64,000 nucleotides of DNA from Reyranella massiliensis 521. GTDB taxonomy: Bacteria; Pseudomonadota; Alphaproteobacteria; Reyranellales; Reyranellaceae. The notes beneath the pieces are model-generated. The model searched no databases. It had not been told where the DNA came from and saw nothing but the letters and a program-made list of their open reading frames with translations. The stretch is from assembly GCA_945860205.1 (NCBI GenBank), contig CAMARK010000013.1, positions 1-64,000 of the forward strand. The letters run 5' to 3'. Made by a program: the position numbers and the translations under genes. This document shows, piece by piece, positions 1-64,000 of this stretch; the stretch's first letter is position 1; the number at the start of each line of letters is the position of its first letter.

Positions 1-465
1 ATGTTCAAGCAGCTGACCGGCACCGACATGGTGCACGTGCCCTACAAGGGCAGCGCGCCGGCGCTGCAGGACCTGCTCTCGGGCGCAACCCAGATCATGT
101 TCGACAACATGCCGAGCGCCTGGCCGCACGTGCAGGCAGGCAAGCTCCGGGCGCTGGGCGTCACCAGCAAGAGCCGCAACAAGGCCGCGCCCGACGTGCC
201 GGCGATCGACGAGTTCGTGCCGGGCTATGTGGTCGAGGTCTGGATGGGCTTCGGCGGCCCGGCCGGCGTGCCCGCCCCGATCGTCGAGAGGCTGGCGGCG
301 GCCGGCACCAAGGCAATCGAGGATCCCGCCGTGCAGGCCAAGCTCGCCGCGCTGGGCGCCGATGCCTGGCCGATGACGCCCAAGACACTGGGCGAGCGAG
401 TCGTGAGCGAGCTCAAGGTCTGGGCGCCCATCGTCAAGGCCTCGGGCGCCAAGGTCGACGGCTGA
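1..465 (+). CDS. Bug-family (TTT) substrate-binding protein, C-terminal part
   Basis: This is the 3' half of a periplasmic binding protein of the Bug/TctC family, which captures carboxylates or other small solutes for tripartite tricarboxylate transporters. The visible part has the family pattern: a 'VPYKGSAPALQDLLSG' segment, then 'QIMFDNMPSAWPHVQAGKLRALGV' split over the next residues, and a 'GFGGPAGVPAPIVERL' block. Full members are about 320-330 residues, so roughly half lies upstream of the window and the methionine at base 1 is very likely internal. No TctA/TctB permease is visible. It is followed after 26 bases by an amidohydrolase on the same strand, so the two may be co-transcribed. 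Confidence 0.9.
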   Translation: MFKQLTGTDMVHVPYKGSAPALQDLLSGATQIMFDNMPSAWPHVQAGKLRALGVTSKSRNKAAPDVPAIDEFVPGYVVEVWMGFGGPAGVPAPIVERLAAAGTKAIEDPAVQAKLAALGADAWPMTPKTLGERVVSELKVWAPIVKASGAKVDG

Positions 466-491
466 ATCGAGACGGCCGGGGGCATTTTACG

Positions 492-2129
492 ATGACGACG
501 ATCTTCAGTGCCCGCCGTATCCTCACTATGAACCCAAGCCGGCCCGAGGCCACGCACGTCGCGGTGCGCGACGGGCGCATCCTGGGGGTCGGGCTGCTCG
601 CTGAGCTCACGGGCTGGGGCCCACACACGCTCGACACGCGCTTCGCCGACAAGGTGCTGATGCCGGGTCTGGTCGAGGGCCATTGCCACGTGAGCGAAGG
701 CACGCTCTGGCGCTACCACTATCTCGGCCGCTTCGACCGCATGGATCCCGACGGCAAGGTCTGGCCCGGCGCCGCCTCGGTCGAGGAGGCCGTGGCGCGG
801 CTGCAGGCGGGCGAGGCGCGCATGGGTGCTTCGACTGAGCCGCTATCGGGCTGGGGCCTCGATCCGATCTATTACGGCGAGCGGCGGGTCACGCGGCAGG
901 ACTTCGACAAGGTTTCCACGACGCGGGCCATCGGCGTGATGCATGCGAGCGGCCACATCTTCAACGTCAACAGCCACGCGCTCGAGCTGGCGGGTTTGCT
1001 GCGCCCCGGCGTCAATCATCCCGGCGTGCCGCTGGGTGCGGACGGTTTGCCGACCGGCGAGCTGAAGGGCCCCGACGCGATGACCTTGGTGGGCAATCAC
1101 ATCGGCTTCGACCGCGAGGTGCTGGCCAACGACGAGCCCGGCCTGCGCCAGTTCGCGAGGCTCTGCGTCCGCCAGGGCGTGACCACGGCGACCGATCTCG
1201 CCAACCTGCTGCCAGACGATGCCGTCGCCATGATGGTGCGCGTCACCGGCGAGGCCACGTTCCCCGTGCGCATCATGCCGTTCCGCCGCTTCCAGGGCAT
1301 CACCGCCCAGCAGGCGGTCAAGCATGTGCTGGCCTTGCGCGAAAAGTCGACGGCGATGCTGCGCCTCGGCCAGATAAAACTGTTCGTCGACGGCTCGATC
1401 CAGGGTTTCTCCGCGCGGCTGCGCTGGCCGGGCTACTACAACGGCGCGCCCAACGGGCTCTGGTACACGCCGCCCGAGGCGATCCGCGATCTCTATCGGC
1501 TGGCGTTGGAAGCCGGCGTGCTCGTGCACAGCCACACCAACGGCGACCAGGCGAGCGAGATGGCGCTCGACTGTCTCGAAGGGGCGCTGCAAGGCGAGCC
1601 GGCGCGCGACCATCGCTTCACCTTGCAACATTGCCAGCTGGCCGACGCGGCGCAGTTCCGGCGCATGAAGGCGCTGGGCATGTGCGTGAACCTGTTCCCC
1701 AACCATCACTTCTATTGGGGCGACCAGCATTACGCCACGACGGTAGGCCCGGAACGGGCGATGCGCATGAACGCTTGTGCCACGGCACTCAGCGTGGGCG
1801 TGCCGATGGCCATCCATTCCGATGCACCAGTGACCCCGCTGGGGCCGCTGTTCACCGCCTGGGCTGCCGTCAACCGGCGCACGGCATCGGGCAAGGTGCT
1901 CGGCACCACGGAATGCATCGGCGTCGCCGATGCGCTCCGCACCATCACCTTGGGCGCGGCCTACACGCTCAGGCTCGACGGCGAGATCGGTTCGATCGAG
2001 GTGGGCAAGCGCGCCGACTTCGCGGTGCTGGAAGACGATCCGCTGGAGATCGGCGCGGAGCGACTGAAGGACGTGCGCATCTGGGGCGCGGTGCAGGGCG
2101 GCCGAGTCTTCGCCGCTGCAGACGTGTGA
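492..2129 (+). CDS. YtcJ-like amidohydrolase family protein
   Basis: A 545-residue metal-dependent hydrolase of the amidohydrolase superfamily, YtcJ/exoenzyme-regulatory AepA-like branch. The N-terminal beta-sandwich piece (residues 1-55) is followed by the metal-binding HxH in 'GLVEGHCHV' near residue 62. 'HSHTNGD' near residue 345 and 'HCQLAD' near 380 supply further histidines, 'IHSDAPVTPLG' near 440 supplies the Asp, and the protein ends in the typical 'GEIGSIEVGKRADFAVLEDDP' return to the sandwich. It should hydrolyse a C-N bond in an amide or cyclic amide; the substrate cannot be read from sequence. It sits between a Bug binding protein and a CobW GTPase whose start overlaps its stop, so a metal-enzyme/metallochaperone link is an attractive inference. 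A G-rich stretch about 10 bases upstream serves as ribosome binding site. Confidence 0.9.
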   Translation: MTTIFSARRILTMNPSRPEATHVAVRDGRILGVGLLAELTGWGPHTLDTRFADKVLMPGLVEGHCHVSEGTLWRYHYLGRFDRMDPDGKVWPGAASVEEAVARLQAGEARMGASTEPLSGWGLDPIYYGERRVTRQDFDKVSTTRAIGVMHASGHIFNVNSHALELAGLLRPGVNHPGVPLGADGLPTGELKGPDAMTLVGNHIGFDREVLANDEPGLRQFARLCVRQGVTTATDLANLLPDDAVAMMVRVTGEATFPVRIMPFRRFQGITAQQAVKHVLALREKSTAMLRLGQIKLFVDGSIQGFSARLRWPGYYNGAPNGLWYTPPEAIRDLYRLALEAGVLVHSHTNGDQASEMALDCLEGALQGEPARDHRFTLQHCQLADAAQFRRMKALGMCVNLFPNHHFYWGDQHYATTVGPERAMRMNACATALSVGVPMAIHSDAPVTPLGPLFTAWAAVNRRTASGKVLGTTECIGVADALRTITLGAAYTLRLDGEIGSIEVGKRADFAVLEDDPLEIGAERLKDVRIWGAVQGGRVFAAADV

Positions 2130-3025
2130 GCGTCGCCGTCACCGTGATTGGCGGCTACCTGGGCGCCGGCAAGACGACCCTGGTCAATCATCTGCTGCGC
2201 GCCGCCGATGGGCTCCGCCTCGCCGTCCTCGTGAACGATTTCGGCGCGTTGCCGATCGACCGTGACCTCATCGTCGGCAGCGACGGCGACACGCTCGAAA
2301 TCTCCGGCGGCTGCATCTGCTGCAGCTACGGCAGCGATCTCATGGAGGCGCTGCTCGATCTGCCGAGGCGGCGACCCGGCATCGACCGCGTGCTGATCGA
2401 AACCTCGGGCGTGGCGCTGCCGGGCATGGTGGCAAGCGCCGTCGGCCTGCTGCAGGATTACGCGCTCGACGGCACCGTCGTGCTGGCCGATGCCGAGACG
2501 GTGCGCCGCCAAGCGGCCGACGCCTATATCGGCGACACGATCACCCGCCAGCTCGCCGCCGCCGACTTGGTGATTCTCAATCGCTGCGACCTGGTGAGCG
2601 ACGCGGTGCGCGATGAGACCGTGCAGTGGGTGGAGGCCGAGGCTCCCAACGGCCGCGTGGTTCCGGCGGAGCGTTGTGCCGTGCCGGCCGAGCTGGTGCT
2701 TGGGCTGCGCAGTGGGGGCGACCGCGCATCGAATACCTTGCGCACACCGGGTGGAGTCGCGGCCTCGCTGCTCTACGAGTCGGTCGAGCTCAGGCCCGAC
2801 GGCGCCGTCGACGTCGAGCGATTGGCCCGTGCCCTGACGGCGCTTGGCTCGGGCGTGCTGCGGGCCAAGGGCTTCTTGCGGGACAAGGAGGGCCGGCGGG
2901 TGATCCTGCAAGTCGTCGGCCGCCGCTTCGAAATCACCGACGCGCCCGCCGATGCGACGTCGGGCACGCTGGTGGTGATCGGGCTGCGCGGCCAGCTCGA
3001 CCCCGCAGCCTACTTGAGTTCGTAG
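2126..3025 (+). CDS. CobW/HypB/UreG-family GTPase (metallochaperone-like)
   Basis: A 299-residue P-loop GTPase of the COG0523 family, proteins that use GTP to deliver metal ions to target enzymes. Walker A is GGYLGAGKTT (residues 9-18), and the diagnostic CxCC metal motif is 'GCICC' (62-66). The second half is the CobW C-terminal domain. I start at GTG 2126, which overlaps the stop of the amidohydrolase as GTGA, so translation is probably coupled. The longer open frame upstream is only the shadow of the amidohydrolase. The metal is unknown; coupling to a metal-dependent amidohydrolase suggests zinc, but that is inference. Its 3' end overlaps the convergent GST gene by 16 bases. Confidence 0.9.
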   Translation: MSVAVTVIGGYLGAGKTTLVNHLLRAADGLRLAVLVNDFGALPIDRDLIVGSDGDTLEISGGCICCSYGSDLMEALLDLPRRRPGIDRVLIETSGVALPGMVASAVGLLQDYALDGTVVLADAETVRRQAADAYIGDTITRQLAAADLVILNRCDLVSDAVRDETVQWVEAEAPNGRVVPAERCAVPAELVLGLRSGGDRASNTLRTPGGVAASLLYESVELRPDGAVDVERLARALTALGSGVLRAKGFLRDKEGRRVILQVVGRRFEITDAPADATSGTLVVIGLRGQLDPAAYLSS

Positions 3026-3678
3026 CTGTCGATCAGCCACGGCTCGTTCTTGGCCGCGTCGATCCATTCCTTGGTCGCCGGATGGGCCAGCACTGCCGTG
3101 GCATAGGCCTCGGAATCGGCATCCAGCGTCACGCCGTAGGTTCGGAAGCGGGTGACCACCGGCGCATACATGGCATCGGCGGCACCGAAGCTGCCGAACA
3201 GGAAGCCGTCGTCCTTGGGTGCGGCGCCGGCGAAGCGCTTGCGGCAGTCGCGCCAGATAGAAGTGACGCGCTCGATGTCGGCGCGAACGCCAGGCGTCAT
3301 GCCCTTGCCGGGAAAGGAGGCGCGGATGTTCATTGGCATGTTGTTGCGCAGGTCCATGAAGCCAGCGTGCATCTCGGTCGAGATCGAGCGCGCATGGGCG
3401 CGGGCTGCCACGGCGGCCGGCCAGAAGCCCGCCTCGGGCTTGAGGTCGTTGAGGTATTCCGCGATGGCGAGCGACTCCCAGATGGCGAGGCCGCGATGCA
3501 GCAGCACCGGCACGCGGCCCGACGGCGAATGCTTGCGGATCGCGGCCTGCGTCTCGGGCCGGTCGAGCGGAATCACGATCTCCTCGACGTCGATGCCGGC
3601 GATGCGGACCATCAGGCCGCCCCGCATCGACCACGACGAGTAGTTCTTGTTGCCGACCACCAGCGTGAAATCCGCCAT
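3010..3678 (-). CDS. Glutathione S-transferase family protein
   Basis: A 222-residue cytosolic GST-fold protein. The N-terminal thioredoxin-like domain carries 'NKNYSSWSMRGGL' (candidate catalytic Ser region), the conserved cis-proline in 'GRVPVLL' and the glutathione-contacting 'WESLAIAEYL'. A helical C-terminal domain follows, ending in 'NEPWLIDSYELK'. The family conjugates glutathione to electrophiles or isomerises them; the substrate here is not predictable. I chose the methionine at 3678 because AAGGAGGG lies just upstream; the longer frame adds 12 residues without a ribosome site. The gene converges on cobW and is divergent from the aminopeptidase. Confidence 0.9.
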   Translation of the reverse strand: MADFTLVVGNKNYSSWSMRGGLMVRIAGIDVEEIVIPLDRPETQAAIRKHSPSGRVPVLLHRGLAIWESLAIAEYLNDLKPEAGFWPAAVAARAHARSISTEMHAGFMDLRNNMPMNIRASFPGKGMTPGVRADIERVTSIWRDCRKRFAGAAPKDDGFLFGSFGAADAMYAPVVTRFRTYGVTLDADSEAYATAVLAHPATKEWIDAAKNEPWLIDSYELK

Positions 3679-3745
3679 ACGCCCTCCTTGCCAGCCGTGC
3701 AGTTTGACCGGCACTCTCGAACAAGTGAATTACAGATTGGTGAGC

Positions 3746-5137
3746 ATGGCCATGTCGCTGCCCTTCGTCGACCGCTCTTCTTCTTCGCTTCCTGTGCAGT
3801 TTGTCACGCAACCCAAGTGGAAGTCGTGGTTGAAGGAACAGTCCGCGGCGCGGCGCGGCTGGATCGATTCGACCGGCGTGTCGGGCAGTGCCGGCGATAT
3901 CGTCGTGCTGCCGGGACGCGACGGCAAGGCGTCGGGCGCGGTGCTGGTCGTTCCGGCCACACCGACTCTATGGGATTTCGGCGGTCTCGCGACTCGGCTG
4001 CCGGCGGGCACGTGGAAGTTCGTGTCCGACTCGGCGCCCGTGCCGATGACCGATGCGATGGTGGCGATCGGACTCGGGACCTGGACGTTCGATCGCTACA
4101 AGGCGAAGAAGTCGAAGCAGGGGCCGCGCTTCGTCTGGCCGGAGAGCGCCGACAAGGCGCGGGCGACGACGATGATCGAGGCGATTTCGCTGGCGCGCGA
4201 TCTCATCACCACGCCGTCGTCGGATATGGGGCCGGCCGAGCTGGCTTCGGCGGTGCAGGAGGTGGGCAAGGCACACAAGGCCAGGATCAAGGTGATCGTG
4301 GGCGACGATCTCCTGAAGCAGAATTATCCGATGGTGCATGCGGTGGGCCGCGCCAGCACGCGGGCGCCCAGGTTGATCGACCTGGTGTGGGGTAAGGAGA
4401 GCGATCCCAAGGTCACGCTCGTGGGCAAGGGCGTGTGCTTCGACACCGGCGGCCTCGATCTAAAACCGGCGACCGGCATGCTCAACATGAAGAAGGACAT
4501 GGGCGGCGCGGCCACGGTGCTGGCGGTCGCCGCGATGGTGATGGCGGCCAAACTGCCGGTGCGGCTCAGGCTGTTGATCCCGGCGGTCGAGAACAGCGTG
4601 TCGGGCAACGCCTTCCGGCCGCTCGACGTGGTGCCGACGCGCAAGGGGCTTTCGGTCGAGATCGGCAACACCGATGCCGAGGGGCGGTTGATCCTGTGCG
4701 ATGCGTTGCATGAGGGGGCGTCGGAAAAGCCTACCATGATGATCGATTGCGCGACGCTCACGGGCGCGGCGCGGGTCGCGCTCGGCACCGAGCTGCCGGC
4801 CTTGTTCTGCAACAACGATGAATTGGCCGACGGGCTGCTGGCGGCGGGCCAGGCGGTGACGGACCCAATGTGGCGGATGCCGTTGTTTGCCGGGTACAAG
4901 CGCCTGCTCGACAGCCGGGTCGCCGACCTCAACAACGTGTCGGCGGGCGGCCTCGGCGGCGCCATCACGGCGGCGCTTTACCTGCAGGCGTTCGTGCCCG
5001 ACGACGTGCCGTGGGCGCATTTCGACATGGGTGCCTGGAACGGTTCCAGCCGTCCGGGACGTCCCGAGGGCGGCGAGGCGCAGGCCGCGCGCGCCATCTT
5101 CGCCACCATCGAAAAGCGGATCAGTAGCCGGACTTAG
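3746..5137 (+). CDS. Leucyl aminopeptidase family protein (M17)
   Basis: A 463-residue cytosolic M17 metallo-aminopeptidase, which removes N-terminal residues from peptides with two bound metal ions. The C-terminal catalytic domain shows 'GKGVCFDTGGLDLKP' (metal Lys and Asp), 'MKKDMGGAA' (Asp and the catalytic Lys), and the family signature 'NTDAEGRL' with the metal Asp and Glu and the bicarbonate-binding Arg. The N-terminal macro-like domain is divergent, as usual. Start at ATG 3746 gives a normal family length; ATG 3752 is an alternative. Ribosome binding is weak. It would complete peptide breakdown after uptake by the peptide transporter at 10335-15962, though the two are not linked in an operon. 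Its last bases overlap the convergent dehydrogenase gene. Confidence 0.93.
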   Translation: MAMSLPFVDRSSSSLPVQFVTQPKWKSWLKEQSAARRGWIDSTGVSGSAGDIVVLPGRDGKASGAVLVVPATPTLWDFGGLATRLPAGTWKFVSDSAPVPMTDAMVAIGLGTWTFDRYKAKKSKQGPRFVWPESADKARATTMIEAISLARDLITTPSSDMGPAELASAVQEVGKAHKARIKVIVGDDLLKQNYPMVHAVGRASTRAPRLIDLVWGKESDPKVTLVGKGVCFDTGGLDLKPATGMLNMKKDMGGAATVLAVAAMVMAAKLPVRLRLLIPAVENSVSGNAFRPLDVVPTRKGLSVEIGNTDAEGRLILCDALHEGASEKPTMMIDCATLTGAARVALGTELPALFCNNDELADGLLAAGQAVTDPMWRMPLFAGYKRLLDSRVADLNNVSAGGLGGAITAALYLQAFVPDDVPWAHFDMGAWNGSSRPGRPEGGEAQAARAIFATIEKRISSRT

Positions 5138-6056
5138 GGTCCACCGTATTGATCAGCGGCTTGCCGGCGCGGACGTTCCTGATGTTCTCGATCACGCCGG
5201 GCGAGGCGGTGCGCGGGTTGGTGGCGCCGGCGACATGCGGCGTCACCTGGACCTTGGGATGTGTCCAGTAGCGATGCTCCTGAGGCAGCGGCTCCTGGTT
5301 GAAAACGTCGAGCGCCGCGCCGCTCAAATGTCCTGAGTCCAGCGCGGCCAGCAGCGCCTCGTCCACGACATGGCCGCCGCGCGCCATGTTGATGAGATAG
5401 GCGCCCCTCGGCAGCGCCGCGAAGAGCTTGGCATCGAGCAGCCCCTTGGTGTCGCGCGTGAGCGGCAGCACGTTGACCAGGATGTCGCTTTGCGCCAGCA
5501 CGCGGGCGAGGCCATCCGGACCGTGGAACGTTTCTATGCCGGGCAGCGACTTCTTGGTCCGGCTCCAGCCGGCCGTCGGGAAGCCCAGGGCGGCAAACTT
5601 CTTCGCCGTGTCCTGGCCGATCGTGCCGAGACCCAGGATGCCGATGCGGCGGTGGAGGGTGTCGACGAAGTCCTCCACCTTCCACTGCTTCGCGCGCTGG
5701 CTGGCGGCATACTTGTCGATGTCGCGATGGTGGCGGAGCGCCCAGTAGAGGGCGTACTCGCTCATCTGGCCCACCAGCCCGTCGTCCATGATGCGCACGA
5801 TCGGCACGCCCTCGGGCAACTTGTCGTCGGCCAGCAGATGGTCGACGCCCATGCCCAGCGAGACGATCAGTTTCACGTTGGGAAAGGAGGCGATCAGCCC
5901 GGCTGGCGGCTTCCAGGCCAGCACCACTTCGATGCCGGCCTTGTCGCCCAGATTGTCGAGGGTGCGGAAATCGATCGGCCCGAGGGCCGCTTCGAGAGCT
6001 TTCTTCCAGAGGACGCCGTCGGTGTCGCGGCTGATGTAGGCAATGGCTTCAGGCAT
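5121..6056 (-). CDS. D-isomer 2-hydroxyacid dehydrogenase (glyoxylate/hydroxypyruvate reductase A-like)
   Basis: A 311-residue NAD(P)-dependent reductase of 2-keto acids. The Rossmann motif is 'GILGLGTIGQDTA'. The catalytic triad residues are seen as Arg in 'NMARGGHVVDE', Glu in 'FNQEPLP' and His in 'TPHVAGA', all in the expected order. The closest named family is GhrA (YcdW), which reduces glyoxylate and hydroxypyruvate. Its ATG at 6056 overlaps the TGA of the TRAP permease by 8 bases, so it is translationally coupled to that uptake system. The inference is that the TRAP system imports a keto or hydroxy acid that this enzyme then processes. Confidence 0.92.
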   Translation of the reverse strand: MPEAIAYISRDTDGVLWKKALEAALGPIDFRTLDNLGDKAGIEVVLAWKPPAGLIASFPNVKLIVSLGMGVDHLLADDKLPEGVPIVRIMDDGLVGQMSEYALYWALRHHRDIDKYAASQRAKQWKVEDFVDTLHRRIGILGLGTIGQDTAKKFAALGFPTAGWSRTKKSLPGIETFHGPDGLARVLAQSDILVNVLPLTRDTKGLLDAKLFAALPRGAYLINMARGGHVVDEALLAALDSGHLSGAALDVFNQEPLPQEHRYWTHPKVQVTPHVAGATNPRTASPGVIENIRNVRAGKPLINTVDPKSGY

Positions 6057-8106
6057 GGCGTGTCCGGAACAGGTAATGCTGCAGGGCCCAGGCGACCGCC
6101 GCCAGGCCAATGCCGACCAAGTCGGTGATCGTGCCCGGCGTGATAAGGCAGATCGCGGCCGCGGCCAAGACCACGCGTGGCACCGGCGACAGCGCCTCGG
6201 TGAACCAGCCTTCGGTCGCACAGGCCAGCAGCCAGACACCGACGGCGGCGCTGGTGAAGACGTGGGCGATCTCCCAGAAGCTGCCCTGACCCAGCAGTAC
6301 CGGGCTGTAGAAGAACATGAAGGGCACCAGGAAGGTGGCCAGCCCCATCTTCACGGCGATCCACGACGTCTTCCACGGATCGCCGCGCGCCATGCCGGCG
6401 GCGGCAAACGACGCCACCGCGACCGGCGGCGTGATCGCCGACAGGACGGCGAAGTAGAAGATGAACATGTGGGCGACGAGCTTCGGCACGCCGATCTGCT
6501 GCAGGCCGGGCGCCACCACGGCGGCGGCGATGGCGTAGGCCGCCGTGGTCGGCATGCCCATGCCGAGGATGGTGACGATGATCATGGTGAAGACCATCGC
6601 CATGAGCTGGTTCTGGCCGGCGATCGCCTGCATGATCTGAGCGAAGCGGCCCCCGACGCCGGTGAGTGCGATCACGCCGACGATGATGCCGGCGGCGGCG
6701 CAGACGGCCACGAGCTGAATGCAGTCCTTGGCGCCCATCTCAAGTGCCTCGATGATGGCGCGACCGCCCATGATGTCGTCGCCACCCCGCCAGGCGAGGC
6801 CGTTCCTCGTCAATCGGACGCCGTTGAGCCAGCTCACGACGACACACAGCACCATGCCGAGTGCGGCGGCGAGGAAGGCCGAATAGCCCGTGAGGAACGC
6901 CCAGATCAGCACGGCGATGGGCGCCATCATGTAGAGGCGCGCGAGCAGCGGTCCCAGGCGCGGCAGCTCGGCGCGCGGGATGCCGCGCAGCCCGTGCTTG
7001 GCGGCGTGCAGGTCGCAATGGGCGTAGCAGGCGATGTAGAACAGCAGGCAGGGGATGACAGCGGCCGCCGCGATCTCGGCGTACTTGAAGCCAGTCACCT
7101 CGGCCATGATGAAGGCGGCGGCGCCCAGCACCGGCGGCGTGATCTGGCCGCCGGTCGACGACGTGGCCTCGATCGCGCCGGCGGTGTTGCGGTCGTAGCC
7201 GACGCGGCGCATCATCGGGATGGTGACCGCGCCCGATGCCACGACGTTGGCGACCGAGGAGCCGCTCACCGAGCCGAACATAATGCCGGACAGGACAGCC
7301 ACCTTGGCCGGTCCGCCGCGCGCCCAGCCGACCAGCGCGACCGACAGGTCGTTGAAGTAGTCGCCGGCCTTCGAGCGGCCGAGGAAGGCCGCGAACACCG
7401 TGAACATGATGATGAAGCTCGACGAGACCTCGAGCGTCGTGCCGAAGACGCCGAGATTGCTGTAGATGTAGGGAAAGACGAACCACAGGTCGCGCAGCGA
7501 CTTGTTGTGATAGAGCGGCGAGCCTTCGGGAAATATGTGCCCGATCATCGCGTAGAGCATGAAGATGCCGGCAATGATCGTGAGCGCGTTGCCGGCCGTG
7601 CGGCGGGTGAACTCGAACACCACGACGAGGCCGACCAGGCTGTAGACGAGGTCGGGCGTGTCGTAAGTCGCGCCCTGGCTCATCTGCAGCTCGTCGAGGT
7701 TGCGCCACATGTAGACGGCGCAGGCGAGCGCCCCCAGCATCATCAGCCAGTCGTACCAGGGGATGCCCTTGGTGCCGCGGCCCTTGGCCAGGCTGTAGAA
7801 ACCGAAGCCCAGGGTGGCGCCCCACGCCAGGTGGATGGCGCGGAACAGCTCCTGGTCGATGTTGGCCGCGACCGCGCGGTAAAAGACCTGTCCGAGCCCT
7901 AGGGCCGTGTCGATCTCCTTGACCACGACGGGCCCGACCAGCACCCAGAGGTGGAAGGCAGAGAAGCCGGCACACAGCCAGAAGAACAGCTTCTGTTCCC
8001 AGGGTCGCTGCTCGCGCCGGCCGCCGGAATACTCGAGGTCCTCGACGTCGACCCGGCCGACATCGTTCGCGTCGGCTGTTGTTGCCTGGCTGTTGGCCGC
8101 TGCCAT
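6049..8106 (-). CDS. TRAP transporter fused permease, TAXI type (DctQM fusion)
   Basis: A 685-residue inner-membrane protein of the TRAP 4TM/12TM fusion family. The N-terminal third is a DctQ-like bundle, and the rest is the DctM-like transport domain with many hydrophobic helices and the conserved 'GSVSGSSVANVVASGAVTIPMM' region, 'STGGQITPPVLGAAAF', and 'GMGMPTTAAYAIAA'. It uses the sodium or proton gradient to import a solute delivered by a TAXI binding protein, two of which lie directly upstream on the same strand. I start at ATG 8106, preceded by an AGGGGA ribosome site; the longer frame adds 25 polar residues. A perfect terminator hairpin separates it from the binding-protein genes. Confidence 0.93.
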   Translation of the reverse strand: MAAANSQATTADANDVGRVDVEDLEYSGGRREQRPWEQKLFFWLCAGFSAFHLWVLVGPVVVKEIDTALGLGQVFYRAVAANIDQELFRAIHLAWGATLGFGFYSLAKGRGTKGIPWYDWLMMLGALACAVYMWRNLDELQMSQGATYDTPDLVYSLVGLVVVFEFTRRTAGNALTIIAGIFMLYAMIGHIFPEGSPLYHNKSLRDLWFVFPYIYSNLGVFGTTLEVSSSFIIMFTVFAAFLGRSKAGDYFNDLSVALVGWARGGPAKVAVLSGIMFGSVSGSSVANVVASGAVTIPMMRRVGYDRNTAGAIEATSSTGGQITPPVLGAAAFIMAEVTGFKYAEIAAAAVIPCLLFYIACYAHCDLHAAKHGLRGIPRAELPRLGPLLARLYMMAPIAVLIWAFLTGYSAFLAAALGMVLCVVVSWLNGVRLTRNGLAWRGGDDIMGGRAIIEALEMGAKDCIQLVAVCAAAGIIVGVIALTGVGGRFAQIMQAIAGQNQLMAMVFTMIIVTILGMGMPTTAAYAIAAAVVAPGLQQIGVPKLVAHMFIFYFAVLSAITPPVAVASFAAAGMARGDPWKTSWIAVKMGLATFLVPFMFFYSPVLLGQGSFWEIAHVFTSAAVGVWLLACATEGWFTEALSPVPRVVLAAAAICLITPGTITDLVGIGLAAVAWALQHYLFRTRHA

Positions 8107-8181
8107 TGATCGTTCCCCTGTGCCGCTGCGGTCTGCCGTTCCAACCGACCGCTGGCGTGCTTCCCGCCTCCTGAATAGCAA

Positions 8182-8209
8182 AACGCCCGCTCGGAAGGGA
8201 GCGGGCGTT
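8182..8209 (-). terminator. Intrinsic terminator between TAXI binding protein and TRAP permease
   Basis: An 11-bp perfect stem (AACGCCCGCTC with GAGCGGGCGTT, loop of 6 bases) is followed on the minus strand by TTTTGC. It lies 17 bases after the stop of the binding-protein gene and 76 bases before the permease start. Seen directly. It would end or reduce transcription into the permease, giving excess binding protein over permease, a common need in TRAP systems. Confidence 0.8.
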
Positions 8210-8225
8210 CGACTGATCGTGCCGT

Positions 8226-9188
8226 TTACTTGGGCAGGGTCGCGGGATTGAGCGCGATGCCTTTTTCCTTGTAGTAGCGGACCGCGCCGGGATGGAACGG
8301 CAGGAAGGCGTTGCGGTTGGCGTTGGCCGCGATGGTTTCCGAAGCCGCGGCATGGCCCTGAACCATCGCCGCGTTGTTCTCCAGGATGGTCTTGGTGACC
8401 AGGTAGGCGACGTCGTCGGACATGTCCTTGTTGGCGATGCCGAAATTATAGAGGCCCAGAGTCTTCTGGTCGGCGGTCTGTGTCTTGTAGGTGCCCTTGG
8501 GGATCACCGCCTCGGAGAATTCCGGCATCTTCTTGCGGATCGCGTCCCGCTCGGCATCGGTCCAGGTGAAGAAGACGACCTCTTTCTCGGCGTCGAGCTG
8601 CGAGAAGATCGGGATCGGCAGGCCGGCACCGAAGCAAAACGCCTCGAGAATGCCGTCGCCGAGCTGGCTGCCCATGTCGGCGCCCTGGCCGTTGCGGATG
8701 GTCGCCTTGAGACCAAGTGTGTCAAAGAACAGCGGCAGATAGGTGCCTGGCGTACCGGCTTTCGGTCCGACGCCAACGGTCTTGCCGTCGAGTTGCTTGA
8801 AGCTGGTGATGCCGGACTTCTTGAGCGCCACGCACTGCATCGGCGTGTCGTACATCGGAAACAGCGCCCGGATGTTCGCGTACTTCTTCCCCTTGGTCCA
8901 CTCACCCGTCCCCGTCCAAGCCTGCAGGGCGACTCCCATCGTGGTCATGCCAAGTTCGATCTTATTATCCTCAACCAGAATGACGTTCTGGTTCGGACCC
9001 TGCGTCTGCTGGGTCGAGACCTGGATACCTGTCTTGTCCGTGAGGATTTTGGCGACCACGCCGCCATAGACGAAGTAGGTGCCGCCCACAGAGGCGGTTC
9101 CCAATGTCATGGTCTTCGGTTGTGCGAGGGCGGCCGTCGCCGTAACGGCGATGGCAACGGAAATCAGGCCTCGGCGCAGGTATTCCAT
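8226..9188 (-). CDS. TAXI family TRAP transporter solute-binding protein (copy 1)
   Basis: A 320-residue periplasmic binding protein. A signal peptide (about residues 1-22, ending 'ATAALA') is followed by the TAXI pattern 'TLGTASVGGTYFVYGG' and, later, 'ALFPMYDTPMQC' and 'LDGKTVGVGPKAGTPG'. It captures an organic acid, or in some members glutamate, for the DctQM fusion permease downstream. A GGGAGGAAT ribosome site precedes the ATG. It is a close paralogue of the gene immediately upstream; the two share most motifs in the same order and end alike, which indicates tandem duplication. Confidence 0.94.
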   Translation of the reverse strand: MEYLRRGLISVAIAVTATAALAQPKTMTLGTASVGGTYFVYGGVVAKILTDKTGIQVSTQQTQGPNQNVILVEDNKIELGMTTMGVALQAWTGTGEWTKGKKYANIRALFPMYDTPMQCVALKKSGITSFKQLDGKTVGVGPKAGTPGTYLPLFFDTLGLKATIRNGQGADMGSQLGDGILEAFCFGAGLPIPIFSQLDAEKEVVFFTWTDAERDAIRKKMPEFSEAVIPKGTYKTQTADQKTLGLYNFGIANKDMSDDVAYLVTKTILENNAAMVQGHAAASETIAANANRNAFLPFHPGAVRYYKEKGIALNPATLPK

Positions 9189-9284
9189 GCGATTATTCCT
9201 CCCTGATGGTTGGGCGCGCTCACGCGGCGGGCACCTTACCTATCGACTCATATGGGGAGTGCACTTGGACTGCAAGCCTGCCGC

Positions 9285-10250
9285 CTACTTTACCAGCGTC
9301 GCCGGGTCGAGCTTGACGCCCTTTTCCATATAATAGCGCACCGCGCCGGGATGAAAGGGCAGGAATGAATTTCGGGTGGCATTGGCCGCGATTGTTTCCT
9401 TGGCGGCGGGGTGACCCTTGACCAATCGTGCATTATTTTCGAGCACGGTCTTGGTGATCGTGTAGGCGGCGCTGTCGGACAGATCCTTGTGGGCAAAAGC
9501 GAAATTGTAGAGGCCGACGGTCTTCTGGTCGGCCGTCTGGTTCCGATAGGTCCCCTTCGGGATCAGCGACGGGGAGAACTCCATGATCTTGCTGCGGATC
9601 GTGGCGATGTCGGCATCGGCCCAGGTGAAGAAAACGACGTCCTTCTCGTTGGCGAGCTGGCTGAAGATCGGGATCGGCATGCCGGCCCCGAAGCAGAAGG
9701 CATCGATGATGCCATCGTCGAGCTGGTTGCCCATGTCGGCCCCCTGGCCATTGCGAACCATCGTCTTCATGCCCAACGCGTCGAAGATCAGGGGAAAATA
9801 GGTTCCGGGCGTGCCGGCTTTCGGGCCGGTGCCGACAGTCTTGCCGTCGAGTTGCCGGAAGCCCGCGATCCCCGATTTCTTGAGCGCCACGCACTGCAAC
9901 GGTGTGTCGTACATCGGAAACAGCGCCCGAATGTTCTCGTACTTCTTTCCCTTGGTCCACGCAGCCGAGCCCTGCACCGCTTGCAGCGCCACGCCCATGG
10001 TCGTCATGCCGAGTTCCATCTTCTTCTCATCGACCAGGATCACGTTCTGGTTTGGGCCTTGAGTCTGGCGCGGCGTAACCTGGATGCCGGCCTTGTCGGT
10101 GAGGAGATCGGCAATGACGCCGCCGTAGACAAGGTAGGTACCGCCGACCGACGCCGTGCCGAGCGTCATCGTGACAGGCTGTGCGACGGCTGACGTTGTG
10201 GCCGCGAAGGCGATGGCGACGGCCGACAGGCAGCGACGGAATCCGGTCAT
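9285..10250 (-). CDS. TAXI family TRAP transporter solute-binding protein (copy 2)
   Basis: A 321-residue paralogue of the next gene, with signal peptide (cleavage after 'TSAVA'), 'TLGTASVGGTYLVYGG', 'ALFPMYDTPLQC' and 'LDGKTVGTGPKAGTPG'. Start at ATG 10250 has AAGGAGT at good spacing; the longer frame adds six residues only. It is first in a minus-strand operon of copy 2, copy 1, terminator, permease, dehydrogenase. Two binding proteins for one permease may widen the substrate range; that is inference. Confidence 0.94.
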   Translation of the reverse strand: MTGFRRCLSAVAIAFAATTSAVAQPVTMTLGTASVGGTYLVYGGVIADLLTDKAGIQVTPRQTQGPNQNVILVDEKKMELGMTTMGVALQAVQGSAAWTKGKKYENIRALFPMYDTPLQCVALKKSGIAGFRQLDGKTVGTGPKAGTPGTYFPLIFDALGMKTMVRNGQGADMGNQLDDGIIDAFCFGAGMPIPIFSQLANEKDVVFFTWADADIATIRSKIMEFSPSLIPKGTYRNQTADQKTVGLYNFAFAHKDLSDSAAYTITKTVLENNARLVKGHPAAKETIAANATRNSFLPFHPGAVRYYMEKGVKLDPATLVK

Positions 10251-10334
10251 CTTGGGACTCCTTCCCACTTCATCTTTTTCGCAGCGTCGCTGGATTCTGC
10301 AGGCAAGTCCACATCACTGCCGCATACCAGAACG

Positions 10335-11969
10335 TCAGATGGCGACTGCCTGGCTGTCGGCGCCGATGGCTTCGAGGTTGAATGCCGCCGCGATCAACGC
10401 CTGGGTATAAGGCGTCTGGGGTGCCTCGAAGACCTGCTTGGCCGGCCCGCGCTCAACGACCTTGCCGTGGCGCAGCACGATGACCTCGTCGGCCAGCGCC
10501 CGCACGACCTTTAGATCATGGCTTATGAAAAGATATGCCAGCCTGTGGCGGCCCTGCAGGTCGCGCAGCAGGTCGACGATCTGGGCCTGCACGCTCATGT
10601 CGAGCGCCGATGTCGGCTCATCGAGCACGATGAAACGCGGCTTCAGCACCAGGGCGCGGGCGATCGCGATGCGCTGGCGCTGTCCGCCCGAGAATTCGTG
10701 CGGATAGCGCTCACGCGAGGCGACATCGAGGCCGACTTCGCGCAAGGCCTGGTCGATTGCCTGGCTGCGCTCGGCCGGGCTGCCGATCTTGTGGACTTCC
10801 AGCCCTTCGCCCACGATCTCGCCCACCGACATGCGCGGGCTGAGCGAGCTGAAAGGGTCCTGAAAGACGATCTGCATCTGCCGGCGCAGCGACCGCAGTT
10901 CGCGCGCGCCTAGGGTCTGCAAATCCTGCCCGTCGAACCGAATGCCGCCCTGGCTCTTCTCGAGCCGCAGCAGGGCAAGACCCAGCGTGGTCTTGCCCGA
11001 GCCGGATTCGCCCACCAGACCAATCGTGTGTCCTTCGCGCAGGGCGAGGCTGACCCCGTCGACCGCCTTCACATGCCCGACCGTGCGGCGCAGCACGCCG
11101 CGCCGGATCGGGAAGTGCACCTTGATGTCATCGAGACGCAGGATCTCCGGCGCGGCGGGATCGGCGACCACCGGCCGGCCCTTGGGCTCGGCCGACAGGA
11201 GATGCTGGGTGTAGCTGTGCTGCGGATTGTCGAAGACCTGGGCGACCGGTCCCTGCTCGACGATCCGGCCCTTGGTCATCACGCAGACCCGGTCGGCCAT
11301 CTTTCGCACGATGCCGAGATCGTGGGTGATGAACAGCAGCGCCATGCCGTAGCGCTTCTGCAGGGTCTTCAGCAGCTTCAGGATCTGCGCCTGGATCGTG
11401 ACGTCGAGCGCCGTGGTCGGCTCGTCGGCGATCAGCAGGCCGGGCTCGTTGGCGAGCGCCATGGCGATCATCACGCGCTGGCGCTGTCCGCCCGAGAGCT
11501 GATGCGGATAGGCATCGAGCCGCTTGACCGCCTCGGGGATGCCGACCTGCTCCAGCAGTTCGAGCGTACGTTTTCGCGCGGCGTCCTTTGAAAGGCCCTT
11601 GTGCAGGACCAGCACCTCGTTCACCTGCCGCTCGATCGTGTGCAGCGGGTTGAGCGAGGTCATCGGCTCCTGGAAGATCATCGACACGCGATTGCCGCGC
11701 ACGTTCAGCAATTCGCGCGTCGTGGCGCCGACCAGCTCTCGGCCCTGGAAGCGGATGCTGCCCGTGGGATGGCTGGCCACCGGATAGGGCAACAGTTGCA
11801 GGATCGACAGCGCCGTCACCGACTTGCCGGATCCTGATTCACCGACCAGCGCCACGGTCTCGCCGCGGCGGACGTCGAAACTGACGCCTTTCACCGCCCG
11901 GACGGCGTTGTCGCCGGTGCCGAACGTCACCGACAGGTTCTGGACCTGGAGCAGGGTGTCGTCGCTCAT
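10335..11969 (-). CDS. yejF: ABC transporter, dual ATP-binding protein (YejF-like)
   Basis: A 544-residue protein with two complete ABC ATPase domains in tandem. Each has Walker A ('GESGSGKS' near residue 42 and 'GESGSGKTT' near 325), the signature 'LSGGQRQRV' or 'FSGGQRQRI', and Walker B ('[12 protein letters not shown]', '[12 protein letters not shown]'). It powers the peptide importer formed by the two permeases upstream. Fused double ATPases of this size next to yejB/yejE-like permeases are typical of YejABEF, which takes up oligopeptides and, in enterics, microcin C. The ATG at 11969 overlaps the stop of the YejE-like gene as ATGA. Confidence 0.93.
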
Positions 11970-12988
11970 GTCGGCACCCTGCGCGGATTGAAGGCATCGC
12001 GCACGGCCTCGCCGATGAACACCAGCAGCGACAGCATGAGCGCAATGATGAAGAAGCCGGTGAAGGCCAGCCAGGGCGCGTTGAGGTTGTTCTTGCCCTG
12101 CAGCAGCAGTTCGCCCAGCGACGGCGAGCCGACCGGAAGGCCGAAACCCAGGAAGTCGAGCGACGTCAGGGTTGTGACGGAGCCGGCCAGGATGAAGGGC
12201 AGGAAGGTCAGGCTCGCGGTCATGGCGTTGGGCAGGATGTGCCGGAACATGATGCGCACGTCCAGCATGCCCAGCGCCCGGGCGGCGCGGACATAGTCGA
12301 AATTGCGCCCACGCAGGAACTCCGCCCGCACGAGGCCGACCAGCGACATCCAGCTGAACAGCAGCATGATGCCGAGCAGGACCCAGAAACCGGGCTGGAT
12401 GAAGCTCGCCAGGATGATCAGGAGGTAGAGGGTCGGCATGCTCGACCAGATTTCCAGGAAGCGCTGCATCATCAGGTCGACCATGCCGCCGAAATAGCCC
12501 TGGACCGCGCCGGCGATGATGCCGATCACGGCGCTGAGGAGGGTGAGCGCGAAGCCGAACAGGACGGAAATCCGGAATCCGTAGATCAGGCGGGCCAGCA
12601 CGTCCCGTGCCTGATCGTCGGTGCCGAGGAGATGCTCCCAGGACGGCGGCAGCAATGCCTTGCGGCCGTCGCCCTTGAGGACCGTGTCGTAGCTGTAGGG
12701 AATGGGTGGCCACAGGATCCAGCCGCCCTTCTCGTGGATCAGCGTCTGCAGCTCATGGTCGGTGTAGACCGCGTTGGTCGGAAAATCGCCGCCGAACGTC
12801 GTCTCGGGATAATCCCGCAGCATCGGCGAATAGAAGGCGCCGTCGTAGCGGATCAGGATCGGTCTATTGTTGGCCAACAGCTCGGCAAACAGCGACACGA
12901 AGAACAACAGGCCGAACACGGCCAGCGAGATCATGCCGCGCCGGCTCGACCGGAAGATGGCGAGGCGCCGCCTGTTGAGCGGGGTCAT
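11966..12988 (-). CDS. yejE: ABC transporter permease (YejE-like)
   Basis: A 340-residue inner-membrane permease of the DppC/YejE type. After a first transmembrane helix (about 18-38) comes a periplasmic insert of about 95 residues ('NNRPILIRYDGAFYSPMLRDYP' region), which is characteristic of YejE. The transport domain follows, with the EAA loop 'VRAARALGMLDVRIMFRHILPNA'. Its ATG overlaps the stop of the upstream permease gene by one base (TGATG), and its own stop overlaps yejF. The partners are the YejB-like permease, the double ATPase and the binding protein at 14106-15962. Confidence 0.93.
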   Translation of the reverse strand: MTPLNRRRLAIFRSSRRGMISLAVFGLLFFVSLFAELLANNRPILIRYDGAFYSPMLRDYPETTFGGDFPTNAVYTDHELQTLIHEKGGWILWPPIPYSYDTVLKGDGRKALLPPSWEHLLGTDDQARDVLARLIYGFRISVLFGFALTLLSAVIGIIAGAVQGYFGGMVDLMMQRFLEIWSSMPTLYLLIILASFIQPGFWVLLGIMLLFSWMSLVGLVRAEFLRGRNFDYVRAARALGMLDVRIMFRHILPNAMTASLTFLPFILAGSVTTLTSLDFLGFGLPVGSPSLGELLLQGKNNLNAPWLAFTGFFIIALMLSLLVFIGEAVRDAFNPRRVPT

Positions 12989-14091
12989 CAGGAGCGCGAC
13001 TCGAAATCGATCCGGGGATCGACCACGGTGTACATGACGTCGCCCAGGATGCCCATGACGAGGCCGATCAGGCCGAAGAAGTAGAGCGTGCCGAACATGA
13101 TCGGGTAGTCGCGGTTCAGCGCCGCCTCGAAGCCGAGCAGGCCGAGCCCATCCAGCGTGAAGATCACCTCGATCAGCAGCGATCCCGTGAACAGAACGCC
13201 GATGAAGGCCGCCGGAAAGCCGGCGACCACGATCAGCATGGCGTTGCGGAAGACATGGCCGTACAGCACACGGCGCTCGGTCAGGCCCTTGGCGCGTGCC
13301 GTCAGCACGTACTGCTTGTGGATTTCCTCGAGGAAGGAGTTTTTGGTGAGAAAGGTGAGCGTGGTGAAGCCGCCGATCACCATGGCGCCGATCGGCAGCG
13401 CCATGTGCCAGGCATAGTCGAGCGCCTTGCTGGCCAGGTCGAGCGTACTCCAGTCGTCGGATACAAGCCCGCGCAACGGAAACCATTTGAAGTAGCTGCC
13501 GCCGGCGAACAGCACGACGAGGAGCAGCGCGAACAGGAACCCCGGGATCGCGTGCAGCACGATGAGTATGGTGGACGTCGACAGATCGAACTGTGATCCG
13601 TCCCGGACCGCCTTGGCGATGCCGAGCGGGATCGAGACGAAGTAGACCAGCAGCGTCGTCCAGAGGCCGAGCGAGATGGAGACCGGCATCTTCTCGATGA
13701 TGAGGTCGACGACGCGCCTGTTGCGGAAGAAGCTCTCGCCGAAATCGAACGTGATGTAGCTCTTCAGCATCAAACCGAAGCGCTCGTAGGCCGGCTTGTC
13801 GAACCCGTACATCTTCTCGATGCGCTGGATGAGTTCGCGCGGCAGGCCGCGCGCGCCGCGATAGGCGCCGGCGTCGCCGCTGGTGCTGACCTGTCCGCCC
13901 TGTGCGATCTCGCCGCCCGAGGCGGAACCGGAGAATCGCTCGGTGGCGCCGATGGCCGTGCCCTGGATCTGGGAGATCATCTGCTCGACCGGCCCGCCGG
14001 GGGCTGCCTGAACGATGAAGAAGTTGATCACCATGATGCCGAACAGGGTCGGTATCACCAGCATCAGACGGCGCAGGATGTAGGCGAGCAT
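12988..14091 (-). CDS. yejB: ABC transporter permease (YejB-like)
   Basis: A 367-residue DppB/YejB-type permease. The N-terminal helix 'LMLVIPTLFGIMVINFFIVQ' is followed by a long periplasmic loop, the EAA-type loop 'VLTARAKGLTERRVLYGHVFRNA', and C-terminal helices ending in 'VVDPRIDFESRS'. It forms the translocation pore with the YejE-like protein. The ATG at 14091 begins 14 bases after the stop of the binding-protein gene. The much longer open frame upstream of this start is the shadow of that gene. Confidence 0.93.
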   Translation of the reverse strand: MLAYILRRLMLVIPTLFGIMVINFFIVQAAPGGPVEQMISQIQGTAIGATERFSGSASGGEIAQGGQVSTSGDAGAYRGARGLPRELIQRIEKMYGFDKPAYERFGLMLKSYITFDFGESFFRNRRVVDLIIEKMPVSISLGLWTTLLVYFVSIPLGIAKAVRDGSQFDLSTSTILIVLHAIPGFLFALLLVVLFAGGSYFKWFPLRGLVSDDWSTLDLASKALDYAWHMALPIGAMVIGGFTTLTFLTKNSFLEEIHKQYVLTARAKGLTERRVLYGHVFRNAMLIVVAGFPAAFIGVLFTGSLLIEVIFTLDGLGLLGFEAALNRDYPIMFGTLYFFGLIGLVMGILGDVMYTVVDPRIDFESRS

Positions 14092-14105
14092 GGGGCGGCC
14101 GCCGC

Positions 14106-15962
14106 CTACTTCCTCTCGCGTTGCAGGGCCCGATCCTTGGCCTCGTCGATCCACCAGGTATCGAAGGCCACGGGCGCGTAGCGGGCGGACTTGGCCGGAC
14201 GACCGAAGCGGTTCCAGTAGGCCACGAAGGCGGTATTGCTGTGCCAGTTCGGCACCACGAAATGGCTCCACAGCAGGACGCGGTCGAGCGCGCGCGTGAC
14301 ATTGACCAGGCTTTCGCGGTCGGGTGCCGCGATCAGTGTCTCGATCAGCGCGTCGATCGCGGCGTCCTTGATGCCGAGCGTGTTGCGGCCGCCGTTGGTC
14401 TCCGCCGCCTTGGAACCCCAGAAGTCGCGCTGCTCGTTGCCGGGCGACAGCGACTGGCCGAAGCTCTCCACGATCATGTCGAAATCGAACTCGTCGACGC
14501 GGCGCTTGAACTGCGCGGTGTCGACCGTGCGCACGTTGATGTCGACGCCGATGCGCTCGAGGTTCTGCTTGTAGGGCAGCGTGACGCGCTCGAAGCTGGC
14601 GTCGCTCAGCAGCATCTCGAAGGCGAGTTTCTTGCCCGTCTTCGTTTCCGTCATCTTGCCGTCCTTGACCTCCCAGCCCGCTTCCTTGAGGAGGGCGAGC
14701 GAACGCCGTGCCAGATCGCGCACGTTGCCCGTGCCGTCCGACTCCGGGAGCTTGAACTCCTTGGTGAAGACCTCCTCGGGAATCTTGCCACGCAACGGCT
14801 CGAGATATTTCAGTTCGGCCGGCGTCGGCAGGCCCGACGAGGCGAGCTCCGAGTTGCCGAAGAACGAGATGTTCCGCTTGTACATTCCGTAGAACAGATT
14901 CTTGTTGGACCAGGCGAAGTCGAACATCGTGGCGATTGCTTCGCGCACGCGCTTGTCCTTGAAATAGTCGCGGCGGGTGTTGAAGGCGAAGCACTGCATG
15001 CCGGTCGGCAGTTCGTGGGGAATCTCGGCGCGCTGGATGCGGCCGTCGCGCACCGCGGGAATGTCGTAGGCCGTCGCCCAGTTGCGCGCGATGTTCTCCT
15101 GGCGGATATCGAGGTCGCCGCCCTTGAAGGCTTCGAATTGCACCGTGACGTCGCGATAGTATTCGTAGCGGATGACGTCGAAGTTGCTGCGGCCCTTGTT
15201 CATCCAGAGGTCCTTCGCCCACCAGTCGTCGACCCGGCGGTAGGCGATGGCGCGCCCGACATCGAATGTGTCGACCTTGTAGGCGCCGCTGCCCATGGGC
15301 ACTTCGAGCGAGACTTTCTCGAAGTCGCGGCTTGCCCACCACTTGGAGGGCAGGATCGGGAGCTGGCCCAGGATCAGGGGCAGCTCCTTGTTGGTATTGT
15401 CACGGAAGGAGAACAGCACCTTGCGGTCGCCCGTTTTCTCGGCCTTGACCACGTCGTGATAGTAGAGCCCGTAGAGCGGCGTGCCCTTGGTCTTCAGGAT
15501 ATCGAGGGAGAAGATCACGTCCTCGACGGTGATCGGGCTGCCGTCATGCCAGCGCGCCTGCGGCCGGAGCGTGAAGGCGACCCAGGACCGGTCTTCCGGC
15601 CACTCGATCGTCTCGGCGATCAGCCCGTACTCGGTCGAGGCCTCATCCCGTGAATTCCAGCAGAGCGTGTCCCAGATCTGTGTGATGCCGGCGGCGGGGA
15701 CGCTTTTGACGATGAAGGGGTGAAGGGAATCGAAGGTCCCGCGTGCGCCCAGCCGGACGCTGCCACCCTTGGGCGCGTTGGCATTGAGATAGTCGGGCGG
15801 GCCTGCGTCGGCGGCATATTTCGGCGTGCCGTGCATGGCAAAGCCATGGCTCACGTTCACTTTGGGGGCGGTCTGCGCTCGCAGGATCGCCGGCCCGCCG
15901 ATCCCCGATCCGACCCACAAGGCCGTCCCGCCCGCCAATATGCTGCGCCGTCCGATCGCCAT
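14106..15962 (-). CDS. yejA: ABC transporter peptide-binding protein, family 5 (YejA-like)
   Basis: A 618-residue extracellular solute-binding protein family 5 member, the peptide receptor of the YejABEF-like importer. The N-terminus 'MAIGRRSILAGG' with a twin arginine and a hydrophobic stretch ending 'AILRAQ' looks like a Tat-type signal. Family features include 'WVAFTLRPQARWHDGSPITVEDVIFSL' (seen as two adjoining blocks) and the late 'FDFAWSNKNLFYGMYKRN' segment typical of YejA. The start at 15962 has GGGGAG upstream; the longer frame adds 21 residues without a clear ribosome site. First gene of the minus-strand set yejA-yejB-yejE-yejF. Confidence 0.93.
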   Translation of the reverse strand: MAIGRRSILAGGTALWVGSGIGGPAILRAQTAPKVNVSHGFAMHGTPKYAADAGPPDYLNANAPKGGSVRLGARGTFDSLHPFIVKSVPAAGITQIWDTLCWNSRDEASTEYGLIAETIEWPEDRSWVAFTLRPQARWHDGSPITVEDVIFSLDILKTKGTPLYGLYYHDVVKAEKTGDRKVLFSFRDNTNKELPLILGQLPILPSKWWASRDFEKVSLEVPMGSGAYKVDTFDVGRAIAYRRVDDWWAKDLWMNKGRSNFDVIRYEYYRDVTVQFEAFKGGDLDIRQENIARNWATAYDIPAVRDGRIQRAEIPHELPTGMQCFAFNTRRDYFKDKRVREAIATMFDFAWSNKNLFYGMYKRNISFFGNSELASSGLPTPAELKYLEPLRGKIPEEVFTKEFKLPESDGTGNVRDLARRSLALLKEAGWEVKDGKMTETKTGKKLAFEMLLSDASFERVTLPYKQNLERIGVDINVRTVDTAQFKRRVDEFDFDMIVESFGQSLSPGNEQRDFWGSKAAETNGGRNTLGIKDAAIDALIETLIAAPDRESLVNVTRALDRVLLWSHFVVPNWHSNTAFVAYWNRFGRPAKSARYAPVAFDTWWIDEAKDRALQRERK

Positions 15963-16064
15963 CCGATGCGCTCCCCAAGCCAGCCTGTTCTGCACCCTAT
16001 ATAGCGTGCAGGAGTTGGGCCGCACTATGGCTGCAGGGTTACAGGCCTGTCAGCTTTCGCCGGT

Positions 16065-17039
16065 TCAGCTTTCACTCTTGATGCCGGCATCCTTCACCAG
16101 CTTGCCGTAGCGCGCGTAGTCGGCCTTCCACATCGCGAGCACGTCGGCCGGCGATCGCGGCGCCGGGACTTCGCAGCCCGCCCTGGTCAGCCGGTCGCGG
16201 GTTTCGGCGCTCTGGAGGGCCTTCATGGCCGATCCGTGCAGGCGCTCGACGATGGCGCCAGGCGTGCCCGCGCGGACGGCGATCGTGTACCAGCTCATCA
16301 CCTGGGCATCGGCAAACCCGGCCTCGGCGAAGGTGGGCACGTCGGGCAGGGTCGGCAGGCGCTGGCCGGCCAGGACGGCGAGCGCCCGCAGCTTGCCCGA
16401 CTGGACGTGCTGGAGGGCGAGCGGTCCCGGCAGCAGGCCGACCTGCAGGCGGCCCTCCAGGAGGTCGGGCAGTCCCGGCGGAATGCCGCGGTAGGGCACC
16501 GAGGTCATGTCGAACTTGTACTGGTATTTGAGCAGCTCGGCCGACAGATGGATCGAGGATCCATTGCCCGGGTTGAGGTAGTTGAGCTTGCCGGGATTGG
16601 CCCGGCCATACTCGACCAATTCCTTCAGGGTCTTGACCGGCACCTCGGCATTGACCGTCGCCACCGACGTCGCGATCGCGACCAACGCCACCGGCTGGAA
16701 GTCGGCCAGCGCGTCGTAGGGCACCGGCTGAAGATGCGGCACCACAACATGGGAAATGGTCGACATCACCCAAGTGTAGCCGTCGGCCGGGGCCTGCGGG
16801 ATCATCGCGGTCGCCAGTGTGGAATTGCCCCCGGGCTTGGGGTCGACCACGACCGGCTGGCCGAGGTCGGCCTGCATCGGGTCGGCCAGCGCGCGGGTCA
16901 CGATGTCGACGATGCCGCCGACCGGATAGGGGACCAGGAAGCGCATCGGCTTCGTGGGGAAGGCTTGCGCCGACGCCTTGGGAGCGACGGCAAAGGCTGC
17001 CACGGCGCCCAGTGCGGCACGGCGTGTCGGATGACGCAT
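16065..17039 (-). CDS. Bug-family (TTT) substrate-binding protein
   Basis: A 324-residue periplasmic binding protein of the Bug/TctC family. A twin-arginine signal ('MRHPTRRAALGAVAA', cleavage near 'ASAQA') precedes 'PMRFLVPYPVGGIVDIVTRALA' (as two blocks), 'VVVDPKPGGNSTLAT' and 'VPYRGIPPGLPDLLEG'. GGGAGGAATC gives a strong ribosome site for ATG 17039. No TTT permease lies nearby, so it is an orphan receptor like most Bug proteins. It precedes yejA on the same strand by 102 bases and may or may not share its transcript. Confidence 0.93.
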   Translation of the reverse strand: MRHPTRRAALGAVAAFAVAPKASAQAFPTKPMRFLVPYPVGGIVDIVTRALADPMQADLGQPVVVDPKPGGNSTLATAMIPQAPADGYTWVMSTISHVVVPHLQPVPYDALADFQPVALVAIATSVATVNAEVPVKTLKELVEYGRANPGKLNYLNPGNGSSIHLSAELLKYQYKFDMTSVPYRGIPPGLPDLLEGRLQVGLLPGPLALQHVQSGKLRALAVLAGQRLPTLPDVPTFAEAGFADAQVMSWYTIAVRAGTPGAIVERLHGSAMKALQSAETRDRLTRAGCEVPAPRSPADVLAMWKADYARYGKLVKDAGIKSES

Positions 17040-17144
17040 TGTGATTCCTCCCGATTTCTTGAGTGCGAAATTAAGGGGCACTCATCGCCTTGTCACCCGG
17101 CCTCCCGGTTTGACTTCGCAGTCCCGGAGTTCCACGCTTCGGCC

Positions 17145-18071
17145 ATGACCGACACCATGAATTTCGCGCCGGATTTCGACGTTCCCCTCGAATACATGCG
17201 CCGCACGCGCGAGTACTACCTCGCGCTGGGTTACGACAACCCCTACCGCTGGGCGCACTATGTGGATGCCCCCTTCCAGCCGCTGAAGAAGCCGCTGAAG
17301 GACAGCACCCTGGCGCTGATCACCACGGCGGCACCTTATCAGCCCGACAAGGGCGATCAGGGACCTGGTGCCCTCTACAATGCGGGCGCCAAGTTCTACG
17401 CGGTCTTTTCGGGTGACACTGCGGTCGATCACGACACCCGCATCTCCCACATCGGCTACGATCGCAAGCACACCACGGCCAAGGACAGCAACACCTGGTT
17501 CCCGTTGCCGCTGATGCGCGAGTTTGCGGCCGAGGGCCGCTTCAATCTGGCGCCGCGGTTCCATGGCGCGCCGACCAACCGCAGCCAGCGCGTGACTCTG
17601 GAGACCGATGCACCGGAAATTCTGGCGCGTTGCCGGCAGGATCAGGTCGATGCTGCGCTGCTGGTGCCTACTTGACCCGTCTGCCACCAGACCGTGAGTC
17701 TGGTCGCCCGATATCTCGAACGGAACGGCATCCCGACAGTCGTGATGGGGGCGGCGAAGGACATCGTCGAATATTCCGGTGTGCCGCGCTTCCTGTTCAG
17801 CGACTTCCCGCTCGGCAATTCCTGCGGCAAGCCGCACGAACCCGACACCCAGCGCTTCACCCTCGATCTGGCACTGAAGGTCTTCGAGAGCGCCATCGGA
17901 CCGCGCACCACGGTGCAGTCGCCGCTGCGCTGGACCGAGGATGGCGACTGGAAGAACGACTACAACAATATCGCCCGCATGCCGCCGGAAGAGGTCGCCA
18001 AGCGGCGTGCCGAGTTCGACAAGGTGAAACAGGTCGCACTCAGCCAACGCAAGCAGGCGGGCGTCGCCTAG
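17145..18071 (+). CDS. Selenoprotein of the PrdB/GrdB (proline/glycine reductase) family, TGA read as selenocysteine
   Basis: One continuous frame of 308 codons plus stop, interrupted only by a TGA at codon 177 (17673-17675). The codons around it read ...ALLVPT-U-PVCHQTVSLVARYLE..., a UxxC redox motif followed by His as in clostridial PrdB (UGTCH). Residues 1-176 and 178-308 belong to the same glycine/sarcosine/betaine/D-proline reductase selenoprotein B family: 'KDSTLALITTAAPY' and 'DTRISHIGYDRKHTTAKDSN' before, 'NGIPTVVMGAAKDIVEYSGVPRFLFSDFPLG' (in pieces) after. A hairpin of SECIS type begins 11 bases after the TGA. In Clostridia the family cleaves C-N bonds of amino acids with selenocysteine; aerobic proteobacterial members have no proven reaction. 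No selA/B/C/D gene lies in the window. The alternatives are a pseudogene or a base error. The upstream GGAG site is weak and distant. Confidence 0.85.
17673..17707 (+). other. Candidate bacterial SECIS element with in-frame TGA
   Basis: Seen in sequence: TGA at 17673-17675; ACCAGAC (17686-17692) pairs perfectly with GTCTGGT (17698-17704) around the 5-base loop CGTGA. A C/C mismatch and two more pairs (17683-17684 with 17706-17707) extend the stem. The loop G and U are 19 and 20 bases after the TGA; in the E. coli fdhF SECIS the essential loop G and U are at about 20 and 21. SelB should bind this hairpin during translation. Confidence 0.75.
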
Positions 18072-18090
18072 AGCGGTCCCGCGCACACTT

Positions 18091-18202
18091 TGTCATCCTG
18101 AGCGAAGCCCTGTCATCCTGAGCGCAGCGAAGGATCTCGCGGAACGATCAGACAAGGTCTGTGGGGTTGGCGTAAGGTCCTTCGCTGCGCTCAGGACGAC
18201 AG
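18091..18202. repeat. Palindromic intergenic repeat (TGTCATCCTGAG type)
   Basis: Two direct copies of TGTCATCCTGAGCG (18091 and 18111). The second begins an arm of about 25 bases that is inverted at 18176-18200 (GGTCCTTCGCTGCGCTCAGG...). RNA from either strand would fold into a long hairpin. It fills the gap between the selenoprotein gene and the CoA-transferase gene and may act as a transcript end or mRNA stabiliser. Related elements are at 56068-56118, 51671-51773 and 63798-63911. Confidence 0.8.
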
Positions 18203-18212
18203 AAAGAGACAA

Positions 18213-19406
18213 ATGAGTAAGCCTTTTGCCGGTGTCAAAGTCCTCGATTTCACGCGCGTTCTGGCGGGGCCCTATGCCTCGTACCAGCTGGCACTACTGG
18301 GTGCCGACGTCATCAAGGTCGAGTCGCGTGATGGCGACGACATGCGCTACGGCAACCGCGCCAACGACTGGGAGAAGCGCGGGCTCGCGGCACCCTGGAT
18401 CGCCGTCAACGCCGGCAAGCGCTCGATCACGCTCGATCTCAAGAAGCCCAAGGCGATCGAGGCCATCAAACGGCTGGCCGCCAAGGCCGACGTGGTGATC
18501 GAGAATTTTCGCCCCGGCGTCATGACCAATCTCGGCATCGGCTACGAGACGTTGCGCGTCCTCAATCCGAAGCTGATTTATTGCGCGGTGTCGGGCTTCG
18601 GCCAGGTCGGCCCGCAGGCCAAGACGGCGGCCTTCGACGGCATGATCCAGGCGATGTCCGGGCTGATGTCGATCACCGGCTTCGAGAACAATGGGCCGAC
18701 GCGCGTAGGCTTCGCCGGCGCCGACGTGATGTCGGGGGCGACGGCGGCGCTGGGCGTCGCCTCGGCGCTGTTCCAGCGCACCCACACCGGCAAGGGCCAG
18801 CTCGTGGATGTCGCCATGATCGACGCGGTGATGGGCTATCTCGCCCAGCAATTCACCGAACATCTGGTGACCGGCCGCGTGCACGGCCAGTCCGCCAACC
18901 TGTCGGTGACGCGCAAGCCCACGGGCAATCTCTTCAAGACCAAAGATGGCTGGATCGTGCTTGCCGTCATGACCGATCCGCAGTTCCAGCGCCTGATGAA
19001 GGAAGTGGGGCGCGCCGATGCGCTCGGCGATCCCAGGTTCGCCGACTGGCCGACTCGCATCGAGAACAACACGGCCTTGCACGAGATCATCGAGGAAGCG
19101 CTCAAGCGGGAGACGTCCACGACCTGGTCGGCGCGCTTTACCAAGTCGGATATCCCGGCCGGCCAGGTGCTGAGCATTCCCGAGACCGTCCAGCTCGACC
19201 TCTTCCAGCACCGCACCGTGCTGCAATCCGTCGACACGCCGCATGGCCCGATCAGGGTAGTGGGCTCGGGCTTCCGTCTCGAACACGGCGGCGGCTCGGT
19301 CGAACGCTCGCCGGCGACGCTGGGCGAACACACCGACGAGGTGCTGGGCGAAGCCGGCTACTCGCCGGCCGAAGTCGCGGAAATGCGCGAGGCCAAGGTC
19401 GTCTAG
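18213..19406 (+). CDS. CaiB/BaiF family (class III) CoA transferase
   Basis: A 397-residue enzyme that moves CoA between carboxylic acids through an aspartyl intermediate. The N-terminus 'FAGVKVLDFTRVLAGPYASYQLALLGADVIKVE' (two blocks) and 'NAGKRSITLDLKKPKA' are classic. 'AFDGMIQAMSGLMSITG' holds the likely catalytic Asp near residue 145, and the small domain with 'VDVAMIDAVMGYL' follows. Formyl-CoA:oxalate and succinyl-CoA:mesaconate transferases are related, but the substrate cannot be named. ATG 18213 follows a repeat; the ribosome site (AAGAGA) is modest. The stop shares the palindrome CTAG with the convergent gene, so the two overlap by four bases. Confidence 0.93.
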   Translation: MSKPFAGVKVLDFTRVLAGPYASYQLALLGADVIKVESRDGDDMRYGNRANDWEKRGLAAPWIAVNAGKRSITLDLKKPKAIEAIKRLAAKADVVIENFRPGVMTNLGIGYETLRVLNPKLIYCAVSGFGQVGPQAKTAAFDGMIQAMSGLMSITGFENNGPTRVGFAGADVMSGATAALGVASALFQRTHTGKGQLVDVAMIDAVMGYLAQQFTEHLVTGRVHGQSANLSVTRKPTGNLFKTKDGWIVLAVMTDPQFQRLMKEVGRADALGDPRFADWPTRIENNTALHEIIEEALKRETSTTWSARFTKSDIPAGQVLSIPETVQLDLFQHRTVLQSVDTPHGPIRVVGSGFRLEHGGGSVERSPATLGEHTDEVLGEAGYSPAEVAEMREAKVV

Positions 19407-21754
19407 TTGCGGTTGGCGGGCGGCTGCGCCGGTGGTGCAGCGGGAGCAGGCGCAACGGGCGTAGCGGCGGGGGCGGGCGGAGCAGGCGGCGCGGGAGCAG
19501 CGGGAGCAGCGGGAGCAACGGGCGCCGCCTTTGATTTGTCCTGGGCAACCTTCAGCTCGGCGCGGGCCTCGACGACGGACGCGGCCTTGGCGTCGAGCTT
19601 CTCGGCGTCAGTCACTGCCTTTTCTGCCGTGACGTAGTCCGAGCGCTTGATGGCGTCGCGGGCAATCGCGATGAGTTGCGCCAGTTGGGGAGCGACCGGC
19701 GGCGCCGCCACCGTCGCAGGGGCCGGGGCTGGCGTAGCGGCCGCAGGTGGCGGCGTGGTCGCGGTCGCTTGAGCCGGCATCGGCGCATTGCCTTTCAGAG
19801 CCGGTGTTGCCTGGCGGGCCTCGGCCAGACGGCGCGAAAGGTCGGCCCAACCGGCGTAGGAAGGGTAGGCCTTCTTGCCATCGGCGATCAGCCGCTCGGC
19901 ATCGGCATATTGTTTGCGGGCCAGCGCCGCATCGGCTGAGGCTGCCATGGCGCGGATCTCGGCGTCTTGGCGGGCGCGATCGGCCTTGGCGCGCTCGAGT
20001 TCCGCACGGGCGATGGCGATCTCGGGCATGGTGGCGGAGATCGCCTGGGCCTGGGTCAGCGAACGATCAGCCGCGGCGAAATCACCTTGCGTCGTGGAGC
20101 GTCGGGCGGCCGTCACCAGTTCGAGCGCGCGGGCGTTCTGGGTGCGCAATTCGTTGGCCTGCCGGTCGTTGCCCTGTCGGGCGCTGGCGCTCCGGCGCTG
20201 TAGATCGGTCCAGCCGTCGTAGGCGCCATAGCGGCGGCGTCCATCCTCGATGGCGCGCTCTGCCTCGTCGTATTGCTTGCGCTGGAACGCCGCGTCGATC
20301 ACCGCCAGGATCAGGCGGATGCCGTCCTGCTGCTGTTCGGCGGCAATGCGACGACGGCTGAGATCGGCCCGCGCCTGGTTGATCTCCGGAAAACCGGGCG
20401 CGGCGCGATCGGCCAACACGAGCTGGCGTTCAGCCTCCGCGAAGTCGCCACGATCCGTGGCCTGTCGCGCCGTGGCGATGAAGGCGCTCGCCTGATTGAT
20501 GCGCGCCTGCCAGGTCGCGTCCGCCCGCACCTGCGCCAGGCGGCCGGCGCGGCTGCGGTATTCGTCATCCTGATTGAAGCGCTGGGCATACTCGGCCAGC
20601 AGGCGTTCGACATCCCAGAGTCGCTCGGCCGCAAAGGCCTGGTCGATGGCCGCATAGTATTGATAGCGCTCGCGATAGCGCTGGTCGCGCGCGGTGCGCA
20701 TTGCCGCGATTTCGCTGCGTGCCTTGGCGGTCTCGGCGAAGCCCGGAACCTGCTTGTCGGCATCCTGCAGCATCGCTTCGGCATGCGGGAAATCGCCGAC
20801 CTGGGCGAAGCGTCGCGCCTCGGCAATCAGCCGCCGCGCTTCCGCCAAACGCAACTGCGCATCGCGATCGGCGCGGGCCTTGGCGAGCTTCTGTTGCAGC
20901 GGCGGCCAGGCCGCGTTGCCGGCATAGCGCCGGGTTGCGTCAGCTAGCAGGCGGTCGGCGTTGGCAAAGTCGCCGGCCACGATGGCGCGGTCGATGGACG
21001 AGGCGAGGGCAACCCGGTCGGCATCCGACGCGACAGGCGCCGCCGCCGCCGGAGCCGCCGCCGCGGCCGGGAAATCGGACAGGACCAGCTTGCTCTTCTC
21101 GCAGGTCAACTGGTCGCTGACGCCCTCCTCGGGTTGGGCGCATGAGAACACCGCGCCGGACTTGTCGCGCAGCCACGCCACGCTGCGCCCCTCGCTGCGC
21201 CCGTTATCCATGTAGGACAGGTAGAGTTCGGCATCACGCGTCAGCGGCAGCTCCGAGCAGCCGCTGTCGGCACACCACAGGAGTTGGGCGCGGCCGTTGC
21301 GCGCTTCGACCTGGCGCAGCAGCGCGGTGCGCGTCACTGTGCGATCGCCCTGCTTGACCTGAAACGTGCCAAGCGTGTGCGCGTCGCCAACGGTCGCATC
21401 GAGCTTGCTGCAGCGTTCTTCCAGGCACGACAGGACGACCGGCTTGCCCTTTTCGAAGTTGGTCTGCTTGTAGGACAGGAAATAGCGCGGCCCGGCGGAT
21501 CCCAGCGATTCCACCGTGGCTTGCGGCAGATCCTTGTCGGCGACGCCCTCGATCTTTACCGGCTTGCAGAAGGTGTCGCCGCGGCAAATCCACGGCGCGC
21601 CGTTCAGGCGGAAGACGTACTTGGTGTCGGTCGGATCGAACAGGAGCGGGGCGTAGCCGGCTGGCGGATAGGCCTGTGTCTGCGCGGACGCGACATTGCC
21701 CAGGGTGACGGCCGCCACCGCGGCGCCGACGACGAATAGAAAGCGTTTTGCCAT
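19403..21754 (-). CDS. Large secreted helical-repeat protein with Ala/Pro-rich tail
   Basis: A 783-residue protein I cannot assign by name. A signal peptide (residues 1-24, ending 'NVASA') is followed by a globular region of about 200 residues with several cysteines ('WICRGDTFCKP', 'LSCLEERCSK', 'LWCADSGCSELP') that resembles an invasion-associated-locus-B-like fold. From about 235 to 690 there are repeated helical units of roughly 70 residues: '...GDFANADRLLADATRRY', '...GDFPHAEAMLQDADKQ', '...GDFAEAERQLVLADRA', '...GDFAAADRSLTQAQAI'. These look like TPR/tetratrico-like or coiled helices. The tail is APAAPAPPAP-rich. It is probably periplasmic or surface exposed. The start at ATG 21754 has GAGG upstream. 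Confidence 0.8.
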   Translation of the reverse strand: MAKRFLFVVGAAVAAVTLGNVASAQTQAYPPAGYAPLLFDPTDTKYVFRLNGAPWICRGDTFCKPVKIEGVADKDLPQATVESLGSAGPRYFLSYKQTNFEKGKPVVLSCLEERCSKLDATVGDAHTLGTFQVKQGDRTVTRTALLRQVEARNGRAQLLWCADSGCSELPLTRDAELYLSYMDNGRSEGRSVAWLRDKSGAVFSCAQPEEGVSDQLTCEKSKLVLSDFPAAAAAPAAAAPVASDADRVALASSIDRAIVAGDFANADRLLADATRRYAGNAAWPPLQQKLAKARADRDAQLRLAEARRLIAEARRFAQVGDFPHAEAMLQDADKQVPGFAETAKARSEIAAMRTARDQRYRERYQYYAAIDQAFAAERLWDVERLLAEYAQRFNQDDEYRSRAGRLAQVRADATWQARINQASAFIATARQATDRGDFAEAERQLVLADRAAPGFPEINQARADLSRRRIAAEQQQDGIRLILAVIDAAFQRKQYDEAERAIEDGRRRYGAYDGWTDLQRRSASARQGNDRQANELRTQNARALELVTAARRSTTQGDFAAADRSLTQAQAISATMPEIAIARAELERAKADRARQDAEIRAMAASADAALARKQYADAERLIADGKKAYPSYAGWADLSRRLAEARQATPALKGNAPMPAQATATTPPPAAATPAPAPATVAAPPVAPQLAQLIAIARDAIKRSDYVTAEKAVTDAEKLDAKAASVVEARAELKVAQDKSKAAPVAPAAPAAPAPPAPPAPAATPVAPAPAAPPAQPPANRN

Positions 21755-21916
21755 GACGTTTGCCTCGTTTCGATCAGGGGGTCGCGCTTTTGGCACCTGT
21801 TTTCGACCATCCCCGCCCAATCTTCAAAACGCTGGCGAAAGGATTTGGTTCCTCCTTGGACGCGTCTAATCGAGTCTTCATCCTCCGTTCTGCGCCAAGG
21901 AAGGGGCAATAAAGAT

Positions 21917-21945
21917 TTGCCAGTTCAGCAGGTTTCTGGTATAAA
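21917..21945 (+). promoter_or_regulatory. Conserved promoter module, copy A
   Basis: -35 TTGCCA (21917-21922), a 17-base spacer with core TCAGCAGGTTT, and -10 TATAAA (21940-21945). The spacer is shared almost base for base with the modules at 33978 and 57299, which ordinary promoters would not do; a conserved protein-binding site inside the spacer is a possible reason. Confidence 0.7.
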
Positions 21946-21951
21946 AAGGGC

Positions 21952-22018
21952 TAGCGTGGGTGTTTTGCACCCGCCGCAAACAACGCCCGCGGGATTTCAT
22001 CCGCGGGCGTTTTCTTTG
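21952..22018 (+). ncRNA. Putative small RNA or leader transcript, copy A
   Basis: Start inferred about 7 bases after the -10. The roughly 66-base product would contain a first hairpin (GGGTG/CACCC) and end in an intrinsic terminator at 21982-22011 followed by TTTCTTTG. It ends just before the ATG at 22037, so it could also be a terminated leader of that gene. No family is recognised, and the bodies of the three copies are not alike. Confidence 0.5.
21982..22016 (+). terminator. Intrinsic terminator of copy A transcript
   Basis: AACGCCCGCGG (21982-21992) pairs perfectly with CCGCGGGCGTT (22001-22011), followed by TTCTTT. Seen directly. Confidence 0.8.
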
Positions 22019-22036
22019 TCTCAACAGGATCTATAA

Positions 22037-22516
22037 ATGACCCCGATCAAACGCTGCTGGCGGCCGCAGGGCCGCTTCCTGCGCGAATTTGCGCGCACCG
22101 GCTCCGTCTCTGCCGCCTGCCGCGCCGCGGGCCTGGCCCGCCGTACCGTCTACAACTGGCGCGATGCCGACGCCGATTTCCGGAACCGCTGGGAGGTCGC
22201 CCGAGAGCGCGGAGTCGGGCTCCTGCACGACGAGGCCATGCGTCGCGCCATGGTCGGCGACGAGGTGCCGGTGTGGCACGACGGCCGGATCGTCGGGCAC
22301 GAAACCGTGGTGGACGCGCGCGTGCTGTGGAGGTTGCTGCAGGCACTGCAGGCAGAGACCTACGGGCCCCGCGCCGCCGAACTGCAGGCAGAGCGCGAAC
22401 GCCAGGCGGAGTTCAGGCGCCGGCTCGACGCGGCGGACAAGCGGGTGGCGGTCTACGAGGCCGAGATTCGCGCCCAGGCCGCGCGCAGCCGGGAGAAATC
22501 CCATGATGCCGGGTAG
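22037..22516 (+). CDS. Orphan terminase-small-subunit-like HTH protein
   Basis: A 159-residue protein. Residues 10-50 ('QGRFLREFARTGSVSAACRAAGLARRTVYNWRDADADFRNRW', in pieces) match the DNA-binding helix-turn-helix of phage terminase small subunits, and the C-terminal half is charged and probably coiled ('AELQAERERQAEFRRRLDAADKR'). Terminase small subunits recognise phage DNA for packaging, but no large terminase, portal or other phage gene is present, so it may be a relic or a co-opted DNA-binding protein. AGGAT lies eight bases before ATG. It starts 21 bases after the terminator of the putative small RNA. Confidence 0.7.
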   Translation: MTPIKRCWRPQGRFLREFARTGSVSAACRAAGLARRTVYNWRDADADFRNRWEVARERGVGLLHDEAMRRAMVGDEVPVWHDGRIVGHETVVDARVLWRLLQALQAETYGPRAAELQAERERQAEFRRRLDAADKRVAVYEAEIRAQAARSREKSHDAG

Positions 22517-22643
22517 ACGGCCCCGGCGGCACAGTTCGTCACGGGGCGATTCGCCCGTGCGCTCAAGGGCCTGGCGGCGGTTTTTGGCACAGGTCTCCAG
22601 ACACCGCGTGGCACAACGAGCTGTGCCAGGAAATGGTCCACTT

Positions 22644-24065
22644 TCAGATCTGGTGCGCCATCGGTGGCGCCGGGATCGGACGCACGCGCTCGTAGGCCGC
22701 GGCCGCGCGCAGCACCAGCGCATCGCGGGCGTGGCCGCCCACGATCTGCAGGCCGATCGGCATTCCCTCGCGATCCAAGCCGCAGGGGATGGTGGCGGCG
22801 GGCTGGCGCGTCAGGTTGAAGGTGAGCGTAAAAGGCGTCCAGCCGATGTCGACGCCGTCGCCGCCCCAGGCCGCATTCTCGTTCACGGCGAAGGCCGTCA
22901 TCGGCATGGTGGGCGTGAGCAGCAGGTCATACTTGGCCATGAACTGGTTCATGATCACGCCGACCTGCTGGCGTTGGTGAATCGCCGTCACCACCGCCTC
23001 CTGGCCGAGATTGGCGCCGTGCTCGGCGGCTTTCAGCAGGCCCGGATCCATCAACGCCCGCTTCTCGGGGCTAAATGTCTTCACCAGCACGGCCACGTTC
23101 GACTGCCAGTGCGCGTTCAGGATGCGGCGCGGGTCGAGGCCGGCGAAGTCGGGCGAATCCTCGACCACCTTGGCGCCCAGCGTCTTGAACACTTTTACGG
23201 CGTGTTCGACCGCCACCGCGACGTCGCGGTCGATCTTGTCGCGCTCGACGAAGCCCAAGGTGGGGGAATAGGCGATGCGCAGTCCCTTCACGCCCTTCTC
23301 GAAGCCCTTCATGTAGTCCTCGGCATCGTCCGGCCTTCCATAGAGGTCGCGGCTGTCGGGCCGCGCGATGACGTTCATCATCATCGCCGCGTCACGCACG
23401 GTGCGCGTCATCGGCCCGATGTGCGAGAGCGTGCCTTGCGCCGAGGGCGGCCACAGCGGCACGCGCGCCTGCGTCGGCTTCAATCCAAAGAGACCGGTGA
23501 AGGAGCAGGGGATGCGCACCGAGCCCGCGCCGTCGGTGCCGATGGCGAGGCTGCCCATGCCGACCGCTTCGGCGGCGACGCCACCGCCCGAGGAGCCGCC
23601 CGACGTGCGGCCGATCTTCCAGGGATTGTGCGTGGCGCCGTAGAGGCCCGAATCGGTCACGCCCTTCCAGCCGTATTCCGGCGATGTCGTCTTGCCCAGC
23701 AGCACGGTGCCGGCCTCGCGCAGGCGCTGCGCCACGGGTGAGTCGACGGTCCATGGCCCGTCGGGATCGGTGGCGAGGCTGCCCATGCGCGTCGGCATGC
23801 CCTTGGTCAGCACCATGTCCTTGATGGTGATCGGCACGCCGTCGAGGTCGCTCTGCCGCTTGCCGCCCTTCTTCCAGCGCTTCTCCGACGACCGCGCAGC
23901 GCGGAGCGCCGTGTCGGGATCGAGATGCTGGAAGGCGTTGAGCTGGCCGTTGAAGGCGTCGATGCGTGCCAGCGCCGCCTTGGTGGCTTCGACCGGCGAG
24001 GCCTTGCGCGACTTGAAGAGTTTCACCAGCTCGTGGGCCGGCATCATCGCAAGGTCGGCGGTCAT
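22644..24065 (-). CDS. Amidase (amidase signature family), copy 1
   Basis: A 473-residue amidase-signature hydrolase. The catalytic Lys sits in 'GVPITIKDMVLTKG' near residue 82, and the Ser region is 'TSGGSSGGGVAAEAVGMGSLAIGTDGAGSVRIP' (in pieces), giving the Ser-cisSer-Lys triad. It hydrolyses a carboxylic amide to acid and ammonia; the substrate is unknown. ATG 24065 overlaps the stop of the second amidase (ATGA). It is last in a minus-strand set of TTC38-like protein, amidase 2 and amidase 1. Confidence 0.92.
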   Translation of the reverse strand: MTADLAMMPAHELVKLFKSRKASPVEATKAALARIDAFNGQLNAFQHLDPDTALRAARSSEKRWKKGGKRQSDLDGVPITIKDMVLTKGMPTRMGSLATDPDGPWTVDSPVAQRLREAGTVLLGKTTSPEYGWKGVTDSGLYGATHNPWKIGRTSGGSSGGGVAAEAVGMGSLAIGTDGAGSVRIPCSFTGLFGLKPTQARVPLWPPSAQGTLSHIGPMTRTVRDAAMMMNVIARPDSRDLYGRPDDAEDYMKGFEKGVKGLRIAYSPTLGFVERDKIDRDVAVAVEHAVKVFKTLGAKVVEDSPDFAGLDPRRILNAHWQSNVAVLVKTFSPEKRALMDPGLLKAAEHGANLGQEAVVTAIHQRQQVGVIMNQFMAKYDLLLTPTMPMTAFAVNENAAWGGDGVDIGWTPFTLTFNLTRQPAATIPCGLDREGMPIGLQIVGGHARDALVLRAAAAYERVRPIPAPPMAHQI

Positions 24066-25474
24066 CGGTCGGTCTCCGGAAGGATGGGGAATTTCAGCGG
24101 ATTGGTTTCGGCATAGGCCGCGGCGGCGCGCAGCACCAGCGCATCGCGGTAGTGGCCCGACACGATCTGCAAGCCCACCGGCAGGCCTTCGCTGCCGAGG
24201 CCGCACGGCACGCTCGCGGCGGGATGGCGGCTGAGGTTGAACTGCGAGGTATAGGGCGACCACTGGATGTTGGGCTTGCCGTCCGGCCCCTCGGGCAGGT
24301 TCTGGCCGGCGGCGAAAGGCTTTACCGCGACGGTGGGCGTCAGCAGCAGGTCGTACTTGGCAAAGAACAGGTTCCAGGCGATGGCGAGATCGCGCCGCGT
24401 CACCTGGGCGTTCACCACATCCTGCAGCGAATAGCGCAGCCCCGCCTTGGCGCCGGCCAGCAGGTTGGGATCGAACTCCTCGTGCCGGCTCTCGGGATAG
24501 AGCTGCAGCAGCCGCTGCAGCGCCGTCAGCCAGTGGATCACGAAGGCGCGGCCGGCCTCGGGATAGGGGAAGGGGGCCGCAACCTCTTCGACGTCGCAGC
24601 CCAGCGCCGTGAACTGCTTGGCGGCCTTGGTCACAAGGGCGGCGACTTCTATGTCGAGCGGGTGATCGCCGAAGCGCAGCACGAAGCCCACCTTCAGCTT
24701 CTTCAGCTTGCCGTCCAGCTTCTTCGTGTAGTCGGTGTCGTCGGCTGGCAGGCCGTAGGCGTCGCGCGCATCGGGACGGGCGATGGCGTTCATCATCAAC
24801 GCACAGTCGAGCGCGGTGCGGGCCATCGGGCCGGTGTTGGAGAGATCGCCGGTCATCGACGGCGGCCACGCCGGGACGCGGCCGAACGTGGCCTTCAATC
24901 CGACGAGGCCGTTGAAGCTCGACGGGATGCGCACCGAGCCGCCGCCGTCGGTGCCGATGGCGATCGGGCCGAGGCCCGCCGCGACCGCGGCACCGGCGCC
25001 GCCCGACGAGCCGCCCGGCGTGTGGTCGGTGTTCCACGGGTTGCGCGAGATGCCGTGCAGCGGCGAATCGGTCACGCCCTTGTGGCCGTATTCCGAGCTG
25101 GTGCTCTGGGCGAAGACGATGGCGCCGGCCTCGCGCAGGCGCGCGACGGCGGGCGCATCGGCATCGGCCGGCGCCTTGTCGGTGAGCTTGCTGCCCATGC
25201 TCGCCGGCCAGCCTTTTACCCGCACCAGTTCCTTGATCGAGACCGGCACGCCGTCGAGCGGCGACAGCGGCTTGCCCTTCTTCCAGCGCTTCTCCGACGC
25301 GCGGGCGGCGGCGAGCGATGCGGCGGAGTCGATATGACAGAGCGCGTTGATCCGGGGCGCCAGCTTCTCGGCGCGGACCAGCACCGCCTTCATGGTCTCG
25401 ACCGGCGAGGCCTTGCCCTTCCGGTAGAGCTTGGAAAGTTCGGCGGCGCTGGCTTGCGTCAGGTCCTGGGTCAT
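24062..25474 (-). CDS. Amidase (amidase signature family), copy 2
   Basis: A 470-residue paralogue of the neighbouring amidase with the same layout: 'GVPVSIKELVRVKG' with the catalytic Lys, 'PGGSSGGAGAAVAAGLGPIAIGTDGGGSVRIP' (in pieces) with the Ser pair, and a C-terminus ending 'PVGLQIVSGHYRDALVLRAAAAY'. The shared motif order and adjacent position indicate duplication followed by divergence. ATG at 25474 overlaps the TPR gene stop by four bases. Longer open frames upstream are shadows. Confidence 0.92.
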   Translation of the reverse strand: MTQDLTQASAAELSKLYRKGKASPVETMKAVLVRAEKLAPRINALCHIDSAASLAAARASEKRWKKGKPLSPLDGVPVSIKELVRVKGWPASMGSKLTDKAPADADAPAVARLREAGAIVFAQSTSSEYGHKGVTDSPLHGISRNPWNTDHTPGGSSGGAGAAVAAGLGPIAIGTDGGGSVRIPSSFNGLVGLKATFGRVPAWPPSMTGDLSNTGPMARTALDCALMMNAIARPDARDAYGLPADDTDYTKKLDGKLKKLKVGFVLRFGDHPLDIEVAALVTKAAKQFTALGCDVEEVAAPFPYPEAGRAFVIHWLTALQRLLQLYPESRHEEFDPNLLAGAKAGLRYSLQDVVNAQVTRRDLAIAWNLFFAKYDLLLTPTVAVKPFAAGQNLPEGPDGKPNIQWSPYTSQFNLSRHPAASVPCGLGSEGLPVGLQIVSGHYRDALVLRAAAAYAETNPLKFPILPETDR

Positions 25475-26880
25475 GCGGCCTTCCCCTTCGTCGGTCCCTG
25501 GGCAGCGCGATATTGGCGCGCGAGCTGTTCGGCCTGGTACTCGGCGGCCAGCGCCTGCTCGGTGCGGCCGACTTTGCGGTAGAGATCGGCCAGCGCGCGC
25601 TTGGTGGCGGCCACCGTCGGCCGCTCGCGCTCGTCGGCCTGCAGGATCGCCATGGCGGCGTCGTTCCAGCCGGCGCGCACCAGGGCATCGAGATGAATGG
25701 CGCCGAACAATGCGCGCTGCGCGATGCTGCCGCCGATCGGTTGCAGGTGCGGCATTGCCTGGCCGAGCAGCCGCGCGGCTTCGGCGAAGTCTCCCCGGGC
25801 GTGCGCGGCAAGTCCGTGCGCCGCCGGCACGGCGCAATCGGCCCAGGCCTCGCGCTCGAACGGCTTGGCGCGCTCGGCGCGGTCTTCCAGGCTCGCCAGC
25901 ATCTCGGTGACGGCGCTGCCGTCGCCCGCGCGGGCGAGGCCGTAGAGATATTGCAGGTCGAGGAAGGGCGAGAAGTGCTCGTGCAGCCGCGGCTTCAGGT
26001 AGATCGCGAGGTCGGCCCAGCGCTGGCCGACGTCGACGCCGCGCAGTTCGAGGCGCGCCAGCAGCGAGACGGCGTTGATCTGGTCCTCGGAGAATTCCTT
26101 CCACACGCCCCAGACGCGCTTGTCATGGAGCTCGAGCGCCTCGTCGGTGCGGTCCAAGTCGATCAGGAACAACGCGAGGTGCCACCAGAGATGCGTGTAC
26201 ATGAAGGAGTTGCAGCTCTCCCACGTGTCGGACATCTCGCCGAGAAACGCCACGCCCTCCTGCATCTGGCCGCGCGCTTCGAGGCAATGGGCGACGGCGT
26301 GGTGCGCCCAGGGATCGCGGCGGTCCATGGCGATCGCCTTGCGCGCTGCTGCCTCGGCCTCATCAAGTCGGTTGCACTCCTCCAGGCCGAACGCATACAT
26401 CGCCCAGACATAGTGGTTGTCGCCATTGGCCGGCACGATGCGCTCGCCGATGCGCAGGATGCCCTCGGCGTCGCCCTGCCCGAAGGCATGAAGCTGGCCG
26501 ATCTTGGCGGCGAGCAGGTCGCGCGGCCATTGCCCGACCATGTCCTCGAAGATCTTCTGCGCCGCCGGGATCTCACCCGCGATCCACGCCTCGGTGGCGG
26601 CGAGCCAAGCCAGTTCGCGGGCGTTGGCGCCTGAAGACATCGCCTTGGCGCGGGCAACGTAGCGCCCGGCGGCCTCGAAGCCCTCGGCCGAATTCATGGA
26701 AAGCATCAAGTTGGCCGCGATCAGCGGCAACAGCAGGCACTTCTCTTCCTTGTCGGCGATGGCGATGAATTCCGCGAGACGATTGCCGAAGGCCAGCCAT
26801 TCCTCGCGGACGAAATCGAGCGCCGCGACCGCTTCCGCACCGGCATTGCTCAATTCCAACCCTTGACCGTCGCGCGCCAC
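25471..26880 (-). CDS. Tetratricopeptide repeat protein 38 (TTC38)-like
   Basis: A 469-residue all-helical protein with TPR-like repeats. The segments 'DKEEKCLLLPLIAANLMLSMNS', 'AMYAFGLEECNRLDEAEAAARKA' and 'HHAVAHCLEARGQMQEGVAFL' match the conserved core of the TTC38 family, which is found in bacteria and animals with unknown biochemical role. No catalytic site is apparent. It starts with GTG at 26880 after a G-rich stretch, and it heads the amidase operon, so it may scaffold or regulate amide metabolism; that is inference from position. Confidence 0.85.
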   Translation of the reverse strand: MARDGQGLELSNAGAEAVAALDFVREEWLAFGNRLAEFIAIADKEEKCLLLPLIAANLMLSMNSAEGFEAAGRYVARAKAMSSGANARELAWLAATEAWIAGEIPAAQKIFEDMVGQWPRDLLAAKIGQLHAFGQGDAEGILRIGERIVPANGDNHYVWAMYAFGLEECNRLDEAEAAARKAIAMDRRDPWAHHAVAHCLEARGQMQEGVAFLGEMSDTWESCNSFMYTHLWWHLALFLIDLDRTDEALELHDKRVWGVWKEFSEDQINAVSLLARLELRGVDVGQRWADLAIYLKPRLHEHFSPFLDLQYLYGLARAGDGSAVTEMLASLEDRAERAKPFEREAWADCAVPAAHGLAAHARGDFAEAARLLGQAMPHLQPIGGSIAQRALFGAIHLDALVRAGWNDAAMAILQADERERPTVAATKRALADLYRKVGRTEQALAAEYQAEQLARQYRAAQGPTKGKAA

Positions 26881-27020
26881 GCACTGCCCCCGTTTTCGTT
26901 GGCCCCATTTTCGTCAGAAGAGCTTCGCATGCCGTGCGACGTTGGGCAAAATCCGGGAGAAAATAGTGAAGCGTCGAGGTGCCCGAAGGTGCGCAATTTG
27001 AAGCGTGCGGCTGGCTAACG

Positions 27021-27419
27021 CTAGCTCTTCGGCGATCCACCAAGGAAGCAGAAGATAGTGCCGCTCGGGCCGGCACAGATGTGGCTGTTGCCGTCAGGCG
27101 CGAGCTCCTTCAGCACCACCTTGGGCGGCACCAGCACCCAGCGGCCATTCACCAGCGCATACCAGTTGCCGTCGTCCCTCTGATAGGCGCGGGTCGGTCG
27201 GCAGTCGCCCGGGACGCCGTTCCGGGTGCCATTGCAGCACGACGCGTTCGAGCCGGGACGCTTCAGCTTTTCGTACCAGTCGTGATTTTCCGCGTGGCCC
27301 TGGCCGTGATGGCCGGACGAATCCTGGGCCATCGCTGGTGACCAGGCGAGAGCCGCGCACCAGGCGGCAATGAACAACAGCCGTGGGAACAACAGCCGTG
27401 GGAACAACAACCGTGGCAT
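27021..27419 (-). CDS. Small secreted protein with a repeat-built signal peptide
   Basis: A 132-residue exported protein of no recognised function. The signal peptide begins MPRLLFPRLLFPRLLF, three tandem five-residue units, and likely ends at 'SPAMAQ'. The mature part is rich in His, Cys and Trp ('HHGQGHAENHDWYEKLKRP', 'SCCNGTRNGVPGDCRPT', 'WYALVNGRWVLVPPKVV', 'HICAGPSGTIFCFLGG'). Such cysteine-containing small secreted proteins are common in Rhizobiales-like genomes. Start at ATG 27419 is the one that gives a signal peptide; AGGGTGG precedes it. Confidence 0.8.
   Translation of the reverse strand: MPRLLFPRLLFPRLLFIAAWCAALAWSPAMAQDSSGHHGQGHAENHDWYEKLKRPGSNASCCNGTRNGVPGDCRPTRAYQRDDGNWYALVNGRWVLVPPKVVLKELAPDGNSHICAGPSGTIFCFLGGSPKS
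27373..27417. repeat. Three 15-bp tandem repeats in a signal-peptide coding region
   Basis: Units 27373-27387, 27388-27402 and 27403-27417 are identical except for two bases in the last. Being a multiple of three, the repeat keeps the frame and adds five residues to the signal peptide per unit. Slippage is the likely origin. Confidence 0.9.
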
Positions 27420-27483
27420 GAGGGCTGCCACCCTTTGGTGTGTCGGTCGAGCCGGCAGCGTATTCGAGGCGACGTGCCGTCGC

Positions 27484-28359
27484 TCAGCCGATTCCGTTGG
27501 GCAAACTATACTCTTTCCGGAGGCCCGAGACGATGGGGACGAAATCGGGATCGTCGGCCGACAAGAGGCCGTGGCGCACAAAGAAGTCGATCAGCACCAG
27601 GTTGCAGTTGTACTTGAACTCGGTCGTGTCGCGCACCGTCTCGAACACGCGCTGCACCGGCCACAGCTCGAAGGAATGAACCTCACCGTCGTTTGCACGC
27701 GGGGTGAAACTCTCGGGCAGTTCGAGGTCGAAGCAGGTCATGATGTCGGGCTTGAGCTGCTGGCCCGACTGGTTCCAGTAGGCCACGAAGCTGACGGCCT
27801 TCGCCTGCCTGGCGAGCTCCGGCGGGATCGAGGCTTCCTCGCCGCATTCCTTGATCAGGTTCTCGTGAAGGCCGAGCCCGACCGGCTGTCCGCCCGCGAC
27901 GGTATTGTCGAGCTGGCCGGGGAAGGTGGGCTTCTCGTAGGAGCGTCGCGGCACCCAGATATGCAGCCCGTCGTCCTTGCGGACATAGCCCGTCATGTGC
28001 GGCCCGCCGGCGCGCACGCCGAACCACGGCACCGCCGATCGCTCCATCGCCATCAGCATCGGCGTGCCGGACGCTGGCGTCACGGCATAGTCCTCCTCGC
28101 GCCAAAGGCCTTTGAAGTAGCCACGCTCGCGCAAGGAGAGGAGGAAGGCGCGCATCTCGGCCGTGCGCTTCGCTGCGGTGTCGAGCTTCGCATCGAGGCG
28201 CCAGGCGCCGTCCTCGCGCCTGAAGAGCCCGCAGCCCGCCACGACGTCGGCGGCGAAGTCATGATGGACGAAGCCGGCACGGTCGCGGCCGATGAACCAG
28301 GGTTCGAACTGGGCGAGGTCGGCGTTGTTGCAGCGCCTGATATGGTCGAGGAAGGACAT
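27484..28359 (-). CDS. Nudix hydrolase, DUF4743/thiamine-pyrophosphokinase-linked type
   Basis: A 291-residue protein with an N-terminal DUF4743-like half ('MSFLDHIRRCNNADLAQFEPWF', 'GYFKGLWREEDYAV') and a C-terminal Nudix domain whose box reads 'GGQPVGLGLHENLIKECGEEASI' across two blocks (Gly, Glu, KECGEE). Yeast YJR142W-like relatives act on oxidised thiamine diphosphates, so a nucleotide- or thiamine-diphosphate pyrophosphatase role is likely. ATG 28359 has no clear ribosome site; an ATG 18 bases upstream is an alternative. It is divergent from the thioesterase gene with about 20 bases between them. Confidence 0.87.
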   Translation of the reverse strand: MSFLDHIRRCNNADLAQFEPWFIGRDRAGFVHHDFAADVVAGCGLFRREDGAWRLDAKLDTAAKRTAEMRAFLLSLRERGYFKGLWREEDYAVTPASGTPMLMAMERSAVPWFGVRAGGPHMTGYVRKDDGLHIWVPRRSYEKPTFPGQLDNTVAGGQPVGLGLHENLIKECGEEASIPPELARQAKAVSFVAYWNQSGQQLKPDIMTCFDLELPESFTPRANDGEVHSFELWPVQRVFETVRDTTEFKYNCNLVLIDFFVRHGLLSADDPDFVPIVSGLRKEYSLPNGIG

Positions 28360-28389
28360 GCGTTGGGGAGATAGCATAGAGTGCGGCCG

Positions 28390-28767
28390 ATGACAGAAGA
28401 TGAACTGCAGAAGCTCCTCGAAAAGTCGCTGCCGGTCACCGATTTGCATGGCCTGTTCGTCGAGGAGTGCCAGGACCAGGACATCCGGCTGCGTTTCTCG
28501 CTGGCCGCGGGGGAGACCTGGTCGATGCCGGCGCTGCTGTCGCTGGTCGACACCGCGCTCCGCGCCGCCGCGGGCCTCGAGACGCGGCTCACGCATCTCA
28601 ACGTCACGGTACTGAAGCCCGCGCAGGAAGCCGATGTGCTGGCGCTGTCGCGCGTCATACGCCGCGACGGCGATTCAATTCACGCCGAGGCCTGGCTGTT
28701 CAGTCACACCGCGATCGATCCGATGCTGCACGCGACGGCGAGCCTACGCAGCCTCTTTCCACGCTGA
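28390..28767 (+). CDS. Hotdog-fold thioesterase-like protein
   Basis: A 125-residue protein with the PaaI/4HBT outline: 'WSMPALLSLVDTALRAAAG' (core helix), 'THLNVTVLKPAQEADVLALSRVIRRDG' (in pieces) and 'HATASLRSLFP'. Such proteins hydrolyse acyl-CoA thioesters in the cytosol. ATG 28390 is chosen; GTG 28381 is in frame. Its 3' end overlaps the convergent meaA by 24 bases, and the CoA theme fits, although the two genes are not co-transcribed. Confidence 0.8.
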   Translation: MTEDELQKLLEKSLPVTDLHGLFVEECQDQDIRLRFSLAAGETWSMPALLSLVDTALRAAAGLETRLTHLNVTVLKPAQEADVLALSRVIRRDGDSIHAEAWLFSHTAIDPMLHATASLRSLFPR

Positions 28768-30753
28768 GTCCACGACGCCCACGACGTCGCGCATGATCGC
28801 CGTCAGGTCGAAATCCTTGGGCGTGTAGACGCGCGCCACGCCCGCCTTGATCAGCGCCTCGGCGTCGGCCGGCGGGATGATGCCGCCCACTACCACCGGC
28901 ACGTCGCCGATGCCGGCGGCACGGAGGCCGGCCAGCACGTCGCCCACCAGCGAGACATGGCCGCCCGACAGGATCGAGAGCCCGACCACGTGCACGCTCT
29001 CCTCGAGTGCTGCATTGACGATGCGCTCCGGCGTGAGGCGGATACCCTCGTAGACCACTTCCATGCCGCAATCGCGCGCACGCACGGCGATCTGCTCGGC
29101 GCCGTTGGAATGACCGTCGAGGCCGGGCTTGCCGACCAGGATCTTTATGCGCCGGCCGAGGCGCCGGGAGATCGTGTCGACCTCGCGGCGCACGGCCTCG
29201 AGGCGGCCGTCGGTCACGCCGGCGGCGCGGGCGACGCCGGTCGGCGCGCGATATTCACCGAACACCTGCCGCAGTGTGTCGGTCCATTCCCCGGTGGTGA
29301 CGCCGGCCTGGGCACAGGCGATCGAGGCCGGCATGACATTGCGGTCTTCCTTGGCGGCCGACGCGAGTTCGGCCAGCGCCTTCTTCGCGGCAGTCGAATC
29401 GCGGGCCACGCGCCAGGCGTTCAGCCGTTCAATTTGGCCGCTCTCGACGCCGGCATCGACCGTCATGATCGAGCCCGCGCCTGTCGACAGCGGCGAGGCT
29501 TCGGCTTCGGTGAAGGCGTTGACGCCGACCACGGTCTGCTCGCCCGCCTCGATGGCCGAGAGCCGTTTGAGATTCGATTCGACCAACCGCTGCTTCATGT
29601 AAGCCGATTCGATGGCCGCCACCGCGCCGCCGATATCGTCGATCCTGGCCATCTCGGCCAGCGTCTCTTCCTTGAGCGAGGCGACCTTGGCCGCGATCTC
29701 GGTGCTGCCGTCGAAGATGTCGCCATATTCCAGCAGGTCGGTCTCGAAGGCCACGATCTGCTGCAGGCGCAGCGACCATTGCTGGTCCCACGGCCGCGGC
29801 AGGCCCAAGGCCTCGTTCCACGCCGGGAGCTGCACCGAGCGGGCGCGGGCGTTCTTGCTCATCACCACGGCCAGCATTTCCAGGAGGATGCGATAGACGT
29901 TGTTCTCGGGCTGCTGCTCGGTGAGGCCGAGCGAATTCACCTGCACGCCGTAGCGGAACAGCCGCTGCTTGGGATCGGTGACGCCGTAGCGGTTGAGCGT
30001 GATGTCTTCCCACATCTCGGCGAACGCCCGCATCTTGCACATCTCGGTGACGAAGCGGATGCCGGCATTCACGAAGAAGGAGATGCGGCCCACGACCTGC
30101 GGGAAGTCGGCATCAGGCACCTGGCCGCGTGCCTTCACGGCATCGAGCACGGCGATGGCGTTGGCCAGCGAGAAGGCCAGCTCCTGCACCGGCGTGGCAC
30201 CTGCTTCCTGCAGGTGATAGCTGCAGACGTTCATCGGGTTCCACTTGGGAACCTCGCGGTAGGTGAAGCCGATCGTGTCGGCCGTCAGCCGCAGCGACGG
30301 CTCGGGCGGAAAGATATAAGTGCCGCGGGAAAGATATTCCTTGATGATGTCGTTCTGCGTCGTGCCCTGAAGCTTGTTGCGCGCCACGCCCTGTGCCTCG
30401 CCCGCCGCTATATAGAGAGACAGCAGCCACGCCGCCGGCGCGTTGATGGTCATCGACGTGTTCATCTTGTCGAGCGGGATGCCATCGAACAGCGCGCGCA
30501 TGTCGCCAAGGTGACTGATCGGGACGCCCACCTTGCCGACCTCGCCGCGGGCCAGCGGATGGTCGCTGTCGTAGCCGGTCTGGGTCGGCAAATCGAAGGC
30601 GACGCTGAGGCCGGTCTGACCGCGCGCCAGATTGGTGCGGTAGAGCTCGTTGGACTTCTCGGCCGTGGAATGGCCGGCGTAAGTCCGGATCAGCCAGGGC
30701 CGATCCTTTTTGGGCGCCTGATGTTTGGGCGCAGGGGGCGTCGTCTTGGTCAT
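28744..30753 (-). CDS. meaA: Ethylmalonyl-CoA mutase (MeaA-type, B12-dependent)
   Basis: A 669-residue single-chain acyl-CoA mutase. The N-terminal TIM barrel has the family hallmark 'RTYAGHSTAEKSNELYRTNL' and 'SVAFDLPTQTGYDSDHPLARGEVG' (in pieces), which fits MeaA/Ecm better than methylmalonyl-CoA mutase. The C-terminal cobalamin domain has the DxHxxG motif 'DGHSNG' at 546-551, with His548 as lower cobalt ligand. It converts ethylmalonyl-CoA to methylsuccinyl-CoA in the ethylmalonyl-CoA pathway for C2 assimilation, which operates in many alphaproteobacteria instead of the glyoxylate shunt. Start at 30753 lacks a good ribosome site, so the N-terminus is uncertain by some residues. Confidence 0.9.
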   Translation of the reverse strand: MTKTTPPAPKHQAPKKDRPWLIRTYAGHSTAEKSNELYRTNLARGQTGLSVAFDLPTQTGYDSDHPLARGEVGKVGVPISHLGDMRALFDGIPLDKMNTSMTINAPAAWLLSLYIAAGEAQGVARNKLQGTTQNDIIKEYLSRGTYIFPPEPSLRLTADTIGFTYREVPKWNPMNVCSYHLQEAGATPVQELAFSLANAIAVLDAVKARGQVPDADFPQVVGRISFFVNAGIRFVTEMCKMRAFAEMWEDITLNRYGVTDPKQRLFRYGVQVNSLGLTEQQPENNVYRILLEMLAVVMSKNARARSVQLPAWNEALGLPRPWDQQWSLRLQQIVAFETDLLEYGDIFDGSTEIAAKVASLKEETLAEMARIDDIGGAVAAIESAYMKQRLVESNLKRLSAIEAGEQTVVGVNAFTEAEASPLSTGAGSIMTVDAGVESGQIERLNAWRVARDSTAAKKALAELASAAKEDRNVMPASIACAQAGVTTGEWTDTLRQVFGEYRAPTGVARAAGVTDGRLEAVRREVDTISRRLGRRIKILVGKPGLDGHSNGAEQIAVRARDCGMEVVYEGIRLTPERIVNAALEESVHVVGLSILSGGHVSLVGDVLAGLRAAGIGDVPVVVGGIIPPADAEALIKAGVARVYTPKDFDLTAIMRDVVGVVDSAWKEAA

Positions 30754-30773
30754 GGTGGCGGCCAATGGCAGGG

Positions 30774-30797
30774 TTGACGTACACTCCCGTACACCAA
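30774..30797 (+). promoter_or_regulatory. Possible promoter for the DUF898-M48 pair
   Basis: TTGACG begins in the 103-base gap between the divergent genes, with a weak -10 (TAGATG) about 18 bases on. Two direct copies of GTACAC lie in the spacer region. Consensus fit of the -10 is poor, so this is tentative. Confidence 0.3.
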
Positions 30798-30856
30798 TAG
30801 ATGCTGCACCGCAGCATGGAATATTTCGCAGTGCAGCCGAGAGAATTGGGCCAGCC

Positions 30857-32056
30857 TTGAGCCACGCCACCACCCCCTGGGGCCAAACCGCGGGGAGTGC
30901 GCCGGGCGGCGTCTTTGTGCCCGAGCCGACCCGGCCGGATCTGACGCCCAGCCGGCCGGTCTACGACGGCACCTTGGGCGAGCTTTACGCCATCTATCTG
31001 CGCCATCTCGTCTTGATGATCGTGACCCTGGGCTGGTCGCGGTTCTGGGGCCGCACCCGCATCCGCCGCTACGTCTGGAACCATCTCGCGATCCTGGGCG
31101 ACCGCTTCGAGTATCGCGGTCGCGGTCGCGAGTTGCTGATCGGCTTCCTCTTCGCGATGGTGCTGCTCGCGGCCTGGGCCGGCCTGATGTACCTGGCCTG
31201 GATCTATGTCTTCCACGAGAAGCCGTTCGCCACCTTCGGGATGTTCGACATCTTCTCGTTGTCGGTGCTGCTGATCGGCTTTCCGCTCGCCTATGTCGGT
31301 CACTATGCCGGCCTGCGCTACAAGCTCTCGCGCACGCGCTGGCGCGGCATCCGTTGCGGCATGGCGGGTTCGGCCTGGCGCTACGGCGTGATCGCGACCT
31401 TCCTGCACTTCGCCAATGCCCTGACGGCCTACCTGCTGACGCCGGTGGTCTCTGTGAATCTCTCGCGGCCGCGCATCGCCAACACGCGACTGGGCACGCT
31501 GCCCTTCGCCTTCGCCGGCAACGCAGGCGACATCTACCGCCGCTACCTCGGCTACTATTTCCTGAACATCGTGGCGTGGATCGCGGCGGCCGTTGCCGTC
31601 TTCTTCACTGTTGGCGGCACGCTCGAGAGTCTTGGTGTATCAACGGACGATTTCCTGAAACTCTTCTCGAAGCCCAGCTTGCGCACGCTGCTGTTCGTGG
31701 TGGCGATCGCTTTCGCCGCCTACATCGTGTTCGGCCTGCTCATCCTGCCGCTGCGTTGCTGGTGGCAGGCCTACCTGATGCGCTACCTCGTGACCCACAG
31801 CCGCGCCGGCAACGTGTTGTTCGCCACCGCGATCTCGACGCGCCAGATGTGGGGCTTCCTGGTGTTGAATTACCTGATCGTGCTGCTGACCCTCGGCATC
31901 GGCTGGCCGTGGGTGATGCATCGCACGATGAAGCTGATCGCCGACCAGCTCTGGGTCTATGGCGCGCCCGATGGCGCCTCGATCGCCCAGCCGCCCGATC
32001 GCGGCCCGCGCTACGGCGAGGGCCTGCTCGACATGTTCGACGTGAGCGGGATCTGA
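30857..32056 (+). CDS. DUF898 (YjgN-like) membrane protein
   Basis: A protein of about 399 residues with roughly six to eight transmembrane helices. It carries the DUF898 pattern 'YDGTLGELYAIYLRHLVLMIVTLGWSRFWGRTRIRRYVWNH' (in pieces) near the N-terminus, and the same type of sequence recurs in the second half ('NAGDIYRRYLGYYFLNIVAW'). The role of the family is unknown. No ATG suits the conserved start; TTG 30857 is my choice and GTG 30917 is possible, while the long upstream frame runs into the divergent gene's leader. It is followed two bases later by an M48 protease gene, a pairing that suggests membrane quality control. Confidence 0.85.
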   Translation: MSHATTPWGQTAGSAPGGVFVPEPTRPDLTPSRPVYDGTLGELYAIYLRHLVLMIVTLGWSRFWGRTRIRRYVWNHLAILGDRFEYRGRGRELLIGFLFAMVLLAAWAGLMYLAWIYVFHEKPFATFGMFDIFSLSVLLIGFPLAYVGHYAGLRYKLSRTRWRGIRCGMAGSAWRYGVIATFLHFANALTAYLLTPVVSVNLSRPRIANTRLGTLPFAFAGNAGDIYRRYLGYYFLNIVAWIAAAVAVFFTVGGTLESLGVSTDDFLKLFSKPSLRTLLFVVAIAFAAYIVFGLLILPLRCWWQAYLMRYLVTHSRAGNVLFATAISTRQMWGFLVLNYLIVLLTLGIGWPWVMHRTMKLIADQLWVYGAPDGASIAQPPDRGPRYGEGLLDMFDVSGI

Positions 32057-32058
32057 CG

Positions 32059-33126
32059 ATGGCCGCTGCCTCGCGCTTCTACGACGGCATCACCGCGCAG
32101 GTGCACGAGGTCGGCGTGCGCGCCACTACTGGCGAGCTGATCATCTTCCGGCCCGCCGATTCGGGCATCGTGGCGCGCTGGCCGATCGACGAACTGGTCG
32201 TGCTGGGCGATGGCAACCACGAAGCGGCGCCGCCGGTCATGCGCCGTGACGGCGAGGCCCGCTTGGTCATCGAGGACATCGAGCTCAGGCAGCGGCTCGC
32301 CGCCCTCGTGCCTGAACTCGCGGCGCTCGACCACCGGCCGGCCCCGTTGGTCCCCAGGCTGGCGACGCTCGGCGTCACCTTGATGGCGCTGGTCGGGCTG
32401 TTCTGGCTCACCGTCGATTACGGCACCGAATATGCGGCACCCTGGCTGCCCTACAGCCTGCAGGCCAAGCTCGGCGAGACCGTGTTCGAGGAGCTGGTTG
32501 CCGACAAGGACCAATGCCACGGCGCGCAGGGGCTGGAGGCGATCAACAGACTCGCCAACGAACTCGCCCAGGCCGCAGGCTACGAGCACGAGGTCACCGT
32601 GCATATCGTCGAAGGCGGGCCGGTCAACGCCTTCACCCTGCCGGGCGGCATCCTGGTGTTCTATTCCGACCTGATCGACCAGGCCAAGGACCGCTCCCAG
32701 GTCGCGGGCGTGCTGGCGCACGAGATCGGCCATGTCGTGCATCATCATCCGATCAAGGGCATCGCGCGGCAGTACGGCATCGACCTGCTGATGAAGCTGG
32801 TGAGCGGTGGCTATTCCGATCTCCTGAACACGCTGAGCTCGGGCGGCAACATCCTGCTCGCGCTGCGCAACGGCCGCGCCTTCGAGCGCGAGGCCGACGC
32901 GACCGGCGTCGGGATGCTCGAGAAGCTCGGGCTCCGCGCCGACGGCATCGCCGGCTTCTTCGAACAGATGATGGAGAAGGAACCCAAGGACGCGGCCGCG
33001 GCCGCCGGCATCTGGTCGAGCCATCCGCCGACCCAGGAACGTATCGACGCCACCAAGCGGCCAACCACGGGCAAGCCCGCCTTCAGCGATGCCGACTGGA
33101 AGGCGCTGCGCGACGTCTGCAAGTGA
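32059..33126 (+). CDS. M48 family metalloprotease
   Basis: A 355-residue zinc protease. One membrane helix ('LATLGVTLMALVGLFWLTV') lies near residues 100-120; the catalytic domain has HEIGH at 221-225 and the downstream zinc Glu in 'FEREADATGVGML'. 'GGPVNAFTLPGGILVFYSDL' is the typical M48 strand before the helix. Like Oma1/BepA relatives, it probably degrades misfolded membrane or envelope proteins. The ATG is two bases after the DUF898 stop, so they form an operon. The following ATP-grasp gene begins at or near its stop. Confidence 0.92.
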   Translation: MAAASRFYDGITAQVHEVGVRATTGELIIFRPADSGIVARWPIDELVVLGDGNHEAAPPVMRRDGEARLVIEDIELRQRLAALVPELAALDHRPAPLVPRLATLGVTLMALVGLFWLTVDYGTEYAAPWLPYSLQAKLGETVFEELVADKDQCHGAQGLEAINRLANELAQAAGYEHEVTVHIVEGGPVNAFTLPGGILVFYSDLIDQAKDRSQVAGVLAHEIGHVVHHHPIKGIARQYGIDLLMKLVSGGYSDLLNTLSSGGNILLALRNGRAFEREADATGVGMLEKLGLRADGIAGFFEQMMEKEPKDAAAAAGIWSSHPPTQERIDATKRPTTGKPAFSDADWKALRDVCK

Positions 33127-33134
33127 GCGCGCGC

Positions 33135-33958
33135 ATGCCTTTCATAGTGCTCGCGACATCCCTTGAATCGCCCGGCATCACCCCGTCTGATCGGCTCTAT
33201 GCCGATGCGCTGGAGCGCCGCGGTTGTCGCGTCGTCGGTGCACCGTGGGACGGGCCGCGCGAGGCCTTTGCCGGCGCGCCGATGCGGTCGTGCTGCGCGC
33301 GACCTGGGGTTACTACCGGACGCTGGAAGCATTCCGAGATTGGACTGAGGCGATGGCCACGGCGACGCGGCTGTTCAATCCGATCGGTCTGGTGCGCTGG
33401 AACCTGCGCAAGGACTACGTCGGCAAGCTTGCGGCGGCGGGCGTCCGCGTGCCGCAATCGCACCTCGTGGCCTGCGAGGCTGATGCCATCGCCAAGGTGC
33501 TGGACGACGCGGGCTGGAATCAGGCCGTGGTGAAGCCCGCCTCGGGTGCATCGGGCCATTCCGTCGAGCTGGTAAAGCGCGCGACGCTTTTGGAACAAGT
33601 CGCCGGGCTTTCCGACGAGGCCCGCGCCTCGGAGCTGTCGCTGGTCTATTTCGATGGCGTTTTCAGCCACGCCATCCGCAAGCGCCCGCCGCCCGGCGAG
33701 TTCCGCAGCAACTCGCGCTATGGGCCGACTCGCACCGCCGAGACGCCGCCGCGTGAAGTGACGGAGCAGGGCGCGGCCTGCCTGCGCGCGCTGCCCGAGA
33801 TGCCGCTCTATGCCCGCGTCGACGGCGTGGTTCGTGACGGCGAACTGATCGTGATCGAGGTCGAGGTGCTGGAGCCGGCGCTGTTCATGGAGTTCGATCC
33901 GCCGTCGGCCGATCACTTCGCCGAGGCGACGCTGAGGCGCCTCCGGCCGTGCAGGTAA
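33135..33958 (+). pseudogene. ATP-grasp domain protein, frameshifted
   Basis: Two frames together encode one ATP-grasp protein of the RimK/DcsG-like type. The first frame gives 'MPFIVLATSLESPGITPSDRLYADALERRG...VVGAPWDGPREAFAGA'. The -1 frame continues 'ADAVVLRATWGYYRTLEAFRDW...TRLFNPIGLVRWNLRKDYV...VVKPASGASGHSVELVK' to the stop at 33958. The shift lies between about 33276 and 33290 and needs one lost base (or two gained). The rest is intact, so the break is recent or a sequence error. Members ligate amino acids or small acids with ATP; the substrate is unknown. GTG 33123, overlapping the protease stop as GTGA, is an alternative start. Confidence 0.8.
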
Positions 33959-33977
33959 AATGCCAGCAATCATAGAT

Positions 33978-34007
33978 TTGCAAGATCAGCAGGTTTTGGG
34001 CTATATT
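33978..34007 (+). promoter_or_regulatory. Conserved promoter module, copy B
   Basis: -35 TTGCAA (33978-33983), an 18-base spacer containing TCAGCAGGTTTTGGG, and -10 TATATT (34002-34007). The spacer core TCAGCAGGTTT matches copies A and C exactly. Confidence 0.7.
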
Positions 34008-34013
34008 CCTGAT

Positions 34014-34077
34014 ATCGTCGCCATGACGTGCATCTACTGCGCGGGCCGCCCGGTCACTTGCCCGGAGCGGCCTTTTT
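34014..34077 (+). ncRNA. Putative small RNA, copy B
   Basis: An inferred transcript of about 64 bases from the copy B module to its terminator, with no gene between. A short cysteine-containing reading frame starts at ATG 34023 (MTCIYCAGRPVTCPERPFSW), but the hairpin spans most of it and no ribosome site precedes it, so I favour a noncoding product. The IS3 element lies 38 bases beyond the terminator. Confidence 0.5.
34044..34077 (+). terminator. Intrinsic terminator of copy B transcript
   Basis: GGCCGC and CCGG (34044-34053) pair with CCGG and GCGGCC (34062-34072) with one bulged A, followed by TTTTT. Seen directly. Confidence 0.8.
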
Positions 34078-34094
34078 CGTGGCCGGTGGCAGCC

Positions 34095-34109
34095 CGAATT
34101 TTCAGACAG
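34095..34109. repeat. 15-bp direct repeat CGAATTTTCAGACAG flanking the IS region (left copy)
   Basis: Identical to 35429-35443 on the other side of the IS. It is not the target duplication, because 5 bases on the left and 57 on the right separate it from the IS ends. Each copy follows a hairpin terminator. Confidence 0.8.
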
Positions 34110-34191
34110 GTCCGTGGAGTGACCCCCTGGAGTTGGACAGGCTGTTCGGATCGGATCTGGACTAGAGTTGGCGGGCTTCGAGGAGAAGCCG

Positions 34192-34545
34192 ATGCCGAAT
34201 CGACGTTACAGCGAGATCTTCCGCCGTCAGGTGGTCGAAGAGATACTGAGCGGCGAGCACACGATGCTCGCCCAGTCACGGCGCTACGAGATCAGCCGCA
34301 GCCTTCTGCATGACTGGGTCGGCAAGTACCGAGCCGATGGCCTGGCGGCCGGGCGCTCGGCACGTGGCCTGCTGGCCGAGCAGGAGGCGCGGATCGCCGT
34401 GCTCGAACGCAAGATCGGGCAACTGACGCTTGAGAACGATCTGCTTAAAAAAACTACGGCGGCGCTGCGCCAACGCAACGCCGAGCCGCCCTCCGTGGTC
34501 AGCGGCCCGGTGGTCTCGGCGTCGCCCAAGGCTGCCGGCTCATGA
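34192..34545 (+). CDS. IS3 transposase OrfA (HTH)
   Basis: A 117-residue helix-turn-helix protein ('RRYSEIFRRQVVEEILSGE', 'RYEISRSLLHDWVGKYR'), with a C-terminal leucine-zipper-like part ('LEQ..RIAVLERKIGQLTLENDLLKK'). It binds the element ends. ATG 34192 is preferred; ATG 34168 is in frame. An A7 run at 34447-34453 allows -1 slippage; the -1 frame is open from 34449 into orfB, so an OrfAB fusion transposase can form. Confidence 0.9.
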   Translation: MPNRRYSEIFRRQVVEEILSGEHTMLAQSRRYEISRSLLHDWVGKYRADGLAAGRSARGLLAEQEARIAVLERKIGQLTLENDLLKKTTAALRQRNAEPPSVVSGPVVSASPKAAGS

Positions 34546-35342
34546 ACGTCGCGCGCTCGAGCTACTACTACCGAGCCAAGGCCCGCGGCGCTGATCGCGA
34601 GGTCCTGGTCGAGCGCCTGCGGGCCATCAAGGCTGCCATGCCGGCCTACGGCTACCGCCGGGTGACCGCCCAGCTCCGTCACGACGGGCTGGTGATCAAC
34701 CGCAAGAGAGTGCAGCGGCTGATGCGCGAGAATGGCCTGCTGGCCAAGAACAAACGCCGCTTCATCGTGACCACCGACTCCGGCCATGGCCGCACCGTCT
34801 TCCCCAACCGGGCCCGGCATATCGTTCCCGCCGGGCCCAACCAGCTGTGGGTCGCCGACCTGACCTACATCGCCATCGACCGCGGCTTCGTCTATCTGGC
34901 CGCCATCCTCGACGCCTGGTCGCGCCGCGTCGTCGGTTACGCCGTCGGCCGCAGCCTCGACAGCCGCCTGGCCCTGGCTGCCCTCGACGCCGCCATCGCC
35001 ACACGACGACCGCCACCCGGCTGCGTTCATCACTCCGACCAGGGCATCCAGTACGTCAGCATGGCCTACTGCAGGCGGCTGGCCGATCACGGCCTCGAAG
35101 GCTCGATGAGCCGCCGCGGCAACCCCTACGACAATGCCAAGGCCGAGAGCTTCATGAAGACGCTCAAGGTCGAGGAGGTCTACGTCGCCGACTACAGAAA
35201 ATACGCCGACGTCGTCGAGCGGTTGCCCCGCTTCATAGACGACATCTACAACAGCCAAAGGCTCCACTCCGCCCTCGGATACTGGAGCCCCGTTCAGTTC
35301 GAGTTCAACAACGCCCGGCAGCCTGTCCTGATCCAGCCCTGA
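34542..35342 (+). CDS. IS3 transposase OrfB (DDE integrase core)
   Basis: A 266-residue rve-type catalytic protein. The three acidic residues are in 'LWVADLTYIA' (Asp), 'VHHSDQGIQYVS' (Asp) and 'NAKAESFMKTLK' (Glu), with the usual D-D-35-E spacing. 'YGYRRVTAQLRHDGLVINRKRVQRLM' upstream is the HTH_21-type region. It overlaps orfA as ATGA and is in its -1 frame, fitting both re-initiation and frameshift expression. Confidence 0.93.
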   Translation: MNVARSSYYYRAKARGADREVLVERLRAIKAAMPAYGYRRVTAQLRHDGLVINRKRVQRLMRENGLLAKNKRRFIVTTDSGHGRTVFPNRARHIVPAGPNQLWVADLTYIAIDRGFVYLAAILDAWSRRVVGYAVGRSLDSRLALAALDAAIATRRPPPGCVHHSDQGIQYVSMAYCRRLADHGLEGSMSRRGNPYDNAKAESFMKTLKVEEVYVADYRKYADVVERLPRFIDDIYNSQRLHSALGYWSPVQFEFNNARQPVLIQP

Positions 35343-35403
35343 CACCTGTCCAGTCGATGGGGGTCACTCCACCGACGATTTGAGCTTCGTTGAAAAGAAT
35401 CGT

Positions 35404-35427
35404 CCGGTCCAAGCGGGCCGGCGTTTT
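35404..35427 (+). terminator. Hairpin terminator right of the IS element
   Basis: CCGGTCC (35404-35410), loop AAGC, GGGCCGG (35415-35421) with one G-T pair, then CGTTTT. Just before it a 7-bp inverted repeat GACGATT/AATCGTC spans 35374-35403. Before the IS inserted, this hairpin lay close behind the copy B terminator, and both are followed by the same 15 bases (CGAATTTTCAGACAG). Confidence 0.6.
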
Positions 35428-35476
35428 GCGAATTTTCAGACAGACACATCTCGGACAACTCGTGTCCGAAATTCGC

Positions 35477-36598
35477 TCAACCCGTGATGCGCTGCCCGCC
35501 GATCCGGTGGTCCTTGAGGATCTCCGGCCGGAAGGCGAGGCCATGGCCCGGCCGCTCGGGCGGCGACATCATGCCGGTCTTGGACGGCAGCACCGGCTCG
35601 ATCCAGAGGTCGTCGTTCCAGGTCATGTATTCGAGGTAGTTGGCGTTTGGGATCGAGGCCATGACGTGGACCATGGTCTCGTGGAAGAGATGCGGCGCGA
35701 TGCGGATGCCCCAGGGCTCGGCCGCCGCCGCGATCTTGCGCAGTTCGCTAAAACCGCCGCGCATCGGGTCGGGCTGCAGGATGGGCACGCTGTGGGGTGC
35801 CTCGAAGAAGGGGCGGAGGTCATTCCGGCCAAAATGACTCTCGCCGCCGACAATCCGCGTCTTGAGCGCGGCAGCGATGCGTCGGTAGCCGGAAAAATCC
35901 TCGGCCACGACAGGCTCCTCCAGCCAATAGGGATCGAACTCGTCGATGCGATGGCCGGCCTGGATGGCAGTGTCGGCATCCCAGCCCATGTTGACGTCGA
36001 TCATGATTTCCACGCCGCCACCCAGCGCCTCGCGCATCGCCTTCACGTTCTCGACGTCCTCGCGCCATGGCCTGATGTGCGCGACCTGCATCTTGATCGC
36101 CTTCAGCCCCTGCGCCGTGAATTCCCTGGCACGGGCGATCATGCCGTCGCGGCCGAGGCCGCGGAACACGCCCGAGCCGTAGGCGGGGATCTCGGTGCGC
36201 GCGGCACCCCACAGCCGGAACAGCGGCAGGCTCGCGCGCTTGCCGACGATATCCCACAGCGCCATGTCGACGGCGCTTTGCGCGAACACGGTGACGCCCA
36301 TGCGGCCCAGCCAGAAGTTGCTCTTGTAGAGCGTCTGCCAGATCGCCTCGATCTCGGTGGCGTCGCGGCCGATCACATGCGGGGCAATGAGTTCCTTCAT
36401 GCAGGCATCGAGCGTGTGCAGGCCGCCGCGCAGCGGCATCAGGTAGCTCATGCCGATGAGCCCGCCCTGGGTCTCGATCTCGAGCACGAAGATGTCGCGC
36501 TTGGTCTCGATCTTCAGCCCGGCCGCCGGCGGCTTGCCGTGCCAGGGCACCTCCAGAAGGGTCGTGCGCAGTTCGGTGATGGTGGTCGCGGTGGTCAT
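35477..36598 (-). CDS. Mandelate racemase/muconate lactonizing enzyme family protein
   Basis: A 373-residue enolase-superfamily enzyme. The capping domain is followed by a barrel with 'GLKAIKMQVAH' (catalytic Lys region), 'IMIDVNMGWD' (metal Asp), 'WLEEPVV' (metal Glu), 'GGESHFG' (metal Glu) and 'IAPHLFHET' (His base). It abstracts a proton alpha to a carboxylate; sugar-acid dehydratase or racemase activity is likely. ATG 36598 overlaps the stop of the small zinc-ribbon gene as ATGA, so the two are co-translated. Long open frames upstream are shadows of cimA. Confidence 0.92.
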   Translation of the reverse strand: MTTATTITELRTTLLEVPWHGKPPAAGLKIETKRDIFVLEIETQGGLIGMSYLMPLRGGLHTLDACMKELIAPHVIGRDATEIEAIWQTLYKSNFWLGRMGVTVFAQSAVDMALWDIVGKRASLPLFRLWGAARTEIPAYGSGVFRGLGRDGMIARAREFTAQGLKAIKMQVAHIRPWREDVENVKAMREALGGGVEIMIDVNMGWDADTAIQAGHRIDEFDPYWLEEPVVAEDFSGYRRIAAALKTRIVGGESHFGRNDLRPFFEAPHSVPILQPDPMRGGFSELRKIAAAAEPWGIRIAPHLFHETMVHVMASIPNANYLEYMTWNDDLWIEPVLPSKTGMMSPPERPGHGLAFRPEILKDHRIGGQRITG

Positions 36599-36891
36599 TG
36601 CCGGGGCTCCCTGGGAACGGTGTCCTTCTCGAGATTGCAGTTCTGGCAGTGGCGGCGGGACCAGAAATTCGGCCCGTCGAGCGTGGCCATGAAGCGGTCC
36701 CCGCAGCGCGGGCAGCGGAAATCGTAGAGGCGCCAGGCGGCGAGCAGGGCGCCGAGGACGCAGCCGCCGACGAACAGGTCGCTGGGCCATATCTTCAGGC
36801 AGGCGAAGACGATCACGATCATCGCGAGCACGGAGAAGATCCGCGACCGGCGGTCCTGCCAAGCCTTCTTGTAACGGTCTGATTCGGTCAA
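36595..36891 (-). CDS. Small membrane protein with zinc-ribbon cysteines
   Basis: A 98-residue protein of unknown function. Residues 17-55 form one or two transmembrane helices ('IFSVLAMIVIVFACLKIW', 'LFVGGCVLGALLAAWRLY'), followed by 'CPRCGDRF' and 'CQNCNLEKD', two CxxC knuckles that probably bind one zinc ion on the cytosolic side. It is the first gene of a two-gene operon with the enolase-superfamily enzyme. It is divergent from cimA; the starts are about 60 bases apart. Confidence 0.8.
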   Translation of the reverse strand: MTESDRYKKAWQDRRSRIFSVLAMIVIVFACLKIWPSDLFVGGCVLGALLAAWRLYDFRCPRCGDRFMATLDGPNFWSRRHCQNCNLEKDTVPREPRQ

Positions 36892-36949
36892 TTCCGCTGC
36901 CTTCCGCTGGTCTTTCTTTATGAGGCCTGGAGACTATGATGCGCGCCCC

Positions 36950-38563
36950 ATGAGCCAGTCCAACCGCATCTATCTCTTCGACACCACCCTGCGAGACGGC
37001 GCCCAGACCCAGGGCGTGGATTTCACCGTGGCCGACAAGGTCGCGATCGCGCGCGAGCTCGATTTGTTGGGCATCGATTATATCGAGGGCGGCTGGCCCG
37101 GCGCCAACCCGACCGACGACCGCTTTTTCGCCGAACCGCCAGAATTCAAGAACGCCAAGTTTACCGCCTTCGGCATGACGCGGCGCGCCGGCCGCAGCGC
37201 CGCCAACGATCCCGGCCTCGCCGCCATCCTGGCCACCAGGGCGCGCAATGTCTGCATGGTCGGCAAGACCTGGGACTTCCACGTCGACGTGGCGCTCGAG
37301 GTCGACCGCACCGAATACCTCGAGATGATCGGCGATTCGCTGGCCTATGCGAAGACGCGCATGGAAGAGGTGATGTTCGACGCCGAACATTTCTTCGACG
37401 GCTACAAGGCCAACCCCGACTATGCGATGGCCTGCCTCGCCGCCGCCGACAAGGCCGGTGCGCGCTGGCTGGTGCTGTGCGACACCAACGGCGGGACCCT
37501 GCCGCACGAGATCGAGCGCATTGTCGGCGAGGTGGCCAAGAAGATCCCGGGCGAGCGCCTGGGCATCCACACCCACAACGACACCGAGAACGCCGTCGCC
37601 AACACGCTGGCCGCGGTACGTGCCGGCGTCCGCCAGGTCCAGGGCACGATCAATGGCCTGGGCGAGCGTTGCGGCAACGCCAACATGCTCGCGCTCATTC
37701 CCAACCTCGTGCTCAAGATGGGCTTCGAGACGGGCTTGAAGGAAGACGCGCTGCAGCGGCTCACGCATCTGTCGCGCCTGCTCGACGATCGTCTCAACGT
37801 CGTGCCCAACCGCAGCGCCGCCTACGTCGGCACCCGCGCTTTCGCACACAAGGGCGGCTTGCATGTCTCGGCAGTTGAAAAGGATCCCAAGACCTACGAG
37901 CACATCGACCCGGAACTGGTCGGCAACCAGCGCATCATCGTGGTCAGCGACCAGGCGGGCCGTTCCAACATCATGGCGCGCTTCCGCCAGATCGGCCTCG
38001 AGGTCGATCCGAAGGATCCTCGCGTCGCGCGGCTGCTCGAGATCGTGAAGGAGCGCGAGGCCGAGGGTTACGCCTACGATGGCGCCGATGCCTCGTTCGA
38101 ACTTTTAGCGCGCCATGAACTCCATACGGTGCCCGACTACTTCCTCCTGCAGAGCTTCCGCGTGATGTCCGAGCGACGGGTCAACGCGCGCGGCCAGCTG
38201 ATCGCACTCTCCAAGGCGACGGTGAAGCTCGACGTGGCCGGCGGGCGGGCGATGGAAGTGGGCGAGGGCAACGGCCCGGTGAACGCGCTCGATGCTGCGC
38301 TGCGAAAGGCGCTGCTGCCGATCTATCCCGAACTCGAGGACATGCGGCTGGTCGACTTCAAGGTGAGGATCCTCGACTCGGCCGGCGGCACGGCGGCGAC
38401 CACCCGCGTCATGATCGAGAGTGCGGATGCGAAGGGGCAGCGCTGGAGCACCATCGGCGTGTCGCCCAACATCGTCGACGCCTCGTACAACGCGCTCTAC
38501 GACGCCATCACCTACAAGCTGTTCCGTGATGGAGCCCAGCCCGCGCAGCGGGCCCAGAAGTAA
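36950..38563 (+). CDS. cimA: (R)-citramalate synthase
   Basis: A 537-residue Claisen-condensing enzyme of the LeuA/CimA family. 'IYLFDTTLRDGAQTQGVDF' at the N-terminus (metal Asp, catalytic Arg), 'GIHTHNDTENAVANTLA' (metal His pair) and 'INGLGERCGNANM' are conserved, with a C-terminal allosteric domain from about 400. The sequence 'DGAQTQGVDFT...YIEGGWPGANPTD' is typical of CimA, which joins pyruvate and acetyl-CoA to citramalate for threonine-independent isoleucine synthesis. ATG 36950 gives the usual start; an ATG 30 bases upstream is in frame. Isopropylmalate or homocitrate synthase are less likely. Confidence 0.9.
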   Translation: MSQSNRIYLFDTTLRDGAQTQGVDFTVADKVAIARELDLLGIDYIEGGWPGANPTDDRFFAEPPEFKNAKFTAFGMTRRAGRSAANDPGLAAILATRARNVCMVGKTWDFHVDVALEVDRTEYLEMIGDSLAYAKTRMEEVMFDAEHFFDGYKANPDYAMACLAAADKAGARWLVLCDTNGGTLPHEIERIVGEVAKKIPGERLGIHTHNDTENAVANTLAAVRAGVRQVQGTINGLGERCGNANMLALIPNLVLKMGFETGLKEDALQRLTHLSRLLDDRLNVVPNRSAAYVGTRAFAHKGGLHVSAVEKDPKTYEHIDPELVGNQRIIVVSDQAGRSNIMARFRQIGLEVDPKDPRVARLLEIVKEREAEGYAYDGADASFELLARHELHTVPDYFLLQSFRVMSERRVNARGQLIALSKATVKLDVAGGRAMEVGEGNGPVNALDAALRKALLPIYPELEDMRLVDFKVRILDSAGGTAATTRVMIESADAKGQRWSTIGVSPNIVDASYNALYDAITYKLFRDGAQPAQRAQK

Positions 38564-38645
38564 GGGCCGCGCAGCGGGTTTAGCCTAGCTGCCATGCCGG
38601 CGTCGCCAGTTGACCTAGGAGAGGTCGGGGCAGACCATATCTGGC

Positions 38646-39806
38646 GTGCGAGACGGAGAGCATCTGGATACCCAGAACCCGCCCATCGCGGCGGCCGTTT
38701 CCCGGCAGCCGCGACTGTCCGGTCGTGTGCTCGCCCGTGCCTCCATGTGGCTGCTGCCGCTGTTCGTTCTGGCCGCGACGCTGTTCTTCTGGCTGTCGTC
38801 CGGGCGATTCATTGCGACCGACAATGCCTATGTGAAGGGCGACCGCGCCCAGATCGCCACCGAGCTCAGCGGCATCATCGTCGAGGTGCCGGTGAAGGAG
38901 AACCAGGCGGTGTCGCGCGGCCAGCTCCTGTTCAAGCTCGACGACCAGTCCTATCGCCTGGCGCTGGTTAGGCTAGAGGCTGAAATCGAGACGTCGCGCG
39001 CCGAGATCCGCGGCCTGCGCGCGCAATGGCGCGTCAAACGCGAGGAGATCAAGGCCGCGCTCAGCCAGCAGACCTATGCCGTGGCCGAGTTCGAGCGGCA
39101 GTCGGGGCTGGCCGAGAAGAAGATCGCCTCGACCCAGAAGCTCGAGGAGGCACGCCTCGCGCTCGACGTCGCACGCCAGCGCATCTCGGCGGCGGAGGAG
39201 GACCTCACCCGCATCGAGGCGGCGCTGGCCGGCGATCGCCGGATCCGCACCGACGATCATCCGAAGGTGAAGCAGATGGTCGCGGCGCGTGACGAGGCGT
39301 TGCTGCAGCTTCGCCGCACTACGGTCGAATCGCCGCTCGCCGGCGTCGTCGCCAAGCGGCCGGTGCCGGGCAGTTACGCCACCGCCGGCGTGCCGGTGAT
39401 GGTCGTCGTGGCCGACACCGACCTCTGGGTCGAGGCCAACTTCAAGGAGACCGAGCTCACGCGCGTGCGGCAGGGCCAGACGGCCACGATCCACGTCGAC
39501 ACCTATCCCGACTCGGTCTGCACCGGCTCGGTGCTGAGCATCGCCCAGGCGACGGGCGCGGAGTTCGCCGTGCTGCCGCCGCAGAACGCCAGCGGCAACT
39601 GGGTGAAGGTAGTGCAGCGCATCCCGGTGCGCATTGCCGTCGCCTGCCGCCAAGGCGACCCGCCGCTCCGCGTCGGCATGAGCACGACGGTCGAGATCGA
39701 CACCGGCCACAGCCGCTCGCTGGGCGGCCTCCTGGCCGGGTTGGGCAAGTCGCTCGGCCTGTCGAGCGCGTCGGCCACAATCAAATCCCAGGATGCAAAG
39801 CCCTAG
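38646..39806 (+). CDS. HlyD/EmrA-family membrane fusion protein
   Basis: A 386-residue periplasmic adaptor. One N-terminal membrane helix ('SMWLLPLFVLAATLFFWLSS') precedes a biotinyl-lipoyl-like segment ('TDNAYVKGDRAQIATELSG'), a long coiled coil (about 100-190), the second lipoyl half ('TTVESPLAGVVAKRPVPGSYA') and a beta-barrel ('DLWVEANFKETEL'). It works with the EmrB-like exporter, whose start overlaps it by 14 bases, to expel hydrophobic drugs or metabolites. The start codon is GTG, with no strong ribosome site. Confidence 0.9.
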   Translation: MRDGEHLDTQNPPIAAAVSRQPRLSGRVLARASMWLLPLFVLAATLFFWLSSGRFIATDNAYVKGDRAQIATELSGIIVEVPVKENQAVSRGQLLFKLDDQSYRLALVRLEAEIETSRAEIRGLRAQWRVKREEIKAALSQQTYAVAEFERQSGLAEKKIASTQKLEEARLALDVARQRISAAEEDLTRIEAALAGDRRIRTDDHPKVKQMVAARDEALLQLRRTTVESPLAGVVAKRPVPGSYATAGVPVMVVVADTDLWVEANFKETELTRVRQGQTATIHVDTYPDSVCTGSVLSIAQATGAEFAVLPPQNASGNWVKVVQRIPVRIAVACRQGDPPLRVGMSTTVEIDTGHSRSLGGLLAGLGKSLGLSSASATIKSQDAKP

Positions 39807-41319
39807 GGCGATGGCGCCGGCGGTCGATCCGGCGGTGCTGCGCCGCCGCCGCCTGATCACTTTCACGGTGATGGCCGCCACCATCATGCATGCGTTGGAC
39901 GGCACCATCGCCAACGTGGCGCTGCCGTCGATCCAGGGCTCGCTATCGGCCACCCAGGAGCAGGTCTCGTGGGTCGTCACCTCCTACATCGTGGCCTCGG
40001 CCATCATGACTCCGCTCGCCGGCTTCTGCGCCATGCGCTTTGGCCTCCGCCGCACGCTCGCCACCTGCGTCGTCGGTTTCACCATCGTCTCGATGCTGTG
40101 CGGCGCGGCGCAGTCGCTCGACCAGCTCGTGTTGTTCCGCGCCCTGCAGGGTGGCTTTGGCGCCGCGCTCGTGCCGGTCTCGCAGGCCATCATGATGGAT
40201 ACCTATCCGCGCGAGGAGCAGGGCAAGGCGATGGCGATGTGGGGCGTCGGCACCATGCTGGGCCCGATCGCCGGCCCCTCGCTGGGCGGCTGGCTGACCG
40301 ACGAGTTCAGCTGGCGCTGGGTGTTCTACGTCAACCTGCCGGTCGGCATCCTCTGCACGCTGGGCATCCTGGCGCTGGTGCGCGACAGCGTGCACGACCG
40401 GCCGCGGCGCTTCGACCTGCTGGGCTTCACCTTGCTGGCCGTTGCCATCGGCTCGTTCCAGCTCATGCTCGACCGCGGCCACATGCTCGACTGGTACGAT
40501 TCGGTCGAGATCATCGGCGAGACGCTGGTGGCGGGCGTCGCCTTCGCCATGTTCCTGGTCCACATGATGACCGACCGCCAGCCGTTCCTGTCGCGCGACC
40601 TGTTCCGCGACCGCAACCTCTGCGTCGGGCTCATCTTCACGGCACTCGCGGGTCTCGTGCTGATCGTCTCGGCGACCCTGATGCCGCCATTCCTGCAGCA
40701 GCTCATGGGCTATCCCGTGCTCACGACCGGTATCGTGCTAGCGCCGCGCGGCGCCGGCATGATGGTGTCGATGATGCTGGTGTCGCGCCTGATCGGGCGC
40801 ATCGACTCGCGCCTGCTCATCGCCATCGGCTTCGCCCTTTGCGCGTTGTCGCTGTGGGATATGACGTTGTTCAATTTCGACGTGAGCGAAAATCACATCA
40901 TCTGGAACGGCGTGCTGCTGGGCTTCGGGCTCGGCCTCGTCTTCCCGCCGCTCACCGTCCTCACCTTCGCCACCTTGCCGCCCAGGCTGCGCACCGAGGG
41001 TGCGGCGACCAATGCGCTGCTGCGCAATCTCGGTGCCAGCATCGGCATTGCCGTGCTGGTCTCACTGCTGGCCAGCAACACACAGCAGAACCGCGCCGAC
41101 ATCGTCGAGAAGTTCACGCCCTTCCATCCCGGCTGGCCGCTCGGTCGCGGCCTGCCCGGCGCCGACCCCGCATTGCTCGCTGTCTGGGATGCCGAGATCA
41201 ACCGCCAGGCGGCGCTGATCGGCTATCTCAACGACTTCCGGGTCATGATGATCTGCTCGCTGGTGCTGATCCCGCTGCTGTTCCTGATGCGGCGCCCGGC
41301 CCTTATCGTAACGCGCTAA
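39793..41319 (+). CDS. DHA2-family (EmrB-like) MFS exporter
   Basis: A 508-residue inner-membrane proton antiporter with about 14 helices. DHA2 signatures include 'ALDGTIANVALPSIQGSLSAT' (split: residues about 36-50), 'VTSYIVASAIMTPLAGF' and 'GPIAGPSLGGWLTDEFSWRWVFYVNLP' (in pieces). Together with the upstream EmrA-like adaptor and an outer-membrane channel encoded elsewhere, it would form a tripartite pump. The gene overlaps the adaptor gene, so expression is coupled. Confidence 0.93.
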   Translation: MQSPRAMAPAVDPAVLRRRRLITFTVMAATIMHALDGTIANVALPSIQGSLSATQEQVSWVVTSYIVASAIMTPLAGFCAMRFGLRRTLATCVVGFTIVSMLCGAAQSLDQLVLFRALQGGFGAALVPVSQAIMMDTYPREEQGKAMAMWGVGTMLGPIAGPSLGGWLTDEFSWRWVFYVNLPVGILCTLGILALVRDSVHDRPRRFDLLGFTLLAVAIGSFQLMLDRGHMLDWYDSVEIIGETLVAGVAFAMFLVHMMTDRQPFLSRDLFRDRNLCVGLIFTALAGLVLIVSATLMPPFLQQLMGYPVLTTGIVLAPRGAGMMVSMMLVSRLIGRIDSRLLIAIGFALCALSLWDMTLFNFDVSENHIIWNGVLLGFGLGLVFPPLTVLTFATLPPRLRTEGAATNALLRNLGASIGIAVLVSLLASNTQQNRADIVEKFTPFHPGWPLGRGLPGADPALLAVWDAEINRQAALIGYLNDFRVMMICSLVLIPLLFLMRRPALIVTR

Positions 41320-41336
41320 CCACGTTATACGGCGGC

Positions 41337-42101
41337 ATGGGACGAGCTTCGAAGGGCCGCGCGACCGCCATCACCACGCCCGTGATCATCCTGGTGCGCC
41401 CGCAGCTTGGCGAGAACATCGGCATGGCGGCGCGCGCGATGCTGAACTGCGGCCTCTCGACCCTGCGCCTGGTGAGTCCGCGCGATGGCTGGCCGAACGA
41501 CAAGGCGCAGCGCGCCGCCTCGGGCGCCGATGTCGTGCTGGAGAACGCCGAGGTGTTCGACAGCGTGGCCGAGGCGGTTGCCGATCTCGAACGGGTGGTG
41601 GCGACCACGGCGCGCAACCGCGAGCTGACGCAGCGCATCCTGACGCCGCGGCACGCCGCCGCCGAGGTGCGCGGCTGGATCGGGCAGGGCGAGCGGGTCG
41701 GCATTCTGTTCGGGCCCGAGCGCACCGGACTGGAGAACGACGACATGGTCCACGCCGACACCGCGCTCTCGATCCCGCTCAATCCGCAGTTCTCGTCACT
41801 CAACGTGGCGCAGGCCGTGCTGCTGGTGTCTTACGAATGGGCCGCCGCCGGCGATGCGACGCCCGCCTCGCGCATGGCCGAGCACGCGACGCGGCCGGCC
41901 ACCAAGGAAGAGCTGCAGAACCTGTTCGACCATCTCGAGCGCGCACTCGACCAGTCTGGCTTCCTGCGCAACAAGGACATGCGGCCCTCCATGGTGCTCA
42001 ACCTCAAGGCGCTGCTGCAGCGCGCCGAGATGACCGAGCAGGAGGCCCGCACCTTCCACGGTGTCATCAAGTTTCTCTCCAAGGGCAAGCACGAGGAATA
42101 A
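41337..42101 (+). CDS. TrmJ-like RNA 2'-O-methyltransferase (SPOUT)
   Basis: A 254-residue TrmH-family methyltransferase that uses SAM to methylate a ribose in RNA; TrmJ members act on tRNA position 32. The knotted-fold motifs are 'ILVRPQLGENIGMAARAMLNCG' (Asn-containing motif 1, in pieces), 'GILFGPERTGLEND' (motif 2) and 'IPLNPQFSSLNVAQAV' (motif 3). The C-terminal helical extension fits TrmJ. It follows the exporter by 17 bases and precedes an OsmC gene by 2 bases, forming an operon with it. Confidence 0.9.
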   Translation: MGRASKGRATAITTPVIILVRPQLGENIGMAARAMLNCGLSTLRLVSPRDGWPNDKAQRAASGADVVLENAEVFDSVAEAVADLERVVATTARNRELTQRILTPRHAAAEVRGWIGQGERVGILFGPERTGLENDDMVHADTALSIPLNPQFSSLNVAQAVLLVSYEWAAAGDATPASRMAEHATRPATKEELQNLFDHLERALDQSGFLRNKDMRPSMVLNLKALLQRAEMTEQEARTFHGVIKFLSKGKHEE

Positions 42102-42103
42102 CA

Positions 42104-42526
42104 ATGTCCACGACGGCAAGAATCTCCTGGGTCGACGGCGCGCTGTTCGTTGCCGAAGCGGGCAGTGGCCACACCATCACCATGGACGGCTCGCCCGACG
42201 TCGGCGGCCGCAACCTGGCGCCGCGGCCGATGGAGGTGGTGCTGATGGGCATGGGCGGCTGCACCGCCATCGACGTCGTCTCGATGCTGAAGAAGCAGCG
42301 CCAGGATATCGAGGGTGTCGAGGTGGCCCTGGTCGCCGGACGGGCCGACGATCATCCCAAGGTCTTCACCTCGGTGAAGCTGGTCTACACGGTCCGCGGC
42401 CGGAAACTGAACAAGGCGCTGATCGAACGGGCGGTCAGCCTGTCGGACGAGAAGTACTGCTCGGCCACCGCCATGGTGCGAAAGTCGGCCGAAATCACCC
42501 ATGAAGTGGTTCTGGTCGAGATCTAA
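42104..42526 (+). CDS. OsmC/Ohr family protein (YhfA-like)
   Basis: A 140-residue protein of the OsmC fold, which reduces organic peroxides by means of two cysteines. Cys53 is in 'GMGGCTAIDVV' and Cys119 in 'DEKYCSATAMV', the conserved pair. The length and the 'RPMEVVLMGMGGC' block match the YhfA branch. It starts two bases after the methyltransferase stop. A hairpin at 42546-42572 follows and may end the operon. Confidence 0.9.
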   Translation: MSTTARISWVDGALFVAEAGSGHTITMDGSPDVGGRNLAPRPMEVVLMGMGGCTAIDVVSMLKKQRQDIEGVEVALVAGRADDHPKVFTSVKLVYTVRGRKLNKALIERAVSLSDEKYCSATAMVRKSAEITHEVVLVEI

Positions 42527-42545
42527 GTCATTGATTTCAATGGCA

Positions 42546-42583
42546 GAACGCCTGCTTGACTAAGCGGCGTTCGAAAGTATGTT
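42546..42583 (+). promoter_or_regulatory. Hairpin and putative rpsD promoter
   Basis: GAACGCC (42546-42552) pairs with GGCGTTC (42566-42572) with an inner GCTT/AAGC. Overlapping it are TTGACT (42556-42561) and, after 16 bases, TATGTT (42578-42583), a fair sigma-70 pair. The transcript would have a leader of about 125 bases before rpsD, a place where S4 autoregulation could act. Confidence 0.45.
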
Positions 42584-42716
42584 CCGCCCTTCTCTGGAGA
42601 ACGTGGTCGCGGACCTTTTTGGACCTCGCCCCGCCCCGATCTCGTATCGGACCAAGGCCTATCCGGACAACAGCGAACCCGATGAATTTGGGTCGCAAAA
42701 ACCGATGGAGTGCTGC

Positions 42717-43331
42717 GTGAGCAAGCGCGCGAATTCGAAGTACAAGATCGACCGCCGCCTCAGGGTCAACCTGTGGGGCCGTCCCAAGAGCCCGATCAAC
42801 AAGCGTGAGTACGGTCCCGGCCAGCATGGCCAGGGTCGCACCAAGCCGACCGACTATCGGCTGCAGTTGATGGCGAAGCAGCGTCTCAAGGGCTACTACG
42901 GCTCGGTCGGCGAGCGGCAGCTCCGCCGCTATTATCTCGAGGCCGTGCGCCGCAAGGGCGACACCGGCGAGAACCTGGTTGAGCTGCTCGAGCGCCGGCT
43001 GGACGCGGTTATCTACCGCATGAAATTCGCCATCACCGTGTTCGCCTCGCGCCAGCTGGTGAGCCACGGCCACGTCAAGGTGAACGGCAAGCGGGTGAAC
43101 ATCGCGTCGTACCTGGTGAAGGACAACGACGTGATCGAGCTGACCTCGAAGGCCAAGGAAATGGCCCGGGTCATCGAGGCCACCCAGACCGCCGAGCGCG
43201 ACGTGCCGGAATACGTCACGGCCGACCATCAGGCGATGAAGGGCAGCTACATCCGCGGGCCGAAGCTGGCCGACGTGCCGTACCCGGTCCAGATGGAGCC
43301 GTCGCTGGTCGTCGAGTACTACAGCCGCTAA
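42717..43331 (+). CDS. rpsD: 30S ribosomal protein S4
   Basis: A 204-residue primary 16S rRNA-binding protein. '[15 protein letters not shown]' with '[21 protein letters not shown]' starts the protein, and the S4 RNA-binding domain '[36 protein letters not shown]' (in pieces) lies at about 95-130. The length equals that of other S4 proteins. The start is GTG 42717, with GGAG six bases upstream; the longer frame adds 46 unrelated residues. A strong terminator follows, so it is probably monocistronic. Confidence 0.97.
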
Positions 43332-43358
43332 ACGAGGCTCTCGCCTCCAGATCCTGCG

Positions 43359-43386
43359 AAAACCCGCCCTTTGTGGCGGGTTTTTT
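43359..43386 (+). terminator. Intrinsic terminator after rpsD
   Basis: AAAACCCGCC (43359-43368), a 6-base loop, GGCGGGTTTT (43375-43384), continuing into more T residues. Perfect 10-bp stem, 28 bases after the rpsD stop. Confidence 0.9.
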
Positions 43387-43442
43387 GCTTGGAATCCTTG
43401 ATCCTGCCGCGGTTGTGACTGTCCGGCGGGGGAAGCTGGGAC

Positions 43443-43448
43443 TATAAT
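43443..43448 (+). promoter_or_regulatory. Consensus -10 box upstream of the RND operon
   Basis: TATAAT lies 33 bases before the adaptor ATG. No good -35 is found at 16-18 bases, so the promoter may rely on an activator or an extended element. Confidence 0.4.
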
Positions 43449-43480
43449 CCCGTGGGGATTGGGGTTTGGAGACTTCGGAT

Positions 43481-44716
43481 ATGCGGAAGGTCCGTCTGGC
43501 GGTCTTGGCGACGGTTGCGATCGTGGCCTGCGGCACCGCCTACGTTTATCGCGATGATGTGGCGCAGCGTCTGGGGTTCGGCGTGGCGGCGAAAGCCGCC
43601 GAGCAGGCCCAGAGCAGTCCTGCCGCCGCGGCGCAGCCACAGGGCCGGCGCGGTCGCGCCAGTCCCGGCGGACCAGTTCCCGTCGTGGTCGCCAAGATCG
43701 CCCAGAAGCCGATGCCGGTCATCGTCGATGCCGTGGGGACGGTGCAGGCGATCGCCTCCATCCAGATCAAGCCGCGCATGGACAGCCAGATCATGAAGGT
43801 CCACGTCGAGGAGGGTGCGCTGGTCAAGGAAGGCGACCTGCTGTTCGAACTCGATTCGCGCACGCTCAAAGCCCAGCTCGGCCAAATCGACGCCCAGATC
43901 CGCAAGGACCAGGCCCAGCTCGTGCAAGCCCGACGCGACCATCAGCGCTATGAGGATCTGCTGTCGAAGAACGCCGGCACCGTGGTGCAACGCGACAATG
44001 CGCACACCTCGGTCAAGGCGGCCGAAGCCCAGCTCGAGGCCGACGAGGCGGCCAAGGCGAGCGTGACGACGCTGCTCACCTACACCGAGATCAAGGCGCC
44101 GGTGTCGGGCCGCATTGGCTCGATTTCGAGCAAGGCCGGTGCGGTCGTCCGGGTCGGCGACAATTCGGTCGCCAGCACGCTGGCAACCATCAACCAGGTC
44201 GATCCGATCTTCGTCTCCTTCGCGATCCCGCAGGTGCTCCTGCCCGACCTGCGCGCCGCCATGGCCAAGGGCCCGGTCAAGGTCACCGCGATCGTCGACG
44301 AGGCCAAGAAGCAATCCGGCGCGATGGCGTTCATCGAGAACACCGTCGATCCCAACACCGGCACGGTGACCGCCAAGGCGCGTATCGCCAATGCCAACGA
44401 GCTCCTGTGGCCCGGCCAGTTCGTCAAGGTCGAGGTCATCCTCGGCATCGAACCAGAGGCGGTCGCAGTTCCGTCGGCAGCGGTCCAGCTTTCGCCGCAA
44501 GGCGCCTATGTGTTCGTCGTCAAGGATGGCACGGCCGAGGTCCGGCAGGTTGTCGTCAGCCGCACCCAGATGGGCGAGTCGGTGATCGGCAAGGGCCTTG
44601 CCGATGGCGAGTCGGTCGTGGTCGATGGCCAGCTCCGGCTAGTCAACGGCGCTGCGGTCGCCGTGCGGCCCTCGCCGACCGAGGTGGCCAAGCCCCCGGC
44701 GCCGCCGCGCGGCTGA
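43481..44716 (+). CDS. RND efflux periplasmic adaptor (MdtA/AcrA-like), probable lipoprotein
   Basis: A 411-residue membrane fusion protein. The N-terminus 'MRKVRLAVLATVAIVAC' has a lipobox-like IVAC with Cys17, so lipid anchoring is likely. 'TVQAIASIQIKPRMDSQI' and 'APVSGRIGSISSKAGAVV' are the two lipoyl halves around a hairpin of helices, then the beta-barrel ('VDPIFVSFAIPQ') and the membrane-proximal domain. It links the RND pump to an outer-membrane channel not encoded here. ATG 43481 has GGAG nine bases upstream; TTG 43466 is less likely. Operon with the pump gene 18 bases downstream. Confidence 0.93.
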   Translation: MRKVRLAVLATVAIVACGTAYVYRDDVAQRLGFGVAAKAAEQAQSSPAAAAQPQGRRGRASPGGPVPVVVAKIAQKPMPVIVDAVGTVQAIASIQIKPRMDSQIMKVHVEEGALVKEGDLLFELDSRTLKAQLGQIDAQIRKDQAQLVQARRDHQRYEDLLSKNAGTVVQRDNAHTSVKAAEAQLEADEAAKASVTTLLTYTEIKAPVSGRIGSISSKAGAVVRVGDNSVASTLATINQVDPIFVSFAIPQVLLPDLRAAMAKGPVKVTAIVDEAKKQSGAMAFIENTVDPNTGTVTAKARIANANELLWPGQFVKVEVILGIEPEAVAVPSAAVQLSPQGAYVFVVKDGTAEVRQVVVSRTQMGESVIGKGLADGESVVVDGQLRLVNGAAVAVRPSPTEVAKPPAPPRG

Positions 44717-44734
44717 TCGGGACGGAGACCGGAT

Positions 44735-47700
44735 ATGAACCTGTCAGAACTCTGTATCCGCCGGCCGGTGATGACGCTCCTGGTGATGGCGTCGTTCATC
44801 ATCGCCGGCCTGTTCGCCTACAAGCAGCTTCCCGTCGCCGCGATCCCGCGCGTCGAATTTCCGACCATCCAGGTGACGGCCCAGCTTCCCGGCGCCAGCC
44901 CCGAGACGATGGCGGCGTCGGTGGCGTCGATCCTCGAGCGCCAGTTCTCGACCATCGCCGGCGTGACGACGATGACGTCGACCTCGTCGCTCGGCAACAC
45001 GTCGATCGTCCTGCAGTTCGACCTCAATCGGAGCATCGACGGCGCCGCGCTCGATGTGCAGTCGGCGATCTCCTCGGCGATGCGGCGCCTGCCGCCGGAA
45101 ATGACGACGCCGCCCAGCTTCCGCAAGGTCAATCCGGCCGACTGGGCGGTGATGTTCCTGGCGCTGCGCTCCTCACAGGTGCGGCTGTCGGACATCGACG
45201 CCTTTGCCAACCGGGCGATCCTGCCGCGCGTCTCGACCCTGCCCGGCGTCGCCCAGGTCCTGATCTTCGGCTCGCAGAAATTCGCCGTGCGCGTGCGGGC
45301 CGATCTCGACCAGCTGGCGGTGCGCGGGCTCACCATGCAGGAGCTGCAGAGCGCCGTCGTCAACGCCAACTCGAGCAAGCCGGTCGGCTCGATCGCCGAC
45401 CAGAAGCAGAACGCCATCCTCGACGCCACCGGGCCGATCAACAAGGCAGCCGACTATATGCCGGTGATCGTGAGCTGGCAGAACGGCGCGCCGGTGCGCC
45501 TGTCCGACGTCGCCACCGCCATCGACAGCGTCGAGAACGACAAGGTCGCAAGCTGGCTCGACGGCACGCGCGCCATCATCATGGGCGTCTACCGCCAGCC
45601 CGATGCCAACACCGTCGAGGTCGTCGATCGCGTCAAGGCGATCCTGCCGCAAATCCAGGCCGAGCTGCCGCCGGGCGTCGAGGTCCGGTTGCTTGCCGAT
45701 CGTTCCAAGTCGATCCGCGAGGCCGTCGAGGATGTGGAATTCACGCTCATCCTCGCCGCCGTGCTGGTGATCATTGCGATCTACTTCTTCCTGCGCAGCT
45801 TCAGGGCGACGCTCATTCCGGCGGTCGCGCTGCCGATCTCGATCATCGGCACCTTCGCCGGCATGTATTGCTTTGGCCACTCGATCGACAACATATCGCT
45901 GCTGGCGCTGACCCTGGCTGTCGGTTTCGTCGTCGACGATGCCATCGTCATGCTCGAGAACATCGTGCGTCACATCGAGGCCGGCGAGAAACCGATGGAG
46001 GCCGCTTTAAAGGGCTCCAAGGAGGTCGGCTTCACCATCATTTCGATGACGCTGTCGCTGGTCGCGGTGTTCATTCCGGTGCTGTTCATGGGCGGCGTGG
46101 TCGGCCGCATGTTCAACGAATTCGGCCTCGTCATCAGCATGGCGATCCTGATTTCCGGCCTGGTGTCGCTGACGCTGACGCCGATGCTGTGCTCGCGGCT
46201 GCTGAAGCCCATCAACCACCAGGAGAAGCACAACTTCCTGCTCAGGCTCTTCGAATGGAGCTTCAAGAAGGTCACCGACGGCTACGCCTGGGCGCTGCAG
46301 CGCACCGTCAGGATGCCGCGCATCGTCCTCGCCTTCACGCTCGGCACCTTCGTCGTGACCGCGATCATGTTCCAGGCGGTGCCCAAGGGCTTCTTTCCGT
46401 CCGAGGATATCGGCCAGATCACCGGTTCGACGGTCGGCCCCGACGACGCCTCGTTCGACGCCATGGTCGCCCGTCAGTCGGCGTTGGCGGAGGTCATCCG
46501 GCGTGACCCCGATGTCGCCTCGGTGGTGTCGACGGTCGGCGGCGGCAACGCTGCGGCGACGGTCACGTCCGGGCGCATGTTCATCATGCTGCGCGACAAG
46601 CCCGAACGGAAGGACAGCGCCCAGCAGGTGATCGCCCGCTTGCGCCGCGCCACAGCCACGGTGCCCGGCATCAACATCTTCTTCCAGGCGGTTCAGTCGA
46701 TCAACATCGGCACGACCCAGACGCGGGCCCAGTACCAGTTCGGCATGCGCTCGAGCGATCTGGCCGCTCTGCGCGAACTCGCGCCGCGGGTGGAAGAGCG
46801 CATGCGGCGCATTCCGAGCATCCTCGACGTCAACAGCGATCTGCAGGTCCGCGCCCGCTCGGCGCTGATCGAGATCGACCGCGACGTCGCTTCGAGGCTC
46901 GGCGTGTCGGTCGATCAGATCCGGCTGCTGCTCTATTCGGCTTTCGGCTCGCGTCAGGTTTCGACCATCTACGCCTCGGACGACACCTATCAGGTAATCC
47001 TCGAGGCCGATCCGAAGTACGCCGACACCAGCGATATCCTGCGCCGCCTGCAGGTGCGCACGCCCAACGGCAGTCTGGTGCCGCTCGATACGCTGGCCAA
47101 GCGCATCGACAAGCCGACGGCGCTCACCGTCAACCACATCGCCCAGCTTCCCTCGGTGATCATCTCGTTCAATCTGGCGCCGGGCATCGCGCTTGGCCAG
47201 GCGGTTGCCGACATCGAGGCGGCGGCAGCCGAAGTCGGCCTGCCGGCGAGCGTCGCCACGAGTTTCGAAGGCAGCGCCCAGGTCTTCCAGCAGGCAGTGG
47301 CGAACCAGGGGCTGCTGCTGTTTGCCGCCGTGCTGGTGATCTACATCATCCTCGGCATCCTCTACGAGAACTTCATCCACCCGCTCACCATCCTGTCGGG
47401 CCTGCCGTCGGCCGGCATCGGAGCGCTGGCCACGCTGATGTTGTTCGGCATGGACCTCAGCGTCATCGCCATGATCGGCGTCGTCATGCTGATCGGCATC
47501 GTCAAGAAGAACGCCATCATGATGGTCGACTTCGCGATCGAGCGCCGCTCGCAGGGCGCGTCGGCCGAGCAGGCGATCGTCGAGGCGGCAGCGCTCCGCT
47601 TCCGCCCCATCATGATGACCACCGTGTGCGCGCTGCTCGGTGCGCTGCCGATCGCCATCGGCGCCGGCGCCGGCGCCGAGCTGCGCCAGCCGCTCGGCAT

Positions 47701-47860
47701 CACCGTGGTCGGCGGCCTGCTGGTGTCGCAGCTTCTCACGCTGTTCATCACGCCGGTCGTCTACATCTGGTTCGACCGGCTGACCGGCATGCGCTTCAGC
47801 CCGGGCTGGGCCAAGCGCTGGCGGGTCAAGGGCCGGGCGCCGGCAGCCCCTGCCGAGTAG
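44735..47860 (+). CDS. RND multidrug efflux permease (MdtB/C- or AcrB-like)
   Basis: A 1041-residue inner-membrane proton antiporter with 12 helices and two large periplasmic loops. It starts 'MNLSELCIRRPVMTLLVMASFI'; helix 4 holds the proton-relay Asp pair in 'AVGFVVDDAIVMLENIVRH', helix 10 the Lys in 'GIVKKNAIMMVDFAIE'. 'LTPMLCSRLLKP' follows helix 6. The length is normal for HAE1-type pumps. It exports amphipathic compounds together with the adaptor just upstream. The very long open frame on the opposite strand is a codon-bias shadow. Confidence 0.95.
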   Translation: MNLSELCIRRPVMTLLVMASFIIAGLFAYKQLPVAAIPRVEFPTIQVTAQLPGASPETMAASVASILERQFSTIAGVTTMTSTSSLGNTSIVLQFDLNRSIDGAALDVQSAISSAMRRLPPEMTTPPSFRKVNPADWAVMFLALRSSQVRLSDIDAFANRAILPRVSTLPGVAQVLIFGSQKFAVRVRADLDQLAVRGLTMQELQSAVVNANSSKPVGSIADQKQNAILDATGPINKAADYMPVIVSWQNGAPVRLSDVATAIDSVENDKVASWLDGTRAIIMGVYRQPDANTVEVVDRVKAILPQIQAELPPGVEVRLLADRSKSIREAVEDVEFTLILAAVLVIIAIYFFLRSFRATLIPAVALPISIIGTFAGMYCFGHSIDNISLLALTLAVGFVVDDAIVMLENIVRHIEAGEKPMEAALKGSKEVGFTIISMTLSLVAVFIPVLFMGGVVGRMFNEFGLVISMAILISGLVSLTLTPMLCSRLLKPINHQEKHNFLLRLFEWSFKKVTDGYAWALQRTVRMPRIVLAFTLGTFVVTAIMFQAVPKGFFPSEDIGQITGSTVGPDDASFDAMVARQSALAEVIRRDPDVASVVSTVGGGNAAATVTSGRMFIMLRDKPERKDSAQQVIARLRRATATVPGINIFFQAVQSINIGTTQTRAQYQFGMRSSDLAALRELAPRVEERMRRIPSILDVNSDLQVRARSALIEIDRDVASRLGVSVDQIRLLLYSAFGSRQVSTIYASDDTYQVILEADPKYADTSDILRRLQVRTPNGSLVPLDTLAKRIDKPTALTVNHIAQLPSVIISFNLAPGIALGQAVADIEAAAAEVGLPASVATSFEGSAQVFQQAVANQGLLLFAAVLVIYIILGILYENFIHPLTILSGLPSAGIGALATLMLFGMDLSVIAMIGVVMLIGIVKKNAIMMVDFAIERRSQGASAEQAIVEAAALRFRPIMMTTVCALLGALPIAIGAGAGAELRQPLGITVVGGLLVSQLLTLFITPVVYIWFDRLTGMRFSPGWAKRWRVKGRAPAAPAE

Positions 47861-47890
47861 ATATCCTCCATCACCGCGAGTGTTGACCGC

Positions 47891-49078
47891 ATGACCGACG
47901 ATATCGGTGCATTTGTGCGTGGCCCCCGTGTCCGCATCGAAGGCCGCCCCGGCGGGCCGCTCCAGGGTCTCACTTTCGCCGCCAAGGATCTGTTCGACGT
48001 TGCCGGCGTGCCGACAGGCGGCGGCAACCACGACTGGCCCACCGGCCGGCCGGTGCCGACCGGGAATGCCTGGGCGGTGCAGACCCTGCTCGATGCCGGC
48101 GCCACCCTGATCGGCAAGACCATCACCGACGAGGTCTCGCTCGGCATCCTGGGCGAGAACGCCTTCGACGGCACACCGGTCAACGTCCGCGCGCCCGGCC
48201 GCGTGCCGGGCGGTTCGTCGTCGGGATCGGCGGCCGCGGTCGCAGCCGGCCTTTGCGACACCGCGCTCGGCACCGATACCGGCGGTTCGGTCCGGGTGCC
48301 GTCGAGTTTCTGCGGCCTCTATGGCATCCGCCCGACGCACGGGCGCCTCGACGTGACCGGCATGCTGCCCCAGGCGCCGACCTCGGATACGACCGGCTGG
48401 TTTGCGCAGTACGCCGTGACTTTCGCCAAGGTGTCGTCGGTGCTGCTGAGCGAGACGATTCCCACCGCACTGCCGACCAAGCTGCCCGACAAGCTTATAG
48501 TGGCGGTCGACGCCTTCGGCTTTGCCGATGCCAATGTGGCGACGGCGCTTCAGCCGATGGTGAAGCGCCTGGCAGCCCTCGTCGGCTCCAGCCGCGAGGA
48601 GATCATGGCACCGCAGGGGCTTTCGGTGTGGGCGCGGGCCCAGCGAAGCCTGCAGCCTGTCGAGGCCTATGCGACGTTCAAGGACTGGCTCGACAAGGGC
48701 AATCCGCGCTTTGCCTTCTCGGTCGCCAAGGCGCTGGTGATGGGCTCGATGACGCCGCAGGTCGACCAGACCTGGGCCGCCCTGATGCGCCAGGAAGTGC
48801 GCAGCCGGATGAAATACCTGCTGCCGGCCGGCACCATCCTCTGCCTGCCGACGACGCCGTTCCCGGCGCCTCTCACGGGCCAGCCCTTGTCGGTGCTCGA
48901 TCAGCTGCGCGACCGCATCACCTGCCTCTGCGCGCACGGAGGCCTCGCCGGCCATCCGCAGGTCAATATTCCCGGCACGACGGTCGATGGTCTGCCCATA
49001 GGCCTCTCGATCATCGGCGCGCGCGGCAGCGATGCCACGCTGGTTGCTGTGGCCCAGGCTCTGGAGAAAGTTTCGTGA
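47891..49078 (+). CDS. Amidase (amidase signature family), short form
   Basis: A 395-residue amidase-signature enzyme, shorter than the two at 22644-25474. The catalytic Lys is in 'LTFAAKDLFDVAG' near residue 33, the Ser pair in 'VPGGSSSGSAAAVAAGL' and 'GTDTGGSVRVPSSF'. Short amidases of this type are often placed beside AtzH/HpxZ-like genes in urea, biuret or oxalurate breakdown, and here too an AtzH-like gene follows directly (GTGA overlap). The substrate is unproved. Confidence 0.9.
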   Translation: MTDDIGAFVRGPRVRIEGRPGGPLQGLTFAAKDLFDVAGVPTGGGNHDWPTGRPVPTGNAWAVQTLLDAGATLIGKTITDEVSLGILGENAFDGTPVNVRAPGRVPGGSSSGSAAAVAAGLCDTALGTDTGGSVRVPSSFCGLYGIRPTHGRLDVTGMLPQAPTSDTTGWFAQYAVTFAKVSSVLLSETIPTALPTKLPDKLIVAVDAFGFADANVATALQPMVKRLAALVGSSREEIMAPQGLSVWARAQRSLQPVEAYATFKDWLDKGNPRFAFSVAKALVMGSMTPQVDQTWAALMRQEVRSRMKYLLPAGTILCLPTTPFPAPLTGQPLSVLDQLRDRITCLCAHGGLAGHPQVNIPGTTVDGLPIGLSIIGARGSDATLVAVAQALEKVS

Positions 49079-49275
49079 CTGATCGCACCCCCAACATTCC
49101 CGAAGTCGTCGCCGAAGTGAGTGATTTGTTCGAACGCTACGAGCAGGCGCTGATCGACAAGAACGTCGACGTGCTCGACGCCACCTTCTGGAACAGCCCG
49201 CACACGATCCGTCTGGCGAATAACGAGCATGGCTACGGCTTCGACCGCATCCATGCCCATCGCGTGGCGCGGGTG
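49075..49275 (+). pseudogene. AtzH/HpxZ-like (DUF3225) gene, 3' part deleted
   Basis: From GTG 49075, overlapping the amidase stop, the frame reads 'TPNIPEVVAEVSDLFERYEQALIDKNVDVLDATFWNSPHTIRLANNEHGYGFDRIHAHRVAR' (in pieces). This is the first half of an AtzH-like, NTF2-fold protein that normally has about 125 residues. After roughly residue 66 the similarity stops and the DNA becomes the middle of a dctQ gene in another frame. The frame stays open to 50325 but encodes nothing recognisable. I infer a deletion between the two genes. Confidence 0.75.
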
Positions 49276-49654
49276 CCGGGGCGCCCTGTTCCTGTTCTGG
49301 CTGGGCTACGCCTATATCCGCAATTCCCATGTCCGCATCGACGTGTTCACGTCCAGCAAGACGCCGCGCCAGCAGGCAAAGCTCGAGGTGTTCGGCATCA
49401 TCGTCTTCGCCATTCCCTATTGCGTCGTGGCCACGTATTTCTCGTTTCTGTTCGCTCATGTTTCGTTCCTCCAGAACGAGCGTTCGGACGCTCCCAATGG
49501 GCTCGAATACCGCTGGATCCTGAAGGGATGCCTGTTCCTGGGTCTGGTCCTCGTCGACCTGGCGGTCGCCTCGGTCCTGATGCGAAAACTCGTCATGCTG
49601 TTCGGCTCCCCGGACCTCGCCGCGCGCGCCTCGTCGCCCGCGGCCAGTCACTGA
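49229..49654 (+). pseudogene. TRAP transporter small permease (DctQ), 5' part deleted
   Basis: From about 49276 the frame encodes 'GALFLFWLGYAYIRNSHVRIDVF...LEYRWILKGCLFLGLVLVDL', the last three helices of a DctQ protein. The paralogue at 51051-51626 has about 60 further N-terminal residues, with helix 1 and 'ELEWHLH'; these are missing here. The only available start, ATG 49229, lies in the AtzH remnant and adds 16 foreign residues. The product is probably non-functional, though the partner large permease directly downstream is intact. Confidence 0.75.
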
Positions 49655-49666
49655 GGGAGACGGGCC

Positions 49667-51046
49667 ATGGAATGGATCGCAGACCATCTCTCCGTGCTGA
49701 TGTTTCTCGTGCTCACGTTCATCATGTTCGTGGGCTATCCGGTGGCATTCGTCCTGGGTGGCGTGGCACTTGCCTTCGGAGCACTGGGCATTGCCCTCGA
49801 CGTGTTCCGCCCGGCGCAGTTCGGCAGCCTGATTCCCCGCATCTGGGGCCAAGCCGTGCAGAACCAGGTGCTCATTGCCGTCCCGATGTTCGTGTTCATG
49901 GGCACGATCCTGGAGAAGTCGGGCGTTGCCGACGAGCTGTTGAAGGCCCTTCAGGTGATTACGCGCCGGATTCCCGGCGGGCTCGCGATTTCGGTCACCG
50001 TGATGGGAACCATCATGGCGGCGACCACGGGCATCGTCGGCGCCTCGGTGATCATGCTCACCTTGATCGCGCTCCCGACCATGCTGGAACGCGGCTATTC
50101 CAAGGAACTGTCGGTCGGCACCATCGCCTCGGCCGGCACGCTTGGCATTCTGATACCGCCCAGCATCATGCTGGTCATCATGGGCGACCTCATGACGCTG
50201 TCGGTCGGGACGCTGTTCACCGCCGCCATCCTGCCGGGCCTGCTGCTGGCGGGCATCTATCTCGTCTACATCTGCATCTACGCCGCGCTCTATCCCAAGA
50301 TGGCGCCACCCCTCTCGGCGGCTGAAGGGCCGCAGAGCGCGATCGAGTTGATCCGTCTGGTGCTGCGCAGCTTCCTGCCGCCGGCATTCCTGATCTTCGT
50401 CGTCCTGGGGTCGATCTTCGGTGGCTGGGCCACGCCGACCGAGGCCGGCGGCACAGGGTGTGCCGGTGCGCTGTTGCTGGCGTGGTGGAACAAGCGACTC
50501 AACCTGAAGATGTTGAACGAGGTGATCGAGAGTTCGGCGCTTACCAACGCCCTGGTCTTCTTCATCATCTTCGGCGCGACGCTGTTCTCCTTCGTGTTCC
50601 GGGCGCTCGGCGGCGACGATCTGGTGATCGAACTGCTGAAGGCGGCCGGTATCGACACGGGATGGGAGATCCTGATCTTCGTGATGGTGCTGGTCTTCAT
50701 CATGGGGTTCTTCTTCGACTTCCTCGAGATCTGCCTGATTGTGCTCCCGATCTTTGCGCCGATTCTCCTGAAGGTCGATTTCACGCCGCACATCGCCGAG
50801 AACAAGGACTTCATGGTCTGGTTCGTGATCCTGGTGGCCGTGAACCTGCAGTCGGCGTTCCTGACACCGCCCTTCGGCTTTGCGCTCTTCTACATGAAGG
50901 CGACCGTGCCGCCCGAGGTGACGATGATGCATATCTACCGCGGCATCGTTCCGTTCGTGGCCCTGCAGGTCCTCACCGTTGCCATCTGCATGATCTGGCC
51001 GGAGATCATACTGGTGCTGCCGCGCGAGTTCGGATTCCTCGACTGA
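49667..51046 (+). CDS. TRAP transporter large permease (DctM), set 1
   Basis: A 459-residue inner-membrane transport subunit with about 12-14 helices. Typical blocks are 'GYPVAFVLGGVALAFG', 'VPMFVFMGTILEKSGVADEL', 'GIVGASVIMLTLIALPTML', 'SAGTLGILIPPSIMLVIMG' and 'GFFFDFLEICLIVLPIFAPI'. It imports a carboxylate with the sodium gradient. Its small subunit gene just upstream is truncated and no DctP receptor is nearby. It ends four bases before a second TRAP small-subunit gene, so the two sets form one transcriptional unit. Confidence 0.92.
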   Translation: MEWIADHLSVLMFLVLTFIMFVGYPVAFVLGGVALAFGALGIALDVFRPAQFGSLIPRIWGQAVQNQVLIAVPMFVFMGTILEKSGVADELLKALQVITRRIPGGLAISVTVMGTIMAATTGIVGASVIMLTLIALPTMLERGYSKELSVGTIASAGTLGILIPPSIMLVIMGDLMTLSVGTLFTAAILPGLLLAGIYLVYICIYAALYPKMAPPLSAAEGPQSAIELIRLVLRSFLPPAFLIFVVLGSIFGGWATPTEAGGTGCAGALLLAWWNKRLNLKMLNEVIESSALTNALVFFIIFGATLFSFVFRALGGDDLVIELLKAAGIDTGWEILIFVMVLVFIMGFFFDFLEICLIVLPIFAPILLKVDFTPHIAENKDFMVWFVILVAVNLQSAFLTPPFGFALFYMKATVPPEVTMMHIYRGIVPFVALQVLTVAICMIWPEIILVLPREFGFLD

Positions 51047-51050
51047 CCCG

Positions 51051-51626
51051 GTGACGATGCGTTCGCTTCTAGACGTCGCCGACGCCATCGAGCGCGTGCT
51101 GCGCGCCATCGCCGACTGGTCGGGCTGGCTGATGATCGTGCTGATGGTCGTCATCTGCTTCGACATCATGAGCCGTAAGCTGGGCTACCAGATCCCCGGC
51201 ATGGGCTCGACCCGGCTGCAGGAGCTTGAATGGCACCTGCACACCGTGCTGTTCTCGATGTGGCTCGGCCAGTGCTACATCCTGAACGCCCATCCGCGCG
51301 TTGACACCCTGACGGCCGGCCGCCCGCTGCGCACGCGGGCGTGGGTCGAGCTCGCGGGCTGCCTCGCCTTCGCGCTGCCCTACGCCGGCATCGTCGCCTG
51401 GTTCAGCCTGGGGTTCGTCGCCACCTCGTACCTGACCGGCGAGAGTTCCGAGGCCGTGGTCGGCCTGTCGCAGCGCTGGATCATCAAGGGCTTCTTCGTG
51501 CTTGGCCTGTGGATGCTGGTGGCCGCGATCGTCGCCGTGATCCTGCGGCTGATCGTCTTTCTTTCCGGCAGCCCGGCCGGCCACCGTTCCGACCTCAACA
51601 TCGAACGCTTCGTCGATCCGACATGA
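51051..51626 (+). CDS. TRAP transporter small permease (DctQ), set 2
   Basis: A 191-residue four-helix membrane protein. 'WSGWLMIVLMVVICFDIMSRKLG' is helix 1; 'LQELEWHLHTVLFSMWLGQCYILNAHPRVD' (in pieces) is the DctQ hallmark. It supports the large permease of set 2 downstream. GTG 51051 or ATG 51057 can be the start. A palindromic repeat fills the 197 bases between it and its dctM. Confidence 0.9.
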   Translation: MTMRSLLDVADAIERVLRAIADWSGWLMIVLMVVICFDIMSRKLGYQIPGMGSTRLQELEWHLHTVLFSMWLGQCYILNAHPRVDTLTAGRPLRTRAWVELAGCLAFALPYAGIVAWFSLGFVATSYLTGESSEAVVGLSQRWIIKGFFVLGLWMLVAAIVAVILRLIVFLSGSPAGHRSDLNIERFVDPT

Positions 51627-51670
51627 TGTCTCGCGGCGCGCCTAGGGTCTTTCCGACTGCCATTAACTCA

Positions 51671-51773
51671 CCTCACCCTGAGGAGGCGCGTAGCGCCGTC
51701 TCGAAGGGTGGGATCAACGGTGCTGTAGCCCATGCTTCGAGACGGCTGCTCCGCAGCCTCCTCAGCATGAGGT
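51671..51773. repeat. Palindromic repeat (CCTCA-CCTGAGGAG / TCGAAGG type) inside a TRAP operon
   Basis: The left arm starts CCTCACCCTGAGGAGGCGC and holds GTCTCGAAGGGTGGG. The right arm holds CCCATGCTTCGAGAC and ends CCTCAGCATGAGG. The same element, better preserved, is at 63798-63911. It lies between dctQ and dctM of set 2 and would form a stable RNA hairpin. Confidence 0.85.
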
Positions 51774-51823
51774 CATTTTGTCGACCGACTTGGACGATTC
51801 GATACTCGTCGGAAAGACTCTAG

Positions 51824-53206
51824 ATGATCGCTTGGCTGAACGAGAACCTGGCGCTCGTCATGTTCGTGACGATGTTCGCCGTCATCTTCTGCGGCTATCC
51901 CGTCGCCTTCGTGCTGGGCGGCACCGGTCTCGCCTTCGGCCTGATCGCCTGGAGCCTGGGCGACTTCCCGCTGGTCAAGCTGCACAATATCCTGCTGCGC
52001 ATGTGGGGCGGCGTCGCCGTCGATCCCGTGCTGGTGTCGCTGCCCATGTTCATCTTCATGGGCGCGCTGCTGGAACGAAGCGGCGTGGCCAAGGACATGC
52101 TCGACGCCTCGCAGGTCATGCTGCGCCGCACGCCAGGCGGCCTCGCCGTCGCGGTGATGGTGATGGGCACCATTCTGGCGGCGCCGATCGGCGTGGTCGG
52201 CGCCTCGGTCATCATGCTGTCGCTGATCTCGCTGCCGCCCCTGCTGGCGGCGGGCTACGACAAGCGCCTGGCGATCGGCACCATCGGGTCGGCGGGGACG
52301 CTGGGCATCCTGATCCCGCCATCGATCATGCTCGTCGTGATGGGCGAGATGCTCAACACCTCACTGGGCGCCCTGTTCGCGGCGGCGACCATTCCGGGCT
52401 TCCTGCTGTCCGGCCTCTATCTCGCCTACATCTGGGGCGTCGCCATCGCCAAGCCCTCCTGGGCGCCCAAGATGCCGAAGGAATCGGGGCCGCAGACCTG
52501 GCGGGAGGTTTGGAAGGTCGTGGGCTTCGGCATGCTGCCGATGACCGTCCTGATGGTGGTCGTGCTGGGCTCGATCTTCGCCGGCTTCGCCACCGCGACG
52601 GAAAGCGCCGGCGTCGGCTGTGCCGGCGCCATCCTGATCGCCTGGATGAACAACCGCTTCAGCCTGCAGATGATCAGGGAATCCATCCGCGACGCCTGCC
52701 GCGCCAATGGTCTCGTCTTCATGGTGGTGCTGGGGGCCACCGGCTTCTCGCTGATCTTCCGCGAGCTGGGCGGCGACGAGCTGATGCTGAGCACGCTCCT
52801 GGCGCTCGGCGTCGACACGCCGTGGGAGATGCTGATCTTCGTGATGATCCTGGTCTTCCTGCTCGGCTTCCCCTTTGAGTGGATCGAGATCTGCCTGATC
52901 GTGCTGCCGATCTTCGCCCCGATCCTGGCCAAGATGGATTTCTCCAGCCACATCGGCAACAACGCCTGGTTCATGCCGTGGTTCGCCACCCTGGTGGCGG
53001 TGAACCTGCAGACCTCCTTCATGTCGCCGCCCTTCGGGGCAACGCTTTTCTACATGAAGGGCACCGTGCCGCCCGGCGTGTCGATGACCGACGTCTACCG
53101 CGGCATGTACCCGTTCCTCATCCTGCAGGTCATCGGCCTGTTCCTCTGCCTCTATTTCCCGAGCCTGTCGCTGTGGCTGCCGGAAGTCACCGGCATGCTC
53201 GACTGA
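51824..53206 (+). CDS. TRAP transporter large permease (DctM), set 2
   Basis: A 460-residue paralogue of the protein at 49667-51046 with the same blocks ('GYPVAFVLGGTGLAFG', 'LPMFIFMGALLERSGVAKDM', 'GVVGASVIMLSLISLPPLL', 'SAGTLGILIPPSIMLVVMG', 'LLGFPFEWIEICLIVLPIFAP'). The helix pattern and length are normal. No receptor of DctP type follows; the next gene is an ABC-type family 5 binding protein. Upstream spacing to its dctQ is enlarged by the repeat. Confidence 0.92.
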   Translation: MIAWLNENLALVMFVTMFAVIFCGYPVAFVLGGTGLAFGLIAWSLGDFPLVKLHNILLRMWGGVAVDPVLVSLPMFIFMGALLERSGVAKDMLDASQVMLRRTPGGLAVAVMVMGTILAAPIGVVGASVIMLSLISLPPLLAAGYDKRLAIGTIGSAGTLGILIPPSIMLVVMGEMLNTSLGALFAAATIPGFLLSGLYLAYIWGVAIAKPSWAPKMPKESGPQTWREVWKVVGFGMLPMTVLMVVVLGSIFAGFATATESAGVGCAGAILIAWMNNRFSLQMIRESIRDACRANGLVFMVVLGATGFSLIFRELGGDELMLSTLLALGVDTPWEMLIFVMILVFLLGFPFEWIEICLIVLPIFAPILAKMDFSSHIGNNAWFMPWFATLVAVNLQTSFMSPPFGATLFYMKGTVPPGVSMTDVYRGMYPFLILQVIGLFLCLYFPSLSLWLPEVTGMLD

Positions 53207-53270
53207 TCCGGTGACAGCCCGCCCGGCGCGGGCCTAGGATCGGGGCCTCGATTTCTCCGGGAGGCCCGTC

Positions 53271-54836
53271 ATGCGTCGTATCCTGTGCGCATCGGCCGTC
53301 GCGTTGACGACCGCCCTATCGTCCCTGGCGTCGGCGCAGACGCTCAAGGTCGTGATGCACTCCGACCTGAAGCAGCTCGATCCCGTGTGGAGCGGCGCCT
53401 ACATCGTGCGCAACCACGGCTACATGCTCTACGATACGCTGTTCGCCATGGACGAGAGGTTCGCCATCAGGCCGCAGATGGTCGAGAGCTGGACGACCAG
53501 CGAAGACGGGCTCGTCTGGACCTTCAAGCTGCGCGATGGCCTCGAATGGCACGACGGCACGCCGGTCACGTCGGAGGACTGCATCGCCTCGCTGAAGCGC
53601 TGGGCGGTGCGCGACTCGATGGGCCAGAAGCTCACGCTGTCGCTGCAGGAGTACAAGGCCGTCGATCCCCGGACCTTCCAGATCGTGCTCAAGGAGAAGT
53701 TCGGCCAGGTGATCGAGTCGATCGGCAAGCCGTCGGTCGTCGTGCCGTTCATGATGCCCAGGCGTGTCGCCGAGACCGATCCGTTCAAGCAGATCGACGA
53801 CTACACCGGCTCCGGCCCGTTCGTCTTCAAGAAGGACGAGTGGAAGCCCGGCGAGAAGACGGTCTATGTCAAGAACACGCGGTACAAGCCGCGCGCCGAG
53901 CCCATGTCGGGTCTGGCCGGCGGCAAGGTGGTGGGGGTCGAGCGGGTCGAGTGGGTGTGGATCCCCGATTCGGAGACCCAGGTCAACGCGCTCCTCAAGG
54001 GCGAGATCGACATGATCGAGAGCGTCAACCACGACTCGCTGCCGATCCTCGAGAAGGACAAGGGCATCCGCATCGTCGTCGGCAGCACGTCCAACCAGTA
54101 TGTCTTCCGCATGAACTGGCTGACCGCGCCCTTCAACAACGAGAAGGTCCGCCAGGCGGCGATGATGGCGCTCAGCCAGGAGGAGTTCCTGCAGGCCAAC
54201 GTCGGCGACAAGCGCTTCTACCGGACCTGCAAGGCGCTGTTCACCTGCGGCACGCCGCTGGCCAGCGACGCCGGCATGGCCGACGTGCTGAACGGCAACG
54301 CCCGGCGCGCCCGCGAACTCCTGAAGGAGGCGGGCTACGACGGCACGGTCGTCGTCATGCCGCAGCCCGCCGACCTCGGCGTCATCAAGCAGCTTCCGGT
54401 CGTGGCCAAGGCCCAGCTCGAGCGGGCCGGCTTCAAGGTCGAGGTCCAGGCGACCGACTGGACGACCATGGTCAACCGCCTGACCACCAAGAAGGGGCCG
54501 CCGTCCGAAGGCGGCTGGAGCGCCTTCGCCACGAGCTGGTCGCAGGTCGACATCCTCGATCCGCTGATGACACCCTACCTCTCCGCGACCTGCGACAAGG
54601 CGCGCGCCGGCTGGCCGTGCGACGAGGGCATGGAGAAGATGCGCGACAAGTACGTGCGCGCGACGACGCCGGCCGAGAAGAAGGCGGTGGCCGAGGAGGT
54701 CCAGGTCTACGCCACCCGGATCGTGACCCACGTCTGGCTGGGCGAGTGGTTCTCCGTCGCCGCCGTGCGGACGAACATCGGCACCATGTCGGTGCCGCCG
54801 CCCGTCACCGTCTTCTGGGGCGTGACGAAGAAGTAG
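53271..54836 (+). CDS. ABC transporter substrate-binding protein, family 5 (copy 1)
   Basis: A 521-residue periplasmic receptor for peptides or similar solutes. The signal peptide (1-23, ending 'ASAQ') precedes 'LKQLDPVWSGAYIVRNHGYMLYDTL' (in pieces), 'WTFKLRDGLEWHDGTPVTSEDCIASLKRW' (in pieces) and 'DYTGSGPFVFKKDEWKPGEK'. A GGGAGG ribosome site lies shortly before ATG. No ABC permease or ATPase gene adjoins; it follows two TRAP permease sets. It has a clear paralogue at 57754-59355. Confidence 0.93.
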   Translation: MRRILCASAVALTTALSSLASAQTLKVVMHSDLKQLDPVWSGAYIVRNHGYMLYDTLFAMDERFAIRPQMVESWTTSEDGLVWTFKLRDGLEWHDGTPVTSEDCIASLKRWAVRDSMGQKLTLSLQEYKAVDPRTFQIVLKEKFGQVIESIGKPSVVVPFMMPRRVAETDPFKQIDDYTGSGPFVFKKDEWKPGEKTVYVKNTRYKPRAEPMSGLAGGKVVGVERVEWVWIPDSETQVNALLKGEIDMIESVNHDSLPILEKDKGIRIVVGSTSNQYVFRMNWLTAPFNNEKVRQAAMMALSQEEFLQANVGDKRFYRTCKALFTCGTPLASDAGMADVLNGNARRARELLKEAGYDGTVVVMPQPADLGVIKQLPVVAKAQLERAGFKVEVQATDWTTMVNRLTTKKGPPSEGGWSAFATSWSQVDILDPLMTPYLSATCDKARAGWPCDEGMEKMRDKYVRATTPAEKKAVAEEVQVYATRIVTHVWLGEWFSVAAVRTNIGTMSVPPPVTVFWGVTKK

Positions 54837-54841
54837 CCCCC

Positions 54842-54981
54842 TGTCATCTCGACTGAGGAGCGAAGCGACGAGCGGAGAGATCTTGTCTCTGCGGGTTCAG
54901 TCTTTGCCGGTGAGAGAAGGCCTCTCCACTCCGCTTCGCTCCGGTTCGGGTGGAGTAGACTCCACCCTGAGGTGACGGTGT
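54842..54981. repeat. Imperfect palindromic repeat (GTCATCTCGACTGAGG type)
   Basis: The left part reads TGTCATCTCGACTGAGGAG with AGCGAAGCGACGAGCGGAGAG. The right part has CTCTCCACTCCGCTTCGCTC and ends CCTGAGGTGAC. The arms pair imperfectly. It fills the gap between two binding-protein genes and is a different family from the TCGAAGG repeats. Confidence 0.65.
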
Positions 54982-55017
54982 ATGCTTTGGCATAAGAAAT
55001 GGCGGGAGGCAGGTTTG

Positions 55018-56046
55018 TTGACACATCGTCTGACGCGTCGAGCGGCAATCGGCGGCTTGGCCGCCGCGTCCCTGGCGCCCTCTGTGGCGCGGGCGCAGGA
55101 TCTCCTGAAGGCCTCGATCGCACTGCTGCGGCTGTCCTCGTCCGGGCCGGTCTTCATTGCCCAGGAAAAGGGCTGGTTCAAGGAAGCGGGTGTCGACCTC
55201 ACGCTGAAGGATTTTACCGCCGCGGCGCAGGTGCCGCTGGCCATCGTCTCGGGCGACGCCGATTTCGGCACCACGGCCTTCACCGCCGGATTCTACAATC
55301 TCGCGGCCAAGGGTGGGCTGAAAGTGATCGCGGCGCAAAGCGCGGAGCGGCCGGGCTTCCAGCTCAACGTCATCGCCGTCACCAAGGCGGCGTGGGATGC
55401 CGGTGTGCGGTCGATCAAGGACCTCGCCGGCAAGCGCGTGGCCATGACCACGGCGGGCTCTTCCATGCACTATTCGATCGAGATCCTGGCGCGCAAGTTC
55501 GGCGTCGACGCCAAGACCATCATCATGGTGCCGTTGCAGTCGTTGCCCAACATGGCGGCGGCCTTCAAGGGCGGCCAGGTCGATGCCGCGAGCTTTCCCA
55601 TCACCACTTACCGCCAGGTCGAGTCCGAGGCGGGCGGCCACATCATCGCCTATGTCGGCGACGAGGAGCCGTGGCAGCTCGGCGCCGTGTTCACGTCACC
55701 GAAGACCATCGCCGAGCGCCGTCCGCTGGTGGAGAAGTTCCTGCAGGGCTACCGCCGTGGCGCGGCTGCCTACAACCTTGCCTTCGGCAAGCGTGAGGGT
55801 GGCAAGCTGGTGCCGGGTCCGAACTACGACGAGATGATCGGCCTCCTGAGCAGCGCGCTGAAACAGCCACCCGACCGGGTCGCACAAGGCCTGCCCTTCA
55901 TCGATCCCGAAGGCCGGCTCGACGTCGGCGACATTTATAAACAGGTGGCGTTCTGGCAGGCCTCGGGCCAGGTCGCGAAGGACGCCGATGCCAAGTCGTT
56001 CATCGACCTCAGCTTCATCCAGGGCCACTTCAACGTGCCGAAGTGA
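55018..56046 (+). CDS. NitT/TauT-type ABC substrate-binding protein
   Basis: A receptor of about 342 residues of the SsuA/THI5-like group. A twin-arginine signal ('THRLTRRAAIGGLAAAS', cleavage near 'VARAQ') is followed by 'FIAQEKGWFKEAGVDLTLKDF', 'DADFGTTAFTAGFYNLAAKGG' and 'DLAGKRVAMTTAGSSMHY'. Related proteins bind nitrate, taurine, sulfonates or pyrimidine precursors; the ligand here is unknown. TTG 55018 is preferred because GGGAGG stands eight bases before it; ATG 54982 is in frame but lacks a site. No permease or ATPase gene is nearby. Confidence 0.9.
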   Translation: MTHRLTRRAAIGGLAAASLAPSVARAQDLLKASIALLRLSSSGPVFIAQEKGWFKEAGVDLTLKDFTAAAQVPLAIVSGDADFGTTAFTAGFYNLAAKGGLKVIAAQSAERPGFQLNVIAVTKAAWDAGVRSIKDLAGKRVAMTTAGSSMHYSIEILARKFGVDAKTIIMVPLQSLPNMAAAFKGGQVDAASFPITTYRQVESEAGGHIIAYVGDEEPWQLGAVFTSPKTIAERRPLVEKFLQGYRRGAAAYNLAFGKREGGKLVPGPNYDEMIGLLSSALKQPPDRVAQGLPFIDPEGRLDVGDIYKQVAFWQASGQVAKDADAKSFIDLSFIQGHFNVPK

Positions 56047-56067
56047 CAACCGGCCTCACGGGCCCGT

Positions 56068-56118
56068 TGTCATCCTGAGGCCGCAGGCCGAAGGATCCTT
56101 CACTTCGTTCAGGATGAC
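56068..56118. repeat. Palindromic repeat TGTCATCCTGA...TCAGGATGACA
   Basis: TGTCATCCTGA (near 56068) is inverted at 56108-56118 with inner palindromes GGCCGCAGGCC and GAAGGATCCTTC. Part of the right arm is duplicated just after (TTCAGGATGACACTGG twice). It lies between two convergent genes and is related to 18091-18202. Confidence 0.8.
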
Positions 56119-56140
56119 ACTGGGTTCAGGATGACACTGG

Positions 56141-56521
56141 TCACTCTGCCGCCTTCAGCTCCACCGCACGCTGAGACCGCGCCGCCGCGTCCTCGGCCTC
56201 CCAGCGCGCCCCGACCTCGGCCAGGCTGCCCAGCACGCCGTCGAGCTCGTGGCCGCGCTTGGTCAGCGAGTAGGTGACCTTGGGCGGGATCGTGGCCTCA
56301 TAGTCGCGCCGCAGCAGGCCCGCGCTTTCCAGCGTGCGCAGCCGCTCCGTCAGCATCTTCGCGGAGATGCCCGACACCCGCCGCTTCAACTCGCCGAAGC
56401 GCTGCGGCCCGTGGCTCTTCAAATTGTAGAGGATGTACGTCGTCCACGGCCCCATCAGCATGCGCAGGATGAAGTCCATGGGGCAGGAGACGCTCTCCTT
56501 GCGGTGTTCGGTGTCGGTCAT
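56141..56521 (-). CDS. HxlR-family winged-helix transcriptional regulator
   Basis: A 126-residue MarR-like DNA-binding protein. Cys13 in 'SVSCPMDFILRMLMGPW' is the conserved N-terminal cysteine used by YodB/QorR-type members to sense quinones or diamide. The winged helix is 'GPQRFGELKRRVSGISAKMLTERLRTLESAGLLRRD' (in pieces). It is divergent from a WrbA/flavodoxin-like gene, the classic arrangement of a quinone-sensing repressor and its quinone reductase target. Confidence 0.92.
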   Translation of the reverse strand: MTDTEHRKESVSCPMDFILRMLMGPWTTYILYNLKSHGPQRFGELKRRVSGISAKMLTERLRTLESAGLLRRDYEATIPPKVTYSLTKRGHELDGVLGSLAEVGARWEAEDAAARSQRAVELKAAE

Positions 56522-56667
56522 TGGAAAAATCTCATGGTTACGAATTGGTACCTACTGGCAAATATATAGTCCTCTCCTTAAGTATTTCCAGTCACTTTGA
56601 GTAATCAACCCTCCTAAGGAAATGAATCGTTCATTTTCTGAGGAAAATCAAAGGATTGGAGAAGACC
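56522..56667. promoter_or_regulatory. Divergent promoter region between hxlR-like and wrbA-like genes
   Basis: This 146-base gap is markedly more AT-rich than its surroundings. It contains GGTACC (56547-56552) near an AT run AAATATATAG and CTTAAG further on. A repressor dyad is expected here but I cannot define it with confidence. The ribosome site of the plus-strand gene is GGAGA at about 56658. Confidence 0.45.
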
Positions 56668-57251
56668 ATGACCACCGTTGCCATCGTTTATCATTCGGGT
56701 TTCGGCCACACTCAGGCCCTTGCCGAAGCCGTCGCCAAGGGTGCCCAGGCCGTTCCGGGCACCAAGGTGAGCCTCATTCCGGTGGCGAAGCGGAGGCCCG
56801 CGAGGCCGAGCTGGATGCCGCCGACGCCATCGTCTTCGGCAGCCCGACCTACATGGGTGGCGTGTCGGCCGAGTTTGCCAAGTTCAAGGACTGGACCTCC
56901 AAGCGCTGGATGGTCGGCACATGGCGCAACAAGATCGCCTCGGGCTTCACCGTTTCGGCCTCGTGGAACGGCGACAAGCACAACACGCTCTACCAACTCC
57001 TGACCTTGGCCGTGCAGCACGGCATGGTCTGGGTCGGCCTCGGCCTGCCGCCGGGCAACAACCATTCCAAGGGCTCGAGCGAGGACATCAACCGGCTGGG
57101 CGCCTCGGTCGGCGCCATGGCGCAGGCCCATGCGGACCAGGGCGTCGAAGGCATCGCCTCGAGCGACTTCAAGACCTTCGAGGCGCTGGGCCGGCGTGTC
57201 GCCGAGGCGGCCAGCCGCTGGAAGGAAGAGCCGCTCAAGCAGGCAGCTTGA
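56668..57251 (+). pseudogene. WrbA-like NAD(P)H:quinone oxidoreductase/flavodoxin, frameshifted
   Basis: The first frame encodes 'MTTVAIVYHSGFGHTQALAEAVAKGAQ...VSLIPV', a flavodoxin FMN-phosphate loop. After about 56784 the -1 frame continues 'EAREAELDAADAIVFGSPTYMGGVSAEFAKF...GFTVSASWNGDKHNTL...GMVWVGLGLPPGNNH' to the stop. One missing base near GTGGCGAAG restores a single flavodoxin-fold protein of about 194 residues. All else is intact, so this is a fresh mutation or a sequencing error. It would reduce quinones by two electrons with FMN, and it is probably controlled by the divergent HxlR-type protein. Confidence 0.85.
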
Positions 57252-57298
57252 TGTGAGATGGAAGGAACCACGCCGTCACATCTTCGGCGCAGGAGAAG

Positions 57299-57327
57299 TT
57301 GCAAGTTCAGCAGGTTTTTGATAATAT
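57299..57327 (+). promoter_or_regulatory. Conserved promoter module, copy C
   Basis: -35 TTGCAA (57299-57304), a 17-base spacer GTTCAGCAGGTTTTTGA, and -10 TAATAT (57322-57327). The spacer shares TCAGCAGGTTT with copies A and B. Confidence 0.7.
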
Positions 57328-57333
57328 CTCTGT

Positions 57334-57376
57334 CACGATGGGAGACGCCTGCCGGAGAGATCCGGCGGGCGTTTTG
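57334..57376 (+). ncRNA. Putative small RNA, copy C
   Basis: An inferred transcript of only about 43 bases, ending in the terminator below. A reading frame begins at ATG 57338 but runs through the hairpin without a ribosome site. No neighbouring gene lies downstream on this strand for 2 kb, so it is not a leader. Confidence 0.45.
57345..57376 (+). terminator. Intrinsic terminator of copy C transcript
   Basis: ACGCCTGCCGG (57345-57355) pairs with CCGGCGGGCGT (57362-57372), one T-G pair, 6-base loop, then TTT. Seen directly. Confidence 0.8.
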
Positions 57377-57707
57377 CGTCAGGGTCGGGGCGGCGCTTCC
57401 CATCTTGAAGTGGATCCCGACCTGTCGAAAAGCGCATAGCTATAGCATTTCAGCCTACTCCCGGCCGCACGAGGGCAGCCTCGCGCTGTCGCGCGTCGCA
57501 AGGCGGCTTCCTGACAGGTTTGGATCAGGACAGGTCGTGTCCGTAAAGTCGCCGGCAGAAATGATCCTCCCGGGTCGTGCCCGGCGGCACAGGTCCGCGA
57601 TTCGGGGCCAAGCCGGAACGGCATCGGCGTTGTGCCGCGAGAGTCGGCAAGTCGTTGATTTTGGCCGCTGCTTCGCGCCTGGCGGCACAGGCTCCGGCAC
57701 ACCTGCC
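57377..57707. other. Gene-free stretch with small hairpins
   Basis: I see no convincing gene in these 331 bases. There are two small adjacent stem-loops near 57510-57545 (TCCTGA/TCAGGA and GGACA/TGTCC). The rest looks like GC-rich decayed or untranslated sequence. Open frames here are short or are shadows. Confidence 0.6.
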
Positions 57708-57744
57708 GCCGGGCAGCGGCACATTCCGTGTGCCGCTGCCCGGC
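57708..57744 (-). terminator. Strong 16-bp hairpin after the family 5 binding-protein gene
   Basis: GCCGGGCAGCGGCACA (57708-57723) pairs perfectly with TGTGCCGCTGCCCGGC (57729-57744) over the loop TTCCG. It begins ten bases after the stop of the minus-strand gene. There is no T run, so it is either a transcript stabiliser or a terminator that does not need a U tract. Confidence 0.55.
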
Positions 57745-57753
57745 GAGGGGTCG

Positions 57754-59355
57754 TTACTTCTTGCTGATGTTCCAGAGGATCGGCACGGGCGCCGGGAGCC
57801 AGCCTTCGAGGCGGTCCTTGCGATAGGCGCCGAACGCCTTGTACTGGCCGAGCACGAGGTAGACCGCCTCGTCCATGACGCGGTCGGAGACGGCCAGCGC
57901 CACCGCCTTCTGGCGCTGGGGGTCGGTCTCCTTGGCGAAGGCCTGGCGCAGTTTCTCCATCTCGGGGTCGCACGGCCAGCCGAACCACGCCTTGTCGCAG
58001 CCGCCGCTGGTGAAGGAGTTGCCGGCCGGGTTGTCGGCATCGACGGTGACGGTGGTGGTGTAGAAGACGTTCCAGCCGCCCTTGTCGGGCGCCTCCTTGC
58101 GGGCGCGGCGGGAGACCACGGTCTGCCAGTCCATCGCCTGCAGGTCGACCTTGAAGCCGGCCCGCTCCAGCGCCTGCTTGCCGACCGGCGGCAGCATGTT
58201 GGACGATTGCAGGTCGGTCTGGTGCAGCATGACGATGGGCGTGCCGTCGTAGCCGCTCTCCTTCAGGAGCTGGCGCGCCTTCTCGAGGTTGGGCTTGATC
58301 AGGAGGTCGCCGTAGCTCTTCTCGAAGGGCGAGCCGCAGACCAGCGGCGCGTTGCAGACCTTGTAGATCTCGGGATCGCCGACCTGGGCGCGCAGGAAAT
58401 CCTCCTGGGCGATGGCCAGCATCGCGGCCTGCCTTGCCTTGACGTTGTTGAACGGCGGATGGAGGTGGTTCAGCCGCATGATGATCTGGCTGCCGAGCTG
58501 GTTCCAGCCGAACAGGGCGATGTTCTTGTCGGCCTTGAGCAGCGGGAAGTGGTCGGGGATCGGCACCTCGATCATGTCGATCTCGCCCTGGATCAGGGCG
58601 TTGACCGCGGTCATCGGGTCGGAGATGGCCAGCCATTCGATGCGGTCGACCTTGGCGACCTTGCCACCGGCCAGCATCGAGGGCGGCTCAGCGCGCGGCT
58701 TGTACTTGGTGTTTCTGGCGTAGACGATCTTCTCGCCGGGCTTCCATTCCTCCTTCTTGAAGATGAAGGGGCCGGAGCCGGTGTAGTCGTCGATCTGCTT
58801 CATCGGATCGGTCTCGGCGACCCGCTTGGGCATCATGAAGGGCACGGTCGAGCTGGGCTTGCCGAGCGCGTCGAGCAGCAGGCCGAACGGCTCCTTGAGC
58901 ACGATGGTGAAGGTCTTGGCGTCGACCGGCTTGATGTCGGCGGTGACCGCCATCATCTGCTGGCCCAAGGCGTCGCGGGCGCCCCAGCGCCTGATCGAGG
59001 CGACGCAATCCTCGGCCGTCACCGGCTTGCCGTCGTGCCATTCGAGGCCATCGCGCAGCGTGAAGGTCCAGGTGAGCTTGTCGGGCGAGGTCGTGTACGT
59101 GTCGACCATCTGCGGCTGGATGCGCAGTTCGGCGTCCTTGGCGAACAGCGTGTCGTAGACCAGGTAGCCGTGGTTGCGGGTGATGAAGGCGGTGGTCCAG
59201 ATCGGGTCCAGCACCTTGAGGTCGGAATGAGCCACCATCCGCAGCGTCGTCTGCGTCTGGGCGACGGATGTGGCGACCGGTGCCACCAGGACGAGGCCCA
59301 GACAGGCCGCGAGCTCGGTCAGTCTACGTGCTACCAGTCTACGTGCTACAGGCAT
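57754..59355 (-). CDS. ABC transporter substrate-binding protein, family 5 (copy 2)
   Basis: A 533-residue paralogue of the protein at 53271-54836, sharing 'HSDLK.LDP.W', 'DGLEWHDGKPVTAEDCVASIRRW' (in pieces), 'DDYTGSGPFIFKKEEWKPGEK' and the ending 'ILWNISKK'. The signal peptide starts MPVARRLVARRL, a five-residue tandem unit from a 15-bp DNA repeat. GAGAGGGACC precedes ATG 59355. It is a standalone receptor without adjacent permease; it probably shares a transporter encoded elsewhere. Divergent from the dioxygenase gene. Confidence 0.93.
   Translation of the reverse strand: MPVARRLVARRLTELAACLGLVLVAPVATSVAQTQTTLRMVAHSDLKVLDPIWTTAFITRNHGYLVYDTLFAKDAELRIQPQMVDTYTTSPDKLTWTFTLRDGLEWHDGKPVTAEDCVASIRRWGARDALGQQMMAVTADIKPVDAKTFTIVLKEPFGLLLDALGKPSSTVPFMMPKRVAETDPMKQIDDYTGSGPFIFKKEEWKPGEKIVYARNTKYKPRAEPPSMLAGGKVAKVDRIEWLAISDPMTAVNALIQGEIDMIEVPIPDHFPLLKADKNIALFGWNQLGSQIIMRLNHLHPPFNNVKARQAAMLAIAQEDFLRAQVGDPEIYKVCNAPLVCGSPFEKSYGDLLIKPNLEKARQLLKESGYDGTPIVMLHQTDLQSSNMLPPVGKQALERAGFKVDLQAMDWQTVVSRRARKEAPDKGGWNVFYTTTVTVDADNPAGNSFTSGGCDKAWFGWPCDPEMEKLRQAFAKETDPQRQKAVALAVSDRVMDEAVYLVLGQYKAFGAYRKDRLEGWLPAPVPILWNISKK
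59321..59350. repeat. Two 15-bp tandem repeats in a signal-peptide coding region
   Basis: 59321-59335 and 59336-59350 differ only in the last base. The repeat doubles the VARRL unit of the signal peptide. This is a second case of the phenomenon at 27373-27417. Confidence 0.85.
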
Positions 59356-59406
59356 GATCGGTCCCTCTCACTGTCTGCAGGCTGCCACGGGCTGAGGAAT
59401 AAAGCG

Positions 59407-60168
59407 ATGTCCATGCCAACAATCTTCGTCTCGCACGGCGCCCCGACGCTGATCCTGCAGGACGTGCCGGCGCGGACCTTCCTGGCCTCGCTCGGCAAGC
59501 AACTGCCGCGGCCCCGCGCGATCGTGGCGGTATCGGCCCATTGGGACACCGACATGCCGGCCGTGTCGCTGGCCAGGCAGCCCGAGACCATCCACGATTT
59601 CTACGGCTTCCCCGATGCGCTCTATCGCCTGCGCTATGCCGCGCCCGGCGCGCCGGAACTGGCCGAGCGGGTGGCCAAGCTCACCGGGGCGGCGCACGAC
59701 GCTCATCGGGGGCTGGACCACGGCGCCTGGGTGCCGGCGATGCTGGGCTGGCCCGCGGCTGACATCCCGATCTTCCAGCTCTCGGTGCAGCCGGCGGAGA
59801 GCCCGGCGCATCACATCGCGCTGGGGCGCAAGCTCGGCGCGCTACGGGCCGAGGACATACTGGTGATGGGCAGCGGCAGCGCCACGCACAATCTGCGGGC
59901 GCTGGTGCGGGGCGCGGAGTCCGAGCCCGAGCCGTGGGCGCAGGAATTCGACGACTGGCTGGCGGAGACGGTGGAGAAGGGCGACGAGGCGGCGCTCGCC
60001 GACTATCGCGCGCGGGCGCCCGGCGCCGTCGAGGCTCATCCCACGGACGAGCACTTCCTGCCGCTGCATGTGGCTTATGGCGCGGCAGGCCCGGGCGCTC
60101 GCGGACGGGCGATACACCGCAGCTTCACGCTGGGGAATCTTTCAATGGCGTCCTACGCGTTTGCGTAG
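59407..60168 (+). CDS. DODA-type (LigB-like) extradiol ring-cleavage dioxygenase
   Basis: A 253-residue class III extradiol dioxygenase of the YgiD/DOPA-4,5-dioxygenase type. Iron or zinc ligands are expected in 'IFVSHGAPTL', 'AVSAHWDTD' and 'DHGAWVPAML'; 'GSGSATHNL' near residue 155 gives the conserved His. E. coli YgiD cleaves DOPA, but the natural substrate of most relatives is unknown. It starts at ATG 59407 and ends 20 bases before the convergent grxD gene. Confidence 0.9.
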   Translation: MSMPTIFVSHGAPTLILQDVPARTFLASLGKQLPRPRAIVAVSAHWDTDMPAVSLARQPETIHDFYGFPDALYRLRYAAPGAPELAERVAKLTGAAHDAHRGLDHGAWVPAMLGWPAADIPIFQLSVQPAESPAHHIALGRKLGALRAEDILVMGSGSATHNLRALVRGAESEPEPWAQEFDDWLAETVEKGDEAALADYRARAPGAVEAHPTDEHFLPLHVAYGAAGPGARGRAIHRSFTLGNLSMASYAFA

Positions 60169-60188
60169 GCGCGTTCCTTCGGAACACG

Positions 60189-60530
<342 letters not shown>

Positions 60531-60597
60531 GTCGATCTCCTGGAGAAATCCAAGGAAGCGCCCCTGGGGACGCGGATATGCCTTCAATATAGGGCGA

Positions 60598-60834
60598 TCA
60601 GGGCCTTTGCGCCATGGTGGTCAATTTGAGGGCATGCAGAACCCCACCCATCCGGCCGCCCAGCGCACCATAGACCATCTGATGCTGCTGAATCTTCGAT
60701 TTGCCGGTGAAGGCCGTCGAAATAACCGTAGCCGCGTAGTGGTCTCCGTCGCCGGCCAGATCCTGGATCTCGACCTCGGCGCCGGGGATGCCGTCCTTGA
60801 TCAGGCGGATGATGTCGTCGGCTTGCATCGGCAT
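60598..60834 (-). CDS. BolA family protein
   Basis: A 78-residue BolA-fold protein: '[32 protein letters not shown]' (in pieces), '[19 protein letters not shown]' and '[10 protein letters not shown]'. The His in 'QQHQMVY' is the conserved cluster ligand shared with Grx partners. AGGAGA before ATG 60834 supports the start. It lies between purL and grxD in the order usual for alphaproteobacteria and probably forms a cluster-bridged heterodimer with the glutaredoxin. Confidence 0.95.
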
Positions 60835-60847
60835 GGCGCTCTCCTAT

Positions 60848-63084
<2,237 letters not shown>

Positions 63085-63088
<4 letters not shown>

Positions 63089-63774
63089 GAAAGCGACTCG
63101 ACCAGGCCCTCGAACAGTGCCTTGCCGTCGGTGCCGCCGAACATCGGCTCGGTGGCATTTTCCGGATGCGGCATCAGGCCCATCACCGTCTTGGTCTCGT
63201 TGAAGATGCCGGCGATGTTGTTGATCGAGCCGTTGGGATTGCCGCTACCGTCGACTGTGCCGTCCGCGCTGCAATAGCGGAAGGCGATCTGGCCGCGATC
63301 TTCCAGCCGCTTCAGCGTCTCGGCGTCGGCGAAGTAGTTGCCCTCGGCATGCGCCACCGGGACTTTTATGACCTGGCCCGCCTGGTAGCGGTTGGTGAAC
63401 AGGCTCTGGCTGGTCTCGACCTTGAGGTGGACATCGGCGCAGACGAACTTGAGGTGCGAGTTGCGCATCAACGTGCCCGGCAGCAGGCCCGCCTCGGTCA
63501 CGATCTGGAAGCCGTTGCAGATGCCCAGGACCGGCACGCCCTGCGCCGCGCGGCGCTTGACCTCGGCCATCACCGGCGACTGCGCCGCCATCGCGCCACA
63601 GCGCAGGTAGTCGCCGTAGGAGAAGCCGCCCGGCACCACGATCAGGTCGGTCTTCTCGAAATCGCCGTCGCCGTGCCAGATCATGTTGGGCCGGCGGCCG
63701 GTGACCAGTTCGATCGCCTGGGCCACGTCGCCTTCGCGATTGGAGCCCGGGAAGACAAGTACTGCTGCTTTCAT
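63085..63774 (-). CDS. purQ: Phosphoribosylformylglycinamidine synthase, glutaminase subunit
   Basis: A 229-residue class I glutaminase. The nucleophile Cys86 is in '[11 protein letters not shown]'; the His and Glu are in '[13 protein letters not shown]'. '[16 protein letters not shown]' is the PurQ-specific loop. It passes ammonia to PurL, with PurS as bridge. It sits between purS and purL; a palindromic repeat separates it from purS. Confidence 0.97.
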
Positions 63775-63797
63775 CTCCGTCCGTCCCTGCCTGCACG

Positions 63798-63911
63798 AAC
63801 CTCATCCTGAGGAGCGTGCGCAGCGCGCGTCTCGAAGGATGGGCTACAAACGCGGTGCTCGTTCCCATCCTTCGAGACGCGGTCTTGCGGACCGCTCCTC
63901 AGGATGAGGTT
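63798..63911. repeat. Palindromic repeat (CCTCATCCTGAGGAG / TCTCGAAGGATGGG type)
   Basis: Two arms of about 46 bases, starting AACCTCATCCTGAGGAGCG and ending with the inverse GCTCCTCAGGATGAGGTT, with CTCGAAGGATGGG and CCCATCCTTCGAG in the inner part. A diverged copy is at 51671-51773. It lies inside the purS-purQ interval. Confidence 0.9.
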
Positions 63912-63923
63912 ATTCGCTGCCAT

Positions 63924-64000
63924 CTAGCCGACCAGCTCTATCGAGTAGTTTTCGATTACCGTGTTGGCCAGCAGCTTCTTGCACATGTCCTCGAGCCGTG
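63924..64000 (-). CDS. purS: Phosphoribosylformylglycinamidine synthase subunit PurS, C-terminal end
   Basis: Only the last 25 codons lie in the window: 'RLEDMCKKLLANTVIENYSIELVG' before the stop at 63924. This is the conserved end of PurS, the small dimer that bridges PurL and PurQ. The position upstream of purQ supports it. The remainder is beyond base 64000. Confidence 0.9.
   Translation of the reverse strand, partial: RLEDMCKKLLANTVIENYSIELVG

Follow-up and report, generated by a model that had tools for sequence, protein, structure and literature searches.

A predicted selenoprotein of the PrdB/GrdB superfamily and its probable CoA-transferase partner in the alphaproteobacterium Reyranella massiliensis

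A gene of Reyranella massiliensis 521 carries a single in-frame TGA, which raises the questions of whether this codon specifies selenocysteine (Sec) and which type of enzyme the gene encodes. The window, i.e. the whole stretch of 64,000 nucleotides that was analysed, belongs to contig C13 of a 4.98-Mb genome (210 contigs, estimated completeness 100%), the closest relatives of which are Reyranella and Reyranella-like metagenome genomes. The host is a bacterium of soil and freshwater. The gene forms a single 308-codon frame with the TGA at codon 177 as its only internal stop. The initial annotation had described it as open on both sides of one TGA, and the frame indeed reads through to a terminal TAG. 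The features of the gene are:

17145..18071, plus strand: predicted selenoprotein gene of the PrdB/GrdB superfamily, 308 residues with Sec177, stop codon TAG; the ATG aligns with the starts of homologues (80 loci)
17673..17675, plus strand: in-frame TGA, predicted selenocysteine codon 177 (59 TGA, 17 TGC and 4 TGT in 80 loci)
17682..17684, plus strand: TGC, Cys180, the cysteine of the UxxC motif, without variation in alignment A1
17686..17704, plus strand: predicted bacterial SECIS hairpin; stem 17686-17692 / 17698-17704, loop 17693-17697 (CGUGA) with G17694 and U17695

Codon 177 was compared across 80 related loci with identities of 66 to 96%, many of which come from metagenome bins. It is TGA in 59 loci and a Cys codon in the remaining 21, and no other codon occurs. 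The homologue alignment that the initial annotation had proposed for this position thus yields only Sec or Cys. Comparison of 28 relatives with the window gene gave a mean pN of 0.055 and a mean pS of 0.418 before the TGA, and 0.050 and 0.344, respectively, after it. Purifying selection is about equal on both halves of the gene. Conserved residues are distributed over the whole protein and are not confined to the UxxC motif.

The hairpin (ACCAGAC-CGTGA-GTCTGGT) spans 11–29 bases downstream of UGA177. Its loop G and U follow the TGA at distances of 19 and 20 bases, exactly where they had been placed before. Folded alone, the hairpin reaches -13.6 kcal/mol, which is only modestly better than shuffled sequences (z -2.0), and folding energy was dropped as a stand-alone argument for a SECIS element because of this low z value. 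Covariation was analyzed in 18 TGA contexts, a subset of 26 from which near-duplicates were dropped. In these, 93.5% of the cells of the six-pair helix are paired and 27 cells are changed on both sides of the helix. The shuffled mean is 9.9 and none of 500 shuffles, which keep the relatedness among the sequences, was as high. The covariation score of the helix is 0.60 vs 0.18 at best when the helix was slid; neither the slid controls nor the Cys set carry a covariation signal. The loop G-U is present in all 26 distinct TGA contexts, which come from several subfamilies, vs 7 of 29 Cys contexts. Stem pairs are also broken in the Cys contexts, which indicates decay of the SECIS element in Cys forms. 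Furthermore, in TGA relatives the hairpin stretch is mostly free of synonymous change, which reappears in the Cys relatives compared. The comparison across relatives puts the hairpin far beyond chance.

A search for the selenocysteine machinery, also proposed initially, found all four components in the genome. The tRNA-Sec gene (C153:5740-5831; Rfam 71 bits; ARAGORN anticodon TCA) is located 31 bases behind selB (TIGR00475, 453 bits), and selA (TIGR00474, 559 bits) and selD (TIGR00476, 300 bits) are present as well. The contig with selA carries a further gene with an in-frame TGA:

L094:5237-8341, minus strand: formate dehydrogenase alpha subunit with in-frame TGA at L094:7738-7736, selA nearby

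In the SECIS element of this formate dehydrogenase gene, the distance between the TGA and the loop G-U exceeds that of the window gene by one base. Within the window, the region 62153-62860 (minus strand) gives a weak match to the SelD profile (36 bits) and probably encodes an ATPase of the PurM/ThiL/HypE type rather than SelD. Among the genomes with the family, selA scores over the cut-off in 27 of 29 TGA genomes and in 18 of 21 Cys genomes; the two TGA genomes without such a match were assembled from metagenomes and are perhaps incomplete. The presence of selA is a weak discriminator between Sec and Cys genomes and was rejected as such, since most genomes with Cys forms also retain the machinery.

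The window gene almost certainly encodes a selenoprotein with Sec inserted at codon 177, because four lines of evidence, namely machinery, codon, selection and RNA, agree. The initial proposal of Sec at this codon, specified by a SECIS element, is upheld by codon conservation, covariation and equal selection on both sides of the TGA. A reading of the TGA as a normal stop codon or as a lesion (pseudogene or sequencing error), with a hairpin formed by chance, would fit the single-sequence folding energy, which is just two standard deviations better than shuffles, and the behavior of gene callers, which would end the gene at the TGA. A TGA maintained in 59 loci, undiminished selection downstream, SECIS covariation and a full Sec machinery leave this explanation a negligible probability.

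The initial annotation assigned the protein to the PrdB/GrdB family. This holds at the level of the superfamily: the loose Pfam model GRDB (PF07355) is just reached with 22.9 bits vs a gathering score of 22, at model positions 216-347 only. The placement in PrdB or GrdB proper did not hold. PrdB (TIGR04483) is still the best NCBIfam match, but the window protein scores 84.6 bits vs a cut-off of 300, i.e. 28% of the cut-off, while a clostridial PrdB used as positive control (L134) scores 310.2 bits. For TIGR01918 the score is 35.6 vs a cut-off of 65.45, and the GrdB-type models together (TIGR01917/01918, NF040794/5) give 33.8-39.3 bits vs cut-offs of 65-800, so that none is reached.

The match to PrdB, the 26-kDa Sec subunit of D-proline reductase, covers residues 43-248 of the window protein. 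In two clostridial PrdB genes the TGA codon falls in the same alignment column as Sec177, as had been claimed, and UxxC is homologous; UxxCH is common to both proteins. The window protein differs from PrdB by a longer N-terminus, an identity of only ~28–34% and the residues of the motif itself (UPVCHQTVSL vs UGTCHRSS). PrdA is absent from the genome and a CoA-transferase is the neighbor instead. With GrdB, GrdF and GrdH (PF07355, TIGR01917/01918, NF040794/5) the protein shares the C-terminal third of the GRDB model and the Sec site, but it does not possess the N-terminal part of GrdB, its motif is a single UxxC instead of UxxCxxC, and GrdE and GrdA are missing.

Profile searches of 12 alphaproteobacterial genomes (the window genome and 11 others with the family) found neither the pyruvoyl subunit GrdE/PrdA (PF09338, at E 0.01) nor GrdA (PF04723). 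The same searches in two clostridial controls found five and three PF09338 matches, respectively, and one GrdA each. In a tree of 90 rows, the 85 alphaproteobacterial rows are separated from clostridial PrdB (support 91) and from GrdB; this is a quick tree with long branches and its deep order is uncertain. Thus, by its sequence the protein is a member of the PrdB/GrdB superfamily and neither a D-proline nor a glycine reductase as these are defined, because the curated cut-offs are missed and the partner subunits are absent.

The AF2 model of the window protein (pLDDT 84) has an alpha/beta fold in which Sec177 is positioned between a strand (170-174) and a helix (178-193), just before the latter. 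Comparison of the model with the PDB (Foldseek/VIA) gave generic alpha/beta folds (PBP/Rossmann-like; best Z 9.0) without a functional lead, and sequence searches of the PDB with the single protein or a profile gave nothing meaningful.

The neighborhood of the gene includes the following features:

18213..19406, plus strand: family III (CaiB/BaiF) CoA-transferase, 397 aa, probable operon partner (PF02515, 390.8 bits, cut-off 23.3)
18091..18202, no strand assigned: palindromic interspersed repeat between both genes, arms 18110-18137 and 18175-18202 (28 nt, 93% complementary)
16065..17081, minus strand: divergent TctC-type substrate-binding protein, neighbor in most Reyranella-type loci but not in distant ones
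10335..16025, minus strand: peptide-type ABC importer with ATPase ORF 10335-12713 and permease ORF 12988-15342, conserved in Reyranella-type loci only

Asp171 of the CoA-transferase aligns with a conserved Asp of a solved family member. The best solved relatives are formyl-CoA transferase and succinate-hydroxymethylglutarate CoA-transferase, and no NCBIfam equivalog cut-off is reached by the transferase. A family III CoA-transferase is the next gene on the same strand in 69 of the 77 loci with room for it, with gaps mostly below 50 bases. This linkage is found in Sec and Cys forms alike and extends to distant genomes in which the transferase is 53-57% identical. As judged from the spacing, the two genes probably form an operon. 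The gap in the window (141 bases, compared with less than 50 in most relatives) is due to the palindromic repeat. A 17-base core of this repeat is found in the same intergenic gap of three relatives (L013, L022 and L059). In eight loci with room there is no CoA-transferase directly next to the gene; L020, one of the eight, contains a partial copy. Other subfamilies of the superfamily are also without a CoA-transferase neighbor. The core reaction may therefore not need CoA.

The CoA-transferase context and the alphaproteobacterial host had been recognized correctly from the start. The upstream transporters, including ORF 14106-16025 at the usual place of the ABC binding protein (assigned by position, without a profile search), carry little weight as functional partners, being conserved in Reyranella-type loci only. 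The region that contains the gene and the transferase in genomes G237 and G331 also encodes an acyl-CoA dehydrogenase, DUF2817 proteins and a luciferase-like monooxygenase, as well as a second paralogue with Sec. Two genomes have an acyl-CoA dehydrogenase beside the gene, and a further paralogue has an AMP-binding CoA ligase in its vicinity.

Two precedents bear on the chemistry. In the clostridial reductases, the selenolate cleaves a C-N bond adjacent to an activated carbon (PMC13188914). A GrdB-like protein, the fluoroacetate reductase component FarB of Cloacibacillus, has been proposed to cleave the C-F bond of fluoroacetate without a pyruvoyl partner (PMC10838667). FarB resembles the window protein in that a non-amino-acid substrate is proposed and its partner has no pyruvoyl group. 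It differs in that it belongs to an anaerobe with FarE and a grdA system and has no CoA-transferase.

The window protein is probably a Sec enzyme of a separate clade that works with the downstream family III CoA-transferase. Relatives and neighbors make it conceivable, if only tentatively, that the enzyme uses its selenol to cleave or reduce a CoA-activated acid. Directed by the SECIS hairpin, SelB and Sec-tRNA(UCA) would insert selenocysteine at UGA177, and the resulting enzyme would act without a pyruvoyl subunit and without GrdA. The transferase may convert an imported organic acid to its CoA thioester, and the selenolate of Sec177 may attack the activated substrate at an alpha-substituent or C-X bond. 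Cys180 could then resolve the selenium adduct, and a cellular thiol could reset the enzyme. The role of the clostridial pyruvoyl Schiff base would fall to CoA activation. In its general form the proposal is similarly speculative: a selenoenzyme branch with several members per alphaproteobacterial genome, in which CoA activation replaces the pyruvoyl Schiff base, might cleave or reduce alpha-substituted acyl-CoA in non-fermenting, probably aerobic bacteria.

Other functions have to be weighed against this proposal. The selenoprotein could act in thiol redox reactions or in the detoxification of peroxides or electrophiles by means of a thioredoxin-like UxxC, with the CoA-transferase as a mere neighbor that serves a different step. 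UxxC is common to redox selenoproteins (table in PMC1088965), paralogues without a transferase exist and one relative (L109) adjoins an ORF that, read by eye, is peroxiredoxin-like. The transferase linkage, on the other hand, holds from 96% down to ~60% identity and through Sec/Cys switches, the conservation of residues spans the whole protein instead of the motif only, and the nearest characterized relatives are substrate-specific enzymes. Such a redox function is thus rather unlikely, though it is the least improbable of the alternatives.

Retention of the PrdB/GrdB mechanism with an unrecognized carbonyl or pyruvoyl-like partner encoded elsewhere would agree with the multi-subunit architecture of the characterized glycine and D-proline reductases (PMC13188914). 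It is improbable given that a PF09338 homologue is found in none of the 12 genomes at E 0.01 and no such neighbor is conserved at the loci. Still more improbable is a genuine component of a D-proline (or glycine, sarcosine or betaine) reductase. PrdB is the best NCBIfam match, the Sec sites align and 'glycine/sarcosine/betaine reductase selenoprotein B family protein' is the name that annotation pipelines give to Cys relatives, as seen on RefSeq plasmids. Against this stand the low PrdB score relative to the cut-off, the absence of both the pyruvoyl subunit and GrdA from genomes searched with profiles that gave clear matches in the controls, and a CoA-transferase where prd or grd neighbors would be expected. 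The assignment as a Sec enzyme of a separate clade with a CoA-transferase partner remains preferred.

The window genome holds three Sec paralogues of the superfamily, each with a TGA at the aligned site. Those at other loci are:

C30:45530-46414 (= L100:7531-8415): Sec paralogue, 45% identity to the window protein, one TGA
C84, L099:6099-4948: Sec paralogue, 33% identity to the window protein, one TGA, extra C-terminal region

The C30 paralogue ends in an ATGA overlap, in which its stop codon shares bases with the start codon of an ORF located at the end of the contig. The C-terminal extension of the C84 type comprises ~130 residues without a Pfam match. In three genomes selD adjoins genes of this type (L126:364-1428, L127 and L128; in L126 selD is located 16 bases upstream and SelD scores 438 bits), which suggests a tie between the C84-type subfamily and selenium supply.

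The family profile has matches in 35 of 289 sampled alphaproteobacterial genomes, several of which have many TGA paralogues; G237 and G331 have six each. In a wider sample of the phylum, matches are found in 16 of 398 genomes. Most of these matches are Cys forms, which come from a single family with large genomes and from a genus of another class with a genome size of 2 Mb. The alphaproteobacterial rows of the 90-row tree form several subclades with Sec members in each, and at least ten changes between Sec and Cys are required.

In-frame TAG codons in two genomes were considered as UAG-encoded Sec and rejected: in L116 the TAG is located at ~residue 88 and both Sec columns are Cys. In this Cys form the TAG, away from the active site, is a sequencing error or marks a pseudogene. 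In Roseomonas haemaphysalidis (L131:7968-10353), a Cys relative is arranged tail to tail with selO, the gene of a protein adenylyltransferase. The selO product is a Sec protein in eukaryotes.

The initial annotation had also implied that a selenoprotein of this kind outside anaerobes would be novel. This is contradicted by the literature, as Sec PrdB-like genes are common in surface-water metagenomes of the Sargasso Sea and GOS (PMC1088965, PMC2398784). In the Sargasso Sea, 'Proline reductase PrdB' with UxxC ranked as one of the most abundant selenoprotein families (42 Sec genes; PMC1088965), and in GOS surface waters the 'PrdB' family, with 235 Sec and 110 Cys genes, was among the commonest (PMC2398784). 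The marine sequences (Zhang et al. 2005, 2008) resemble the window protein in the Sec UxxC, the pfam07355-like character and the many forms with Sec or Cys outside clostridia. Judged by their description, they very probably include its family. They carry the proline-reductase name, and no operon, paralogue or partner analysis of them was found. The UGSC family (NF041046) is likewise a UxxC selenoprotein widespread in surface waters, but it comprises 147 residues and the window protein does not match its model; clostridial PrdB has weak profile similarity to it around the motif (20 bits). For Alphaproteobacteria, older surveys listed formate dehydrogenase as the only selenoprotein (PMC1794560), and it has also been called the primary use (PMC8124441). 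Among open papers, none was found that treats the linkage to the CoA-transferase, the absence of the partner subunits or the sets of paralogues, nor any account of a Reyranella selenoprotein or of such genes in Rhodospirillales.

Sec PrdB-like genes outside clostridia are thus already known from the marine metagenomes of 2005 and 2008. In one ordinary alphaproteobacterial genome the number of Sec genes is at least four, of which three belong to the family of the window gene, and some relatives have six from that family alone. Gene callers that stop at TGA split such genes, and the pipeline name glycine/sarcosine/betaine reductase is contradicted by the missing partner subunits. For a family that has been known from ocean metagenomes since 2005, the conserved CoA-transferase offers a concrete starting point to address the reaction. 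Additionally, the repeated switches between Sec and Cys, with decay of the SECIS element in the Cys forms, constitute a clean natural test of the contribution of selenium.
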